Below are positions 1 to 64,000 of a DNA stretch of 64,000 nt, piece after piece. This stretch comes from Thiomicrorhabdus xiamenensis (GTDB lineage: Bacteria > Pseudomonadota > Gammaproteobacteria > Thiomicrospirales > Thiomicrospiraceae). A program made the position numbers and the translations under genes. Every line of letters starts with the position of its first letter. Position 1 is the stretch's first letter. Where the stretch lies: positions 558,001-622,000 of the forward strand of contig NZ_CP054020.1 of NCBI RefSeq assembly GCF_013282625.1, given 5' to 3'. A model generated the notes under the pieces. The model did not search any database. It saw only the letters and a list, made by a program, of their open reading frames with translations, and was not told where the DNA came from.

Positions 1-431
1 TTGATTCTACGGATCTTAAGATATGTACCAGCACAAATGAAGTTGTATGTGATGCGACACCAGATTCTGCGCTTTGTAATGGAGGTTCGTGGGATGCAGC
101 GACTGTGAATGGGGATTATCCTCCATATTTCTCAATCTATACGCCTCCTGCTAATGATGCCTTGACGGTGACGGCCGATAACGGGGATATTGAGGATTCC
201 AACGTAGTTGCTGTAGCGATTTCTTGGGGAGCGAATGGAGACGAGGCTTATTATTACAATGCGGCAAATAAGCAATGTCCTGGTTCGCTGTCTGCGAATG
301 AGCAGGAAAATTGTGACGGTACTAACACGACATTCGTCAAGACAACGATCGGCTTGGACAGAGATTATGTCATTCCCATTACCCTGGACCAGGCTAAAAA
401 AGCAGTGATTGCTTCAAGGAGATTCAAATGA
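1..431 (+). CDS. prepilin-like protein, C-terminal part (5' end outside window)
   Basis: The frame is open to the left edge, so only about the last 143 residues are seen and the true start lies upstream. The fragment reads 'VVAVAISWGANGDEAYYY' and then 'ENCDGTNTTFV', a layout typical of the C-terminal part of some MSHA/pseudopilin-like prepilins. The same layout recurs in the next gene ('PAVIVAFNENG', 'ENCNGDMFLLK'), so the two look like tandem paralogues. Four cysteines (near 'KIC', 'VVC', 'ALC', 'QCP') suggest extracytoplasmic disulfides. The stop codon overlaps the start of the next gene (ATGA), indicating translational coupling in one operon. A prepilin N-terminus is expected upstream but cannot be seen. 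The pilin assignment is inference from the neighbour. Confidence 0.6.
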   Translation, partial: DSTDLKICTSTNEVVCDATPDSALCNGGSWDAATVNGDYPPYFSIYTPPANDALTVTADNGDIEDSNVVAVAISWGANGDEAYYYNAANKQCPGSLSANEQENCDGTNTTFVKTTIGLDRDYVIPITLDQAKKAVIASRRFK

Positions 432-2026
432 ATATTCCCACATCTTATCGAAAATATTCTGGTTTCACTTTAGTTGAAATCGCCATTGTTTTATTAATTG
501 TCGGTCTGGTATTTGGTGCAGGGATTACGACTCTGGGTGCTTATCTTGATAATGCCAAGCAAAATCATACTATGAATAACCTGAAATTGACTAAGCGCGC
601 CATGCTCGATTATGTCATGGTCAATTTCTATATGCCGTGTCCGGATACGGACGCCAACCCGGATGGACGGGAAAACCGTAACGCTGACGGAACTTGCGCA
701 GGAGCTGAGGGTTGGGTGCCATATGATGATATCGGTCGTGCTCGTGCTGATGCCAGTGACGATTATGGCAATGTTTTTGCGTACGGTGTGACGCGAGACG
801 TGACTCAGTATACGGAGATGGTTTCTATCGAAGGTTCCGTGAAGGAAGAAATGTATGGGAAATATGAACCGAGCTACTTCGCCAATCAGTTGATTACCAC
901 TGATGCGAATGATAATAAACCATCAACAGCAAGAATCAGTATTACGTTGCCGTTTTTTGGTTTGGATACTCGACCAACTGACAAGGTGGATGGTACAGCA
1001 GGTAAAAACTATACTGTCTGTAAAAAGTCGGCTCCGGACTGTATAGCGCCTACGGCGGACGAAATTGAGGTAGAGGATATTCCGGCTGTTATTGTTGCTT
1101 TTAACGAAAACGGGTCAGGGGGCATTTCGCTTTCAAGTTGTAATGGTCTGAATTGGAGTGCAAAGGATTTTGAGAACTGTAATGGCGACATGTTCCTGTT
1201 AAAACAATATTTCGATGATGACGAGTATGATGATCAGATCGCTACCATTTCCGCCTACGAGATCAAGCAGCAGGTACTTGACCGCTTAAGCGGTTTTACC
1301 TTGGAAAACGAGGGGCCTGATTATGGCGGTTATGAGGTTATTTATCTGCGAAATGTTGATAATGCCAATGACTTGAACGTGGGAACCGGGGAAGATAATT
1401 CATTCTATATTGGTGCCAAACAGGATGAGGAAGGTAATGTTCTTCTGGATGCAAACGGTGATCCGATTGAAGCGGGCGACCTGTCTGCGGTTGTTAACCT
1501 GAAAGACGGTGATGACCGACTTTACCTTGAAGGTAGCGTTGTTGAAGGAGGTAATGCGGACTTGAATGAAGGTGATGACCGCTTGACGGTCGAAGGATCA
1601 ATTATCGGTGTGGTGACCATGGGGATCGGTTCGGATATTGCTCTGATTGAAGGCGGTGTCAGCGGCCTGTTCGATGCCGGGGACGGTAACGATACCATTG
1701 ATATTTACGGCACTATTTCAGATGGTGCTTTGGTTTCCTCGGGTGGTAAGGATAACAAAGAGAGTGATAACGATACTTTGACATTCCACGGCAATACCAT
1801 GGATGGTGAGATTGTCATGGGTGATGGTAACGACACTATGCGTTTTACGGCAACAGTGGATAATCTCAGCTTCGGTGCCAATGCGCTTGTTGACGGTGAG
1901 TCTGGAAATAACACCTTGGAAGTTGAAGGAATGAGTGTTGCGGACTTTGAAGCGTTAATTAATGAAGACGCCTCCGATGATGTCGGCGTTTTCCGCAATT
2001 TCAGTGCGATTCAAATAAAAGATTAA
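428..2026 (+). CDS. prepilin-type protein with C-terminal RTX-like repeat domain
   Basis: A 532-residue protein. A type IV prepilin signal lies at residues 11-35 ('SGFTLVEIAIVLLIVGLV'), with expected cleavage and methylation at G12/F13 by a prepilin peptidase. Residues about 36-290 form a pilin-like body related to the preceding gene. From about residue 352 to 502 come roughly seven acidic repeats of about 20 residues, each ending in a short beta-type segment plus Gly. Examples are 'KDGDDRLYLEG', 'NEGDDRLTVEG', 'AGDGNDTIDIYG' and 'MGDGNDTMRF'. They resemble calcium-binding RTX beta-roll turns but are less regular. The usual length of a type IV pilin is 130-250 residues, so this is a large composite. 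A surface-exposed or pilus-tip role, possibly Ca-dependent, is inference. The gene starts inside the stop codon of the upstream gene. Confidence 0.75.
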   Translation: MNIPTSYRKYSGFTLVEIAIVLLIVGLVFGAGITTLGAYLDNAKQNHTMNNLKLTKRAMLDYVMVNFYMPCPDTDANPDGRENRNADGTCAGAEGWVPYDDIGRARADASDDYGNVFAYGVTRDVTQYTEMVSIEGSVKEEMYGKYEPSYFANQLITTDANDNKPSTARISITLPFFGLDTRPTDKVDGTAGKNYTVCKKSAPDCIAPTADEIEVEDIPAVIVAFNENGSGGISLSSCNGLNWSAKDFENCNGDMFLLKQYFDDDEYDDQIATISAYEIKQQVLDRLSGFTLENEGPDYGGYEVIYLRNVDNANDLNVGTGEDNSFYIGAKQDEEGNVLLDANGDPIEAGDLSAVVNLKDGDDRLYLEGSVVEGGNADLNEGDDRLTVEGSIIGVVTMGIGSDIALIEGGVSGLFDAGDGNDTIDIYGTISDGALVSSGGKDNKESDNDTLTFHGNTMDGEIVMGDGNDTMRFTATVDNLSFGANALVDGESGNNTLEVEGMSVADFEALINEDASDDVGVFRNFSAIQIKD

Positions 2027-2098
2027 AAATCTTGCAAGAGACTGATAAGGCGGTAAACTATTTACCCGTAAAGAGTGTGTGAATTGGAGTGAAATAGG

Positions 2099-2716
2099 GT
2101 GAGTGAGCCATTAAAAGTTCTTTTGGTTGATGATGATCCGGCGTTGCGCGGGATGGTTGCTTTTGCGCTTGAGGCCGAAGGTTATGACGTCGATGAAGCG
2201 GAATCCCAGCAAAGTGCCAAAGAGGCGTTTGAAAATTACGAATACCCTATTGTTGTTCTGGATATGGGGATGCCGCCGAATGAACATACCACCAAGGAAG
2301 GTGTCGATGTTTTGAATTGGATCGGGATTTATCATCCGATGACTCTGGTAATTGTTTTGACCGGTCAGGACGCTAAGGCGACTTCATATGAAGTGCTTAA
2401 GGAAGGGGCGTTCGATTTCCTTGAAAAGCCCATCTCCGAATCCGCATTGGTTTTGGCGGTAAAACGAGCGGTGCTTTTTTACGAACAGAATCAGAAGCTT
2501 AGAGCAGATGAAGGGATTCAGAAAATGCAGATTAACGCACCTATGGGTGAGGGAGTGAAGCCGGTGCGTAATCAAGCGGAAGAAAAAATGCTGCGTCAAA
2601 TCCTTGCGGATACCAATTTTAATGTACATGAGTCCGCCCGTCGTCTAGGCTTGAAGCGTGAAAATGTCTATTATTTGATTAAAAAATACAATATTGAACG
2701 TCCGGAATACGAATAG
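2099..2716 (+). CDS. response regulator, receiver plus Fis-type HTH
   Basis: A 205-residue two-component response regulator. The receiver domain spans about residues 5-125, with the acidic pocket 'VDDDP', the phospho-acceptor Asp in 'VVLDMGMPP', the Thr in 'VLTGQD' and the Lys in 'FLEKPIS'. The C-terminus (about 160-205) is a Fis-type helix-turn-helix ('ESARRLGLKRENVYYLIKKY'). There is no sigma-54 AAA+ domain between them, so this is an RegA/ActR-like short architecture, not an NtrC-type activator. The receiver's long insert after the phospho-Asp recalls PrsR of exosortase systems, which is only a resemblance. The start is GTG with an upstream GGAG. The gene lies 37 bp before a histidine kinase and between prepilin genes, so control of pilus or surface genes is a reasonable inference. 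Confidence 0.85.
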   Translation: MSEPLKVLLVDDDPALRGMVAFALEAEGYDVDEAESQQSAKEAFENYEYPIVVLDMGMPPNEHTTKEGVDVLNWIGIYHPMTLVIVLTGQDAKATSYEVLKEGAFDFLEKPISESALVLAVKRAVLFYEQNQKLRADEGIQKMQINAPMGEGVKPVRNQAEEKMLRQILADTNFNVHESARRLGLKRENVYYLIKKYNIERPEYE

Positions 2717-2753
2717 TCCCGGTCTGTAAATGTTGCTATTCAGAATAGTTTAA

Positions 2754-3833
2754 GTGTCCATTTTTGAACTTTCCAGTGCCCTTGTTCTGGCACTGATCAT
2801 TCTTGTTACGACGGCTATAGGGTTCTACTATATCCGTCGTACCCGTTTATTAAGTCAATCCTTAACCGAGCTGCATCAGTTCAATCAAGAAGTTGATCTC
2901 GATACGCTACTTTTTTTTCGCCGAGCCTGGTCGGTGCTTCACCGGATAGGGGTTTATCAGGTTGTTGCCAAGGTGTATTGGTTTGGTGAAGAAAAGACTA
3001 TCCAGCTGGGCGGTGTTCCGACTAAGAAGTCGGTACAACTTTTTCATCAGATTCATCACGGCGATATGTCTTTGGATATTGTCTTACAGCTTAGCCGTCA
3101 GACTGCCCGTAGCGGTTCTCTAGCAAATCTTGTCCTGGAGACTTTTTTCAGTATTCTTGAGAGGGACGTCATTCTCAAAGAAGATCAGGTATCTTCCACG
3201 CAGAAACGGTTGGAGCGTTATCAACTCTTCGTTCAGCATGAAATCAAAAATATTGCCCAGTTCATTGACTTGCTCAGCTCTCAGGTAACCAAAATCGATA
3301 AGGATGAAGATAAGATTCGATTGGCCGACAGGTTGAAAAAAACACTGCCGGTTATGGCGGATAGGGCACAAAAAACCATTCAAAGCATGAAAAACCCTTC
3401 GTTTAGCCATGACGAGATAATGGCCTTTTCTCTTAAAGAGGCCGTGCAAGAAGTGGTGCAGATGTATTCACTGAACTGTAAGGTGCTCGGTGAAGCGGAA
3501 GTTATATTGAATCGTGACCTGCTGATCGAGGTGTTGAAAAACGTTCTCGGTAATTTTCGTGATCATAATGTCGATAGTGAATTGACGATTTATCTGAGCG
3601 CAAATCCTCAACCGAATAAAGTAGAGATTCAAATCCATAGTCGCAAAATTCCCGGAGTGGTTTTGCAGCCGGAAAGAATGTTTGAACCCTTTTGGACGAC
3701 CAGTGAAAGTGGTCTGGGATTGGGGCTTTTTCTGGCCCGAGAATTACTGAAAAAAATTGATGGTGAAATTCACTTCCAGCAAAGCAGTCAGCACTTCGGC
3801 TTTAACCTTTTGATGCCTAAAACATTTGAATAG
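2754..3833 (+). CDS. membrane-anchored sensor histidine kinase
   Basis: A 359-residue histidine kinase. One N-terminal membrane segment covers about residues 7-27 and no periplasmic sensor domain is visible. A cytoplasmic linker of about 130 residues follows. The phospho-acceptor His is in 'FVQHEIKNIAQF' (about residue 163). The ATPase N-box is 'EVLKNVLGNFRDHN' and the G-box is 'GLGLGLFLARELL'. The H-box style ('HEIKN') resembles HATPase partners such as PrsK, without its GAF domain. The start is GTG. It follows the response regulator by 37 bp, so the two form a cognate pair. The signal sensed is unknown. An intracellular or membrane signal is likely given the lack of an extracellular domain. 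Confidence 0.85.
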   Translation: MSIFELSSALVLALIILVTTAIGFYYIRRTRLLSQSLTELHQFNQEVDLDTLLFFRRAWSVLHRIGVYQVVAKVYWFGEEKTIQLGGVPTKKSVQLFHQIHHGDMSLDIVLQLSRQTARSGSLANLVLETFFSILERDVILKEDQVSSTQKRLERYQLFVQHEIKNIAQFIDLLSSQVTKIDKDEDKIRLADRLKKTLPVMADRAQKTIQSMKNPSFSHDEIMAFSLKEAVQEVVQMYSLNCKVLGEAEVILNRDLLIEVLKNVLGNFRDHNVDSELTIYLSANPQPNKVEIQIHSRKIPGVVLQPERMFEPFWTTSESGLGLGLFLARELLKKIDGEIHFQQSSQHFGFNLLMPKTFE

Positions 3834-4059
3834 GTAATCTCTGTTTACTTAACAGGGTTAATGCTTTTTAAAAAAAGTGGGTATGGTCTTAATTGAAGTT
3901 AATTTTTAAAGAATATGCGCGCGAATAGGCTTGTTTTCTAGAGAACGAGTGTGTTTAATTAGTCATAAGGTCTTAACGCTTTAAAGATTGAATTGTTTTA
4001 ACTTTTAATAAAGCTTAAACCCAAACTTTTAAAGTTTATAAATAAAAAGGAACAGAGAG

Positions 4060-4689
4060 ATGGATGTGAAAAACATGAAAGCTCAGCGCCATGCGCAAAA
4101 AGGTTTCACGCTGGTTGAAATCGCAATCGTACTGGTTATTATCGGTCTGCTTTTAGGTGGTGTACTGAAAGGGCAGGAAATGATTAACTCGGCAAAAATT
4201 AAATCTGATACAGATGCTTTGAAATCACTTCAAGCATCGGCTTATGCGTATCGTGATCGTATGGGCTTTTACCCTGGATCTGCACGCTCTACGACCCCAA
4301 CAGATAGCACTCTTAATGGTACTATTATTCAAGATGATATTTCTAGTTCCACTGATGTTCCAGCTATCGGTGATAACTTATTCTTCTCCGAGCTTTATGA
4401 TCAAGGATTCTTAAAAGGCGTGAATCCTATTCCAGAAATTGATGAAGGTGGTGCGTGGACTGCTGGTCAAGGTGGAGGGACTGCTGTTCCTGCTCTTATG
4501 GGAGGGAATATCGGACTAAAAACTAACAAAAACTATATCTGTATTACGCTTACAACGGATACATCAGCAGAGATTGTGACTGGTATGGATATTAAGTTGG
4601 ATGATGGTGAGGGAACAACAGGTATTGTTATCACTAATCCAAGTGCAACTCCAACAACTACTCCAAGTCATGCTTGTTTGGAAATGTAA
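4060..4689 (+). CDS. type IV prepilin-like protein
   Basis: A 209-residue prepilin. After a short basic leader comes 'KGFTLVEIAIVLVIIGLL' (cleavage expected at G15/F16), then 'KGQEMINSAKIKSDTDALKS', the amphipathic helix usual for pseudopilins. The body is rich in Thr, Gly and Asp, with two cysteines near the C-terminus ('YICITL' and 'HACLEM') that could form a pilin-type disulfide loop. A 226-bp gap separates it from the kinase, so it probably has its own promoter. It ends at a strong UUCG-loop terminator. The coding sequence is more AT-rich than the housekeeping genes that follow. Start choice: the ATG has a purine-rich 'AAGGAACAGAGAG' upstream, but Met6 is an alternative. Whether it is a major pilin or a minor one is not decided by sequence. 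Confidence 0.85.
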   Translation: MDVKNMKAQRHAQKGFTLVEIAIVLVIIGLLLGGVLKGQEMINSAKIKSDTDALKSLQASAYAYRDRMGFYPGSARSTTPTDSTLNGTIIQDDISSSTDVPAIGDNLFFSELYDQGFLKGVNPIPEIDEGGAWTAGQGGGTAVPALMGGNIGLKTNKNYICITLTTDTSAEIVTGMDIKLDDGEGTTGIVITNPSATPTTTPSHACLEM

Positions 4690-4704
4690 TAAATAATTGA
4701 AAGT

Positions 4705-4731
4705 AAAAAACCCGCTTCGGCGGGTTTTTTA
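4705..4731 (+). terminator. intrinsic terminator after prepilin gene
   Basis: The hairpin has arms 'CCCGC' and 'GCGGG' closed by a UUCG tetraloop, flanked by an A-run and followed by six Ts. It lies 15 bp after the pilin stop codon and separates this block from miaB. Confidence 0.9.
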
Positions 4732-4898
4732 TTTCCCGTTCGAAAATCAGTTCAACTTCTATGCAGTCTATTCCTTTTCTTTCTGTTCTGACTCTGTGTT
4801 AGAATATGCGCCCTTAAATTTTATAGTAATTTCAGTGACCTAGCTTCAGCCGGTATGTGTTTCGGTGTATTGCAGGTGCTTTAACGCGAGATTTTTCC

Positions 4899-6326
4899 AT
4901 GTCACAATCTTCTTCTGCCAATAAAGGGCCTTTTGATGGCGGCCTTTATGTGATTACCTACGGCTGTCAGATGAATGAATATGATTCTGACAAAATGGCG
5001 AGTCTGTTGGAAAAAACCTATGGTTTGCAGCTGGTTGAAGATCCGGATGACGCTGATGTGGTGTTGATGAATACCTGCTCGGTGCGTGAAAAGGCTCAGG
5101 AGAAGGTGTTCTCAGAACTGGGACGTTGGTCTAAATGGAAGGCGAAAAAGCCGAATCGCATTATCGGAGTAGGTGGTTGTGTCGCCTCTCAAGAGGGTGA
5201 GGTAATCCGTCAGCGAGCACCAAGTGTGGATGTGATTTTCGGACCGCAGACCTTGCATCGTCTTCCGGCGATGATTGATCAAGCCTTGGCCATGCGCGGC
5301 GACGAGTCGATTAAAAAGAAAAAAGCGGTGATTGATATTTCTTTCCCGGAGATCGAGAAATTCGACAACTTGCCCGAGCCGGAAGTAAATGGGGTTTCGG
5401 CAATGGTGTCGGTGATGGAAGGCTGTTCCAAATACTGTACCTTCTGTGTTGTGCCTTATACGCGCGGTGAAGAAGTCAGTCGTCCGTTTGAAGATGTGAT
5501 GCATGAAATTCGTTCGCTGGCCGAGCAAGGTGTGCGTGAAATCAATCTTCTGGGGCAGAATGTTAATGCTTACCGTGGTGAAATGCCGGATGGTGAGATT
5601 GCCGATTTAGCGGTCTTGATTCATGCTGTGCGTGCTGTCGAAGGAATTGACCGTATCCGTTATACCACCTCGCATCCGAATGAGATGTCGCAATCTCTGA
5701 TTGATTGTTATGCCGAGGTACCGGAGTTGGTTTCACATTTGCACTTGCCGATTCAGTCCGGTTCGGATCGGGTTTTGGCGATGATGAAACGTAACCATAT
5801 GGCGATCGAATATAAGTCGACTATTCGTAAAATCCGTGCACTTCGTCCCAATTTGAGCCTGTCGGGTGATTTTATTGTCGGTTTCCCTGGAGAGACTTGT
5901 GATGACTTTAAAGAGACGTTAAAACTGGTCGAGGAAATGAATTACGACCGCTCTTTCAGTTTTATCTACTCGGCACGTCCGGGAACGCCTGCAGCAGCCT
6001 ATCCGGATGAAGAACCGATGGATAAGAAAAAACGTCGTTTATATCATTTGCAGGAGCAGTTAAACAAGCAGACTCAGGCGATTTCCGAATCAATGGTCGG
6101 TACTGTGCAGCGAATTTTGGTCGAGCGTCTGTCGCGAAATTCTTTTACCGAAATTGCCGGTCGAACCGAGAATAATCGCGTGGTGAATGTGGAAGGTTCT
6201 CCGGATCTGATCGGTCAGTTTATCGATGTTAAAATCGTCGAGGCTTATACCAATTCCCTGAAAGGCGAGATAGTAGCGACGCCGGAGGCGGATAAATTTT
6301 CCGCTCCGCAATATCATGCTTTATAA
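4899..6326 (+). CDS. miaB: tRNA-2-methylthio-N6-dimethylallyladenosine synthase
   Basis: Radical SAM methylthiotransferase that adds the methylthio group to i6A37 of tRNAs. The N-terminal MTTase domain has '[17 protein letters not shown]' with cysteines for the auxiliary 4Fe-4S cluster. Two more are in 'NTCSVRE' and 'GGCVASQ'. The SAM cluster motif CxxxCxxC is in '[17 protein letters not shown]', and the C-terminal about 70 residues form the TRAM domain. The chosen ATG gives 475 residues, matching the E. coli length (474). An in-frame GTG 42 bp upstream would add 14 poorly conserved residues. It is followed by a terminator and then phoH, the usual miaB-ybeZ-ybeY-ybeX-lnt order. Confidence 0.97.
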
Positions 6327-6372
6327 ATTGCCTTGTAAATTCATTGAAAACTGTATTAAATAAACATAATAA

Positions 6373-6400
6373 GGCGCCCGTTTCGGGCGCTCTTTCTTTT
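6373..6400 (+). terminator. intrinsic terminator after miaB
   Basis: Stem 'GCGCCCG' / 'CGGGCGC' with a TTT loop, followed by the pyrimidine tract 'TCTTTCTTTT'. It may only partly stop transcription into phoH, since the T-run is interrupted. Confidence 0.75.
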
Positions 6401-6444
6401 CCGCAAGCGGCATCTTCGTTGGCGCTAAAACAAGAGGCGAATCC

Positions 6445-7449
6445 TTGTCAGCACTGCATACTATTCAGTTTCGTTTAGAACCAGAAGATAATGAGCGGCT
6501 ACAGAATCTTTGTGGCTGGCACAACGAGCATTTCGATCAGGTTGAATTGCGCTTAGGAGTTGAGATCAATCTGCACGGCTTTCTGGTTTCGATAACCGGT
6601 TTGGCGGATCGAGTACATAAAGCGGAAGAGGTTGTTCGTGAACTTTTTGCCATGACAGCCGAGGAGACATTGTTGCCGGAGAAGGTGCATCTGGTTTTGC
6701 ATGAACACGGACATGATCAGGCTCAGGCGCTGGATGCAGAGCAGGTGCTGGTTAAAACCCGCCGCAAAACGATCAAGACGCGCAATAAAAATCAGGCCGA
6801 CTATATCGAATCGATTCAGCAGCATGATGTAAATTTCGGAATCGGCCCGGCAGGAACCGGTAAGACCTATCTGGCGGTCGCCTGCGCGGTTGAAGCGCTG
6901 GAAAATGAAAAGGTGCGACGAATCGTATTGACTCGTCCGGCGGTCGAAGCCGGTGAGAAGCTCGGGTTTTTGCCGGGTGATCTAAGTCAGAAAGTGGATC
7001 CGTATCTGCGCCCGCTGTTCGATGCCTTGTTCGAGATGATGGGCTTCGAAACAGTCGAACGGCTGCTGGAAAAGAATGTGATTGAGGTGGCACCCTTGGC
7101 GTTTATGCGCGGGCGAACACTGAACGAGTCCTTCATTATCCTCGACGAAGCGCAAAATACTACGACGGAACAGATGAAAATGTTTTTGACGCGAATCGGT
7201 TTCGGTTCGACGGCGGTGATTACCGGCGATATCACGCAGTGTGACCTGCCGCGTAATCAGAAGTCCGGTTTGCGGCATGTCATTGAAGTGCTGGAAGGGG
7301 TTGAAGGGATCGGTTTCACCTTTTATCAGGCTCAGGATGTTGTACGTCATCGTCTGGTTCAGAAAATTGTGCATGCTTACGATCGATATGACCGTAAAGA
7401 GGCGCGCCGCAAGGAGGCGGCCAAAGAGCAAACTGGTGTAGCTAAGTAA
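6445..7449 (+). CDS. ybeZ: PhoH-like ATPase YbeZ
   Basis: A 334-residue PhoH-family ATPase, the partner of YbeY in rRNA maturation and stress physiology in related bacteria. Walker A is '[15 protein letters not shown]' (about residue 132) and Walker B is '[12 protein letters not shown]'. The N-terminal about 110 residues form the KH-like region usual for YbeZ. The start is TTG, with 'AGAGGCGA' just upstream as ribosome binding site. The gene is followed by ybeY and corC, as in E. coli. The precise biochemical role of YbeZ is incompletely known. Confidence 0.93.
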
Positions 7450-7504
7450 CACGGTTTGTCTGTTTGAATCGAATTTTTTTGTGGTCAGCAGCTTGGGGGC
7501 AGCG

Positions 7505-7984
7505 ATGTTGGATATTGATCTTCAGTGGGCTATAGAGCCGCAGAGTATACCGACTCTGGAACAGTGTAAGAAGTGGGTGGGTATCTCTTTGCAGGACGAT
7601 CTTGCCTATCAGGAAGTTGAGATGGTTGTCCGTATTGTCGACCCGCAGGAAAGTCAGGATTTAAATCGTGATTATCGCGGCAAGGATAAGTCGACCAATG
7701 TTTTGTCTTTCCCTTTTGAGCAGCCTCCCGGGCTTTTGGAATTGGGCGAAGAGCTGCCTTATTTAGGCGATCTGGTGATCTGTGCTGAGGTTGTCGAGAA
7801 AGAAGCTCACGAACAGGGTAAGCCGCTTGAAGCGCACTGGGCGCATATGATTGTTCACGGCACCTTGCATTTGCAGGGGTATGACCATATAGAAGAACGA
7901 GATGCCGAAGAGATGGAGTCTCTGGAAAAGGAAATTATGCAGCGCCTCGGTTATGCGGATCCTTACGAGCAGGATAATTCCTGA
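7505..7984 (+). CDS. ybeY: endoribonuclease YbeY (16S rRNA maturation)
   Basis: A 159-residue zinc metallo-endoribonuclease needed for 16S rRNA 3'-end maturation and ribosome quality control. The diagnostic zinc-binding motif is '[15 protein letters not shown]', and the conserved upstream '[18 protein letters not shown]' is also present. The ATG is chosen because 'GGGGGC' lies just upstream. An upstream in-frame GTG at 7481 would add eight residues. It is encoded between ybeZ and corC and probably co-transcribed with them. Confidence 0.95.
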
Positions 7985-8029
7985 CCGGCTGGTTAAAGAA
8001 TTAAAATCACTAAAGGTGAAAATTAGTAA

Positions 8030-8890
8030 ATGAGTGACAGTAGTAGCGGCTCTTCGTGGTTAGAGCGTCTTGGGAAAGTATTTTCGGACGAACCGGAGAG
8101 TCGAGAAGATTTGGTTGAGTCTCTTAGAGAGGCTCACAATGAAGGGATTATTGATGCCGACGCACTGTTGATGATTCAGGGCGTACTGCAGGTCTCGGAA
8201 GCGCGTGTGCGCGATATTATGGTTCCGCGTCCGCAGATTGAATTGATCGATGCAACCGAGCCTCTGGACGAGATTCTGGAAGAGATGCTGGAAAGTTCGC
8301 ACTCGCGTTATCCGGTTATCGAAGATACCAAAATTGTCGGAATTCTATTGGCCAAGGACGTTTTTCGTGCCGTGGTTAAGGGGCAGTTGCAAAGTAAGGA
8401 AGATTTGCAGGCGATTTACCGTGAGCCGGTCTTTGTTCCGGAAAGCAAGCGTTTGAACGTGCTGCTGAGGGATTTTAAAGAGAGTCGTAATCATATGGCT
8501 CTGGTGGTTGATGAATATGGTGAATTGGCCGGCCTGGTCACCATTGAAGACGTTATCGAGCAGATTGTCGGCGACATTGAAGACGAGCACGATGAAGAAG
8601 AGAACGACAATATCCAGAAACGTGCCGGCGAAATCTATTCGGTGAATGCGATTACGCCACTGGACGAGTTTAACGGTTTCTTCAATCTGGATATCGATGA
8701 AGATCTGTCGGAAACTCTGGGGGGGTATATGGCCGTTCAGTTCGGACATGTTCCGGCTGTTGATGAAGAATTTGTTGTCGATAAGCTGGTGATTCGCGTC
8801 ACCAAGGCCAGCGAACGTCGAGCCGAACTGTTCGAAGTCCGTCCGCTGAAAGAGGATGAGGCAGAGCAGGCGGTCGAACAGGCGATATAG
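8030..8890 (+). CDS. corC: CorC/YbeX CBS-domain protein (Mg/Co homeostasis)
   Basis: A 286-residue cytosolic protein with two CBS domains (about residues 65-190; 'RDIMVPRPQIELID', 'NHMALVVDEYGELAGLVTIED') followed by a CorC/HlyC transporter-associated domain (about 205-280). It is linked to magnesium and cobalt efflux and, in E. coli, to ribosome metabolism with YbeY. No membrane segments are present, so it is the soluble CorC type and not the CNNM type. It begins 45 bp after ybeY and ends at a terminator. Confidence 0.93.
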   Translation: MSDSSSGSSWLERLGKVFSDEPESREDLVESLREAHNEGIIDADALLMIQGVLQVSEARVRDIMVPRPQIELIDATEPLDEILEEMLESSHSRYPVIEDTKIVGILLAKDVFRAVVKGQLQSKEDLQAIYREPVFVPESKRLNVLLRDFKESRNHMALVVDEYGELAGLVTIEDVIEQIVGDIEDEHDEEENDNIQKRAGEIYSVNAITPLDEFNGFFNLDIDEDLSETLGGYMAVQFGHVPAVDEEFVVDKLVIRVTKASERRAELFEVRPLKEDEAEQAVEQAI

Positions 8891-8913
8891 AAACACATTA
8901 CGGTGTCAGTAAG

Positions 8914-8946
8914 AACGGCTAAGTGAGTAACTTGGCCGTTTTTTTT
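8914..8946 (+). terminator. intrinsic terminator after corC
   Basis: A 10-bp stem 'AACGGCTAAG' / 'CTTGGCCGTT' with one G-U pair, loop 'TGAGTAA', followed by a run of Ts. Confidence 0.8.
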
Positions 8947-9015
8947 GGCGGTATCTCAATGGCACTTAGGTTTTAGCCTAAGTTGCTGTGAATAAATGGA
9001 ATTAAGGAAAAACGG

Positions 9016-10530
9016 GTGAAATTCTTAAAGCGGGTAATCGGGTTTATGCGCCCGGGACGAGAGCATCTGGCTGCTCTGGTTTTAGGCGGTTTGGCGGTTA
9101 TGGCGTTTGCGCCTTTTGGGTATTCTCCTGTGATGCTCGGCTCTTTGGCCGGTCTGTTTGCCCTGTGGATGAAAGCGGCAACGCCGTATGATGGTGCGAA
9201 ACTCGGATTATGGTACGGGTTAGGGCTATTTGGCGTGGGTGTCAGCTGGCTTTTCTCCAGCATTTACCTGTTTGCGGAAGTCCTGCTTCCATTGGCGGTT
9301 CTGTTGACCTTCGGCTGGATTGTTTATCTGGCATTGTTTGTTTCTGCCGCGGGTTGGATGTCGGTTAAGTTCAAGTCGCGTCCGGCGTTGACTCTTCTTG
9401 GACTTTTTCCGGCTTTGTGGGTGCTGTTTGAATTGCTCAGGGGGATGGTGTTCGGCGGTTATCCGTTTCTGCTGGTCGGGGTTTCTCACCTGCATACCTG
9501 GTTGGATGGCTATGCGCCGATACTGGGCGTCTGGGGTCTTAGCTGGGCCTTGGCATTAAGTGCCGGTGCACTGGTGCTGCTGTTTACCAAGAGAACCTGG
9601 ATTCTCAGCAGTCTGGTTCTGGCAGTTCTTTGGACTTCCGGTGGGATGTTGCAGAAGGTTGAATGGGTTGAAGTGAGCGGAAAGCCAATTGATATTGCTC
9701 TATTGCAAGGCAATGTTCCGCAGGAAAGGAAGTGGCTGTCCGATGAGTTCTTTCCTACCCTTGAGCGTTATATCGGCATGACTAAAATGAACTTGGATGC
9801 CGATGTGATTGTCTGGCCGGAGACGGCAGTGCCGGCCTATTTTGACGTTGTGCATAGAGGCGCTTTGAGAAGCTTTATTGCCGATGCGAAGTTGTTGCAG
9901 AAAGATATTCTGGTCGGCGTGATCGCCGGAGGTCGCAACAGTGAAAATTACTATAATGCGCTGATTAATGTCGGCAAGGTCGAAGATCGCTACTATAAAC
10001 ATCATCTGGTGCCTTTCAGCGAATACTTTCCTTTTGATAGCGCTTTCCGCTTTTTAAGCGGCCTGTTTGAAATTCCTTATGCTACCTTCAGTGCCGGTTC
10101 CGCCGATCAGCAGCCGATCGAACTCGGCGGCCATAAAGCGGGATTAAGTATCTGTTTCGAAATGGCGTTCGGCGAAGAGCTGGCCAGACAATTGCCGCAG
10201 GCTGAGTATCTTGTGACCGTGTCGAATGACGCCTGGTTCGCGCATACGTTGGAGCCTGCGCAGCAATTGCAAGATGTGCAGATGCGGGCGCTGGAGCTGG
10301 GAAGAGAAATTGCTCGCGCAACCAATACCGGCTATACCGCTGTAGTTGGTGTCGATGGGCGGATTAAAGCGGAAATTGAACCCTATCAGGAAGGGGTCTT
10401 GAGAACAGAGGTTCAGCCGTATCAAGGATTGACTCCTTACGCACAGTGGCAGCGCTTGCCGATCGTGTTGTTGATCGGACTAGTTTTGCTTTTCAGTCTT
10501 TCTGGCCGCCTGTTTAAGCGTAAGGGGTGA
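9016..10530 (+). CDS. lnt: apolipoprotein N-acyltransferase
   Basis: A 504-residue inner-membrane enzyme that adds the third acyl chain to lipoproteins. The first about 200 residues hold several membrane segments, and a periplasmic nitrilase-type domain follows. The catalytic triad is recognisable: Glu in 'VWPETAVPAYF', Lys in 'YKHHLVPFSEYFP' and Cys in 'LSICFEMAFGEE'. A last membrane segment lies near the C-terminus ('LPIVLLIGLVLLFSL'). The start is GTG with 'AAGGAAAAACG' upstream. Its position after corC matches E. coli. Lipoproteins in this window that would be substrates include LptE and the efflux adaptor. Confidence 0.96.
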   Translation: MKFLKRVIGFMRPGREHLAALVLGGLAVMAFAPFGYSPVMLGSLAGLFALWMKAATPYDGAKLGLWYGLGLFGVGVSWLFSSIYLFAEVLLPLAVLLTFGWIVYLALFVSAAGWMSVKFKSRPALTLLGLFPALWVLFELLRGMVFGGYPFLLVGVSHLHTWLDGYAPILGVWGLSWALALSAGALVLLFTKRTWILSSLVLAVLWTSGGMLQKVEWVEVSGKPIDIALLQGNVPQERKWLSDEFFPTLERYIGMTKMNLDADVIVWPETAVPAYFDVVHRGALRSFIADAKLLQKDILVGVIAGGRNSENYYNALINVGKVEDRYYKHHLVPFSEYFPFDSAFRFLSGLFEIPYATFSAGSADQQPIELGGHKAGLSICFEMAFGEELARQLPQAEYLVTVSNDAWFAHTLEPAQQLQDVQMRALELGREIARATNTGYTAVVGVDGRIKAEIEPYQEGVLRTEVQPYQGLTPYAQWQRLPIVLLIGLVLLFSLSGRLFKRKG

Positions 10531-10557
10531 GGTTTATTCGCGTGGTCGCAAGGGTTT

Positions 10558-10947
10558 TTAATGCGGAGGGTTGAAAGCCGGGTGTTCTTCATCCATCGCC
10601 GCGGCAATGCGCAGGCGTAAAACCGTGATCTGAGTCGGGTCGGAAAGGCTTAAGGCTTTGTCGATAAGAAGCTTTTCCAGTACCGGAAGATCCATATCCA
10701 GAAACTCGTCAACGCCTTTTTCCACATCGTTAAGGTATTCGGCCAGAATATTGATGTCTTCGTTAACATCTTTTTGAACTTGTTGGAATTCTTTGGCTGT
10801 CAGATCGGCCAGGTCGTGGTCGGCTTGCTCAGCTTGTTCGATCGCGTGCCCCAGAACCTGCCATGTTTTATATTCGGCCAAGGCGGCTTTCTCTTTGGCG
10901 TGATTCAAAAGGGTGCGATAGGCTTTCAACATTTTATTGCTGCTCAT
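10558..10947 (-). CDS. YbeL/DUF1451-like protein lacking the zinc ribbon
   Basis: A 129-residue soluble, helical, acidic protein. The N-terminal pattern ('TWQVLGHAIEQAEQADHDLADLTAKE') resembles the DUF1451 (YbeL) family, which is normally encoded near leuS and ends in a C-terminal CxxC zinc ribbon. Here there is no cysteine at all and the C-terminus ('PTQITVLRLRIAAAM') replaces the ribbon. The start is set at the internal ATG because 'CAGGAGAC' lies just upstream of it; a longer frame would begin at 11001. It is convergent with lnt and divergent from leuS. The function is unknown and the family link is a moderate-confidence inference. Confidence 0.7.
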   Translation of the reverse strand: MSSNKMLKAYRTLLNHAKEKAALAEYKTWQVLGHAIEQAEQADHDLADLTAKEFQQVQKDVNEDINILAEYLNDVEKGVDEFLDMDLPVLEKLLIDKALSLSDPTQITVLRLRIAAAMDEEHPAFNPPH

Positions 10948-11090
10948 TATTGTCTCCTGATTGACTCTTGTTCTGGCGTATTGTCTATGCAGCGGGCTCA
11001 CTTTGACCGGTTTCGCCGGGCATTTGCAAAACTAACGTGCAAAGGGTTGCACGCCCTAATATAATACTGAACTTATTTATTTTTCGATAG

Positions 11091-13778
<2,688 letters not shown>

Positions 13779-13818
13779 TTGACGACACCTTATCGATAGG
13801 CAAAACAGAGGAATTTCG

Positions 13819-14370
13819 ATGCAAAAAATGCTGAAAAGTTGGCTGCTGGTTTTAGGTACGGCGTTCATGGTTGTGCAGCTCGGTGCGTGCAGTTTTCAGC
13901 TGCGTGGCTCGGATGGCGAGGTGCAATTTGCCAATGCCGAATTGAAAACGATTCTTTTGCAGGCTGAACCGGATACGGACAGTGCGATTAAACGTGAATT
14001 GAAAAACCTTATGCCGCCTTCGGTTGAGCTGGAAACGGTACAGAAACTGATTTCGACGCAAAGTGCGCAAGCGATTAATCGTGAGATCGGATTGATTCTC
14101 GGTTCAACGCAAAAAAGCGCCAAGCGTACTTCCGTATCGGCGATTGGAGAGACGACAGCGGAATTTATTCGCTGGTCTCAGCCGTATCAGGTACGTGATG
14201 CAAGTGGCAAGGTGTTATTGACGGATAACGCTTTTGCTTACCGTGATCGACAGATTGATCCGCAAGGCGTAATGGCGGCGAATCAGGAGCGTTATGAGCT
14301 TGAAAAGCAGATGGCGCGTGAGATTGCTGAACAGATTGTACGCCGCCTGCAATACCTGCAAGCGAAATAA
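13819..14370 (+). CDS. lptE: LPS-assembly lipoprotein LptE
   Basis: A 183-residue lipoprotein that plugs and assists LptD in outer-membrane LPS assembly. The N-terminus is a lipoprotein signal with lipobox 'QLGAC' (lipidated Cys about residue 25), followed by the family signature 'SFQLRGS'. The rest fits the compact alpha/beta LptE fold, with a charged C-terminal helix ending 'QIVRRLQYLQAK'. It lies between leuS and holA, the conserved gammaproteobacterial position, 40 bp after leuS. Confidence 0.93.
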   Translation: MQKMLKSWLLVLGTAFMVVQLGACSFQLRGSDGEVQFANAELKTILLQAEPDTDSAIKRELKNLMPPSVELETVQKLISTQSAQAINREIGLILGSTQKSAKRTSVSAIGETTAEFIRWSQPYQVRDASGKVLLTDNAFAYRDRQIDPQGVMAANQERYELEKQMAREIAEQIVRRLQYLQAK

Positions 14371-14382
14371 CGGTAAAGCCTT

Positions 14383-15414
14383 TTGATTCTTGCCAGTGCT
14401 TTTTTAAATCAGGTTCAAGCGCCGCAATTTGCGATCAAGCCGATCTATCTGTTTTACGGAGAGGAACCGCTTTATCTTCGTGATTGCGGGGATGCGATTC
14501 GCCAGCGCTTGAAAAACGAAGGGTTTATCAAAGGCGAAAGTTTTGAGGTGGATGCCGGCTTTGATTGGCAGGCACTGCAAATGGAAACACAAGCCGGTTC
14601 TCTGTTTGCCGATCGTCAGTATCTTTTGGTTAATATGCCCAAGGGGTCTCCGGGCAAAGAGGGCGGGGCTTTTCTTCAGCAGTTTTGTCAGTGGCAGCAG
14701 GAAAATCCTGAAATGGTTGTTCTGCTGTTTTGCGAGAAACTCGACTCCCGTCAGCTGAAAAGCAAATGGGTTCAAGCGATCGAAGCGGCCGGCATGGTGG
14801 TACAAACCAAAACCGTACCGGTCGAAGCACTTCCGAAATGGATTATGCAGCGAGCCAGTTTCCTTGGACTGCAATTGGATCAGGAGGCGGCCAGCCTCCT
14901 TGCCGAACGCACCGAGGGGAATTTGCTTGCGGCCGATCAGGAATTGATTAAACTCTCGCTGCGCTACCCGAGCGGTGAGAGCAATCATGTGAACGGTGAG
15001 GTGATTCTGCAGAATGTAGTGGACCAAGCTCATTATCAGCTGTTTGCTCTCGGTACCGCGATATTGAAAGGGCAGAGACAGGCCAGTATGCAGATTTTGC
15101 AGCGACTGCAACAGGAAGGGATTGAGGCGCCGGTGGTGCTTTGGCTTCTGAGTCGCGAGTTAAGATTGTTGTCCGAACTGCAGTTTCTCAGCAAGCAGGT
15201 TCCGCTGGCGCAGGCATTTAAGCAGTGTCAGGTGTGGCAGGTAAATCAGTCGCAATACCGGCAAGCGTTGCAACGTCAGGACTACACTGCGTGGCAGTCG
15301 TATCTGGCCCAAGCTTTGCAGATCGACTTGAAAATTAAAGGTCAGCAAGCCGTGTCCGGCGAGCAGGAAATCTGGTCGGCCTTAAATGATTTAGTGATTA
15401 AAATGGCTTCGTAG
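14383..15414 (+). CDS. holA: DNA polymerase III subunit delta
   Basis: A 343-residue clamp-loader delta subunit that opens the beta sliding clamp. The N-terminal region '[20 protein letters not shown]' is the usual beta-clamp-interacting start of HolA, and the C-terminal collar helices follow. The length matches E. coli HolA (343). The start is TTG, 12 bp after lptE, with no strong ribosome binding site, suggesting translational coupling. Confidence 0.95.
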
Positions 15415-15446
15415 CGAAGAAGCAGAACAAACGGATAGGATTAGGA

Positions 15447-16700
15447 ATGAATATCGAGCAATATATGACCGAATTGGGGCAGGCTGCACGCGCTGCTTCG
15501 CGTGTTTTATTGCGTGCCAATACCGAAAAGAAAAACCGTGCACTTTTGGCGATTGCCGAGCAGCTTGAAGATAGCGCAGAAATGCTACAGGCGGAGAACG
15601 CTAAAGATCTTCAGGCGGGTCAAGAAAATGGATTGGATGCGGCGATGTTGGATCGTCTGGCGCTGAACGACAAGGTGATTGCCGGCATGGCGGAAGGTCT
15701 GCGACAGATTGCCGCCTTGCAAGATCCAGTCGGTGAAATCAGTGATATGTCGTTTCGTCCTTCGGGAATTCAGGTCGGAAAGATGCGCGTCCCCTTGGGC
15801 GTTGTCGGAATTATCTACGAGTCGCGTCCGAATGTCACCGTGGATGCCGCAGCCTTATGTTTGAAGTCGGGAAATGCCGCGATACTGCGTGGCGGTTCCG
15901 AAGCGAAATTTTCCAATCAGGCTTTGGCGCAGTGTATTGCCAAAGGGCTTGAGGCGGCAGATCTTCCGGCAACGGCGGTGCAGGTTGTGGAGACAACCGA
16001 TCGCGAAGCGGTTGGTCATCTTATCGCCATGCCAGAGTATGTGGATGTCATTATTCCACGAGGCGGAAAAGGGCTGATCGAACGTATCAGTCAGGGTGCT
16101 TGCGTACCTGTGATCAAGCATTTGGACGGCATCTGTCACGTCTATATTGATGATGATGCCGATTTCACCAAAGCGATTGATGTTGCATTGAATGCCAAAA
16201 CGCATCGCTACGGGGTCTGTAATGCCATGGAAACCCTGTTGGTTGCCGAATCGCAGGCGAAGAAAGTATTGCCTGAGTTAGCCAGACTGTATGCCGAAAA
16301 AGGTGTCGAGCTGCGCGGTTGCGCCAAAACGTGTGCCATTATTGCGGCCAATCCGGCAACCGATGAAGATTGGGCGACCGAATATCTGGCGCCTATTCTG
16401 TCGATCCGTGTGGTCGAAGACGTTGATATGGCGATGGATCACATTGCGCAATACAGCTCCGGGCATACCGAATCGATTATTACCGAGAACTTTTCCACTT
16501 CTCGCCGTTTTCTGGCTGAAGTGGATTCCAGCTCGGTGATGGTAAATGCCTCGACCCGCTTTGCCGATGGATTTGAGTATGGCTTGGGGGCGGAAATCGG
16601 GATCAGTACCGATAAATTCCATGCGCGCGGACCAGTCGGTCTGGAAGGACTGACTTCACTGAAATATATCGTATTGGGCGATGGAACCATTCGTAAGTAA
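15447..16700 (+). CDS. proA: glutamate-5-semialdehyde dehydrogenase (gamma-glutamyl phosphate reductase)
   Basis: A 417-residue NADPH-dependent reductase of the proline pathway, aldehyde dehydrogenase fold. Diagnostic stretches are '[20 protein letters not shown]', '[15 protein letters not shown]', the catalytic Cys region '[13 protein letters not shown]', and the C-terminal '[18 protein letters not shown]'. The length matches E. coli (417). No proB is adjacent. It sits between holA and nadD, an arrangement common in this bacterial group. Confidence 0.97.
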
Positions 16701-16709
16701 GGTGACACT

Positions 16710-17336
16710 TTGCGGCTGATCGGCATTAACGGTGGTACTTTTGACCCGATTCATTACGGGCACTTGAGGGCAGCTCTTGAAGTCAAGCAGCTGCTTGGCC
16801 TGGAGCAGGTCCGTTTCATTCCCTGTTATCAGCCGGTGCATCGTGGAGAGCCGACGGTTTCCGCCGAACAGCGCTGCGCAATGATTGAATTGGCGATTGA
16901 AGCGCAGCCAGAGTTTGTTCTCGATAAAATCGAGATAGAACGCGGCGGGCCGTCTTATATGGTTGATACGCTTGCGGAGTTAAAGGCACTTTTCGCCGAT
17001 GGACAGACCGGTCTGGTGCTGATGATGGGAACCGATGCCTATGCGAAATTCTGTTCTTGGTATCAATGGTCGAAAATTCTGCAGTTAGCTAATATCGTTG
17101 TGATGCATCGTCCCGGAGAGGATCTGCATTTACAGGGGGAAGAGGCCAGAGAGTTCAAGGCGCGAGAGGTGAAGCAATTCAGCCAGCTATCCGGACAGAT
17201 TATGGAGCTGGCGATTACCCAGCTGGATATCAGTTCGACCCGCATACGGGAGGGGCTGAGAAAAGGTTTTGAAGCGGATTACCTGACGCCTTTTAGGGTA
17301 GTGCAATACATCAAGAAACATGCGCTTTACCAGTAA
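16710..17336 (+). CDS. nadD: nicotinate-nucleotide adenylyltransferase
   Basis: A 208-residue nucleotidyltransferase converting nicotinate mononucleotide to deamido-NAD. The (T/H)xGH-type motif is 'GGTFDPIHYGHLRAA' at the N-terminus, and the second signature 'DISSTRIREGL' lies near the C-terminus. The start is TTG, nine bases after proA, so it is co-transcribed. The length is normal for the family. Confidence 0.95.
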   Translation: MRLIGINGGTFDPIHYGHLRAALEVKQLLGLEQVRFIPCYQPVHRGEPTVSAEQRCAMIELAIEAQPEFVLDKIEIERGGPSYMVDTLAELKALFADGQTGLVLMMGTDAYAKFCSWYQWSKILQLANIVVMHRPGEDLHLQGEEAREFKAREVKQFSQLSGQIMELAITQLDISSTRIREGLRKGFEADYLTPFRVVQYIKKHALYQ

Positions 17337-17387
17337 GGGTGCGCATAAATTTAATTCAGTCGAATGACTCAGGAGATAAATAAGCCA

Positions 17388-17756
17388 ATGGCAATGGATA
17401 CACAGCAAGCAACGGATCTAGTGGTCAAAACTCTGGACGACAGCAAAGGGCGCGACATTCAAGTGATTGATATCGAAGGTGTCAGTTCTTTCGCCGATGT
17501 TATGGTCGTCTGTACCGGTACCTCTACTACCCATGTTCGCGCTTTGGGTTCGCATGTAGAGCAGGCGTTCAAGGAAGCCGGTGAGCCGCCTTTGGGTGTC
17601 GAAGGCGGACCGCAGCCTGATTGGGTGCTGGTTGATCTGGGTAATATTATCGTGCATGTGATGACGGAAAATGCACGTGCGCACTATGCACTGGAGAAAC
17701 TTTGGGATATTAAATCTCAAGCGACGCGTTCCGATAAAAAGGACGCGGCGGAATAA
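17388..17756 (+). CDS. rsfS: ribosome silencing factor RsfS
   Basis: About 122 residues, a YbeB/Iojap-family protein that binds L14 and blocks subunit joining in starvation. Signature stretches are 'VKTLDDSKGRDIQVIDI', 'VVCTGTSTTHVRAL' and 'WVLVDLGNIIVHVM'. Two starts are possible. The ATG at 17364 lacks a ribosome binding site, while the ATG at 17388 has 'AGGAG' 12 bases upstream, so the latter is preferred. It is encoded between nadD and rlmH, as in E. coli. Confidence 0.95.
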   Translation: MAMDTQQATDLVVKTLDDSKGRDIQVIDIEGVSSFADVMVVCTGTSTTHVRALGSHVEQAFKEAGEPPLGVEGGPQPDWVLVDLGNIIVHVMTENARAHYALEKLWDIKSQATRSDKKDAAE

Positions 17757-17768
17757 GCCTGTTCAGCT

Positions 17769-18239
17769 ATGGTTATTCATTTTATTACCGTTGGGCAGAA
17801 GATGCCCAAATGGGTTCAGGATGGCTATCAGGAGTACGCAAAGCGTCTGCCTAAAGCCTGCGCACTGAAACTGATTGAACTGCCGATGGCCAATCGGGGT
17901 AAAAGCAATTCGGTCGACAAGATGAAAGCCGAGGAAGCTAAGCGCATTCTGGAAGCGGTGCCGAAAGGGGCGCGTTTGATTGTGCTCGACGAGCACGGTC
18001 AGCAGGTTACCACGAAAGGCTTGGCGGATAAGATGGAAGACTGGCTTGGCAGTGGTCAGGATATTGCACTGATTGTAGGTGGGCCGGACGGCCTGGAAAA
18101 AAGCCTGATCGATCAGGCGCAGTGGAAATGGGGGCTCTCCAAATTGACCATGCCTCATCCTATGGTGCGGATTCTGGTGGCCGAGCAGATTTATCGAGCC
18201 TGGTCGGTCATTCAAAACCACCCCTACCATCGTGAGTAA
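17769..18239 (+). CDS. rlmH: 23S rRNA (pseudouridine1915-N3)-methyltransferase
   Basis: A 156-residue SPOUT-fold methyltransferase modifying pseudouridine 1915 of 23S rRNA. The SAM-binding knot signature is 'IALIVGGPDGLEKSL', and the C-terminal 'QIYRAWSVIQNHPYHRE' is the near-invariant tail. It starts 12 bp after rsfS. The next bases after the stop form a long structured element described separately. Confidence 0.97.
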   Translation: MVIHFITVGQKMPKWVQDGYQEYAKRLPKACALKLIELPMANRGKSNSVDKMKAEEAKRILEAVPKGARLIVLDEHGQQVTTKGLADKMEDWLGSGQDIALIVGGPDGLEKSLIDQAQWKWGLSKLTMPHPMVRILVAEQIYRAWSVIQNHPYHRE

Positions 18240-18330
18240 AAAAGGCTTATTTATCCAGAATCTGTGTTGCGTAAAAGTTCATGTACTAATTGTACACTTC
18301 GCTTTCACGCGCCTTGATTCTGAATAAAGC
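18240..18330 (+). ncRNA. structured intergenic element downstream of rlmH (copy 1)
   Basis: About 91 nt right after the rlmH stop folds into one long imperfect hairpin. The outer arms are 'CAGAATC' (18256-18262) and 'GATTCTG' (18316-18322), extended by imperfect pairs down to the 3' T-run. The middle arms are 'GCGTAAAAG' (18269-18277) and 'CTTTCACGC' (18302-18310), pairing 8 of 9. The apical arms are 'TGTAC' and 'GTACA' (18282-18286, 18292-18296) with a 5-nt loop. Internal loops 'TCA' and 'CTTCG' flank the apical stem. The 3' end is a T-run at 18325-18330, so it may also act as the rlmH terminator. A second copy with the same plan lies after purH. Whether it is a stable RNA, a terminator or a REP-like DNA repeat is unknown. 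Confidence 0.6.
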
Positions 18331-18506
18331 GCTCTTTTTTAATTTCAAGGTTATTCTTTTCTTCACGTCGCTAAAACCTGCCTGGATCTTGAAGCAAAAA
18401 TCTCATTTTTTAGTTGGGTTTTAAGATCTGAGCGATTCTCTTTATCGCTTTTTCAAACTCAAACCTTTTGACCCTTGGTGAACTTCGTGTCTACGCTGTT
18501 AATATT

Positions 18507-19223
18507 CTAAATATTCCTGGCGATTTTAATTTCTACCCGACGATTAAGTTTCTGGTTTTGTTTAATGGCATTGCCTTGGGCGTCTTTATTTGGCACTTTG
18601 GGACGGGTTTCGGCGTAACCGATCGCTTTCAACCGGTTGCCATCGACACCTTGAGCGAGAAAAACCTGTAGAACGCTGATCGCACGACTTGAAGAGAGTT
18701 CCCAGTTGGATGGAAAGCGTACCGTGCTGATCGGAATGTCGTCGGTATGCCCTTCGATTTCGATATTGAACTCAGGCAGGCTGAAAGCATTGATGTCGTT
18801 GGCAATATCGGCGATCAGTCTGCTTGATCCTCCGCCTAATTCGGCAGAACCGGTTGCAAACAGAATATTGCCCGGCAAGTCGATTTTTAAATAGTTGTCT
18901 CCCTGTTCAATTGCTTCTTGCGGCAGAACCTGATGTTCCAGAAGAGTCTGGGAAAGGTTTTTATTTAATTCATTCAAAGGGGAGATGGTCTGCTTTTTCT
19001 CCTTCTTTAATAACCCCTCGTTAATTGCCGCCGAGACTTCCTCGAATTTACTTTGATTGATCATCGACATGGAAAGGATCAAGACGAAGAACCCCATTAC
19101 CAATGTCATTGCATCGGCATAGGTGACCATCCAGTCGTCGGACTCTTCGCTGCTGCATTTTTTCGGTTTGGCCGGCGGCGTGTAGTTTTGCGGTTCTTCT
19201 TGATCCATAGGTTGCTGCTCCAT
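18507..19223 (-). CDS. motB: MotB-like stator protein with OmpA peptidoglycan-binding domain
   Basis: A 238-residue flagellar-motor stator subunit. A short cytoplasmic N-terminus is followed by a single membrane helix with the ion-coordinating Asp in 'DDWMVTYADAMTLVMGFF'. A plug/linker region comes next, then an OmpA-like domain ('NIEIEGHTDDIPI', 'NWELSSSRAISVLQVFL') that anchors the stator to peptidoglycan. It starts three bases after the motA stop. An internal ATG five residues later has 'GGAG' upstream and could be the true start. No other flagellar gene is in the window. Ion type (H+ or Na+) cannot be settled by sequence alone. Confidence 0.9.
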   Translation of the reverse strand: MEQQPMDQEEPQNYTPPAKPKKCSSEESDDWMVTYADAMTLVMGFFVLILSMSMINQSKFEEVSAAINEGLLKKEKKQTISPLNELNKNLSQTLLEHQVLPQEAIEQGDNYLKIDLPGNILFATGSAELGGGSSRLIADIANDINAFSLPEFNIEIEGHTDDIPISTVRFPSNWELSSSRAISVLQVFLAQGVDGNRLKAIGYAETRPKVPNKDAQGNAIKQNQKLNRRVEIKIARNI

Positions 19224-19226
19224 TGG

Positions 19227-20021
19227 CTATCGCTCGGCTCGACGGAACTGGTATTTCGGGTGCAGATAGGAGTTCATGGTGTCCTCAATCAGTGACGGAG
19301 AAGCGCCTTCGGAGAGCAGTACAATGCCTTCGCTCAGGATCTGGTTGCGTTGTGCTTCTAAGTCCTGTTTATGTTCTAGCTTGCGGGCTGCCGGTTTGAG
19401 AATCAACTGGGCAATCAGCACCCCGTACAGAGTGGTTAGCAGGGCGACGGCCAGACCGCCACCGATTTTGGATGGGTCGCCTTCCATGCTGTTAAGCATG
19501 ATAATCAATCCGACTAATGTTCCGACCATGCCGAATGCAGGAGCGGTTGCCGCCATGGTTTGCAATACCTTGGCCGGGCGCATATTACTGTCGTAAATTG
19601 ATTCGCGGGAGTGTTGCAGTAGATTGTACAGGTGGCCGCCTTTGTATCCGGAAAGCAGAAAGACAAACGACTGATTAAGAAAGCTCTGACCGTCTTCCGG
19701 CATATCGATGACTTTCTCCAGCATGACTAAGCCCTGTTTACGTATGATTTTCGACCAGTCGATCAGATCGCCGACATCTTCATACAGTTTGATTGGGTTC
19801 ACTTTGGTGCTGACCATGGTGAACATAATCTCTTTAAAAGCCAGCATGACATAGCGGCCGTCGTAAGAGATCATTGCCGCTGCGATGGTTCCGCCGATGA
19901 CCATTAACAGGCTCGACAGGCTGAAGAACATCAGGTAATTATCGGTATTGAAAATAATGGCGGCAATGAATAGTCCTAACCCGAGGATAAAGCCGAACAA
20001 TGCGCTTATCGAAATATTCAT
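19227..20021 (-). CDS. motA: MotA/PomA-like stator channel protein
   Basis: A 264-residue, four-helix stator subunit, with membrane helices near residues 5-24, 33-53 and in the 150-205 region. The conserved Pro/Gly-rich helix is seen in 'TMAATAPAFGMVGTLVGLII' and the second in 'GGLAVALLTTLYGVLIAQL'. The cytoplasmic loop between helices 2 and 3 is large and charged, as expected for FliG contact. It is translationally linked to motB. As an isolated stator pair away from flagellar clusters it could be the main or an auxiliary stator. Confidence 0.9.
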   Translation of the reverse strand: MNISISALFGFILGLGLFIAAIIFNTDNYLMFFSLSSLLMVIGGTIAAAMISYDGRYVMLAFKEIMFTMVSTKVNPIKLYEDVGDLIDWSKIIRKQGLVMLEKVIDMPEDGQSFLNQSFVFLLSGYKGGHLYNLLQHSRESIYDSNMRPAKVLQTMAATAPAFGMVGTLVGLIIMLNSMEGDPSKIGGGLAVALLTTLYGVLIAQLILKPAARKLEHKQDLEAQRNQILSEGIVLLSEGASPSLIEDTMNSYLHPKYQFRRAER

Positions 20022-20356
20022 GAGTTGTTAAATCCTTTAAACAACTGTCGGTTGATTTATAAGCATTAAAACAGATAATCAGGCATTTTAAGATGATTTT
20101 CCACAGCTTTTAAGTGGAATAATCTCAGGTAGCCTAGATGAAGACGACACTTTTGAGTGAGATAGTCTGCAAGTGATTGACTTTACTTGTTAAAGCTGGA
20201 TAATACGCAATCTCAATTTAATGCGTCACTGACTGGTTCAGTATCGCACAGTCACAAGTAGTCATCCACATTCCGGATTACGGAGCAGGATGTTGTGTTA
20301 ATTGTTAATGATAGGTCTACGGATCGTTAACACGTAAAAACAATTGGAGTTTTACA
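20022..20356. other. divergent intergenic region motA / rpsT
   Basis: This 335-bp region holds the upstream sequences of motA (minus) and rpsT (plus). A plausible promoter for rpsT is annotated separately. No small gene or clear sigma-28 motif for motA was seen. Confidence 0.5.
20177..20204 (+). promoter_or_regulatory. probable sigma-70 promoter for rpsT
   Basis: 'TTGACT' and 'GATAAT' separated by 16 bp, the best sigma-70-type match between motA and rpsT. It would give a leader of about 145 nt, room for the translational control known for S20 in E. coli. Assigned by eye only. Confidence 0.5.
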
Positions 20357-20620
20357 ATGGCAAACTCAGCACAAGCGGCTAAACGCGCTCGCCAAGCGGA
20401 AAAAAATCGTCAGCATAACGTTGCAATGCGTTCTGAAATGCGTACTGCAGTTAAAAAAGTTCTAGCGGCAATCGATTCTGGTGATCAGGCGAAAGCAAAC
20501 GAACTTTTCCGTGCAGCTCAATCTAAACTTGATGGTATGGCGCGTAAAGGCATCATCCACAAGAACAAAGCAGCACGTTCTAAGAGCCGTATCAACGCTC
20601 GTATTAAAGCGATGGCTTAA
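20357..20620 (+). CDS. rpsT: 30S ribosomal protein S20
   Basis: An 87-residue basic, helical ribosomal protein. The hallmark is '[20 protein letters not shown]' at the N-terminus, and the middle reads '[20 protein letters not shown]'. It is preceded by 'TTGGAG' and followed by a strong terminator, so it is monocistronic. In E. coli rpsT lies beside ribF-ileS-lspA, as broadly here. Confidence 0.97.
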
Positions 20621-20648
20621 TTAGCCGGCTTTAATCGCGTTATAAAAG

Positions 20649-20672
20649 AACCGGGCACTGCCCGGTTTTTTT
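20649..20672 (+). terminator. intrinsic terminator after rpsT
   Basis: 'AACCGGGC' / 'GCCCGGTT' stem with a short ACT loop, followed by a run of Ts. It also lies between convergent rpsT and the acetolactate synthase gene. Confidence 0.9.
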
Positions 20673-20698
20673 ATATCCGCGTTTGACGGTTTCGTTTG

Positions 20699-22330
20699 CT
20701 AAACCGGACAGATCATGTTGCCGAGTTCTTCGGTGAGTTTCAGGTTTTCCGAATAATCCACCGGACAATCGATTAATACAACAGTATTGTCTTTGATTGC
20801 CTGTTGCAGGGTAGGTTTTAAGGATTCTGCCGAATCAATTCGATACCCTTTTGCTCCGAAGGCTTCGGCCAGCTTGATAAAATCCGGATTACTGAAGGCG
20901 ATATGGCTTTCTCGTCCGAACTGATTCATCTGTTTCCATTTGATCAGGCCGTAGCTGGCGTCGTTCCAGATCAGAACAATAATCGGGATTTGCAGGCGTA
21001 CGGCGGTTTCAATTTCCTGAATATTCATTAAAAAGCCCGCATCGCCCGTGACGGCGACCGCAATCTGTTCGGGTTTGGCCAGTTTGGCGGCAATGGCTCC
21101 GGGCAGAGCGATCCCCATTGAAGCAAAGCCATTCGAGATAATACACGTATTGGGCGCCTGAGTTTGGTACATGCGCGCAACCCACATCTTATGGGCGCCG
21201 ACATCGGAAATAACAATGTCTTCGGGATCCAGTGCCTGACGCAACTCATGCAGGATCTTCTGTGGCTTGATCGGAAAACTTTCGTCCAGATCGAATTCGT
21301 GAAAACGGTTTTCGATCTCTTTTTTCACCGGTAAATAGGGGCTTTCAGGGTGACGGTCACTCAGAGCAGCAATCCCCTGCAGAGCGTGTCCAATATCGCC
21401 GATCAAACCGGCTTCGACAATATAGAATTCATCGACTTCGGCCGGTTTGCTGTCGATATGGATGATTTTACAGTTGCTCTCCTGATTCCAGAGCTGCGGA
21501 TGGTATTCGACAATATCATAGCCTACACAGATGACCAGATCAGCCTGATCAATTCCGCAGGAGATGTAATCGTGTGCCTGCAATCCGATTGTGCCTAATG
21601 AAAGGGAGCTGCTACAAGGCAGGGCACCCTTGGCCATAAACGTGGTGGCGACCGGGATATTCAATTTGCTGGAAAACTCGATCAGTGCATGACTGGCTTT
21701 GGAGCGAATAACGCCGTTGCCGGCGATAATTACCGGATAGCGCGCCTGACTGATGAGTTCCGCCGCCTGACGGATTTTTTCGGAATGCGCAAAGGAAGGA
21801 AGCGGGCTTTGTCGTCTGAGCGGCTTTTTGCTGAGACGTTTTTCGGCGATATTTTCCGGAAAGTCGATAAAGCTGCAACCGGGTTTTTCCGCTTCCGCAA
21901 CTTTGAATGCTTTACGCACGACTTCCGGGATGATCTCCGGTGTTAAAATTTGCGTACTGTATTTGGTGATCGGTTCAAACAGGTTGACCAGATCCAGAAC
22001 CTGGTGGCTCTCTTTATGCAGTCGGTTCGTGCTGGCCTGACCGGCGATCGCAACGACCGGTGCCCGATCCATATTGGCATCGGCGACACCGGTTACCAGA
22101 TTGGTTGCACCGGGTCCCAGTGTAGAGAGGCAGACGCCGGCTTTACCGGTTAAGCGCCCGTAAACATCTGCCATAAAAGCCGCGCCCTGTTCATGACGGG
22201 TCAAAATAAACTGAATGTCGCTATCCAATAAGGCATCCATCAGGTCGAGATTTTCTTCTCCGGGTATACCGAAAATATATTCAACCTCTTCGTTTTCGAG
22301 ACACCTGACAAACAATTCAGCCGCTTTCAT
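20699..22330 (-). CDS. alsS: acetolactate synthase, catabolic (AlsS) type
   Basis: A 543-residue thiamine-diphosphate enzyme condensing two pyruvates to acetolactate. The N-terminal ThDP domain contains the catalytic Glu in 'TRHEQGAAFMADVYGRLTG' and the 'GPGATNLVTGVADANMDRAP' stretch. The C-terminal ThDP/Mg motif is 'AVTGDAGFLMNIQEIETAV' with the later Asn in 'WNDASYGLIKWKQ'. There is no small regulatory subunit gene (ilvN) beside it, and the C-terminus 'IDCPVDYSENLKLTEELG' is typical of AlsS-like proteins. The start is the internal ATG preceded by 'AAAGGAG'; an upstream in-frame ATG at 22369 has no such site. No alsD is adjacent, so whether it serves acetoin or valine/isoleucine synthesis is open. 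Confidence 0.85.
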   Translation of the reverse strand: MKAAELFVRCLENEEVEYIFGIPGEENLDLMDALLDSDIQFILTRHEQGAAFMADVYGRLTGKAGVCLSTLGPGATNLVTGVADANMDRAPVVAIAGQASTNRLHKESHQVLDLVNLFEPITKYSTQILTPEIIPEVVRKAFKVAEAEKPGCSFIDFPENIAEKRLSKKPLRRQSPLPSFAHSEKIRQAAELISQARYPVIIAGNGVIRSKASHALIEFSSKLNIPVATTFMAKGALPCSSSLSLGTIGLQAHDYISCGIDQADLVICVGYDIVEYHPQLWNQESNCKIIHIDSKPAEVDEFYIVEAGLIGDIGHALQGIAALSDRHPESPYLPVKKEIENRFHEFDLDESFPIKPQKILHELRQALDPEDIVISDVGAHKMWVARMYQTQAPNTCIISNGFASMGIALPGAIAAKLAKPEQIAVAVTGDAGFLMNIQEIETAVRLQIPIIVLIWNDASYGLIKWKQMNQFGRESHIAFSNPDFIKLAEAFGAKGYRIDSAESLKPTLQQAIKDNTVVLIDCPVDYSENLKLTEELGNMICPV

Positions 22331-22518
22331 GAGGGACTCCTTTGTCGCAGACATTAGTTTGGGAATCAAGTTCTATATTCGCATAATTCAGTATAAAAAT
22401 AAATTTGTGCGACGTTTTTCGGCGAATTCGATCAATTGAAGGTCGGCACCGGCTTTTACTGAGGGCAAGCTCTGCTAAAATGCCTGTAAATTTTGCGCAT
22501 TGAACGTAGGAAAGGGAC

Positions 22519-24050
22519 TTGAAACAGATTTTAAAAGCGACCGCAACGGTTGGCGGTATGACCATGATTTCACGGATCTTGGGATTTATTCGAGATGTGG
22601 TGATCGCCCGCTATTTCGGTGCTTCAATGGGCGCGGACGCTTTTTTTGTCGCCTTTAAAATTCCGAATTTTTTCCGGCGTCTGTTTGCGGAAGGGGCTTT
22701 CTCGCAGGCATTTGTCCCGGTTCTTGCTGAAGCCAAGGAAAAACGTGGTAAGCAGGCGGTTAAACATCTGGTCAACGCGATCAGTTTCCGACTCGGCGGT
22801 ATTTTGCTGCTGCTGACCGCTTTCGGGGTTTTCGGTTCTTCGCTTTGGATGATGGTGTTTGCGCCGGGCTTTTTGGATGATCCGCAAAAATTTGCGCTCG
22901 CCTCGGATATGCTGGCGATCACCTTTCCCTATCTGCTGCTGATTTCGCTGGTTGCATTTTCCTCGGCGATTATGAACACCTACAATCAGTTTGCCGTTCC
23001 GGCCTTTACGCCGGTCTTTCTAAATCTGGTTTTGATCGCTTTCGCGGGTTTGGGTGTCGCCTTTGCTGGATATTCCGGTTATGGCGCTTGCCTGGGGGGT
23101 GTTGGTTGCCGGGGTGGTTCAGCTGTTGTTCCATTTGCCGTTTCTGTATAGACTCGGGCTGCTGCCATCTCCAAGCCGGGAATCGGATCCGGGGGTCGGC
23201 GAAGTAAAGCGCTTGATGTTGCCGGCACTGTTCGGTGTTTCTGTTGCGCAAAATCAACCTGTTAGTCGATACGATTCTGGCCTCTTTTCTGGTCACCGGT
23301 TCGGTTTCCTGGCTGTATTATTCTGACCGTTTGATGGAGTTTCCACTCGGTGTTTTTGGTGTGGCCTTGGCGACGGTCGTCTTGCCGGGATTGTCTAAAA
23401 AAGCGGCGAACGAGAACTGGCAAGGGTTTCAGGAGGACTTGGATTCCGCTCTGCGACTGGTTTTTTTAATCGGCGTTCCGGCCATGCTGGGTTTGCTTTT
23501 GTTGGCGGAACCTCTGATTGTCAGCCTGTTTTACTACGGCGCCTTTACCGAAAAAGATGTCTCCATGGCGGGTATGAGTTTGATGGCGTACTCTTTCGGT
23601 CTGCTCGGCTTTATTCTGGTTAAGATTCTTGCGCCGGCTTTTTATTCACGCAAGGATATGAAGACGCCGGTTAGAGTCGCCGTTATTGCTTTGGTAACGA
23701 ATACGGTGCTTAACCTGTTGTTGATTGGCCCTTTTGCCCATGTCGGTCTGGCGGCGGCGACTTCGATATCCGCCTTTGTGAATGCAGGATTACTGTACTG
23801 GTATTTGAGAAAACAGAGTGTTTTTTCGCCTATGGCGGGTTGGGTAAAACTCAGTTTGCAGATCATGGTCGCGAACATCGCGTTGATCGGATTTCTTGTG
23901 GCGGCTAATCCGGATATTTCCGAGTGGTTGGTTTTTGATGTTTGGCAGCGTCTCGGCTGGCTTGCGCTGTTGGTCTTCGGATCGATCCTGATTTATATGG
24001 TGATTTTAGTGGCGGTGGGACTTAACCCGAAGCGGCTTCTGAAACGTTAG
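22519..24050 (+). pseudogene. murJ: lipid II flippase MurJ, interrupted by two +1 frameshifts
   Basis: Three consecutive reading frames together give a complete MurJ. Frame 1 from TTG 22519 gives 'ISRILGFIRDVVIARYFGAS' onward to about 23055. Frame 2 from about 23055 to 23250 gives 'SPLLDIPVMALAWGVLVAGV' and 'RLMLPALFGVSVAQ'. Frame 3 from about 23250 to 24050 gives 'NLLVDTILASFLVTGSVSW' and the rest through the last helix. Each break acts as one extra base. The second maps to the A-run at 23250-23253 (four As where three would restore 'VAQINLLVD'). MurJ flips lipid II in peptidoglycan synthesis and is usually essential. A sequence error is therefore at least as likely as real inactivation. Ribosome binding site 'AGGAAAGGGA' precedes the TTG. 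Confidence 0.85.
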
Positions 24051-24103
24051 TTTTTTAACGGATTGATTTACTAATAAAATTTCGTGATATCGCGAATCAG
24101 TAA

Positions 24104-24133
24104 CTGACTTTAAGGGCTTCTATAAGCTATAAT
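24104..24133 (+). promoter_or_regulatory. probable sigma-70 promoter for ribF-ileS
   Basis: A perfect 'TATAAT' at 24128-24133 with 'CTGACT' 18 bp upstream. The predicted start lies about 35 bp before ribF. An imperfect palindrome centred on 'GATATC' (about 24088) precedes it; its meaning is unknown. Confidence 0.5.
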
Positions 24134-24173
24134 TTACGGCTCAATTTTTAAATGACGGCCCAGTAAAACAGAA

Positions 24174-25157
24174 ATGCAACTGATTCGCGGACTGCACAAT
24201 TTGACTCGCTTTAGAGCGCAATTTTCCGAAGGTTGTGTTTTAACGATCGGGAACTTCGATGGCATTCATTTGGGCCATAGTCGGGTTTTACAGGAAGTCT
24301 CGAAAAAGGCCCGACAGCTCCGACTGCCAAGTGTAGTTATGGTTTTCGAACCGCTGCCGATTGAGTATTTTGCTCCGGATAAGGCTCCGGTTCGCTTGAT
24401 GAATCTGCGCGAAAAGCTGCAAGCTTTTAACTCGACTCATATCGATTATGTACTTTGTGTCCATTTCAACGAACAGTTCGCAAATCTGACGGCAGAAGCG
24501 TTCGTCGAACAGATTCTAGTCGATGCTTTTGCGGTCAAGCACCTGGTCGTTGGCGACGATTTCCGCTTCGGAAAGGAGCGTCGAGGTAATTTTACCTTTT
24601 TGCAGGAGACCGGTAAGACATTCGGTTTTACGGTTACGGATATGCCGACTTACTGTATCGATAATGAGCGCGTCAGCAGTACGCGCATCCGTACAGAGCT
24701 GGAAAAACCGGATCTGGCCGGTGTCGAGCGTTTGATGGGGGCGCCTTTCGGTTTTAGCGGTCGAGTCATTCATGGTCAGAAACTGGGGAGGACCATCGGT
24801 TTTCCGACCTTGAATCTGAATCCAAAACGAATGCAGATGCCGGTTCAGGGAGTATTTGCCGTAGAAGTCGATGGTATTGCCGACACATCCTGGCCGGGCG
24901 TAGCCAATATCGGATTGCGCCCGACAGTGGACGGTATCAGACCGTCGATTGAGGTGCATTTGTTTGATTGGCAGCAGGATTTATACGGTCGGCATATTGT
25001 CGTTAAATTACGTCATTTTATCCGTCCGGAAATGAAATTCGACGGCATTGAACAGCTTCGCGTGCAGATAGAAAAAGATGCCGCGCAAGCGAGACAGTTT
25101 TTTGAAGAATATTATTTAAACGCGCAACAGATTGACGTTTTAGAGAGTAACGCATGA
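24174..25157 (+). CDS. ribF: bifunctional riboflavin kinase / FMN adenylyltransferase
   Basis: A 327-residue enzyme making FMN and then FAD. The N-terminal nucleotidyltransferase domain has '[16 protein letters not shown]' and '[16 protein letters not shown]'. The C-terminal riboflavin kinase domain has '[18 protein letters not shown]' and '[13 protein letters not shown]'. It overlaps ileS by four bases (ATGA), the conserved ribF-ileS coupling. FAD supply matters here for the sulfide dehydrogenase FccB, though that is only context. Confidence 0.97.
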
Positions 25158-28009
25158 GCAAAGATAACCAGAACAGTCAAACCACTGACTATAAACCGAC
25201 TTTGAATTTGCCGGAAACAGGCTTCCCTATGCGCGGCAATCTGCCGAACCGCGAGCCGAAACAAGTTGAGGCCTGGTTGGATGACGGGCTTTATGAAACG
25301 GTTCGAGAGCATATGGCTGGACGTCCGAAGTTTATTTTGCATGACGGTCCGCCGTACGCGAATGGGGACATTCATATCGGCCATGCAGTGAATAAAGTTC
25401 TGAAGGATATGATTGTCAAATCTAAAGGTCTTAGTGGCTTTGATGCGCCTTATGTTCCTGGATGGGATTGTCACGGTCTGCCGATCGAATTGAATGTCGA
25501 GAAGAAGAAGGGCAAGGTCGGCGTTAAGATCAATGCGACCGATTTCCGTCAGGCGTGCCGAGAATATGCTCAGAAGCAGGTTGATGGTCAGATGGCTGAT
25601 TTTCAGCGTCTGGGGGTTATGGCTGACTGGAAGAACCCTTATCTGACCAAAGATTTCAAATTTGAAGCGGACGAAATCCGCGCTCTGGCGAAAATCATTG
25701 AAAACGGCCACCTGGTTAAGGGGACCAAGCCGGTTTACTGGTCGGTTGGGGGACGCTCGGCGCTGGCGGAAGCGGAAGTGGAGTATGAAAACAAACACTC
25801 CAAGTCGATCGATGTGCGTTTTAAAGTAGTTGATGAAGAAGCTTTCTTCAAACGTTGCCATCATGTTGAAGACCACACTGGCGAAGGACCGCTTTCGGTT
25901 GTCATCTGGACAACGACGCCTTGGACTTTGCCTGCCAACCAGGCGGTTTCCATTAATCCGGAACTGGAATATGCCGTGGTGCAGGTTGAAGGCGAGAACG
26001 GGCCGGAACGTCTGTTCCTTGCCGAGGCAATGATTAAAGATGCCATGGCACGCTGGGAATTCGATAAATACAAGGTGATTGCTTACGGTAAAGGGGAGCA
26101 GTTTGATCTGATCCGTCTGCAACACCCTTTTTACGATCGTATCGTTCCGTTGATTCTTGGCGACCATGTCACCACCGATGCCGGTACCGGCTGTGTACAT
26201 ACGGCTCCTGGGCACGGTGTGGAAGATTTCGCGGTCGGTCAAAAATATGACCTTGAAGTGGATTGTCCGGTTGACGGTGCGGGGAATTACGTCGCTGGAA
26301 CGCCTTTGTTTGAAGGCGAGAATGTCCTGAATGTCGATGATCATGTCATCGAAGTGCTTAAAGAGCATCAGGCCCTGGTGCATATTGAAGTGATCGAACA
26401 CAGCTACCCGCATTGCTGGCGTACCAAAACGCCGTTGATTTTCCGTGCTACGCCGCAGTGGTTTATCTCTATGGAAGAAGCGGGTCTGCGCGATGCCGCC
26501 ATGAAAGCTATTCCGCAGGTTAAATGGGTTCCTGAGTGGGGCCAAAACCGCATCGAAGGTATGATTGATGGTCGTCCGGACTGGTGTATCTCCCGTCAGC
26601 GTTTCTGGGGTGTGCCGATTACGATTTTCATACACAAAGTGACTGGAGAGATGCATCCGCAAACAGTTCAGATCATGCAGCAGGTTGCGTCTATGGTTGA
26701 AGCAAAATCGATCGACGCCTGGTATGACCTTGATCCGGCAGAAGTGTTGGGGGATGAAGCGGACAATTATGAAAAGGTTACTGACATCCTGGATGTTTGG
26801 TTTGATTCCGGAATTTCGCATCAGACAGTGCTCAAAGAGCGTGCGGAGCTGCAAACGCCTGCGGATCTTTATCTGGAAGGTTCCGATCAGCATCGCGGCT
26901 GGTTCCAGTCGTCGCTTCTGACCGCTTTGGCGACCGACGGCGAAGCGCCTTATAAACAGGTTCTGACGCACGGCTTCACTGTGGATAAAGACGGTAAGAA
27001 AATGTCCAAGTCCAAAGGAAATGTCGTTGCACCGCAGCAAATCGCCAATAAGCTGGGCGCGGATATTTTGCGTTTATGGATTTCTGCCGCCGATTACCGT
27101 TATGAAATGACGGTTTCCGACGAGATCATCAGTCGTACTGCGGATGCGTATCGTCGTATCCGTAATACCGCGCGTTTCCTGTTGGCGAATATCAACGGCT
27201 TTAACCCGGTTGAAGATATGGTTGCGTACGAAGACCTGTTGCCGTTGGATAAATGGGCGGTCGGTCATGCGGCTCAGCTGCAGAAAGAGATTATCGAATC
27301 CTACGATGAATATAATTTCCTGAATATTTATCAGAAAGTGACCCACTTCTGTTCCATTGAACTGGGCGCTTTCTATCTGGATGTTATCAAAGACCGTCAA
27401 TACACTTGCAAGGCGGATGGCTTGCCGCGTCGTTCGGCGCAGACGGCTCTGTATCATATCGTTGAAGCCATGACGCGCTGGATTGCACCGATCCTGAGCT
27501 TTACTGCCGAAGAGATCTGGCAAGAGATTCCAGGCGAGCGTGAAAAAACGGTTTTTGTTGCGACCTGGTACGAAGGTTTGACGGCGCTGGATGAAACCAC
27601 GGATATGAACTCGGACTACTGGGCGCAAATGATGGCGGTACGTTCAGCGGTTTCCAAGCAGCTTGAACAATTGCGTAACGACAAAGTTATTAAAGGCTCT
27701 TTGACTGCCGAAGTGACTCTGTTTGCTGATGAAGTGCTGTATGCGGAATTGAACAAACTGGATGAAGAGTTGCGTTTTGTACTGATTACATCGGAAGCCA
27801 AAGTGTTGCCAGCGGCAGAAAAAACCGCAACGGCGATCGAATCCGAGGTTGATGGCCTATGGGTTGAAGCTAAGGCGACCGAACATGCTAAGTGCGCCCG
27901 TTGTTGGCACCACCGTGAAGAGGTTGGCTCGATTGAAGGTCATGAGGATCTGTGCCAGCGCTGTGTGGATAATGTCGAAGGTGATGGCGAAGTTCGTCAC
28001 TTCGCTTAA
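25154..28009 (+). CDS. ileS: isoleucyl-tRNA synthetase
   Basis: A 951-residue class I synthetase charging tRNA-Ile. HIGH motif '[16 protein letters not shown]' near residue 65, KMSKS motif '[13 protein letters not shown]' near residue 615, editing domain with '[15 protein letters not shown]', and a C-terminal zinc finger ('[12 protein letters not shown]', 'LCQRCV'). The bacterial (mupirocin-sensitive) type by architecture. It is coupled to ribF and followed by a terminator-like hairpin and lspA. Confidence 0.97.
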
Positions 28010-28144
28010 TTTACCAACTTGTTTCATCAATCTGACAAGCTATCTCGCGGCTAGAAATTGGTCGCTTACTATTCGTAAGTTGACATTTTCTGCCTTGAAT
28101 CGGCATAACGCAGATTGTGAACCAAGTAGTAAATAACTATTTAG

Positions 28145-28174
28145 AGCCACGAGAGAATTCTTCGTGGCTTTTTT
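28145..28174 (+). terminator. intrinsic terminator between ileS and lspA
   Basis: 'AGCCACGA' / 'TCGTGGCT' stem (28145-28152, 28162-28169) followed by TTTTT. lspA begins 24 bp later, so read-through or a separate start must supply lspA. Confidence 0.75.
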
Positions 28175-28197
28175 ATGACTTTTAAAGGCGAGCAATA

Positions 28198-28680
28198 ATG
28201 AGTGCCACTGCTTTAAAAACCTTGTGGATTGCCGTGCTGGTAATTCTGATCGATCATCTCACGAAATATCTGGCCGTCTCCTATTTGAGTTTTGGCGAAC
28301 CGGTTGCCGTCTTGCCGCATTTGAATTGGACGTTGGCCTATAACCACGGCGCGGCATTCAGTTTTCTGGCGGATATGGGCGGCTGGCAGAGATGGTTCTT
28401 CGTTGGATTAGCGCTAGCGATGAGTAGTTTTTTGCTTTGGTGGTTGTATAAATTACCGGCAAAAGTCTCTTTGGAAACCTTGAGTATTAACCTGGTTCTG
28501 GGTGGGGCGGTAGGAAACCTTATTGATAGGGTGATACAAGGTAAGGTGACGGATTTTATCGATTTTTATATCGGCACTTGGCATTATGCGACCTTTAACA
28601 TTGCCGATATTGCTATTACGCTCGGTGCCATCGCGTTGGTTTTGAGTGAACTGTTCTTGAAAAAGGAAAATCGTTCGTAG
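28198..28680 (+). CDS. lspA: lipoprotein signal peptidase (signal peptidase II)
   Basis: A 160-residue inner-membrane aspartyl protease removing lipoprotein signal peptides. Four membrane segments. Signatures are 'NHGAAFSFLAD', 'GGAVGNLIDRVIQGKVTDFI' with one catalytic Asp, and 'FNIADIAITLGAI' with the other. It works upstream of Lnt, also encoded in this window. The ileS-lspA order is the conserved gammaproteobacterial one. Confidence 0.97.
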   Translation: MSATALKTLWIAVLVILIDHLTKYLAVSYLSFGEPVAVLPHLNWTLAYNHGAAFSFLADMGGWQRWFFVGLALAMSSFLLWWLYKLPAKVSLETLSINLVLGGAVGNLIDRVIQGKVTDFIDFYIGTWHYATFNIADIAITLGAIALVLSELFLKKENRS

Positions 28681-29226
28681 CTAATGCTCGGCGATTTTTG
28701 ATCTTAATTTCCTATAGGTGAGACCTCGGTTGAGTGCTCTTTCCGGTCGAAAAACGCACGGAATTTCTGTCTGTGCGTCTCTTCTCATTTTTTCAGATGT
28801 TAATTCACAATTCTGACTATAAGATAATTGTATTGTGTACTAATTGCATTGTTTGTGGTGTGATAATTTTACTTGTGCGTAAATGCATTGTATTAATTTA
28901 GTATTCTAAGTTATACCGTATTTCTATGTACCTTATATAAAAGTATTAGTAAAAGCTGAAAAATATTGCTTCTATTTGATGATAAAAAAATGTGATAAAG
29001 CTATTTTTGAGTGTAACTGATTGAAAAATAAAAGAATATTTTTTTTGACAAAATTTACAGTAAAAAAAATGAATTATTGAGGTTTTCGGGTGTAGAGATT
29101 GTTTACTGGCTTGGGTAAGATTGGTGCTGTCAATTTAATGAGCAGGCAAAAATAAAATTCTAAGCGCCTGCAGGAATAAAAATATTGACCGATCATTATA
29201 TAAAAAATATTCGGAGTATAGATAAG
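28681..29226. other. AT-rich intergenic region after lspA
   Basis: About 546 bp, markedly AT-rich from 28790 on. It contains a weak hairpin ('ACGCAC' / 'GTGCGT', about 28754-28778) followed by T-rich sequence that could end lspA transcription. Phrases such as 'GCATTGT' and 'TACTAATT' recur loosely between 28830 and 28900. 'TTGACA' at 29045 is a possible -35 box for the next gene, but no good -10 follows at normal spacing. No coding region is supported. Confidence 0.4.
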
Positions 29227-30198
29227 ATGGCACTTGATTTCTTGAATGCTGGTAAAACAGAATCATCTGACGCGATTTTTTCGCTAGTGAACATTTTGAA
29301 CACCAAGGCGGTTACCGGTTATGACCAGGCGACCCCTTCGGACGATACGACAAACATTATGGATATTATCGGTGCTGTGAAAGCACTTCCGGCAGGTGAC
29401 ACCTTGATTTCTACCCTGCACCAGATCGCGCCGGGGCCGGTGCTGATTGATAATACTGTCGCGCTACTTAAAACCCTTCCTGCATTTTCTGCTTTGCTTC
29501 CAGTTCTTGCCCCTAATACAACAGAGGGTGAGTTAGGAGGAGACGCGCTTGGAGCTGTGGTTGGACATTTGAAAGCGATTCCGGCTCTTGAAGGGCCTGT
29601 AACAGGTGTCATCACTGCATTGCACGAAGGTCCGCTTGGTGATCAGGTCGGTATGGTGACCGGTCTTCTTCATGATATTTCTCTTGGTGGTAATGCCATC
29701 GGCGGCAATATCCCTGCGGGAACGCTTTTCGCCTCGGAAAGCACGGGTGATTTGGCGGATCCGGATTCTTTGGATGTCGTGGTTGGTTTCGCCAAAGGTC
29801 TGCCTCTGGTAGGCGATGTCGTCGATATGGTGATTCCGGATATTTTCCCTAACGCAGGTGGTGAGAACATGGTGGCGGCTGCCGGCATTCTGCATCATGT
29901 TTTCCCGGCATATAACGCAACGAATGCGCTACTTGGCGAAGACGGAATGATTTCCGGAGCGCTTGGCGGCCTGACAGGCGGTGACATGGGTGGTGTTCTG
30001 GATATCGCCGGGTTACTGGATCTGGGTGGAAATGATCTGTTAGATGGTCTTCTTGGCGGATTGGACTTCGGCGGTTCCGCAAGCGGCAGTGCTTCTGCTG
30101 ACGGTAGCGGTGATGCGTCCTTGACAGGAAGTGTGATGAACCTCCTGTCTCTAGGATCGGATTCTGCACTGGATCTTGGTGGTCTGCTCTCTTTCTAA
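29227..30198 (+). CDS. Gly/Asp/Leu-rich secreted-type protein of unknown function
   Basis: A 323-residue protein I do not recognise. No N-terminal signal peptide and no cysteine. The first about 220 residues repeat a loose pattern of short amphipathic helices and Gly/Pro turns ('IIGAVKALPAGDTLISTLHQ', 'VVGHLKAIPALEGPVTG', 'MVTGLLHDISLGG', 'VVGFAKGLPLVGDVVDM'). The last about 90 residues are Gly/Asp/Ser-rich ('LLDLGGNDLLDGLLGG') and end 'LDLGGLLSF'. An acidic, Gly-rich C-terminus with a short hydrophobic end and no cleavable signal fits many type I secretion substrates, but no secretion genes are nearby. Start at ATG 29227 ('CGGAG' upstream) instead of the in-frame TTG at 29185. A terminator follows. 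Confidence 0.65.
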   Translation: MALDFLNAGKTESSDAIFSLVNILNTKAVTGYDQATPSDDTTNIMDIIGAVKALPAGDTLISTLHQIAPGPVLIDNTVALLKTLPAFSALLPVLAPNTTEGELGGDALGAVVGHLKAIPALEGPVTGVITALHEGPLGDQVGMVTGLLHDISLGGNAIGGNIPAGTLFASESTGDLADPDSLDVVVGFAKGLPLVGDVVDMVIPDIFPNAGGENMVAAAGILHHVFPAYNATNALLGEDGMISGALGGLTGGDMGGVLDIAGLLDLGGNDLLDGLLGGLDFGGSASGSASADGSGDASLTGSVMNLLSLGSDSALDLGGLLSF

Positions 30199-30221
30199 TC
30201 ACTCTTTGTTTTCTAAGTGAT

Positions 30222-30249
30222 AAAAAAGCACCCAATGGGTGCTTTTTTA
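30222..30249 (+). terminator. intrinsic terminator after the Gly-rich protein gene
   Basis: 'AAAAAAGCACCC' / 'GGGTGCTTTTTT' with AAT loop, a near-symmetric stem that could work on both strands. Confidence 0.9.
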
Positions 30250-30317
30250 TTGCCCTCGAATTAATGCGCTAATTCCTTTACTCTTCTTTTTTTAAGCGAT
30301 TCTGCTATTTTCATTTT

Positions 30318-30349
30318 TTTGCATACTGTCCTTAAGGACAGTATGCAAA
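30318..30349. repeat. 32-nt perfect palindrome
   Basis: A perfect inverted repeat centred at 30333/30334. The left half is 'TTTGCATACTGTCCTT' and the right half is its exact complement. It lies about 70 bp after the terminator of the preceding gene and about 80 bp before the next start codon. 'CTTTTT' follows on the plus strand, so it could be a second terminator. It could equally be an operator. Confidence 0.85.
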
Positions 30350-30428
30350 CTTTTTAGTTTCAAGTAATATATTTTTGTAAACGATGTTTACCCTGTGGGT
30401 ATAGGACAGTGAGAGCGGAGGACTAAAA

Positions 30429-31211
30429 ATGGAAGTGGCTAAAATCGAGTCGGCAGAAGGTGTCGTTCAGATTGCCTCCGGTAGTGCTTTGCATACCGCC
30501 AAGACGGGTGATTCGGTGCAGTTTAATGAGTTTATTCTGACCGGGAACGATGCAGCTTGTGCCTTGCGCTTGTCTGATGACTCATTAATCAGTCTTTCCG
30601 CAAATCAAAAACTCTTGTTGGATTCTGATGTGGTGAACCTCAATGTCGATGCACAGACAGAAGCGGTTTCCAGTAGCAGAAGCTTTATCCAGTCGGTGGT
30701 TGAATTAGCACTGGCTAACCCCGACGACAGTTTGAATCAAGTTTTGGGGAGCTTGACGGAGTTACTGAATCAATCAATGGCTTCGGAAAACTTTGTTGAT
30801 AGTACTTTGCTTGAGGATCATAGTCTGTTTTTGAACTCGCAGGATGAGCATATTCTAGCTGAGGATTTATTGGCGGAACGGTTATCGCCTTCTAAAGCGG
30901 CAGAATTACTTTCCCTTGAAGAGGCTTTGACAGGGGATTCGGTTCCTGTCGCGGACAATGTCTCGAATACTGAACTGCCATCTAATACCGATGCTGTCCA
31001 TAGTGATCTGCAATACTTGCTTGATTATGCTTCATTGGAGGAGGGGGTTATTGGCGGACAGATTGAAGAATTGGTACAGCAGTTGGTTCAGGCAGTCGAT
31101 CTCAGTGGCTATTTCTCCGCAGACGTTTCCAGCCACCCATCCATGGCGAATTTAGAACTGGGTGCGGCACTTAACGAAGAAGACGATTTCGCGCCATATC
31201 AATCCATTTAG
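30429..31211 (+). CDS. acidic protein with FecR / adhesin-retention-like N-terminus
   Basis: A 260-residue, very acidic protein. Residues about 5-75 ('AEGVVQIASGSALHTAKTGD', 'FNEFILTGNDAACALRLSDD', 'SLISLSANQKLLLDSD') follow the FecR-like plan of 'G-V...GD.....I.TG......L.D.S...L' seen at the N-terminus of large LapA/BapA-type adhesins (the retention module). The remaining about 185 residues are Leu/Ser/Asp-rich with no recognised domain, no adhesin repeats and no RTX tail. No signal peptide and one Cys. The start is ATG with 'GGAGGAC' upstream. A standalone retention-like module is unusual; function unknown. Confidence 0.6.
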   Translation: MEVAKIESAEGVVQIASGSALHTAKTGDSVQFNEFILTGNDAACALRLSDDSLISLSANQKLLLDSDVVNLNVDAQTEAVSSSRSFIQSVVELALANPDDSLNQVLGSLTELLNQSMASENFVDSTLLEDHSLFLNSQDEHILAEDLLAERLSPSKAAELLSLEEALTGDSVPVADNVSNTELPSNTDAVHSDLQYLLDYASLEEGVIGGQIEELVQQLVQAVDLSGYFSADVSSHPSMANLELGAALNEEDDFAPYQSI

Positions 31212-31248
31212 ATTCCTTGCCATACCGTAGAGGGAGAAATGCAGGAAA

Positions 31249-32508
31249 TCAGGCGTTATTAATCGCGTGACGCAGGTATTTCAGCATTCTTAAAGAAGGA
31301 TAGCCGTCTGCCGGTACCTCGATCGATTTTTGGAAATCTCGTAAAGCACTGCGCGTGTTCGAGCCGGCAATACCGTCCGCTTTGCCAACATTGAAGCCAA
31401 GCTGGTTAAGCAGGTTTTGAATCTCGGTAATTTCTTCATAACTCAGCCCTTTATCATCTTTCGGACGACTTTTGCTTAGTTTCGGCTTATTACGGATCTG
31501 ATCGGCCAGATAACCGACGCCGATTGCATAATTGGTCGAGTTATTCCAACGTTTGATCACCTTGTAGTTGTCATAGGCTAGAAATGCCGGGCCACGGTAA
31601 TCACCGGGAAGAACCAGTATCGCGGAATCGATCTTAGTGCTTAGATCCGTCCCCTTGATCGTGCGCACGCCCATTGCTTGCCAGTCTTGAATAGGTCGCC
31701 GGGTTTTTCCGTCAGCCAGAGAATAATCAAAGCCTTCCGGTAGCTTAACTTCTTCCCCCCATTCTTGCTGTGCCTGCCATCCAAGCTGATTGAGGAAATT
31801 GCCCGCCGAGTACAGGGCGTCGGGAATGCTTTTCCATAGATTGATTTTACCGTCGCCGTCGCCGTCCACTGCGTATTTCAGATAGTTGCTCGGCATAAAT
31901 TGGACCTGGCCCATCGCGCCTGCCCAAGAGCCTTTCATGTCATCGAGTGTTACGTGTCCCTGATCGAGAATTTTCAGTGCGGCGATGAGTTCTTTAGAGA
32001 AAAAACGACTGCGTCTCGGGTCAAATGCGAGGGTGGCCAGCGATTGAATGATCGGGTCATAGCCGGTGTAAGCACCGTAATTGGTTTCCATTCCCCAGAA
32101 TGAGACTAAATAAGCGCCAGGAACGCCGTATTTCGCTTCGACTTGCGTTAAGAGTTCCGCCTGTTGCTGGTAATTGAATTTCCCGTTTTCGATCCGCGCC
32201 GCTGAAACGGCTCTTTGCAGATATTCGAAAAAGGTACGGGTAAACTCCGGTTGCCTGCGATCCGATTGCAGAACCTTATCGCTCAGCGTCAGATCGGTAA
32301 ATGCCATATCCAGCGTCTGGCGGGAGATTCCCTGTGACAGGGCCTGTTGTTTAAAGGTATTGATCCATTCCTGAAACTGCTGTTGATCCTGATTACTGAA
32401 AGCGATCTCTTCGGCGGAAGCGGTATTCAAGAAAAGTGCACCGCTCAGAACCGTCAGAGCAAGCCTGCGAGCGCCTGACTTTAAGCAAAGTCGGTTTGGT
32501 TTAAACAT
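31249..32508 (-). CDS. mltB: lytic murein transglycosylase (MltB type) with peptidoglycan-binding domain
   Basis: A 419-residue periplasmic enzyme cleaving peptidoglycan glycan strands with 1,6-anhydro product. N-terminal export signal ending near 'NTASAEE' (about residue 33). The catalytic Glu is in 'SFWGMETNYGAYTG', and 'GSWAGAMGQVQFMPSNYLKY' is the typical goose-lysozyme-like core. The C-terminal PG_binding_1 domain is seen in 'LLNQLGFNVGKADGIAGSNT'. No lipobox is present, so it appears soluble, unlike E. coli MltB. The PG-binding tail fits the 'lytic murein transglycosylase' subfamily with that extension. Confidence 0.92.
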   Translation of the reverse strand: MFKPNRLCLKSGARRLALTVLSGALFLNTASAEEIAFSNQDQQQFQEWINTFKQQALSQGISRQTLDMAFTDLTLSDKVLQSDRRQPEFTRTFFEYLQRAVSAARIENGKFNYQQQAELLTQVEAKYGVPGAYLVSFWGMETNYGAYTGYDPIIQSLATLAFDPRRSRFFSKELIAALKILDQGHVTLDDMKGSWAGAMGQVQFMPSNYLKYAVDGDGDGKINLWKSIPDALYSAGNFLNQLGWQAQQEWGEEVKLPEGFDYSLADGKTRRPIQDWQAMGVRTIKGTDLSTKIDSAILVLPGDYRGPAFLAYDNYKVIKRWNNSTNYAIGVGYLADQIRNKPKLSKSRPKDDKGLSYEEITEIQNLLNQLGFNVGKADGIAGSNTRSALRDFQKSIEVPADGYPSLRMLKYLRHAINNA

Positions 32509-32636
32509 CGAAGCCCCTCTAAAAGTTATCTCTATATATTTGAATGGATAAGTTTTCCCTATTCTACTGAAACAAAGCCAAAGTAACAGCCAAAAGCGGA
32601 TAAAATGAGCAGCAATTAAAGATTGAAGGAAAAGTC

Positions 32637-34865
32637 ATGAATAGCCAGACCATGCACTCTTGTTTTGCTACCACAGCCGGTGGTTTAAGTGAGCTTTGCA
32701 GGGAGGAATTAATCTCTCTGGGCGCTACCGAGGTCAAGGCTCAGCCGCGCGGCGTTGCATTTCAGGCAAGCGAAGAAGTGTTGTATCGCTGCTGTTTATG
32801 GTCGCGCCTGGCAAACCGAATCTTTTTGACGCTTCTGGAAACGACTTTGAGCAATCAGGAAGAGTTGACGACCGAGGTTGCCAAATTGGACTGGAGTCAG
32901 CATATGGACGCTTTCGGTTCTTTTGCGGTCTCTTTTTCCGGTAAGGGAATGGGAATTGATCACAGTCATTACGGCGCTCTGAAAATCAAGGATGGCATCG
33001 TCGATCATTTTCGAGAGCGCGCCAATTCGCGGCCTAAAGTGGATACCATCAACCCTGAGCTGAGGGTTCACGGACACCTGAACCGAAACAAACTAACGTT
33101 AAGTCTCGATCTGATCGGTTACAGCCTGCATCAGCGCGGTTATCGTGAAGGTCAGCAAGTGACGGCGCCGCTGAAAGAAAATGTGGCGGCGGCGATTCTG
33201 ATGCGTGCCGGTTGGCCCGAGATTGCCAAGCAGGGTGGCTGTCTGTATGACCCTATGTGTGGTTCGGGAACTTTTTTGATTGAAGCGGCGATGATGGCTT
33301 CCGATCTGGCTCCGGGGTTGGAAAAAGCTGAACGGATGCAGCTGAATTTCTGGAAGCAGCATAATCGAAAGCTATGGAACCAGCTGATTGCAGAAGCCGA
33401 GCAGCGCGAGTCGGAAGGGTTGCGCCATTTGCCGGATATCTATGGTTCGGATGCGTCGCATAAATCGCTGAAGATCGCGCAGGAGGCGATTGAAGCGGCC
33501 GGCTATGCCGACAGTATTGAAATCAAACAGATGACCGTCGAGCAGGGCAGTCGCTGGGGGGACTGGCAAGCCGGATTAGTCGTTTGTAATCCGCCTTACG
33601 GAGAGCGATTGGGCGAACTCGAAGAGGTCAAACAGACGTACCTGGAACTGGGTAACTATCTGAAAAACCAATTTGAGGGTTGGCATGCGGCGATTTTGAC
33701 CTGTAATCCGGAACTGGGTATGTATCTGGGGATAAAGGCTAAACGCTCGCATGAATTCGCCAACGGTCCATTGAGTTGTAAGCTGTTGCGTTTTGATATC
33801 GAAGCATCGGCACACCGGGCACCGGCTTTGAAAGGCGGGATTAATCTGGCCGAACAGGTTCAACAGTTTTTCCCGGATCTGGCGCAGTCCGAAGGTGCGC
33901 AGATGGTGGCTAATCGCTTGCGCAAAAACCTCAAAACGCTGCGTAAATGGGCAACGAAGAACAAAGTACACGCCTACCGTGTGTATGACGCCGATATGCC
34001 CGAATATGCCGTAGCCATTGATTATTATCATACTCAGGAGGCCGGCGAGTGGCTGGTCGTCAATGAATATGCACCGCCTAAGTCGGTAGACCGCGGTCGA
34101 GCTAAAAAACGCCTGAACGAGGTAATGGCGGTTCTGCCGGAAGTATTCGAGATCGATGCGGCAAAAATTATCTTCAAAGTGCGTGAGCGTCAGAAAGGTA
34201 CGAGTCAGTATGAGAAGATAGAAGAAAATCAGGAATATTTCACGATTGCCGAAAACGGCACTAAGTTGAGAGTCAATTTTACCGATTATCTCGATACCGG
34301 CGTGTTTTTGGATCACCGCGATGTGCGTGCCAAGGTTGCTTCGCTGGCGCAAGGCAAGAGTCTTTTGAATCTCTTCTGTTATACCGCGACCGCGACTGCG
34401 GAAGCGGCGGTGGCCGGCGCGAAATCCAGTTTGAGTGTCGATATGTCGAAAACCTATCTGTACTGGGCGCAGCATAATTTCTGGGCCAATCAGATCGATG
34501 ATCGTAAACATCAGCTTGAGAGAGCGGACGTGGTTGCCTGGTTGCAGGAAAAAGCCAAAGATCAATCCATGCAGAAATTCGATGTGATCTTTATGGATCC
34601 GCCGTCATTTTCCTCTTCGAAGAAGATGGAAGGCGTTCTGGATATTCAGCGCGATCACGGCTGGTTGATTCGTCAGGCGATGGCGTTGCTGAAACCCGAC
34701 GGCGTGATGGTGTTTTCCAATAATTTGCGCAAATTTAAACTTGATGAGTTAGTACAGATGCAGTTTGCCGTGCAAGATGTGACTCATGAGACCATGCCGC
34801 AGGACTTTAAGCGTAACAGTAAGATTCATCAGGTTTGGTTGATCCGGTCGAAAAAGAACGACTGA
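32637..34865 (+). CDS. rlmL: bifunctional 23S rRNA methyltransferase RlmKL (m2G2445 / m7G2069)
   Basis: A 742-residue fusion methyltransferase. A THUMP domain at about residues 50-160 is followed by the RlmL Rossmann domain with 'LYDPMCGSGTFLIEAAMMAS' and 'VVCNPPYGERLGELEE' (m2G2445). The C-terminal RlmK domain has 'VFLDHRDVRAKVASLAQGK' and 'VIFMDPPSFSSSKKMEGV' (m7G2069). The fused form is typical of gammaproteobacteria, and the length is near the usual about 700. It is divergent from mltB, with a 128-bp gap. Confidence 0.96.
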   Translation: MNSQTMHSCFATTAGGLSELCREELISLGATEVKAQPRGVAFQASEEVLYRCCLWSRLANRIFLTLLETTLSNQEELTTEVAKLDWSQHMDAFGSFAVSFSGKGMGIDHSHYGALKIKDGIVDHFRERANSRPKVDTINPELRVHGHLNRNKLTLSLDLIGYSLHQRGYREGQQVTAPLKENVAAAILMRAGWPEIAKQGGCLYDPMCGSGTFLIEAAMMASDLAPGLEKAERMQLNFWKQHNRKLWNQLIAEAEQRESEGLRHLPDIYGSDASHKSLKIAQEAIEAAGYADSIEIKQMTVEQGSRWGDWQAGLVVCNPPYGERLGELEEVKQTYLELGNYLKNQFEGWHAAILTCNPELGMYLGIKAKRSHEFANGPLSCKLLRFDIEASAHRAPALKGGINLAEQVQQFFPDLAQSEGAQMVANRLRKNLKTLRKWATKNKVHAYRVYDADMPEYAVAIDYYHTQEAGEWLVVNEYAPPKSVDRGRAKKRLNEVMAVLPEVFEIDAAKIIFKVRERQKGTSQYEKIEENQEYFTIAENGTKLRVNFTDYLDTGVFLDHRDVRAKVASLAQGKSLLNLFCYTATATAEAAVAGAKSSLSVDMSKTYLYWAQHNFWANQIDDRKHQLERADVVAWLQEKAKDQSMQKFDVIFMDPPSFSSSKKMEGVLDIQRDHGWLIRQAMALLKPDGVMVFSNNLRKFKLDELVQMQFAVQDVTHETMPQDFKRNSKIHQVWLIRSKKND

Positions 34866-35018
34866 ATATTGCACTGAAAACCGGGTAAAACTGCGCAAAG
34901 TTTGCAATAGGGTAGTGACTTTCAAAGTTAAGTGGCAGGCGCTCTTGAGCGAGAATAACTTGTTTATTTCAGCTTTCGCTTATGCTTGTCGGTCATTGAA
35001 AATTCAAAGGAGCGGATA

Positions 35019-36401
35019 ATGCAGCAGAGTATTCAGTTTGATAGCGATTTGATCAAACGCTATAACCAGACCGGCCCTCGATATACTTCCTATCCGACGG
35101 CGTTACAGTTCGACGAGAGCTTTACGCTCGACGATTATCGTCAGGCTGCCGAACGCAGCAATCAATCCGGTCGAGGTTTATCGCTGTATTTCCATATTCC
35201 TTTCTGTGATACGGTCTGCTTTTTCTGTGCCTGTAACAAGGTCTGGACTCGTGACCGTTCAAAAACCACCCCTTATCTTGAGCGCCTGTTCAAAGAAATT
35301 GAAATGCAGGCGGAACTTTTCGATTCCTCGCGTAAGGTGGAACAATTGCATTGGGGCGGCGGGACGCCGACTTTTCTGAACAATGATGAAATGGCACAGC
35401 TGATGCGTAAAACCCGTCAGCATTTCAATCTCTTCGACGATGATTCTGGAGAGTATTCAATCGAAATCGATCCGCGAGAGGCGGACAAAGAGTCGGTTAA
35501 ATTACTGCGTGATCTGGGATTCAATCGCATGAGCCTGGGGGTTCAGGATTTCGACGAAAAGGTGCAGAAGGCGGTTAACCGGATTCAGACTCAGGAAGAG
35601 ACGTTTGCTGTACTGGAAGGTGCGCGCGAAGCCGGGTTCCTGTCGGTCAATGTGGATTTGATCTATGGCCTGCCGCATCAGAATGCCAAAAGCTTTATCC
35701 ATACTTTGGACCGTGTTCTGGAAGCGGAACCGGATCGTTTTTCGATCTTCAACTATGCGCATATGCCAAGTCTTTTCCCGACGCAGAAAAAGATGGATCC
35801 CGACGCCATGCCTTCAGCGGATGAGAAACTGGCAATTCTACATGCCGCCAGCGAGCGTCTTCTGGAAGCCGGTTACATCTATATCGGTATGGATCATTTC
35901 GCCAAACCGGATGACGAGTTGGCTGTTGCACAGCGCGATGAAACGCTATACCGCAATTTCCAGGGGTATTCGACGCATGCCGATTGCGATCTGGTTGGAA
36001 TGGGGGCGACTTCAATCTCTTTGATCAATAACACCTATGCGCAGAATCGCAAGAGTTTGCAGGAATACTATCAGGCGATCGATGAAGGGCATCTGGCGGT
36101 CTTTAGAGGCGTTCAGCTGAGCGAAGATGACGAATTACGGCGCGATGTGATTACCCGACTGATTTCACATTTCCATCTCAATTTTGCCGTATTGAATCAA
36201 CAATGGAATATTCGTTTTGACGAGTATTTTGCCAAGGAACTGAAAAATTTGCAGCCAATGGTTGAAGACGGTCTGATTGAGATGAGTGCGGACGATCTCT
36301 ATGTTACGACCAAAGGTCGATTGCTGATTCGCAATATCTGCATGGTGTTTGATGCCTATTTGAAACCGGATATGCAGAACCGTTTTTCAAAGGTGATTTG
36401 A
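35019..36401 (+). CDS. hemN: oxygen-independent coproporphyrinogen III oxidase
   Basis: A 461-residue radical SAM enzyme decarboxylating coproporphyrinogen III in haem synthesis without oxygen. The cluster motif is 'HIPFCDTVCFFCACNK' (CxxxCxxC plus the extra HemN Cys), then 'LHWGGGTPTFL' and 'DLIYGLPHQNAKSF'. The HemN-type N-terminus ('LIKRYNQTGPRYTSYPTA') separates it from HemW. The start is the ATG with 'AAGGAG' upstream; an in-frame start at 34986 is less likely. Haem supply is relevant for the c-type cytochrome encoded nearby. A terminator follows. Confidence 0.96.
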   Translation: MQQSIQFDSDLIKRYNQTGPRYTSYPTALQFDESFTLDDYRQAAERSNQSGRGLSLYFHIPFCDTVCFFCACNKVWTRDRSKTTPYLERLFKEIEMQAELFDSSRKVEQLHWGGGTPTFLNNDEMAQLMRKTRQHFNLFDDDSGEYSIEIDPREADKESVKLLRDLGFNRMSLGVQDFDEKVQKAVNRIQTQEETFAVLEGAREAGFLSVNVDLIYGLPHQNAKSFIHTLDRVLEAEPDRFSIFNYAHMPSLFPTQKKMDPDAMPSADEKLAILHAASERLLEAGYIYIGMDHFAKPDDELAVAQRDETLYRNFQGYSTHADCDLVGMGATSISLINNTYAQNRKSLQEYYQAIDEGHLAVFRGVQLSEDDELRRDVITRLISHFHLNFAVLNQQWNIRFDEYFAKELKNLQPMVEDGLIEMSADDLYVTTKGRLLIRNICMVFDAYLKPDMQNRFSKVI

Positions 36402-36433
36402 TCGTTTGCATCTTCGTGCATTAATCGATTTTG

Positions 36434-36460
36434 CTCCCGCTCCAAGCGGGAGTTTTATTT
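36434..36460 (+). terminator. intrinsic terminator after hemN
   Basis: 'CTCCCGC' / 'GCGGGAG' stem, TCCAA loop, followed by TTTTATTTT. It lies between convergent hemN and the YdcF-like gene. Confidence 0.85.
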
Positions 36461-36480
36461 TGTGGGTGTTTTAACAGTAT

Positions 36481-37380
36481 TCAGGATAGTGGCTTGCCAG
36501 AGCCTTTGTCTGTCTCGCGGGCGAACTCTCTGAATTGCTCCCGGTTTTGCGGGTGAATATCCAGGGTTAAGTCATGTGCCAGCGGCTTGGGAAACCAGGA
36601 GCTGGTCTTGTCGGTCCAATAGTAGGCGGTTAAGCCGATCCACTCTTTCCAGGCAGGTTCCAGCGCTTTAAGGCGGTCATAGAAGTCGATGTCGAAATAG
36701 CGGTTTTCCGCAGAGTTCGAGCGGTAGTCGACCGGATAAGGGATTACGGCAATCTGCTGTTTGCGTGCGATGCCGACCGATCTTGGCATATGGAATGCCG
36801 AAGTGATCAGCAGGTAATTGCCGTTTTCTTTGGGTAGCATCGGTTTCAGGTTTTTAAAGTTTTCATAGGTGTTGCGTGCTTTCTCGTCGAAACGGATACG
36901 CTTGAGATCCACGCCCATCTGCTGAAAAATTTTCGGTGCCAGTCTGGAGACGGTTTGCGTTTTTTTATCGCGGATCGAGCTGCTGCCGCCACTGAAGAAA
37001 ATCGGCGCGTCCGGATACAGAATACTCAATTCCGAAGCGGCAATAAAACGGTCTGCACCCTGTCCGAGTTCGGCGACTTGCCAGCTGTCCGATCGCTTCA
37101 GATCCTCTCCACCGCCAAGGACAATAATGCCGTCGATATTATCCGGCAGGTTTTCAGGTTTATGGAAGCGGTTTTCAAGCGGCTCAATCAAATAATCGCT
37201 GATCGGATAAATCATCAGTGAGAAAAAGAACAGGGCGGTAGGAATCAACAGTTTTTTCGCTGTTGCGATGCGGTTAATCGCCAGAAAGAAAACACCGAGT
37301 GTCAGTATTAGAATCAGCAGGTTGCTCGGGCTGAGAAACGCCCAGGCGATCTTGGAAAACATAAAAAACAGATTATCCAT
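36481..37380 (-). CDS. ElyC/YdcF-family (DUF218) membrane protein
   Basis: A 299-residue protein with two N-terminal membrane segments (about residues 15-37 and 43-62), then a DUF218 domain. Motifs are 'IDGIIVLGGGEDLKRSD', 'IFFSGGSSSIRD', 'RIRFDEKARNTYENF' and 'YLLITSAFHMPRSVGI'. This two-helix plus DUF218 layout matches ElyC, which is involved in envelope biogenesis and undecaprenyl-phosphate supply in E. coli. The exact reaction is unsettled. It is divergent from clpB. Confidence 0.85.
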   Translation of the reverse strand: MDNLFFMFSKIAWAFLSPSNLLILILTLGVFFLAINRIATAKKLLIPTALFFFSLMIYPISDYLIEPLENRFHKPENLPDNIDGIIVLGGGEDLKRSDSWQVAELGQGADRFIAASELSILYPDAPIFFSGGSSSIRDKKTQTVSRLAPKIFQQMGVDLKRIRFDEKARNTYENFKNLKPMLPKENGNYLLITSAFHMPRSVGIARKQQIAVIPYPVDYRSNSAENRYFDIDFYDRLKALEPAWKEWIGLTAYYWTDKTSSWFPKPLAHDLTLDIHPQNREQFREFARETDKGSGKPLS

Positions 37381-37482
37381 AACTCCCTTTCTCTTCGCGC
37401 TTCCCTAAAATTATTCAGACTCAATTAAACCTGTTATCAAGACAGATTTCTCTATAAAAATCACGGAAATTGATTTAAGTTG

Positions 37483-37510
37483 CTTGAAAGGCAAATTTTC
37501 ATCCCTATAT
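37483..37510 (+). promoter_or_regulatory. sigma-32 (RpoH) heat-shock promoter of clpB
   Basis: 'CTTGAAA' at 37483-37489 and 'CCCTATAT' at 37503-37510, spaced by 13 bp. The heat-shock consensus is CTTGAAA, 11-16 bp, CCCCATnT; only one non-degenerate base differs. The start codon of clpB is 34 bp downstream of the -10 element. Confidence 0.85.
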
Positions 37511-37543
37511 CAATAGCCAAATAGAGTTTTTAAGGGAGTGATC

Positions 37544-40111
37544 ATGCAAGATAAATTTACTTCTCAATTTCAATCGGTTTTGATGCAGGCCCAATCCCTG
37601 GCGGTGGGTAAGGATCATGCCTATATCGAACCTTTACACATTTTGTCGGTACTGTTAGCTGAGCAGGCCGGGCTGCTTGAATTGGCCCAGGTCGATCTAT
37701 CCTCACTGAGATCGAATGTCAGCGACAAAATCGGCAAACTGCCTACCGTCAGCGGTAACGCGAATCTGCAGCTATCACCGAAAGCGGCTTCCATTCTAAC
37801 CCTAATGGACAAGCAAGCACAAAAACGCGGTGACCGCTTTATTGCCAGCGAACTGTTTTTTACCGCTTTGCTGGAAGTTCAAGACGAGGCGGCGGAACTG
37901 TTTAAAAAAGCCGGTGCCGATAAAAATAAACTGGAACAAGCGATTGATAAAGTCCGTGGAGGAGAAAGCGTGCAAGACCAGAATTCAGAAGAAAACCGTC
38001 AGGCGTTGGAAAAATACACCTTGGATTTAACGGCGCGAGCCGAGGAAGGAAAACTGGATCCGGTTATCGGACGTGATGATGAAATTCGCCGAGCGGTTCA
38101 GGTATTGCAGCGCCGTACTAAAAATAATCCCGTTCTGATCGGTGAGCCTGGGGTCGGTAAAACCGCGATTGTCGAGGGTCTGGCGCAGCGAATCGTTAAT
38201 GGTGAAGTACCGGAAGGTTTGAAAAACAAACGCCTGCTGTCGCTGGATCTGGCAGGTTTACTGGCCGGTGCCAAATACCGCGGAGAGTTTGAAGAGCGCC
38301 TTAAAGCGCTGCTTAAGGATCTTGAAAAACAGGAAGGCAGCGTCATCCTGTTTATCGATGAAATCCATACTATGGTCGGTGCTGGTAAGACAGAAGGCTC
38401 GATGGATGCCGGAAATATGCTTAAACCGGCGCTGGCGCGTGGTGAGCTGCACTGTATCGGCGCGACGACTCTGGACGAATACCGCGAAAACATCGAAAAA
38501 GATGCCGCTCTTGAGCGACGTTTTCAGAAAGTGTTGGTGGACGAGCCGACCGAAGAAGATACTATTGCGATTCTGCGCGGTTTGAAAGAGCGTTATGAAA
38601 TTCACCACGGTGTTGCCATTACCGATCCGGCAATTGTTGCTGCGGCTAAATTGTCACAACGTTATATTACCGATCGCCAGTTGCCGGATAAGGCGATTGA
38701 TCTGATCGATGAGGCGGCTTCGCGCATCCGAATGGAAATCGATTCCAAGCCGGAAGTGATGGATAAACTTGATCGCCGTTTGATTCAGCTGAAAATTGAA
38801 CAGGTTGCACTGAAAAAAGAGAAAGATGAGGCGTCCAAAAAACGCCTTGAGAGTTTGAATGAAGAGGTGGCGACTCTGGAAAGAGAGTATGCCGATCTGG
38901 AAGAGGTCTGGAAACGCGATAAAGCGGCTCTGCAGGGCGCGCAACAATGGAAAGAGCAGTTGGATGCGGCGAGAACCGAATTGGAAATGGCGCAGCGTTC
39001 TGGAGATCTGGCGAAAATGTCGGAAATCCAGTACGGCAAAATTCCCGAGCTGGAAGCGAAAATCCGTGAAGCCGAAGCTGCCGAACAGCAGGCTCAGGAA
39101 GACGGCGGCAATAAGCTGTTGCGTAACCAGGTTACGGATGCGGAAATCGCCGAAGTGGTTGCTCGCTGGACCGGAATTCCGGTCGCCAGAATGATGGAAG
39201 GCGAGCGAGACAAGTTGTTGCGTATGGAAGAGGAACTTGAACAGCATGTTGTTGGCCAGAATGAGGCCGTGAAAGCGGTCTCGAATGCGATTCGCCGTTC
39301 ACGTGCCGGCTTGTCTGATCCGAATCGTCCCAACGGCTCTTTCCTGTTCCTTGGGCCGACAGGGGTGGGTAAAACCGAGTTGACCAAAGCGCTGGCGGAT
39401 TTCCTTTTCGATACCACCGATGCGATTGTGCGTATTGATATGTCGGAGTTCATGGAGAAGCATTCCGTTGCCAGACTTGTCGGTGCGCCTCCGGGGTATG
39501 TCGGTTATGAGCAGGGCGGTTATTTGACCGAAGCCGTACGTCGTAAGCCTTATTCGGTGATTCTGTTGGATGAGGTCGAGAAAGCGCATCCGGATGTCTT
39601 TAATATTCTGCTGCAGGTGTTGGACGACGGACGCTTGACCGATGGTCAGGGACGTACGGTGGATTTCAAGAACACGGTAATTGTTATGACGTCTAACCTT
39701 GGATCGCAGCTGATTCAGGAGAAGGCGCAGACAGCGAGTTATGACGAGATGAAGTCGGATGTGATGGAAGTGGTCGGTGGCTATTTCCGCCCGGAATTCA
39801 TTAACCGTATTGACGATATCGTCGTTTTCCATCCGCTGGGTCGCGAACAGATTCGTTCAATTACCTCGATTCAGTTGCAGGGGCTTAAAACTCGTCTTGG
39901 CGCAAGCGAGATCGGTTTTGAAATCAGCGATGCCGCTTTGGATCTGCTCGGTGAAGCCGGATTTGATCCGTTATTCGGCGCTCGTCCGCTTAAACGCGTG
40001 ATTCAGCAACGTCTGGAAAACCCGTTGGCGCAAGCGATCCTGCAAGGCGAGTTTGCTCAGGGCACAACGATCCATGTTGACGTTCAGGACGGTGAGATTG
40101 TTTTAAGCTGA
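37544..40111 (+). CDS. clpB: ATP-dependent disaggregase chaperone ClpB
   Basis: An 855-residue AAA+ hexameric disaggregase working with DnaK. N-terminal Clp-N domain (residues 1-145), AAA-1 with Walker A '[17 protein letters not shown]', the coiled-coil middle domain (about 405-525, Lys/Glu-rich), and AAA-2 with Walker A '[18 protein letters not shown]'. The length is close to E. coli (857). The ATG is chosen because 'AAGGGAG' lies six bases upstream; an in-frame GTG two codons earlier is less likely. It is preceded by a sigma-32 promoter and followed by a strong terminator, so monocistronic and heat-induced. Confidence 0.98.
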
Positions 40112-40141
40112 TTGAACGCCTTACATAGCGTTTGCCGATAT

Positions 40142-40181
40142 AAAAAAGCCCGGGGTTGAAAAACAACCCCGGGCTTTTTTT
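40142..40181. terminator. bidirectional terminator between clpB and fccB
   Basis: An 11-bp GC-rich perfect stem 'GCCCGGGGTTG' / 'CAACCCCGGGC' with A-run before and T-run after. It serves clpB (plus) and fccB (minus). Confidence 0.93.
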
Positions 40182-40206
40182 ACGCCTTGAATTTGAACGG
40201 CTACAA

Positions 40207-41505
40207 TCAGCTGTTCCACAGATCCATGGTAATGCTCTTGTACCAGCCGTGGGCGTAGTTGGCTTCGTTTTTACGGAAGCTGGCATCCGCTCCTGTTGGG
40301 CTGACGCCGCCAGCACCTTTGACCGGAACAATGCTGCCGTCAACCAGCTGGTATACAGCAGCAACCGAAATACCGTAGTCGGCACCGACCAGACTGTAAC
40401 AGGTGTTAACGTTCTTCGCGGTCGGAATGGTGTAGCCGTTCAATTTAGCGACAATCGATGCAGCACACATCTTACCTTGGCTTGCCGCAGAGTGCCCGGA
40501 TTTAGGCATTTTGCCGGCAATCGAAGAGTCGCCCACAACATGAATGTCAGGGTGAATAGTCGATTCGAAAGTCTGCTGGTCAACTGGACACCAGCCGGCA
40601 TCGTTGGTCAAACCGGCAGCAAATGCGATATTTCCGGCTTTTTGCGGCGGGATAATGTTCAGTACGTCAGCTTTGTATTGACCGAAATCAGTATACACTG
40701 TCTTGGTTTTAGCATCGATGTGCGAGACTTTCCCGCCGGCAGATGCGCTGATCCACTGAATCATATCGCCATAGAGTGCTTTCCAACCTTCCTGGAAAAG
40801 CCCTTGTTTAGAGAACTTGTCCTTGGCATCAAGAATGATGATTTTTGCGGTTGGGTTATTGCGCTTGAAGTAGTCGGCAATCATCGATACACGTTCGTAC
40901 GGTCCTGGAGGACAACGGAATGGGTTGCCGGGAGGGCACATAATAAAAGTACCGCCCTGAGGCATTTCACGAATCTGTTTATAAAGAATTTCGGTTTGCG
41001 GACCGGCTTTGTATGCGTGCGGAATTTGCTCAATGACATCTTCCGAATACCCTTCGATCGCATCGTACTTAAATTCAATCCCCGGTGATACCACCAGTTT
41101 GTCGTAATCCAAAACGCGTCCGTCATTCAATGTGACCTGTTTGGCAGCCGGGCTGACCATAGAGACGGTTGAATGGATAATATTGACGCCGTGTTTATCA
41201 CGCAGCGAATCGTAGGAATGAGTGATGGTTTTAGCGTCTACCAAACCGGCCAGATACCAGTTCGAACCAGGACAGGTCATGTAGCTTTTCTTAGGCTCAA
41301 TCAAAGTGACATCGACAGTGTTGTCAAATCGTTTGAGATATTTGGCTACCGAAGCACCACCGAAACCACCACCGATTACTACGACGCGTGCCGCATCCGA
41401 TGAACCTTTTGTTCCGTTTAAAGAACAGCCAGGAAGAGTTGCCATTAGTGATCCACCGAAACCGGTGGCCGCCATCGCTTTAATTAAAGATCTACGTTTT
41501 AACAT
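40207..41505 (-). CDS. fccB: flavocytochrome c sulfide dehydrogenase, flavoprotein subunit
   Basis: A 432-residue periplasmic flavoprotein that oxidises sulfide and passes electrons to cytochrome FccA. Twin-arginine signal 'KRRSLIKAMAATGFGG' at the N-terminus. The FAD-binding Rossmann motif is 'RVVVIGGGFGGASVAKYL'. The Cys in 'SYMTCPGSN' aligns with the residue that links FAD covalently in the Allochromatium protein. The redox-active cysteines are in 'PFRCPPGPYER' and 'NVNTCYSLVG'. The conserved 'AGLTNDAGWCPVD' is also present. A Cys in 'LPGCSL' at the signal end could hint at a Tat lipoprotein, but the Pro at -2 makes this uncertain. It lies 22 bp after the cytochrome gene, so they form an operon. 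Confidence 0.95.
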   Translation of the reverse strand: MLKRRSLIKAMAATGFGGSLMATLPGCSLNGTKGSSDAARVVVIGGGFGGASVAKYLKRFDNTVDVTLIEPKKSYMTCPGSNWYLAGLVDAKTITHSYDSLRDKHGVNIIHSTVSMVSPAAKQVTLNDGRVLDYDKLVVSPGIEFKYDAIEGYSEDVIEQIPHAYKAGPQTEILYKQIREMPQGGTFIMCPPGNPFRCPPGPYERVSMIADYFKRNNPTAKIIILDAKDKFSKQGLFQEGWKALYGDMIQWISASAGGKVSHIDAKTKTVYTDFGQYKADVLNIIPPQKAGNIAFAAGLTNDAGWCPVDQQTFESTIHPDIHVVGDSSIAGKMPKSGHSAASQGKMCAASIVAKLNGYTIPTAKNVNTCYSLVGADYGISVAAVYQLVDGSIVPVKGAGGVSPTGADASFRKNEANYAHGWYKSITMDLWNS

Positions 41506-41527
41506 GCTTGAAGCTCCACTCGTTTAG

Positions 41528-41848
41528 TTAGGGTTTTAGGCTGCCAAGATATTTGGCAATGGCACGAATTTCGTCATCACTGTAACCCAGTGCGTGACGT
41601 CCCATAACAGTTGAGGCGCGTTTACCTGATTTCATGTCCAGCAATTGCTGAACCATCACTTTTTCAGGGTAGCCAGCCAAAGGAGGAATGGAGCCACCGG
41701 AGGCTTTACCCTCTGCGCCGTGGCACTGAAAGCATGTCGTTGCTGAAAGTTCTGCGTTGGAGATCTCCCCGGCTTGAGCTGCCGACGAAAGGGGGGCGAT
41801 CGCAGCTATCGCCATAATTTTCGCCAGACGTGATAGTGTTTTTTGCAT
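41528..41848 (-). CDS. fccA: flavocytochrome c cytochrome subunit (monohaem)
   Basis: A 106-residue exported c-type cytochrome. Signal peptide ending near 'SSAAQAGE', haem-binding 'TTCFQCHGAEG', and a likely distal Met ligand in 'RASTVMGRHA'. The small single-haem form corresponds to the FccA of Thiomicrospira-like bacteria and not to the two-haem Allochromatium subunit. It takes electrons from FccB. ATG is chosen with 'AGAGG' six bases upstream; a TTG two codons earlier is possible. First gene of the fccAB pair on the minus strand. Confidence 0.92.
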   Translation of the reverse strand: MQKTLSRLAKIMAIAAIAPLSSAAQAGEISNAELSATTCFQCHGAEGKASGGSIPPLAGYPEKVMVQQLLDMKSGKRASTVMGRHALGYSDDEIRAIAKYLGSLKP

Positions 41849-42282
41849 AAACAACCTCTATTGAGTAGTTTTATTTTTTTATATAGGTTAAACAGCTTAG
41901 TAAATTTCTTTAACTGTTAACCAACAGCTATTCTCCAAGGAATGTGTTTTATTTCTAATAAATTCTGTGTTGCTATGATAAGTAATTTTTATTATTAAGG
42001 TTGTTTACTGAGGCCTTGAAACACAAAGTAAAAAATAACTGCTAAATAGGGTATTAAAGTACTGTTATTTTGCCGTATTAATTCAATTTGGTGAAGTATG
42101 AGTGGATTTTGTTTGTTTTTGGCTTATCTGGCAATAAAAACAATATATTTAATGAAATGGTAATGTATTTAAAAAAACACGGTTTTCGAGGGGGGAGGAG
42201 GTTCCGGCCGTTGCAGAAAACGGTGCTTCCGGTGAAGGCATGCGAGTAAAGTGATTAACCGGATGGTTTTCTCGATAGAAAA
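41849..42282. other. intergenic region upstream of fccA
   Basis: About 434 bp, AT-rich up to about 42180 and then GC-rich with a G-run ('GAGGGGGGAGGAGG'). It must hold the fccAB promoter on the minus strand, but no convincing -35/-10 pair was found. 'AGCTGTTGGTTAACAG' read on the minus strand gives a small inverted repeat near 41915-41930 that could be a regulator site. No gene supported. Confidence 0.4.
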
Positions 42283-42570
42283 TTACACCACTGGTTGCGG
42301 AGGTTCCGACGAGTTTTTCTTCGGCAGTTCGAGAATCTTCTTATAGGCTTTACGACAGGCTTTACGGACTTTCTCCTCTATTTTGATGCGTTCTTTAGGC
42401 GTCAGGAAGAATGACATGTCGATGTCGTAGCGGATGTAGCGCGGTGGAATCAAATTGAGTGCAATGCAGGCCATATCGGCAAGCAGTTCGTCCTCAAGTT
42501 GTTCGGAGTAATGGGCTTGGACTTCTTCGATTACGAGACGTTCATAGTAGTTGTGAATACTGTCCATCAT
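42283..42570 (-). CDS. ComFB-family (late competence development) protein
   Basis: About 96 residues. The stretch 'SIHNYYERLVIEEVQAHY' and then 'ADMACIALNLIPPRYIRYDI' is the signature of the ComFB family. In cyanobacteria ComFB-type proteins bind cyclic dinucleotides; the role in proteobacteria is not established. The start at ATG 42570 is preferred because 'GGAG' lies eight bases upstream. The longer frame to 42630 would begin inside the purD terminator and has no ribosome binding site. No competence genes are adjacent. Confidence 0.8.
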   Translation of the reverse strand: MMDSIHNYYERLVIEEVQAHYSEQLEDELLADMACIALNLIPPRYIRYDIDMSFFLTPKERIKIEEKVRKACRKAYKKILELPKKNSSEPPQPVV

Positions 42571-42630
42571 GCCATTGGCTCCATAAGTTTCTGCAAATTG
42601 ATGAGTCAACTTTACCGGTTTTAGGCACAT

Positions 42631-42668
42631 AAAAAAAGCGCGAAATCAGGGAAATTGATTGCGCGCTT
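42631..42668 (-). terminator. intrinsic terminator after purD
   Basis: On the minus strand 'AAGCGCG' and 'AATCA' pair with 'TGATT' and 'CGCGCTT' (one bulge), followed by a run of seven Ts. It ends the purine block. Confidence 0.85.
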
Positions 42669-42712
42669 AAGTAATATCAAGTTATTAACGCCGTCTTGAA
42701 TTCGGCAGGCTT

Positions 42713-44002
42713 TTATTCCGCTTCGCGACTGACGGCGCGATGCCCGATATCGGTACGGAAATACGCCTTGTCCCAGCTGATTTTCGCCACGCCTTCATAG
42801 GCGCGTTTCTGAGCAGCGGTGACATTTTCGCCCAATGCCGTCACGCAAAGAACTCGTCCTCCAGCAGTAACGGTTTCGCCGTTTTCGTTGGTTGATGTAC
42901 CCGCATGGAAGACTTTTAGATCTGCGGCATTGGCTTCGTCAATACCGGTAATGACATCGCCTTTAGGGTAGTCGTCAGGGTAGCCGCCGGCAGCCATAAC
43001 AACGCCAAGCGCAGCGCGGGAATCCCATTGAGCGGTTGCTTGATCCAGTTTGCCTTCCAGAGCGTCCAGACAGTGCTGAACCAGATCCGATTGCAAACGC
43101 ATCATAATCGGTTGCGTTTCCGGATCACCGAAACGACAGTTGAACTCCAGTACTTTCGGGGCACCATTTGCGTCGATCATCAAACCGGCATACAGGAAAC
43201 CGGTGTAAGGTAGACCGTCTTTCGCCATCCCTTCAATAGTCGGCATGATTACTTCTGCCATGGCACGATCATGAATTTCGCGTGTGACTACCGGTGCAGG
43301 AGTATAGGCGCCCATACCGCCGGTATTTGGACCGGTGTCACCGTTATCGCGTGCTTTATGGTCTTGCGACGTTGCCATTGGCAGAACATTCACGCCGTCC
43401 GCCATAACGATAAAGCTCGCTTCTTCACCGACTAGGAACTCTTCGACAACGACACGTGCACCGGCGTCACCGAATTTGTTACCTTCGAGCATGTCTTCTA
43501 CGGCTGCAATTGCTTCTTCAACCGTGTCAGCAAGGATAACGCCTTTACCAGCCGCTAGACCATCTGCCTTGATAACAATCGGCGCACCCATTTTGTTGAT
43601 GTACTCAACTGCCGGCGGAATTTCAGTGAAAACCTGATACGCTGCCGTCGGGATATTGTGCTTGGCAAGGAAGTCTTTCGAGAAAGCTTTTGAACCTTCC
43701 AATTGTGCAGCGCCTTTGGTTGGGCCGAAACATTTCAGACCTGCCGCTTGGAAAGCGTCAACCACTCCTAAAACCAGCGGAACTTCAGGGCCGACAATCG
43801 CTAGACCGATATCGTTTTCCTGTGCAAATTTTACCAGGCCGTCAAGGTCTTCTACCTTGATATCGACATTCGTCAGATTTGGCTCAAGCGCCGTTCCCGT
43901 GTTGCCTGGAGCAACAAAAACTTTCTCTGCCATAGGCGACTGCGCCGCTTTCCACGCCAAAGCGTGCTCACGACCACCAGAACCGATTACTAAAATATTC
44001 AT
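42713..44002 (-). CDS. purD: phosphoribosylamine-glycine ligase
   Basis: A 429-residue ATP-grasp enzyme forming GAR in purine synthesis. N-terminal 'MNILVIGSGGREHALAWKAA', the ATP-grasp core 'APIVIKADGLAAGKGVILAD', and the Mg-binding 'VLEFNCRFGDPETQ'. The length matches E. coli (429). It follows purH on the same strand with a 217-bp gap that contains the second structured element, so expression could be separable from purH. Confidence 0.97.
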   Translation of the reverse strand: MNILVIGSGGREHALAWKAAQSPMAEKVFVAPGNTGTALEPNLTNVDIKVEDLDGLVKFAQENDIGLAIVGPEVPLVLGVVDAFQAAGLKCFGPTKGAAQLEGSKAFSKDFLAKHNIPTAAYQVFTEIPPAVEYINKMGAPIVIKADGLAAGKGVILADTVEEAIAAVEDMLEGNKFGDAGARVVVEEFLVGEEASFIVMADGVNVLPMATSQDHKARDNGDTGPNTGGMGAYTPAPVVTREIHDRAMAEVIMPTIEGMAKDGLPYTGFLYAGLMIDANGAPKVLEFNCRFGDPETQPIMMRLQSDLVQHCLDALEGKLDQATAQWDSRAALGVVMAAGGYPDDYPKGDVITGIDEANAADLKVFHAGTSTNENGETVTAGGRVLCVTALGENVTAAQKRAYEGVAKISWDKAYFRTDIGHRAVSREAE

Positions 44003-44090
44003 AATTTATCCTTCAGGGATAACTCTTAATTCCTTCGAGAAGATATTTAAGAGCATTATTATTCATTAATTCCAAACTAATTCAGATGAA

Positions 44091-44209
44091 GGAAGGGGCG
44101 TTTTGCTTGAGGTCATGGCAATTAAAAAAAACCGAAGCGTAGTGTGCTTATTGCACATGAGCATCGGAAGTTTTGAGTTAACGCAGAGATCAAGTAAGCA
44201 AGCCTTTCC
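44091..44209 (-). ncRNA. structured intergenic element between purH and purD (copy 2)
   Basis: About 119 nt starting about 10 bp after the purH stop. The core hairpin has arms 'CCGAAGC' (44132-44138) and 'GCATCGG' (44161-44167), pairing 6 of 7. The apical stem is 'TGTGC' / 'GCACA' (44143-44147, 44153-44157) with a 5-nt loop and an internal loop 'GTAG' opposite 'TGA'. Outer pairs 'CTTGA' (44106-44110) and 'TCAAG' (44190-44194) and a basal 'GGAAGG' / 'CCTTTCC' close it. In purH-sense orientation it shares with the rlmH element the blocks 'AAAGGCTT', 'ATCT.TG.GTT', 'TCATGTRC' and 'ACACTWCGCTT', in the same order. That makes common origin likely. Confidence 0.6.
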
Positions 44210-44219
44210 TATAAGTCAG

Positions 44220-45782
44220 TTAGTGTTTGAAGTGACGCATCCCGGTAAACACCATCGCGATGCCGTGCTCGTCGGCAGCGTCGATAACTTCCTGATCACG
44301 CATAGATCCGCCCGGGTGGATTACCGCTGTAATTCCTGCTGCAGCCGCTGCATCAATACCGTCGCGGAACGGGAAGAAGGCGTCAGAGGCCATGACCGAA
44401 CCAGGTACTTCAAGCCCTTCATCGGCGGCCTTAATGCCGGCAATTTTCGCAGAGTAGACACGGCTCATTTGTCCCGCGCCAACGCCGATGGTCATGCCGT
44501 CTTTGACATATACGATCGCATTGGATTTAACGAATTTTGCCACCTTCCATGCGAACATCAAATCCTGCATCTCTTTGTCGGTTGGAGTGCGTTTAGTAAC
44601 CACTTTCAGGTCTTCCTGAGCAACAGCGCCCAAGTCGCGATCTTGAACCAGTAGACCGCCGGTCACACGTTTGTAGTCGTAAGCCGCTTGCTGGCCGGTG
44701 AATTCACCGCATTCAAGCAGGCGAACATTCTGCTTGGCCGCAACCGCCGCCTTGGCTTCCTCGGAGACCTTAGGCGCGATAATCACTTCAACGAACTGGC
44801 GGTCAACGATAGCCTGAGCCGTTTCGCCGTCCAATTCGGTGTTGAAGGCGATAATGCCGCCGAAGGCTGAAGTCGGGTCGGTTTTATAGGCTCGGTCGTA
44901 AGCGTCGAATTGTGTTGCGCCGATGGACACGCCACAAGGGTTGGCGTGTTTAACGATCACACAAGCCGTTTCTTCAAAGGTTTTTACCAGTTCAAGCGCC
45001 GCGTCGGTGTCAGCAATATTGTTGAAAGACAGCTCTTTACCCTGAATCTGGGTTGCGGTTGAGATAGACGCTTCGCTGGCATTACGTTCGGTATAGAAAG
45101 CCGCTGCCTGGTGTGGGTTTTCCCCATAGCGCATGGACTGCTTTTTAACGAACTGAGTATTGTAGGTACGCGGGAAGGTGTCACCTTCTTCAGTATTGAA
45201 CATTTTACCGAAGTAGTTCGAGATCGCGCCGTCGTAACGGGCAGTCTGTTCAAAGGTTTTAATCGCCAGATCAAAACGGGTCGCGTGGGATAGCTGACCA
45301 TTATTTGCCTGCATCTCTCCAAGAATACGCGAGTAGTCAGTCGGATCGGTTACTACGGCTACGTCGTTGTGGTTCTTTGCCGCAGAGCGCAGCATGGTTG
45401 GTCCGCCGATGTCGATGTTCTCGATCGCGTCTTCAAGAGCACAATCTTCTTTGGCAACCGTCGCTTCAAATGGGTACAGGTTAACCACTACCATGTCGAT
45501 CGGGTCGATACCGTGCTCTTGCATGATCGCGTCGTCGGTGCCGCGGCGTCCCAAAAGTCCGCCGTGGATTTTCGGGTGTAGCGTTTTAACGCGGCCGTCC
45601 ATCATTTCAGGGAATCCGGTGTATTCAGATACTTCTGTGACCGGAAGACCGGCTTCAGACAATACTTTGTAAGTCCCTCCGGTTGAAAGAATGGCTACGC
45701 CCATCTCGTTGAGCGACTGGGCAAACTCTAAAATGCCGTTTTTGTCTGACACGCTGATTAAAGCACGACGAACTGGTTTCAT
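44220..45782 (-). CDS. purH: bifunctional AICAR transformylase / IMP cyclohydrolase
   Basis: A 520-residue enzyme for the last two steps to IMP. N-terminal cyclohydrolase (MGS-like) domain '[18 protein letters not shown]', then the transformylase domain with '[11 protein letters not shown]' (catalytic Lys-His) and the C-terminal '[18 protein letters not shown]'. The start is the ATG preceded by 'GGAG'; nine further in-frame residues upstream are unlikely. It follows fis by 29 bp, an arrangement frequent in this group. Confidence 0.97.
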
Positions 45783-45811
45783 GGTTAATCTCCAAAATTT
45801 AGGATTCAATA

Positions 45812-46069
45812 TTAAGATTCAATTAATTTGTATTTGAGCATTTTCTTGCGCAGGGTGTTGCGGTTGATACCAAGCATCTGCGCGGACTGTGTCTGGTTGA
45901 AATCGGTTTTTTGCAACACAAATTCGATTAGCGGTTTTTCGACTTGTTGAATGACCATTTCATACAGGTCGCAGGTTGATTCTTCCTGCAGGTTATCAAA
46001 GTAGATCTCTAGGGTGCGGGTAACCTGATCGCGTAGAGAAAGTTGGCTAGTCGTTTTTATGTTCGTCAT
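45812..46069 (-). CDS. fis: Fis nucleoid-associated DNA-binding protein
   Basis: An 85-residue small DNA-bending protein. The C-terminal helix-turn-helix reads '[20 protein letters not shown]', the near-invariant Fis signature, with the Fis N-terminal dimer helices before it. It is slightly shorter than E. coli Fis (98). It lies downstream of dusB, as in E. coli. Regulation of purH/purD transcription by position in the same run is possible. Confidence 0.95.
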
Positions 46070-46125
46070 TTTTAGTCTTAAAGATAATTTGCTATGGTTG
46101 TTGGTATCGTCGCTTTAAGAGCGAC

Positions 46126-47115
46126 TTATTTTAGAAATTGTCCGAAAAATTGTTCAATCAGGCTCTGTTGCGCGTCGGCATCGCTTAGTTGATTGAACTG
46201 GCGGCGAAGCGCTATGCATGCAGCGGGTTCCAATAAGTCGCCAAGGTGTTGCGTATACCAGCCAATATGCTTGCGAGCGATGCGTGCGCCGTGTTCTGGG
46301 CCGTAAAGCCGGTACAGTCCTTCGAGGTGTCTCCGGATAGTCTGATGGAAATCAATGACTTCTACTGGAGCCGCTTTTCGGGCGTTTTTAAGATAATGAT
46401 TTATCTCACGAAATATCCATGGATAGCCCTGGGAAGCGCGACCGATCATGATCCCGTCAGCACCGGTGTATTCTAATACAAAACGGGCTTGCTCGGGGGT
46501 GCAAATATCGCCATTTGCAATCACGGGCAGCGAGACCGATTGCTTGACCTTTTTTATTGTGTCGTACTCGGCCTGACCTTGGAATTTATCGGCGCGGGTT
46601 CGGCCATGAATGGTAATTGCCGAGAGCCCGCATGCTTCGGCTATCTGCGCAATCTGCAGTGCATTCTTGTGCTCTTGGTCGGTGCCGGTGCGGATTTTGA
46701 CCGTGACCGGAGAAGAGACTGCCTCAACGACCGCATGAAAGATTTCGCTGACTTTATCCGGATAAGCCATAAGCGCTGAGCCTGCGGCAACACTGCAGAC
46801 CTTCTTGGCCGGGCAGCCCATATTCAGGTCGATAATCTGTGCCCCTTGGCTTTCCTGCCAGGCCGCTGCTTCTGCCAGCTCCTGTGGATCTGTACCGATA
46901 AGCTGAACCGCCCGGGGTTCCGGGTCATCCGGATTGACGTGCCGAGTCGATGATTTCTTCGATTCCCAGAGGTCTTTTTTGGACGCGACCATTTCCGCCA
47001 AAGTATAAGCCGCGCCGTTGTCTCGGCACAGCTGGCGGTAAATGGCATCGGTAACACCGGCCATCGGCGCCAGAACCAGAGGATTGTCAAATTGATAGGG
47101 GCCGATTTTCAGCAT
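46126..47115 (-). CDS. dusB: tRNA-dihydrouridine synthase B
   Basis: A 329-residue FMN enzyme reducing uridine in tRNA D-loops. TIM-barrel N-terminus 'LVLAPMAGVTDAIYRQLCRD', the catalytic Cys in 'MNMGCPAKKVCSVAAGSAL', and FMN phosphate contacts 'ADGIMIGRASQGYPWIF'. It is six bases after prmA and 56 bases before fis, the usual prmA-dusB-fis order. Confidence 0.96.
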   Translation of the reverse strand: MLKIGPYQFDNPLVLAPMAGVTDAIYRQLCRDNGAAYTLAEMVASKKDLWESKKSSTRHVNPDDPEPRAVQLIGTDPQELAEAAAWQESQGAQIIDLNMGCPAKKVCSVAAGSALMAYPDKVSEIFHAVVEAVSSPVTVKIRTGTDQEHKNALQIAQIAEACGLSAITIHGRTRADKFQGQAEYDTIKKVKQSVSLPVIANGDICTPEQARFVLEYTGADGIMIGRASQGYPWIFREINHYLKNARKAAPVEVIDFHQTIRRHLEGLYRLYGPEHGARIARKHIGWYTQHLGDLLEPAACIALRRQFNQLSDADAQQSLIEQFFGQFLK

Positions 47116-47121
47116 TGAAGT

Positions 47122-48000
47122 CTATCCGTTTTTGCGCCCGCTTAAACAGGCCCATTCGTCCAGAGTTTCCAGCTGATCAAGGTCGAACCCGAAGGTTTTA
47201 TAGTGTTCCTGAAGCTCTTGTGCCTGCGTCTGCAGTAGCCCTGAAAGCACAAGCTGGCCACCGTTCTTGACGAGGCGTTGGAATTCCTCCGCCAGCTCTT
47301 TTAACGGGCCGGATAGAATATTGGCGACCAGTAAATCAACCGGCTCGGAATCAAAATCCTTAACCAGGGCAAAGTGAATCTGCTCGTCGTTGCGCTGCGC
47401 GTTTTGTTCAGACGCCTGAATAGCCTGCGGATCGATATCGGTGCCTTTGACTGCAGCTGCCCCGAGTTTCTGTGCGGCCAGAGCCAGCACGCCGGAACCA
47501 CAGCCATAATCAATTACGGTTTTGCCCTGGGGCGGATTTTGATCCAGCCAGGTCAGGCACATAGCCGTTGTCGGATGTGTCCCGGTGCCGAAGGCCAGTC
47601 CGGGGTCCAGCATCAAGTTGACGGCGGTCGGGTCGGGTTTTTCTGACCAGCTGGGGACAATCCACAGTCTTTCGCCAAAAAGCATCGGTTTGAACTGATC
47701 CATCCATTCGCGGATCCAGTCCTTGTCCTCCAGAGCTTCGATTCTGAAATGGTGTTCAGCGACGGCCGGCAGCATGCTTTTGACCTGTTCGATAATGGCT
47801 TTGCCATTGACTTCTGCATCGAAGAGTGCGGTGACCTTGGTGTTTTGCCAGATTGGGGTGGTGCCGATTTCAGGTTCGAAAATCGGTTGATCCTCGGCAT
47901 CTTCAAAGGTTACCGAAGCGGATTCGCATTCCATGAATGCGTCTGATAAAGGCTCGGCAAGCGCTTCTTCAACCGTTACGTTGATCTGAATCCAGGCCAT
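47122..48000 (-). CDS. prmA: ribosomal protein L11 methyltransferase
   Basis: A 292-residue SAM-dependent methyltransferase trimethylating L11. N-terminal substrate-recognition domain, then 'FGTGTHPTTAMCLTWL', the SAM motif 'VIDYGCGSGVLALAAQKLGA' and 'DLLVANILSGPLKELAEEF'. The length matches the family (about 293). It heads the prmA-dusB-fis-purH-purD run on the minus strand, after the accC terminator. Confidence 0.96.
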   Translation of the reverse strand: MAWIQINVTVEEALAEPLSDAFMECESASVTFEDAEDQPIFEPEIGTTPIWQNTKVTALFDAEVNGKAIIEQVKSMLPAVAEHHFRIEALEDKDWIREWMDQFKPMLFGERLWIVPSWSEKPDPTAVNLMLDPGLAFGTGTHPTTAMCLTWLDQNPPQGKTVIDYGCGSGVLALAAQKLGAAAVKGTDIDPQAIQASEQNAQRNDEQIHFALVKDFDSEPVDLLVANILSGPLKELAEEFQRLVKNGGQLVLSGLLQTQAQELQEHYKTFGFDLDQLETLDEWACLSGRKNG

Positions 48001-48045
48001 ACTGTTCTCTCTCCAAAGTCATTTTTTCTTGGCGTTCAAAAACGC

Positions 48046-48097
48046 AAAAAACCACACGCTGTGGCGGCATAAAATAACTGCCGCTCGGCGAGTGGTT
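48046..48097 (-). terminator. branched terminator after accC
   Basis: On the minus strand an outer stem 'AACCACTCGC' / 'GCGTGTGGTT' (9 of 10 paired) encloses a second stem 'GCGGCA' / 'TGCCGC', followed by T-rich sequence. Confidence 0.75.
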
Positions 48098-48127
48098 TGG
48101 ATTGACGCGACGCGTTAGCGTCGATCG

Positions 48128-49477
48128 TTACACTAGGTGTTCGAGGCGTTCTTCCAGGTAGTGAATATTTTGTCCACCTTCCTGGAAACCACCATCGTTC
48201 ATGATCTCACGCTGCATGTGAATATTGGTATCGATCCCTTTGATGACCATTTCACTCAGAGCGCTGTCCATACGGGCAATCGCGGTGTTGCGGTCGGTAC
48301 CGTAACAGATCAGCTTGCCGATCATGGAATCATAATGCGGAGGAATCGTGTAGCCGGTATAGATGTGCGAATCCCAACGTACTCCAAGACCGCCCGGAAG
48401 GTGTAAGCGCTCGATTTTCCCCGGAGAAGGCATAAAGTTTCTCGCCGGGTTTTCCGCATTAACACGACACTCGATGGCATGGCCGTTCAGCTTGACGTCT
48501 TCCTGCTTGATGCTCAGCGGTTTGCCCATAGCGACTTCGATTTGCGCCTTGACCAGGTCGATACCGGTAACCATTTCGGTGACACAGTGTTCAACCTGAA
48601 GACGAGTATTCATTTCGATAAAGTAGAACTCGCCGTTTTCATATAGGAATTCAAAGGTTCCCGCCCCGCGGTAATTGATTTCCAGACAGGCGTTGACGCA
48701 AGCCTGACCGATTTTTGCGCGTTGTTCCGGAGTAATGCCCGGTGCAGGCGCTTCCTCGACCACTTTTTGATGGCGGCGCTGCATGGAGCAGTCACGTTCA
48801 CCCAGGTGAACGGCACTTCCCTGGCCGTCGGCAAGCACCTGGATTTCCACGTGACGCGGGTTTTCCAGGAATTTTTCCATGTAAACCTCAGGGTTGCCGA
48901 AGAAACTTCCGGCTTCCGAGCTGGTCAGCTGGATGGATTTCAACAGGTTGGCTTCAGTGTGTACCACGCGCATTCCGCGTCCGCCACCGCCACCGGCAGC
49001 TTTGATGATCACCGGATAGCCGATTTCACGGGCGATACGCAGATTTTCCGCATCGTTTTTTCCTAGCGGGCCGCCGGAACCGGGTACGGTAGGAACGCCG
49101 GATGCCTTCATGGCTTTGATGGCCGAAACCTTATCACCCATCAGACGGATGGTCTCGGCACGCGGACCAATAAACGTAAATCCGCTTTCTTCAACGCGTT
49201 CGGCAAAGTCAGCATTTTCCGATAGAAAACCGTAACCCGGGTGAATTGCTTCGGCATCGGTTACTTCCGCTGCGGCAATAAGCGCCGGAACATTAAGGTA
49301 GCTTTCCGAAGAAGGGGCCGGGCCGATACAAACGGATTCGTCCGCCAATAGTACGTGTTTCAGGTCGGCGTCCGCTTTGGAATGGACAGCTACGGTTTTA
49401 ATGCCAAGCTCCTTACAGGCACGCAAAACGCGCAGAGCAATCTCACCTCGGTTGGCAATTAGAATTTTTTCAATCAT
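48128..49477 (-). CDS. accC: acetyl-CoA carboxylase, biotin carboxylase subunit
   Basis: A 449-residue ATP-grasp enzyme carboxylating the biotin of AccB for fatty acid synthesis. N-terminal '[20 protein letters not shown]', glycine-rich ATP loop '[17 protein letters not shown]', active-site '[20 protein letters not shown]'. The length matches E. coli (449). It is co-transcribed with accB and aroQ. Confidence 0.98.
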
Positions 49478-49497
49478 TTGCAGACCTCAGGTGGCAA

Positions 49498-49959
49498 TTA
49501 TTCAATGATAAATAGTGGCTGGTCGTATTCAACCGGTTCGCCATTGACACCCATAATCTGTTTAATGGTTCCCGCTTTATCAGCTTCGATTGGGTTCATG
49601 ATTTTCATCGCTTCGATAATGCACAGAGTATCCCCGACTGCAACCGAATCGCCGACCTGTACGAATGCCGAAGCGTCCGGTGACGGTGCAGAGTAGTAAG
49701 TACCGACCATCGGCGATTTAACGGTGTGTCCGCTTACAGCAGGAGCCGCTGCTGCAGGTGCTGCTTCAACAGGAGCAGGCGCCGGTGCGGCAACAGGGGC
49801 CGGAGCAGCAGGAGCATGAGCGGCAACAGGGGCAGCGACCATAACCGGCTCTTGGCTACGGGTGATGCGAATATTGTGCTCGCCTTCATTGATTTCAATT
49901 TCTGCGATATCTGACTGTTCGACAATTTCAATCAGTTTACGAATTGAACGAATATCCAT
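49498..49959 (-). CDS. accB: biotin carboxyl carrier protein of acetyl-CoA carboxylase
   Basis: A 153-residue biotin carrier. The N-terminal helical region is followed by an Ala/Pro-rich flexible linker (about residues 40-75). The C-terminal biotinyl domain has the biotin-accepting Lys in '[14 protein letters not shown]' and the thumb region '[12 protein letters not shown]'. It is 20 bp upstream of accC. Confidence 0.97.
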
Positions 49960-50016
49960 TTTTGATCCTTTACTCTGTTCTGCTAATGAGGCAGGTTGTT
50001 GGTGTATTTTTAGGTT

Positions 50017-50454
50017 TTATAAAATTTTGTCCGCTGCTGCATGCAGTGCCAGTTCATAGCCCTTGGCTCCCAGTCCGGCAATAATGCCGTCGGCCAGATC
50101 CGAGAAATAGGAGTGCGAACGGAAAGGTTCACGCTGATGAATATTGGACAGGTGAACTTCGATAAAAGGAATTTTTACCGTTGCCAGAGCATCGCGAATG
50201 GCCACGCTGGTGTGGGTGAATGCCGCAGGGTTAATGATAATGTAGTCAGTGCCTTCATCCATTGCCATGTGGATGCGTTCGATAATTTCGAATTCCGCAT
50301 TGCTTTGGAAAGACTGCAGGCGAATATTGTACTCGTCCGCCAGGGCTTCAAGATTTTCCAGTATATCTTCCAGGGTTTGTCGGCCATAGATCTCAGGTTC
50401 TCTGCGACCAAGCATATTCAGGTTCGGGCCGTTAATTACCAAAATCATCGCCAT
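50017..50454 (-). CDS. aroQ: type II 3-dehydroquinate dehydratase
   Basis: A 145-residue shikimate-pathway enzyme. '[19 protein letters not shown]' with the active-site Tyr and Asn, '[18 protein letters not shown]' with the catalytic His region, and '[16 protein letters not shown]'. It is 57 bp before accB; aroQ-accB-accC is the conserved order. A probable promoter lies just upstream. Confidence 0.97.
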
Positions 50455-50495
50455 GAGGAAAGCCTTTTGCTCATTTCATTATTCACAGTGGGCAG

Positions 50496-50524
50496 ATTAT
50501 AACTGAAAGGATGCAGGATAACTA
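50496..50524 (-). promoter_or_regulatory. probable sigma-70 promoter for aroQ-accB-accC
   Basis: On the minus strand a perfect 'TATAAT' with 'TAGTTA' 17 bp upstream; the -35 is weak. Predicted leader of about 35 nt. Confidence 0.45.
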
Positions 50525-50656
50525 TGGTAATGAGTGGATAATGCGGAAAAAGTGCTGTGAATTGTTTTAAACGTTCGTGTTCTGACTTAAACAGTCATAA
50601 ACTGGTTTTTGGGATGGATAGGTTTGATAAGTTGTCTTTGTGCTAGCGAGTTAAAT

Positions 50657-50690
50657 GGCCTTTAAAGCAACGAGTTTGCATTTAAAGGCC
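50657..50690 (-). terminator. hairpin after dsbD, possible terminator
   Basis: A perfect 10-bp inverted repeat 'GGCCTTTAAA' / 'TTTAAAGGCC' lies just after the dsbD stop. The T-tract on the minus strand is weak, so termination is uncertain. Confidence 0.5.
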
Positions 50691-50698
50691 GGAAACGA

Positions 50699-52945
50699 TT
50701 ACTTGTTGAATGCTTGCTGAATGGTCTGGGTAAATTCATCGGCTTTTTTGAAGCCAACCACTCTTTGTGCTTTACGCTCTTGCCCCTGTTCGAAAAACAG
50801 AATTGCCGGAGGCCCGATAATACCGAAGCGTTTCATCAGCGCTTTGTCAGTATCGTCATTGGCGGTAACGTCCGCTTTCAGCAGTGTAACACCTTCCAGC
50901 GCTTTTTGAACCTTTGGATCGCTGAAGGTGAATTGCTCCATCTCTTTGCAGCTGACACACCAGTCGGCATAAAAGTCCAGCATGACCGGTTTGCCTTCGG
51001 CGAGAATTTTATCCAAGTCGTCAATGCTCTTGATTTTGTTGAAGGCCAATTCGTTTTGCTGTTGAGTGAAAGATTGACCGCCTCCCTGAAAGACTTTGAG
51101 TGGTTGCAGCATATCTTTTGAACCGGCCAGCATGCCAAGCAGCAAAATGACGCCATAAACAAACAAGCTCAAGCCAAAGCCTTTAAAGAGTTTTGACCAT
51201 CCGGATTTTTCTGCAGTACTTTCGAAGGCTCCGAGATAAACCGCAGAGATAATTAATAGTAGTGCCCAGGCAAGCATGGTTGCTTCAGAAGGCAGGATCC
51301 GGCCAGCCATCCAGATTGCGACACCGATCAGCATTACGCCGAAAACGGCTTTGACGTTATCCATCCAGGCACCTGCGCGAGGAAGAAGTTTCCCGGCTGA
51401 AGTTCCAAGCAGAAGCAGAGGTGCGCCCATACCGATACTCATTGCAAATAGAGCTATACCACCCAATAGAGCATCGCCGGTTTGTCCGATGTAGATCAAT
51501 GCGCCGGCTAAAGGTGGTGCAACACAAGGTCCAACGATCAATGCAGACAAAAAGCCCATAATGGCTACGCCGGTCAGAGTGCCGCCTTGCTGTTTGTTTG
51601 ACAGGTTGGTTAATTTTGATTGCAGGGCGCTTGGTAATTGCAGCTCATAGAATCCGAACATGGATAGAGCGAGTAACAGGAATACGGCACTGAAGCTGCC
51701 GATGATCCATGGATTCTGGAAGGCCGCCTGCAGGTTTTCACCGAATATACCCGCCAGTACGCCGGCGACGGTATAAGTGACCGACATGGCCAAAACATAG
51801 ACCAGTGACATAATAAACGCTTTACGTGTAGTCAGGTTTTCTCCCTGTCCGACAATGATGCTCGATAAAATCGGGATCATCGGGAAGATGCAAGGCGTCA
51901 GAGACAGTAATAGACCGAAGACAAGGAAGGTCAGGATGACAATCCAGACACTGCTGTTTTTTAAGGTGTCCGCAATCAGGTCGGTTTCGGAAAGCTGAGA
52001 GTTATCCTTAACCGTAGCGCTGCCGAGTGCCGGTGCCGGTGCCGAGGATGCGTCGGTAGTGAATGCAGCTGGGTCCAGGTTGATGGTCTTGCGTGCCGGC
52101 GGATAGCAGACACCGGATTCCGCCGAACAGCCTTGGTATTCGATTTCGATCTGACTAGTTTGGCTCAGGCTTTCAATTGCGATGTCGGCAACGAGTGTTC
52201 CGTGGAAAACTTCGGTTTTGCCGAAAAGCGGATCGTCAATTTTTTCAGCGGTCGGTAGCTGGATTGCGCCGAGTTGGACGTCACCTGAAAGGGTTTTGAC
52301 TTTAATTTTGTCTTTGTACAGGTGATAGCCGTCGGCGATCAGCCAGCTAATTTCAACTTTGTTGCCGTTTTGCTGGCCGCTGAACTGAAACGCCTGGTCG
52401 GCTTCCAGAAGCTCAGGCTGATCGCTGCTGTCAGCAAGATAGTTGTTCAGTTCTTTTAAGGAATTTAGTGAGGCCGCTGCATTTTGGCTTTCTTGCGCTT
52501 GAATGCTTGGCAGGTTCAGCGTGAACGTTCGGGTCTGCGGCGGGTAGCAGACGCCGATTTTATCGGCACAGCCCTGATATTTGACGCTTACTTCCGTGCT
52601 GGTCGCATCGCCTTGGTATGGAATGCGGATCGATGCCTTGTGCAGGAAAACTTCGGATTTTCCGAAAAGTGGGTCGTCTACGGTTTTCGCTTCAGAGTAT
52701 TGCGGGGTTTCTAGCTCGATGTTGCTGGCCTGAACCGACATTTTGTCTTTATAGAGTTTGTAATCGTCGGCGATTTCCCATTCAATAAGAATCTGTCGGT
52801 TTTCTATTTTAGGATCGACAAGCTGAAAAGCTTGGTCGACTTCAAGTAATTCTTCTGCCTGAGCAGGATGGAAAAGAGATGTAAACAGGGCGAAAAGCAG
52901 TGTCAGGAAATAGAATTGCTTTGATAGTGTTGCACCTTGAATCAT
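50699..52945 (-). CDS. dsbD: thiol:disulfide interchange protein DsbD with duplicated alpha domain
   Basis: A 748-residue inner-membrane protein transferring electrons from cytoplasmic thioredoxin to periplasmic DsbC, DsbG and cytochrome c maturation partners. A signal peptide (cleavage near residue 30) is followed by two DsbD-alpha domains instead of one (about 33-147 and 178-292). Each has the Cys pair in 'YQGCADKIGVCYPP' and 'YQGCSAESGVCYPP'. The beta membrane domain (about 335-600) carries Cys in 'LTPCIFPMIPIL' and 'VGPCVAPPLAGAL'. The C-terminal gamma thioredoxin-like domain has 'YADWCVSCKEME'. E. coli DsbD has about 565 residues, so the extra length is mainly the duplication. Confidence 0.95.
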   Translation of the reverse strand: MIQGATLSKQFYFLTLLFALFTSLFHPAQAEELLEVDQAFQLVDPKIENRQILIEWEIADDYKLYKDKMSVQASNIELETPQYSEAKTVDDPLFGKSEVFLHKASIRIPYQGDATSTEVSVKYQGCADKIGVCYPPQTRTFTLNLPSIQAQESQNAAASLNSLKELNNYLADSSDQPELLEADQAFQFSGQQNGNKVEISWLIADGYHLYKDKIKVKTLSGDVQLGAIQLPTAEKIDDPLFGKTEVFHGTLVADIAIESLSQTSQIEIEYQGCSAESGVCYPPARKTINLDPAAFTTDASSAPAPALGSATVKDNSQLSETDLIADTLKNSSVWIVILTFLVFGLLLSLTPCIFPMIPILSSIIVGQGENLTTRKAFIMSLVYVLAMSVTYTVAGVLAGIFGENLQAAFQNPWIIGSFSAVFLLLALSMFGFYELQLPSALQSKLTNLSNKQQGGTLTGVAIMGFLSALIVGPCVAPPLAGALIYIGQTGDALLGGIALFAMSIGMGAPLLLLGTSAGKLLPRAGAWMDNVKAVFGVMLIGVAIWMAGRILPSEATMLAWALLLIISAVYLGAFESTAEKSGWSKLFKGFGLSLFVYGVILLLGMLAGSKDMLQPLKVFQGGGQSFTQQQNELAFNKIKSIDDLDKILAEGKPVMLDFYADWCVSCKEMEQFTFSDPKVQKALEGVTLLKADVTANDDTDKALMKRFGIIGPPAILFFEQGQERKAQRVVGFKKADEFTQTIQQAFNK

Positions 52946-53159
52946 AAAATTACTCGCTTAATAGCTTTAAAAATGGCAATAGAGCCTTATATATCTTAGA
53001 TGATAGAAAACACTCGGCTGCTCATTGTATAACAATTCATTTAAAAATAAATCCGCGCTGTAACAAGCTTGGTTTATTGATGGATCAGGTTGTTTAATGT
53101 AATTGTTAAGTTATTGTTTTATATTGAAATACAGCTTTTATAAATAAAAAGAACGGACT

Positions 53160-53621
53160 ATGAAGATACTTTTACTATTGTTTATTTTGGTGCCTTTGAC
53201 AGAGCTTTATATATTGATACAGGTCGGCTCTGAAATCGGTGCCTTACCGACCGTGCTGTTAACGATTGCCACGGCAATCGCCGGGGTTTTTCTAATGCGT
53301 CAGCAAGGGATGGCAACGATGCTCGAGGCTCAGTCGGAGATGGCCAGCGGTAAGCCGCCTCAAGAAGCCGTTATCGGAGGGGTATTGATCTTTATCGGTG
53401 GAATTCTGCTGTTTATTCCGGGCTTGGTTACCGATTTTCTCGGGTTTCTTTTATTGATTCCGCCAGTGCGATCCTATCTTGTCCGGCAAAGTCTGAAAGG
53501 GATGACGATCCGCTCTCACGGTCATTTCCGTTATCAGAAAGATGATTCGATTATTGAAGGGGAGTGGACTGAAAAAGAGAAGCGAGGTCCTGAATCGTTG
53601 GAAGATCACGATCCGAAATAG
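53160..53621 (+). CDS. fxsA: FxsA-family membrane protein
   Basis: A 153-residue cytoplasmic membrane protein with helices near residues 2-20, 25-45 and 70-100. Family signatures are 'LFILVPLTELYILIQVGSE' and 'GGILIFIPGLVTDFLG'-like spacing ('LLFIPGLVTDFLGFLLLIPP'). In E. coli, overproduced FxsA relieves F exclusion of phage T7. Its normal role is unknown. The C-terminus is charged and cytosolic. It is encoded alone, divergent from dsbD. Confidence 0.92.
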   Translation: MKILLLLFILVPLTELYILIQVGSEIGALPTVLLTIATAIAGVFLMRQQGMATMLEAQSEMASGKPPQEAVIGGVLIFIGGILLFIPGLVTDFLGFLLLIPPVRSYLVRQSLKGMTIRSHGHFRYQKDDSIIEGEWTEKEKRGPESLEDHDPK

Positions 53622-53662
53622 TTCAATTATTTCGAATCGCATTGTATACAAGCTGATCGTCA

Positions 53663-53681
53663 GGCAGTCAATTAGACTGCC
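53663..53681. repeat. small hairpin between fxsA and the epimerase gene
   Basis: 'GGCAGTC' / 'GACTGCC' with loop AATTA, placed between convergent genes without a clear T-run. A weak terminator at best. Confidence 0.45.
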
Positions 53682-53688
53682 CACGGCT

Positions 53689-54525
53689 TTAAATGAGTTC
53701 GATATAGCCGTCCTGATAGGTTGGATAGTGCATTTCATAGCCGGTCGCGCGCAGGCGGGCGTTTGAAAGGCGTTTATTACTGCGCATCAGGCGGGTGTTT
53801 TCGCTTGGTTCCTGATGTTCAACCTCCGGCACACTGAGTTGTTCGGCCAACCATTCATAGACTTCACATGATGGAGTCGGCTGGTTATCGACACCGATAT
53901 AGATGTCGTCCACTTTATCCGCTGTTTGTTCATTGAGTTCCATCAGGTGTGTAAAGATGCCGACGCAGTCGGTCGAATGGATGCGGTTGCTCCAGACGTT
54001 TTCCATGCAGTGCGCCTTGCCTTCGCGAACCAGGTCAATCAGGTGTGTACGCCCCGGGCCGTAAATGCCACCAAAGCGGATAACCGTGCCGGGAATGTCG
54101 CTTTCAAGGACGAGCTGTTCGCCTTCAATCAGACGTCGGGTTGAAAAACCGTGTTCTTCTGTTGGACTGCTTTCGTCGACCCATTCGCCTTCGGATTGGC
54201 CGAAAACGGAAGTGCTGGAAGTGAAAAAGAAGCGTTTAACATGATGATCTTGCAATGCATGAAGCAGGTTTTTAACGCCCAGTACATAAGCGTGATAGTA
54301 GTCGATATCTTTGTATTTATCTGCCGAAACAATATAGAACACATAATCGATTTTATCGGGAAGGTCGCAAATAGGACGGAAGAGGTTGCATTCCAGACCG
54401 GTGATTTCGTCGGGTAGTGCTTCGATGTTGCGGCGAATGCCGTAAACCTTGTGGCCTTTTTGACTGAGTTGACTGCCTAACTGGCATCCTAAATCTCCGC
54501 ATCCTGCTATTAAAACGGTTGCCAT
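53689..54525 (-). CDS. NAD-dependent epimerase/dehydratase family protein (YeeZ-like)
   Basis: A 278-residue extended SDR protein. The N-terminal dinucleotide motif 'VLIAGCGDLGCQLGSQLSQK' has the GxGxxG pattern, and 'RFFFTSSTSVFGQSEGEWV' holds the Ser region of the active site. The usual YxxxK is not obvious; 'GFSTRRLIEGE' takes its position, as in other YeeZ-like proteins, so the catalytic activity is uncertain. The start is the ATG preceded by a perfect 'AGGAGG'; an upstream in-frame start at 54561 is rejected. Substrate unknown. Confidence 0.85.
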   Translation of the reverse strand: MATVLIAGCGDLGCQLGSQLSQKGHKVYGIRRNIEALPDEITGLECNLFRPICDLPDKIDYVFYIVSADKYKDIDYYHAYVLGVKNLLHALQDHHVKRFFFTSSTSVFGQSEGEWVDESSPTEEHGFSTRRLIEGEQLVLESDIPGTVIRFGGIYGPGRTHLIDLVREGKAHCMENVWSNRIHSTDCVGIFTHLMELNEQTADKVDDIYIGVDNQPTPSCEVYEWLAEQLSVPEVEHQEPSENTRLMRSNKRLSNARLRATGYEMHYPTYQDGYIELI

Positions 54526-54629
54526 GCTTGCCTCCTGATTGCTAGAGCCTCTAGTATGCACAATAAACTTGGGACAAAAAAGTTCTCTTTTAAAGAGAGT
54601 GAATAAAAACTTGATTAAGATTGAGTTAT

Positions 54630-54660
54630 AAAAAAAGCGATCTGTAAAGATCGCTTTTTT
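54630..54660. terminator. bidirectional terminator after fadL-like gene 1
   Basis: Stem 'AGCGATCT' / 'AGATCGCT' with loop GTAA, A-run before and T-run after. Confidence 0.88.
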
Positions 54661-54695
54661 GTCGTTCAGCTTACTTTTAAGCGTTGGTGCAGTGC

Positions 54696-55964
54696 TTAGT
54701 CGAAGTTGTAACGGATCATCATAGTGGCTGCGGTTTGTGAGTGCTTGGTTTCGCTGTAGTCACCCGATGCAGCGCCTGCGATCGGATAGTCGTCACCGAT
54801 GCCGCTCACGCCGACACGAGTCTTGACTTCAGGAGCGTAAACAAATGCGCCTTCGATGGTTGCCTTTTTGCTGATTGCCATACCGCCACCAACGGTAATA
54901 TGGCTCTCGGTTGTAGCAGGGAAGAAGGTGTTGTTAAAGAAATTGATGGTTGCCCCTTCTGTGGTTGTGCCGTCCTGTTCTTTGATCGGGTTGTCGCCGG
55001 TGTTATAGCCGGCCGCTAGCCAGTAACTTTTGGTTGAATATTTTGCACCGATCGAAAATACATCCTGGTCTTGCCAGCCGAAGTCTTTATAGCCTTTAGC
55101 TTCGCTCCACATGATTTTTCGTGCATCGGCGGTAAAGGTTAAGCTACCCATGTCGAAAGAGGCTCCAACTTTCATTTCCGCAGGTTGTTCCAGTTTGTCA
55201 TCGAAAGCTTCAGGGATCATACCGAACTCTGCAAAAGGCTGCGAAGCAGAGGATAGTTGCCCTTTGTATTCCATTTCAATGCCTGAGGTATAGGAGGCGG
55301 CTAGAGTTAATCCAGGTGCTGCGTCATAGTAACCACCGATGGAGTAGCCGAAGCCAAGACCTTGCGCCATACCGTGACCGGCATCTTCCAAGCCGAAAGT
55401 TCCGTATTGAGTTTCGGAGCCATCATAATGAATATCCAGAGCACCGTATTGAATGATCGGCGAGAAACCGATACCGGCGGTTTCGTTATGGAAAGCTAAT
55501 GCCGGAGCAAAGCGCAGAATTTGCAATGCAGATTGCGCTCTGAACATCTGACCGTTGTCCTGATAGTCGACCCCCATACCGGATGTTCCGAACATGCCGA
55601 TACCATAAACCATGTTTTCGTTGATACGGCTGTTGAAGGCGGCTGATGGCACGACGAAAAGATTCGCGTCACTGCTGTCTTTGCCAACTGGCTCGCCCGG
55701 GCTGGCAGGCTCGCCCAGATTGTGTTCGCTGCTTACGTCTGGTGCAAAGATTGTGCCCCCGAAAATCAATTCGGTACCTTGAGACTTACCGATCAAGGCT
55801 GGGTTGGCCAGAAGGTTTTCCGCGCCGAAATAGGCGGCGACCCCGGTTCCACCCATTGCCATGGACTGGGCGCCGATTCCAATCATATTGGTTCCGTTTG
55901 TAGCCATTGCAGAAGAAGCAAAAACGGCTGAGGTTAATGCTAAAGCCAGTTTGGTTTTTTTCAT
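54696..55964 (-). CDS. FadL/OmpP1-family outer-membrane transport protein (paralogue 1)
   Basis: A 422-residue outer-membrane beta-barrel of the FadL family, used for uptake of long-chain fatty acids or other hydrophobic compounds. Signal peptide ending 'SSAMATNG'. N-terminal hatch region 'MIGIGAQSMAMGGTGVAAYF' and 'ENLLANPALIGKSQGTEL' (NPA motif), and a C-terminal barrel strand ending in Phe ('TMMIRYNFD' nearly at the end). The next gene upstream (56385-57548) is a paralogue with the same plan. Substrate is not predictable; in a sulfur oxidiser it might be a lipid, hydrocarbon or polysulfide-type compound. Confidence 0.9.
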   Translation of the reverse strand: MKKTKLALALTSAVFASSAMATNGTNMIGIGAQSMAMGGTGVAAYFGAENLLANPALIGKSQGTELIFGGTIFAPDVSSEHNLGEPASPGEPVGKDSSDANLFVVPSAAFNSRINENMVYGIGMFGTSGMGVDYQDNGQMFRAQSALQILRFAPALAFHNETAGIGFSPIIQYGALDIHYDGSETQYGTFGLEDAGHGMAQGLGFGYSIGGYYDAAPGLTLAASYTSGIEMEYKGQLSSASQPFAEFGMIPEAFDDKLEQPAEMKVGASFDMGSLTFTADARKIMWSEAKGYKDFGWQDQDVFSIGAKYSTKSYWLAAGYNTGDNPIKEQDGTTTEGATINFFNNTFFPATTESHITVGGGMAISKKATIEGAFVYAPEVKTRVGVSGIGDDYPIAGAASGDYSETKHSQTAATMMIRYNFD

Positions 55965-56326
55965 TACTATCCACTCTCTCGATATTGTTATATAAGGATG
56001 GGTAAGAATCCTTTACAGTTTTCAAGGCTTACTATGCAGTTTTTAGAGTGAATTGAATAATCAAAAATAATTAATGGGTTATTAGTTGGGTTGATTGAAA
56101 TGATCAAAAAATATATATAGCTTTTATTGTCGATAGAGGCCGTGTAGTAAAGTATTTTTATTTTTATATATAAGTTTTGTTGATGAAGGGCTGGATGTTG
56201 GAAGGCAAGCGGTTTGTATCTGAAATACTTGTTTTACATTGAAATTTTGCTTTCAAGGCTTTGGATTGAAATATTTTATTGGAAGATAAAGACTTTCGGG
56301 TTAAGGGTCGAAAGCTGCACGCTAAT
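55965..56326. other. intergenic region between the two fadL-like genes
   Basis: About 362 bp, AT-rich, holding the upstream region of paralogue 1. 'GATATAT' and poly-T stretches occur, but no convincing promoter or small gene. Confidence 0.4.
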
Positions 56327-56356
56327 AAAAAAGCCGCTAATTTGCATTAGCGGCTT
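56327..56356 (-). terminator. intrinsic terminator after fadL-like gene 2
   Basis: Stem 'AAGCCGCTAAT' / 'ATTAGCGGCTT' with loop TTGC; the T-run on the minus strand is at 56327-56332. Confidence 0.88.
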
Positions 56357-56384
56357 GCGGTGTTGTATGAGTGTTTCTAAGTGA

Positions 56385-57548
56385 TTAGAAGTTCATACGG
56401 TATGCAACAGTAAAGCCTGTTTGCGAGTGCTTAGTGGTTTCGGTTGCTCCTGGGCCCATTAATGTACTCACATCTATAGTTTTCGAAACTTCATCAGCGT
56501 AAACAAGGGCGAAGTCAATAGCGGAGTTTTTAGTTAGGTTTACTCCTGCCCCTGCAGTGAAATGAGATTCAACAATACCAGGGAAAAAGACATTGTTAAA
56601 CATGTCTACAATTTGTCCTGCTCCTGCTCCGTATACATCAATCGGGTCTTTTCCGTAGTTATAGCCAATTCCTACCCAGTAGTTATTACCAGAGTATTTA
56701 GCTCCCAGTGCATAGACATCTTGATCTTGCCAGTTAAAATCTTTATAACCTTCGGCTTTTGACCACATGATTTGTTTAAAGTCCGCTGTCATCAACCAGT
56801 TCCCCATTGTGTACGATGCACCGATTTTAAACTCTTCTGGCTGTTCAAGTTTGTCAGTCATGGTTTGACCAAATCCTGCCGCCGCTACAGAAATTTGATC
56901 CTTGTATTCCATTTCGATTGCAGATTGGTAGGAAAGAGCAACAGTAAATTCAGGTGTAATATCAAAATAACCACCTAGGTTAAAGCCATACCCGATGTCA
57001 GTTGACATTCCGTTTCCTGTTGGTCCTCCTCCAAGTGCTGTGCCATCATAGTTGATATCCAATGCCCCATATTGGATAACAGGTGAAAATCCAAGTCCAA
57101 AGTTATCTTGATTAAATGCAAGGGTTGGAGCAAATTTCATTAATTGAAGGTTGCTATATGCATTCATTAGATTTGCGTCGTCTCTATAGTCAACACCCAT
57201 ACCGGCTGAACCGAACATGCCTAGACCGAAGGTCAGGTTTTCGTTAATGCGAGTAGACATAGATACTTCAGGAATGATATTTAGATCGTTGTCACTTTGT
57301 GAGCCATTGGCCTCTACATTGGGCATGAAGATCGTGCCGCCGATGGAAAATTCCGAACCTTGTGACTTACCAAGCAGTGCCGGGTTGGTCAAAGCATTTT
57401 CCGAGCCGAAGAATGCCGCTGTACCGGTTCCACCAAGCGCGCGTGCTTGAGCGCCCAGTCCGATTAATACATCCCCGTTGGTTGCAAAGGCAGGTGTTGA
57501 AATAATGGTAGAGGCTGCGATTGCTAGAGCTAATTTTGTTTTTCTCAT
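56385..57548 (-). CDS. FadL/OmpP1-family outer-membrane transport protein (paralogue 2)
   Basis: A 387-residue FadL-family porin. Signal peptide ending 'TPAFATNG', hatch region 'LIGLGAQARALGGTGTAAFF' with 'NALTNPALLGKSQGSEF', and a barrel ending 'FTVAYRMNF' with the C-terminal Phe usual for BAM substrates. It is clearly paralogous to the downstream copy. Its coding sequence is visibly more AT-rich in the second half, suggesting a different history or relaxed codon choice. ATG 57548 is used; a GTG three codons upstream fits 'AAAGAG' better and may be the real start. Confidence 0.9.
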   Translation of the reverse strand: MRKTKLALAIAASTIISTPAFATNGDVLIGLGAQARALGGTGTAAFFGSENALTNPALLGKSQGSEFSIGGTIFMPNVEANGSQSDNDLNIIPEVSMSTRINENLTFGLGMFGSAGMGVDYRDDANLMNAYSNLQLMKFAPTLAFNQDNFGLGFSPVIQYGALDINYDGTALGGGPTGNGMSTDIGYGFNLGGYFDITPEFTVALSYQSAIEMEYKDQISVAAAGFGQTMTDKLEQPEEFKIGASYTMGNWLMTADFKQIMWSKAEGYKDFNWQDQDVYALGAKYSGNNYWVGIGYNYGKDPIDVYGAGAGQIVDMFNNVFFPGIVESHFTAGAGVNLTKNSAIDFALVYADEVSKTIDVSTLMGPGATETTKHSQTGFTVAYRMNF

Positions 57549-57872
57549 ATCGTTCACTTTTTCTCTTTAGAGTTGTTAGGTATAAGCTAAGTGCTTTAGC
57601 TGGGTACGGAGGTTAATATGCCGTATTTTATTTATGATGAGTAATTAAAAATATTTAGTAGCAGATCAATATATTCTGATGAACTTAACTAAGTGATTGA
57701 AAAATAAATGTAAAAATTTTTCACCCTGTTGGGCGGGATATTTTTTTATGTAAGTAAATATTTTTTAATTTTCTTTAAAAAACATTTTGCGATTCATAGA
57801 CTTAATGCTACGCAAAAATAATTATATTGCTGGCATGAAATAAATGCGCTGCAGGAAAGGCTTTTAGCAAAT
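57549..57872. other. AT-rich intergenic region upstream of fadL-like gene 2
   Basis: About 324 bp with long A/T runs. No gene, repeat or clear promoter is supported. Confidence 0.4.
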
Positions 57873-57910
57873 AAAAAACCCCGTTTTAGCAGGTGTAAAA
57901 CGGGGTTTTA
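57873..57910 (-). terminator. intrinsic terminator after DUF302 gene
   Basis: A 14-bp perfect stem 'AAAACCCCGTTTTA' / 'TAAAACGGGGTTTT' with a 7-nt loop; near-symmetric and could act on both strands. Confidence 0.9.
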
Positions 57911-57942
57911 TTCAGGGTAATTATCAGGTGATCTGAAGCGAA

Positions 57943-58512
57943 TTAGAATTCGCCAGTTTTACCTTTTTGTAGCATTTCCCAGATAGTGTCGCGAACTGCC
58001 ATAGTCGCTTCTTTAAGTTCTGGAGGCATCTTTTTACCCATCTTGATCGCCATATCCATGTTCATAGAGTAGATGTGTAGACCATCTTCTTCTTCAATGA
58101 TGTTTACACGACATGGAAGGAAACCACCCATTGCAGGGGAGAAGTCAACCATCTTACGAGCAGTTTCAGGGTTACAGAAAGACATTACGTGAATGGTTTT
58201 TGATTCGATTCCACGAGCTTTAAGTTCTTCAGATAGCGGTAGTTCACCAACGTTTTTAAGGTTGCGGTTGATACCAACAGCGTTGATGGCGTCGATAACG
58301 TCGGCAAGTTCAATGCCTTCGTCTACCTTAACTTCCCACATGGTTGCGTCAGCGATATCACCTTCGCTTTCAACCCACTTATCCCAAACTTGATTAAATG
58401 TATCCCAGGCGCCGTCATTTAGGTTTCCTGCAGCGTGCATAGTTCCACAACCAGAAAGGGTAGTTAGACCCGCAGCAAGAATCGCGGCTTTAAATAAGTT
58501 AGCTAGTTTCAT
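57943..58512 (-). CDS. DUF302-domain lipoprotein
   Basis: A 189-residue predicted lipoprotein. Signal with lipobox 'TLSGCGTM' (lipidated Cys about residue 21), then a DUF302-type alpha/beta domain with 'IDAINAVGINRNLKNVGE', 'HVMSFCNPETARKMVDF' and 'MGGFLPCRVNII'. DUF302 proteins are common in sulfur-oxidising bacteria, but their function is not defined. The start is the ATG at 58512; the frame extends upstream without a good ribosome binding site. Adjacent to pdxB but with a gap of about 150 bp. Confidence 0.85.
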   Translation of the reverse strand: MKLANLFKAAILAAGLTTLSGCGTMHAAGNLNDGAWDTFNQVWDKWVESEGDIADATMWEVKVDEGIELADVIDAINAVGINRNLKNVGELPLSEELKARGIESKTIHVMSFCNPETARKMVDFSPAMGGFLPCRVNIIEEEDGLHIYSMNMDMAIKMGKKMPPELKEATMAVRDTIWEMLQKGKTGEF

Positions 58513-58661
58513 ATTCCAGATATCTCCATCGGTTTTGTATAAGTCTGTCTGATGTCTCTCAAACTTTTCACTCAAGTAGATTAAAGATTCGCAAATGAAA
58601 TGCAAACCAATTTTTTTGGGGAGATGATAATATTATTTTATTAAGACCTTCTGATATCTTT

Positions 58662-59789
58662 TTATAACACAGGTAATAAATCGAAGCCTAAAGTCTCTAA
58701 AATCAAATTAAGTTTTTGATTTTTGGTTTTTTTTACTCCGTGAATATACCACTCTCTATGAATAGGGTAGTTTCGTCGGTAGCGTTCGAATTGATCACTG
58801 TTTTCACGGATTGCGGCATCATCATTTTTGATTAAATGTGTTTTTTGCAGTACCTCAAGCAGTCCGGATTGCCAGTGATCGGAATTGACGACTTCGATCG
58901 GATCAGGACGGGGTGGAAGTTCGGTTTGCCAGTTGTTGTCGATTTTCTCGTTCCAGAAATGGCACAAATTTTCGTAGACCATGGTGCTTCCGGCAAGTTT
59001 GGCTTCAAACGAATGGCCGGCAATATGCGGTGTTGCCATAAAACTCTGTTGCAGTAGTTCCTGATCGATATTGGGTTCGTTTTCCCAACAATCGATAATT
59101 TTGGCAGCAAGCTGTGTGTTTTTCAGTTCGTTTTCATTGACAATTCCGCCGCGGGCGGCATTGACCAGAATTTGCTCGGAAGAAAGGCTGGCGAGTTGCT
59201 CTTTGCCGATTAGCAAGTGGGTTTTGTCTCTGCCATCGAATGTTAAAGGTGTATGCACACTTATAATGTCGGCTTGTAGGGTTTCCTCTAGTGAGCTGAA
59301 TGCATTTGAGTTTTCCTGTCGGGCTCGCGGTGGATCATTCAACAGGCAATGCATTCCCAGCGCTTTAGCTTTTTTTTCAAGGCGGCTGCCGACATGACCG
59401 ACGCCAATAATTCCTAGAGTTTTCTGCGATAAGTCGAATCCTTGTTCTTCGGCTAAAAGGACAAGCGCATGGATAACGAATTCGGCGACCGAGTTGGCGT
59501 TGCAGCCTTGTGCGGAATAGAAGTGAATATTGCTATCTTGTAAGTAGTTCTGGTCGATATGATCCAATCCAACAACCGTGCTGCCGACAAATTTAACCGC
59601 TGTGTCGGCAAGCAATGCCTCGTTTACCTGGGTGCGAGAGCGGATGATCAAGGCATCAGCATCAAGCAGATGTTCGCGCTGGATGTCCCGTCCTGGGAGT
59701 GTGTCCACTTCGCCTAAAGACGCGAAAATGGATTTTGCATAGGGAACCGCGTCGTCGACAACGATTTTGCGTTGTACAATTTGAGTCAT
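58662..59789 (-). CDS. pdxB: erythronate-4-phosphate dehydrogenase
   Basis: A 375-residue D-2-hydroxyacid dehydrogenase of pyridoxal phosphate synthesis. N-terminal 'KIVVDDAVPYAKSIFASLG' typical of PdxB, NAD motif 'TLGIIGVGHVGSRLEKKA', catalytic Arg in 'ILVNAARGGIVNENEL', and His in 'FMATPHIAGHSFEAKLAG'. The C-terminal dimerisation domain is present. The length matches E. coli (378). Confidence 0.95.
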   Translation of the reverse strand: MTQIVQRKIVVDDAVPYAKSIFASLGEVDTLPGRDIQREHLLDADALIIRSRTQVNEALLADTAVKFVGSTVVGLDHIDQNYLQDSNIHFYSAQGCNANSVAEFVIHALVLLAEEQGFDLSQKTLGIIGVGHVGSRLEKKAKALGMHCLLNDPPRARQENSNAFSSLEETLQADIISVHTPLTFDGRDKTHLLIGKEQLASLSSEQILVNAARGGIVNENELKNTQLAAKIIDCWENEPNIDQELLQQSFMATPHIAGHSFEAKLAGSTMVYENLCHFWNEKIDNNWQTELPPRPDPIEVVNSDHWQSGLLEVLQKTHLIKNDDAAIRENSDQFERYRRNYPIHREWYIHGVKKTKNQKLNLILETLGFDLLPVL

Positions 59790-59892
59790 TTTTCATCCTT
59801 GGAATTTTGGTTTTGCGGTTTATTGTAGCCAAGGTGCTAAGGTTGCGCTGAATAAAGCATTATTTAATGCGATAAGTAATAAGGAGTCATAC

Positions 59893-60516
59893 TTGAAATC
59901 GAACCATAAAGGACTTTTGATTCCGGGGGCCGTGGGAGAGATTGAAGCAGAGTTTGTTTTGCAGGACGAAAATCTTGTTATTATCAGTCATCCACATCCT
60001 CTGTACGGCGGCACGATGCATAACAAGGTTGTGACCACTTTGTGGAAAGCTTATCAGGAGATGGGTTTTTCCACTTTGCGTTATAACTTCCGTGGCGTAG
60101 GTATGAGTGAAGGGGAGCATGACTATGCTCAGGGGGAAGTTGAGGATCTTAAGGCTGTGTTGCGTTGGGCGCGTACTCAGGGCGATTTTTCCAGAGTACA
60201 CTTGGCCGGTTTTTCTTTCGGGAGTTATATTTCCATTAAAGCGGCCAGCGAGCTCAAGCCGGCAAGCCTGTGTACGGTCGCGCCGCCGGTTGGTTTATAT
60301 TCTTTCGAGTCGCAGGATATCGGCAGGCTGGACTCGGCAACGCAATGGTTATTAATCCAAGGCGGGCAGGATGAAGTCGTCGCGGCGGACGGGGTTTTGC
60401 AGTGGGTAGAAACATTGAGCCATAAACCCGATATCTGCTGGCGCGAGCAGGCGAGTCACTTTTTCCACGGCGAATTGCTTTGGTTGCGAAAAGCGGTTGC
60501 CTTGATCCAGTCGTAA
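59893..60516 (+). CDS. alpha/beta hydrolase
   Basis: A 207-residue soluble hydrolase of the COG2945 type. 'SHPHPLYGGTMHNKVVTTL' (oxyanion region), 'LRYNFRGVGMSEGEHD', nucleophile Ser in 'HLAGFSFGSYIS', catalytic Asp in 'IQGGQDEVV', and His in 'ASHFFHGEL'. No signal peptide. The start is TTG, with 'AAGGAG' six bases upstream. Substrate unknown; esterase or thioesterase activity is a generic guess. Confidence 0.88.
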   Translation: MKSNHKGLLIPGAVGEIEAEFVLQDENLVIISHPHPLYGGTMHNKVVTTLWKAYQEMGFSTLRYNFRGVGMSEGEHDYAQGEVEDLKAVLRWARTQGDFSRVHLAGFSFGSYISIKAASELKPASLCTVAPPVGLYSFESQDIGRLDSATQWLLIQGGQDEVVAADGVLQWVETLSHKPDICWREQASHFFHGELLWLRKAVALIQS

Positions 60517-60558
60517 GAGTCGAGTGGTTTGCGAACGGATTGGGTTCGGGGATTTTAT

Positions 60559-60574
60559 ATTAGGAAAAACTAAT
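60559..60574. promoter_or_regulatory. operator-like palindrome 1 upstream of efflux operon
   Basis: 'ATTAG' and 'CTAAT' arms separated by six A/G-rich bases. It lies eight bases upstream of the -35 box. The same arms recur at 60610-60625. Confidence 0.65.
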
Positions 60575-60581
60575 GTATCCG

Positions 60582-60609
60582 TTGCATGCATTTTTTGAAT
60601 GTCTATAAT
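60582..60609 (+). promoter_or_regulatory. sigma-70 promoter of the TolC/RND efflux operon
   Basis: 'TTGCAT' and a perfect 'TATAAT' separated by 16 bp, flanked on both sides by matching palindromes. Predicted leader of about 210 nt before the TolC-like gene. Confidence 0.7.
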
Positions 60610-60625
60610 ATTAGAATTTTCTAAT
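60610..60625. promoter_or_regulatory. operator-like palindrome 2, overlapping the transcription start
   Basis: 'ATTAGAATTTTCTAAT', a perfect palindrome directly after the -10 box. Its centre is 51 bp from that of palindrome 1, close to five helical turns. A repressor of the TetR or MarR kind could bind both; the regulator gene is not in the window. Confidence 0.65.
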
Positions 60626-60825
60626 GTTTTAATAAGCTTGTCTTATGGAAATGAACTCGCTAATGTGGGCGGGATACTGTAGAAAAGCGTTAATTATGCA
60701 GTGTAAGGCATTGAATTTTATTGTGCTTTTCTAAGCCTGTCATTAGGTTGGCGTTGCGGCGAAGGCCGCTATATATAAGACAAGCAAGACGAAAACCGAA
60801 TTACTTTCAAGACTCTGGAGAATTT

Positions 60826-62226
60826 ATGTCTAAGCCTATTTCGCTCTTTAAGTTGAGTGGGGTTGCCTTAACGGTCGCTTTGGCAATGCCTTTGGCAGCG
60901 CAAGCCAAGACTTACACTTTGGTTGAGGCGGTACAAACCGCGATCGATGCCAACCCTGAAATGGATGTCAGCAAGGCGCGCATGATGCTTGCCGAATCGG
61001 CTCTGGCTAAAGCCAAAGCGGGAAATATGCCGCAGATTAATTTTTCGGTCACCGGTACCTATTCCAATAATCCGTTAAATGTTTTTGGCATGAAGCTCCA
61101 ACAGCAGCAAGCTAGCTTGTCGGACTTTGGGTTTGATGATGCAACGGCAGCTGCTTTTGGTTCCGGGGATTATGCCCATGAGCCAGACTCTCTAAATAAC
61201 CCGTCACCTTATTCCGATATGAATACCCGTGTTGAGATGATGGTTCCGGTTTATAACGGCGGGCGAGTCGAAAGTTATAAGCAACAGGCCAAGTCGATGA
61301 TCGAAGCGGCGCAGAGCGGTGATGTCGCGGTTAAACAGTATCTGACGTTCAGTGTTTATCAGGCCTATGAGGCAGTGCACTCTGCCCGCGCTTTTATCAA
61401 GGTTGCGGAACAGGCCAAGAAAACAGCCGATGAATATGTTCGTACCACGGAAAACCTGGTTAACCAAGGGGTGATTGTACGTTCCGAGTTATTGAGCGCC
61501 AGAGTTAATGCGTCAACTGCGGAAGTTGCCTTGGCGCAGGCGAAAGGACAGGAGCAGATCGCATTGGATGGTCTGCGTATTCTAATGGGCTTGAAGGCAA
61601 GCGAGCATTTGGATGTCGCTGAGCGTATGGATATCGGTTTGCCTGAGGGGCGTGTCGAAGAGTTGCTTGAGCAGGCTATCGATAAAAACCCTCAGTTAAT
61701 GGCTCAGCGAAAGCAGGCGACCTCGTCGATTTATGCGATTGATACTGCAAAAGCGGATGAAAAACCAAGTTTCAATATGTTGTTGCGTCAGGATTGGAAT
61801 GACGACAGTGTCGGTTTCGATGCTTCCAGCTATACCGTTGCCGGTGTGTTTTCCTGGAAAGTGACCGATTTCGGGCTTACTAAGAACAGTATCAAAATGG
61901 CACGGGCCTCGGCTGAACAACAGCAGGCTGAAACCGCTTCCATGGCGAACAAGATCCGTTTTGAAATGATGACCGCCTGGCATCGATTGCAGGTTGCCCG
62001 TGAGCAGGTTGTCTCCAGTAAATTAGCTGTTGAGCAGGCAGAGGAAGCGCAAGTTCTGGTGACCAAGCGCTATGAAAACGGCGTCGCTACTTTTACCGAA
62101 CTTCTGACGAGTCAGACTCAGTTAGACAAGGCGCGCGCCGATCTGGTTGCCGCCGAGTATGAAGTAAACATTCAGAAAGCCACTCTGCGTTTGGCCCTGG
62201 GTAGTATGGACATTTCCCAGCTGTAA
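60826..62226 (+). CDS. TolC-family outer-membrane efflux protein
   Basis: A 466-residue outer-membrane channel component. Signal peptide ending 'PLAAQAKT'. Two outer-membrane efflux protein repeats with long coiled-coil helices, including 'VIVRSELLSARVNASTAEVA' and 'TKRYENGVATFTELLTSQTQ'. ATG is chosen with 'CTGGAG' upstream; the frame runs 35 residues further upstream without a signal. The gene is 45 bp before the adaptor gene. With the next two genes it forms a tripartite RND pump. Confidence 0.93.
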   Translation: MSKPISLFKLSGVALTVALAMPLAAQAKTYTLVEAVQTAIDANPEMDVSKARMMLAESALAKAKAGNMPQINFSVTGTYSNNPLNVFGMKLQQQQASLSDFGFDDATAAAFGSGDYAHEPDSLNNPSPYSDMNTRVEMMVPVYNGGRVESYKQQAKSMIEAAQSGDVAVKQYLTFSVYQAYEAVHSARAFIKVAEQAKKTADEYVRTTENLVNQGVIVRSELLSARVNASTAEVALAQAKGQEQIALDGLRILMGLKASEHLDVAERMDIGLPEGRVEELLEQAIDKNPQLMAQRKQATSSIYAIDTAKADEKPSFNMLLRQDWNDDSVGFDASSYTVAGVFSWKVTDFGLTKNSIKMARASAEQQQAETASMANKIRFEMMTAWHRLQVAREQVVSSKLAVEQAEEAQVLVTKRYENGVATFTELLTSQTQLDKARADLVAAEYEVNIQKATLRLALGSMDISQL

Positions 62227-62271
62227 GGCGGGTGTTGAGCAGACAAAGATAGTTAGCTTTAAAAAGGAAAG

Positions 62272-63372
62272 ATGATGAAACAAGTTAAGCAAGTTCTAGC
62301 GATCGCAATCTTAGCAACGATCGGCTTGAATGGGTGTCAGCAGGAAGCGCCGACGGCACCGGAAACCAAGCCGCAGACATTTCAGGCTGTGATTCACAAT
62401 GTCGAGTTGGGAACCGTTCCTCTGACAGCGGTCGTACCGGGTTCCGTTGTGCCGGACCAGAAAGCGCGTATCGCTTCTCGTTTGATGGGATATATCAAAG
62501 GGCTGGACGTCGAAGTGGGTGAAAAAGTCGAACAGGGAAGCCTGCTTTTCACTATCGACTCTACCGATATTCGCAGTCAGATTGCTCAGGCGAATTCGGC
62601 CTATGCTCAAGCGCAGGCGGCGTTAAAAGACGCCAAACTGGATTACGACCGTTTTACGCAGCTGTATAAAGATAATTCGGTTTCCAAGCAACAGTACGAC
62701 AAAATTCGTTTGCAGTACTCGGTTGCCCAGGAAAATCTCGCTTCGGCGAAATCCGCTTTGAATCAGGCGCGCTCTCAATTGAATTATGCGAATGTCCGCG
62801 CTCCGTTTAGCGGTGTGGTGGTCGAGAAAATGGCAACCGCTGGTGATTTGGCTGCTCCGGGTAATCCGATTGTCGTCATTGAAAACCTGCAGTCCTTGAG
62901 TGTGCAGACGGAAGTTGCCGGTGATCTGTATGCGGCTTTGCGAGTCGGTGACGAGGCGACGGTATTTATTGACGGTCAGGATGCGCCGATGGTTGGAACC
63001 ATCTATACCCTGGTAGGGGCCGCAAATCCGAAAACCCGTACTCATACGGTTAAATTAAGTTTGCCGGCCGTGAAGAATATTAATTCTGGAACCTTTGCCC
63101 GCATCAGCTTCAAACAGGGTGAGCGCCAGGCGATGATGGTGCCGCAGAGTGCGATTGTCAATCGTGCCGGAATCGATGGTGTTTTTGTCGTTCAGGATGG
63201 CAAAGCGATGTTCAATATGGTTCGTACCGGGATCAATATCGGCGATATGGTTGAAATCCAGTCAGGACTTGATCTGGGTGATCAGATTGTTTTGTCCAAT
63301 AATGCCAGTATGTTGAACGGCGATATTGTCGAGCCTGTAGCCGCGCAATCGGCATCCGAAGCAGCGAAATAA
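62272..63372 (+). CDS. RND efflux periplasmic adaptor (membrane fusion) lipoprotein
   Basis: A 366-residue MFP. Lipoprotein signal with lipobox 'GLNGCQQ' (Cys about residue 22). Lipoyl-like halves 'VPGSVVPDQKARIASRLMG' and 'VRAPFSGVVVEKMATAGD' flank an alpha-hairpin (about residues 100-165). Beta-barrel and membrane-proximal domains follow ('MMVPQSAIVNRAGIDGVFVV'). It links the TolC-like protein and the RND permease. Substrate class is not evident. Confidence 0.94.
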   Translation: MMKQVKQVLAIAILATIGLNGCQQEAPTAPETKPQTFQAVIHNVELGTVPLTAVVPGSVVPDQKARIASRLMGYIKGLDVEVGEKVEQGSLLFTIDSTDIRSQIAQANSAYAQAQAALKDAKLDYDRFTQLYKDNSVSKQQYDKIRLQYSVAQENLASAKSALNQARSQLNYANVRAPFSGVVVEKMATAGDLAAPGNPIVVIENLQSLSVQTEVAGDLYAALRVGDEATVFIDGQDAPMVGTIYTLVGAANPKTRTHTVKLSLPAVKNINSGTFARISFKQGERQAMMVPQSAIVNRAGIDGVFVVQDGKAMFNMVRTGINIGDMVEIQSGLDLGDQIVLSNNASMLNGDIVEPVAAQSASEAAK

Positions 63373-63384
63373 CGGAGAGTTTGA

Positions 63385-64000
63385 ATGGCTGAAAATGCAA
63401 AGCAAACAAACGCTGCCGAAGCTGCTGAGCTGAATATTGCCGGTAAGCTGGCGAAAGCGTTTATTCATTCTAAAATCACGATGATGATCGTGGTTGCTAT
63501 TACCTTGGCGGGGATTTTGGCTTATTTAATTACCCCGCGTGAATATAATCCGCAGATCGTGGTGCCGGCGGCCAATATTATGGTGCCTAAAGGCGGAGCC
63601 ACACCGCAGGAAGTCGAGAATATGGTGGTCAAGCCGTTGGAAACCATTTTGAGTTCTCTGCCGGGCGTCGACCATACTTTCGGTTATGCGACCAACGACT
63701 TCGGCGTGGTGACGGTTCAGTTCGAGGTGGGTGAAAACCAGGTAGATAGTTTGGTTAAAGTCTATAACCAGATTATGCAGAATATGGATAAGATGCCGCC
63801 GGATACCCAGCAGCCGCTGGTCAAGCCGATTAACGTCGACGATGTGCCGATTATGACGCTTGCCGTAACCTCTTCCGAACTGTCCGGTTATGATCTGCGT
63901 GATATCTCGTTGAAATTGGTCGAGAACCTTCGCAACCTGCCTGGGGTTTCTTTTACCGATGTCGTCGGTGGTAAGGAGCGTGCGATTAATGTCTGGCTGG
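63385..64000 (+). CDS. RND efflux permease, N-terminal part (cut by window edge)
   Basis: About 205 residues are visible from ATG 63385 (13 bp after the adaptor; 'GGAGAG' upstream). The first membrane helix is near residues 30-50 ('TMMIVVAITLAGILAYL'), followed by 'PREYNPQIVVPAANIMVPKG' and the porter-domain stretch 'VENMVVKPLETILSSLPGV'. The acidic 'EYNPQI' style resembles AcrB-like transporters sometimes linked to hydrophobic or metal substrates, but the substrate cannot be read from this part. The gene continues beyond 64000. Confidence 0.93.
   Translation, partial: MAENAKQTNAAEAAELNIAGKLAKAFIHSKITMMIVVAITLAGILAYLITPREYNPQIVVPAANIMVPKGGATPQEVENMVVKPLETILSSLPGVDHTFGYATNDFGVVTVQFEVGENQVDSLVKVYNQIMQNMDKMPPDTQQPLVKPINVDDVPIMTLAVTSSELSGYDLRDISLKLVENLRNLPGVSFTDVVGGKERAINVWL

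Follow-up and report, generated by a model that had tools for sequence, protein, structure and literature searches.

ERIC-like hairpin elements past stop codons in Thiomicrorhabdus xiamenensis, with evidence for a multi-phylum family that takes in ERIC and sX9

The window, a 64,000-nucleotide stretch of the Thiomicrorhabdus xiamenensis genome, carries copies of an ERIC-like element after rlmH, ileS and purH (Table 1), and all three sit past a stop codon in sense orientation. At rlmH, the element (copy 1) folds into a three-tier hairpin, and the UAA stop of the gene lies inside its outer stem. The minimum free energy of this hairpin is -34.2 kcal/mol (z -6.61), and none of 200 shuffles folded equally well. 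The structured hairpin that an earlier note had described at the rlmH stop is thus real, with a stability far beyond chance. Its extent had been given as 18240-18330; the element stood, but its true span is the longer one in Table 1. The T-run with which the hairpin was said to end is also present at rlmH. However, it forms part of the outer A6/T6 stem and is not a feature of the family, and the ilvC copies have no T-run at that position and a separate terminator downstream.

Table 1. Features of the three element-bearing loci in the window.
Feature	Position	Strand	Remarks
rlmH	17769..18239	+	host gene of copy 1
Copy 1, ERIC-like element at rlmH stop	18237..18341	+	three-tier hairpin; from fold and broad model R2
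Loop A, 5' half	18262..18269	+	CTGTGTTG; family CTGYGTTR
Loop B, 5' half	18279..18281	+	TCA
Apical stem	18282..18296	+	TGTAC-TAATT-GTACA
Loop B, 3' half	18297..18300	+	CTTC; family CTNC
Loop A, 3' half	18311..18317	+	GCCTTGA
Fossil 3' half of older copy	18364..18411	+	CACGTCGCTAAAACCTGCCTGGATCTTGAAGCAAAAATCTCATTTTTT; common to sister species G216
ileS	25154..28009	+	host gene of copy 3
Copy 3, degenerate ERIC-like element after ileS	28030..28131	+	from R2
Intrinsic-terminator-like hairpin	about 28144-28171		downstream of copy 3
Copy 2, ERIC-like element between purH and purD	44090..44210	-	long-spacer subtype; 9 nt past purH stop
purH	44220..45809	-	host gene of copy 2; listed ORF, actual start probably inside it

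Two covariance models were used. The narrow model, R1, was built from five clear copies found in this genome by pattern search, and the broader model, R2, from 78 sequences that included no E. coli ERIC. Copies 1 and 2, both part of the R2 training set, scored 90.2 and 61.1 bits with R2. Copy 2 alone folds less strikingly (z -2.62). It shares ordered blocks and model pairs with copy 1, as expected from the claim of a second copy of the same plan after purH, and the compensatory change between the two apical stems, from TGTAC/GTACA to TGTGC/GCACA, is present. Copy 3 had been overlooked; it starts 21 nt past the ileS stop and was matched by R2 at 28030-28112 (28.8 bits, E 6e-5).

In the 2.59-Mb genome, R1 gave 16 matches at E <= 10 and R2 gave 26 candidates at E <= 1, which supports the genome-wide family that had been suspected. 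The search of the genome and its relatives with covariance models, which the earlier note had proposed as a check, found further copies and strong covariation. The note's impression of relatives in other gammaproteobacteria was also borne out, as R1 had matches in 100 of the 369 genomes of the class. At least one match was found in each of the 24 related genomes listed for the genus, and R2 had matches in 128 of 398 Pseudomonadota genomes. An exact core pattern, for which a rough estimate gives fewer than one chance match, was found in genomes named Chlorobium, Desulfobacula, Bacteroidales, Pseudomonas, Chromobacterium, Halomonas and others, although several records among them are metagenome bins and could be misassigned. 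At these loci R2 recovers the element beyond the letters of the pattern. Viral contigs searched with the same pattern gave no match, and members from other phyla gave nothing at the gathering threshold of Rfam. Judged by sequence, some two dozen loci in this genome are candidate copies of an ERIC-type mobile repeat.

Among the 78 aligned sequences, double-sided changes were observed at all 23 model pairs. The covariation score was 0.689, compared with 0.171 after shuffling and no more than 0.160 when partners were slid; fitting the alignments to the model inflates the pairing somewhat, but the slid controls stay low. In a distant set from other genera and phyla, 18 of 23 pairs showed double changes, with a score of 0.370 against 0.115. 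The conserved positions outside the apical stem cluster in two internal loops, loop A with CTGYGTTR facing YGCCTTGA and loop B with TCA facing CTNC. The distance between the loops is 8-10 or 18-20 nt per side with nearly nothing between, as measured in 117 of 161 dereplicated elements by a scored search that superseded a simple-pattern measurement (47 of 161). The two spacer classes differ by about one helical turn.

Helix mismatches flanked by Watson-Crick pairs were counted on the strand read here, which in this genus is the gene-sense strand. A.C mismatches outnumbered G.T by 74 to 10 in a first set and by 22 to 11 in a second. The dereplicated set gave 116 to 28 (binomial p 6e-14), with shared ancestry corrected for by dereplication only. 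The aligning model prefers G-U to A-C, so alignment bias opposes the A.C excess. Since every A.C mismatch reads as a G.T wobble on the opposite strand, this pattern keeps the complementary strand foldable. Consistently, of 161 elements, 143 have the better fold on the complement under RNA parameters and 148 under DNA parameters; neighbouring DNA showed no such bias (69 versus 89). In copies with both neighbour genes antisense, A.C still exceeded G.T (20 versus 5) and 21 of 21 fold better on the complement; the bias is therefore a property of the element and not of the mRNA. The folding constraint acts on the strand opposite the upstream gene, which is the complement of the strand that had originally been folded.

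The placement at 3' ends in sense orientation, also suggested earlier, was found for most copies. Four complete genomes from the genus yielded 44 dereplicated copies, 42 of them sense and two antisense to the upstream gene, mostly 2-22 nt past the stop codon. Across all groups, copies near genes are sense in 104 cases and antisense in 16, based on simple ORF calls; in G199 the orientation is mixed. The upstream genes in this genome include ilvC, rlmH, aroC, purH, lpd, queA, trpB, moaE, trpG and groL, those outside the window being named by eye from the C-terminal sequence without a family search. One copy is antisense, in front of an apparent bioD. Two weak, degenerate copies, 145 bp apart (L049 1501-1607 and L053 1501-1609; G000:C1:2551315-2551566), lie antisense inside a single 793-aa ORF, and they may represent a repeat that has turned coding.

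A copy is present at the rlmH stop in most species of the genus, and its stems differ even between sister species, with one shared fossil 3' half downstream of the differing copies. At ilvC, units of copy plus terminator are arranged in tandem with a period of about 190-200 bp. These patterns are turnover and not simple inheritance. A separate AGGCCT-centred palindrome (ACCAGGCCTGGT, AACAGGCCTGTT) was observed beside the elements L058, L068, L065, L120 and L125, and it recurs where the tandem units at ilvC join. In three genomes (L226, L229 and L247) the core lies in an rRNA operon between tRNA-Ile and tRNA-Ala, directly past the CCA end of tRNA-Ile, the tRNAs being recognised by eye. Another locus (L390 742-855) gave an Rfam trpB motif match of 33 bits, below the cut-off of 59.

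The outer arms around the core vary between genomes. In G033, G236, G337 and others the core is carried by MITEs with GTAACTRYTCAGC ends, and the copies of these three genomes have terminal inverted repeats together with an 8-bp target-site duplication. Such duplications, with 7 or 8 of 8 letters agreeing, were found for 15 of 21 MITE-borne copies, compared with none of 1000 mismatched flanks. The GTAAC... ends and 8-bp duplications are presumably of the IS66 type. IS66-like MITEs are only a vehicle for the core elsewhere, as neither such ends nor an 8-bp duplication were seen around the inspected copies of the T. xiamenensis genome. In one genus member, G023, the core is flanked by GGGTCTGTTGACA ends; apart from this MITE type, the copies of the genus have no clear terminal repeats. 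The G023 unit (L401-L403, L398, L399) is a MITE of about 300 bp with GGGTCTGTTGACA ends and seemingly two oppositely oriented cores. In Chlorobium, Bacteroidales and Pseudomonas the core sits within other palindromes. An IS66-type transposase was absent from five of six genomes tested and partially matched in the sixth, so that an autonomous IS66 partner was not found among the six. A literature search by sequence string and by MITE and IS66 terms gave nothing specific, and a paper on Thiomargarita MITEs showed no link to the element.

Taken as a whole, the observations are probably best explained by an ERIC-type miniature mobile repeat. In this long imperfect palindrome the core, with loops A and B one or two helical turns apart, stays conserved, and compensatory changes let the stems diverge. 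The element would move as a non-autonomous DNA repeat, with transposases supplied in trans, and a protein may read the conserved loops on the folded complementary strand. That strand could be single-stranded DNA during replication or transposition, or an antisense RNA, single-stranded DNA being the simplest choice. The site just past a stop codon would be one where the host tolerates insertion. Once inserted, the element would be transcribed at the mRNA 3' end, where it may alter 3'-end processing and decay as Yersinia ERICs are reported to do. A bolder version deserves tentative consideration, though we lean against it: a module shared by Pseudomonadota, Chlorobiota and Bacteroidota, read by a conserved protein on the folded strand opposite the host gene, may have been taken up repeatedly by unrelated miniature transposons for mobility or tolerance, with ERIC and sX9 as its local names.

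Several other explanations were weighed. The sense hairpin could act in cis at the mRNA 3' end, under selection for its part in the stability, processing or termination of the upstream transcript, with mobility only incidental. Such a role would fit the sense orientation just past stop codons, the usually highly expressed genes that the element adjoins (ilvC, groL, tuf, trpB, lpd and cbbM, named by eye), its frequent position upstream of a terminator, and the description of sX9 as a Xanthomonas transcript family. However, the four-to-one excess of A.C over G.T on the sense strand indicates that sense RNA pairing is not the feature being preserved, and the same bias is seen in copies with both neighbours antisense and in the mixed-orientation copies of G199. 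We consider this explanation rather unlikely, although the strong sense bias could mean a real mRNA role, one that the folded complement does not explain. It is doubtful, too, that a folded RNA of the complement acts at the gene 3' end, as an antisense RNA or as a stop for antisense transcription. The mismatch pattern and the purine-rich loops (GNAG/TGA on the complement) do favour that strand, and at rlmH the complement also ends in a T-run. Yet many copies lie between co-directional genes, where an antisense promoter is unexpected, the ilvC copies lack a T-run on the complement, and the bias also appears when folding uses DNA parameters, so RNA need not be involved.

Palindromes of the RAYT/REP type, one of the options in the earlier note, resemble the element in being intergenic, repeated, palindromic and near 3' ends. 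However, no Y1 transposase (PF01797) was found in this genome, G003, G023, G024, G199 or G257, all of which hold several to many copies, and REP anatomy differs from these elements of about 100 nt with two conserved internal loops. RAYT/REP activity was excluded as the present driver here, since the transposase gene was not found in the genome, and we regard such an origin as very improbable. A simple intrinsic terminator or a two-copy coincidence would account for the T-run of the rlmH copy and has practically no chance of being the answer, as the genome- and phylum-wide family, the conserved loops and the covariation refute it as a full account. A universal terminator role was likewise dropped. 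Integron attC sites were rejected by reading, as the RYYYAAC / GTTRRRY pair was not found (GTTRRRY is not kept and has no AAC partner), and a kink-turn was considered and dropped.

The preferred reading, a miniature mobile repeat, invites comparison with known ones. ERIC repeats have been described as enterobacterial and vibrio elements. They have served in typing for decades, with no agreement on how they move or what they do. The published ERIC/RU-1 consensus reads CTGCGTTG, then TCA-CTTAC-TTAT-GTAAG-CTCC, then GCCTTG, and the ordered core CTGYGTTR ... TCA-stem-loop-stem-CTNC ... GCCTTG was found in the same order in our elements. E. coli ERIC was the top R2 match in the right place and on the right strand at four of four loci (E 5e-5 to 0.016; the next match, an unrelated one, 10.8 bits), although the loci are homologous and amount to one test more nearly than four. 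R1 was not significant on ERIC (best E 0.089), so family membership with ERIC rests on R2 and shared anatomy. The likeness to ERIC/IRU/RU-1 covers the sequences and order of loops A and B, the spacing class of about 20 nt and the single long palindromic hairpin, which in our elements is also intergenic and present in several copies per genome. The four E. coli copies examined likewise have their better fold on the complement. In contrast, the stem and terminal sequences of ERIC are unrelated to those of the genus elements, which are often of the short-spacer subtype and come from a genus outside the published host range (Enterobacteriaceae, Vibrionaceae) as reviews give it. The 127-bp unit, TATA-type termini and TA duplication of ERIC sensu stricto were not seen in the inspected copies of the T. 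xiamenensis genome. Hence, as judged from these comparisons, the genus element is a distant relative of ERIC and not ERIC proper, and ERIC, hitherto regarded as enterobacterial, seems to belong to a much broader family.

As far as our incomplete coverage of the literature shows, the kind of element is known, and its breadth, strand rule and loop phasing appear to be new. The wider family gives hundreds of independent sequences for ERIC questions; they indicate which strand to fold, the two key loops and their helical-turn spacing, so that a search for a binding protein becomes directly testable. NEMIS/Correia and YPAL elements, as reviews describe them, are also small hairpin-forming mobile repeats co-transcribed with genes. 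In the reviews PMC2229807 and PMC10969869, Yersinia ERICs are described as destabilising the upstream mRNA in an orientation-dependent manner via an RNase E site. By analogy, an mRNA effect is also plausible for the present element.

Rfam, which the earlier note had named as a place to search, gave no family at the gathering threshold for the rlmH copy; relaxing the threshold brought up sX9 and OmrA-B, both below their cut-offs, and nothing else. The sX9 score at this copy was 12.1 bits against a cut-off of 44 bits, and no sX9 match in the window reached the cut-off. Rfam sX9 (RF02228, a Xanthomonas sRNA) matched 6 of 229 genomes of the class and none of its matches fell in the T. xiamenensis genome, where one copy (L047) resembles the sX9 subtype. 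The first 21 positions of sX9 correspond to our apical stem and 3' loop B, and the loci that score with it extend 5' into the same long hairpin; one of them (L165) is a strong match for both models. The Rfam model differs in covering 76 nt only and starting inside loop B, and Rfam run on an sX9-type locus returned only sub-threshold sX9. Rfam sX9 appears to describe one subtype of this repeat in shortened form. sX9 has been reported among the most prevalent sRNA families, with several sX9 genes in one Xanthomonas, and our comparison suggests that one of the most prevalent bacterial small RNAs listed is a fragment of this repeat.
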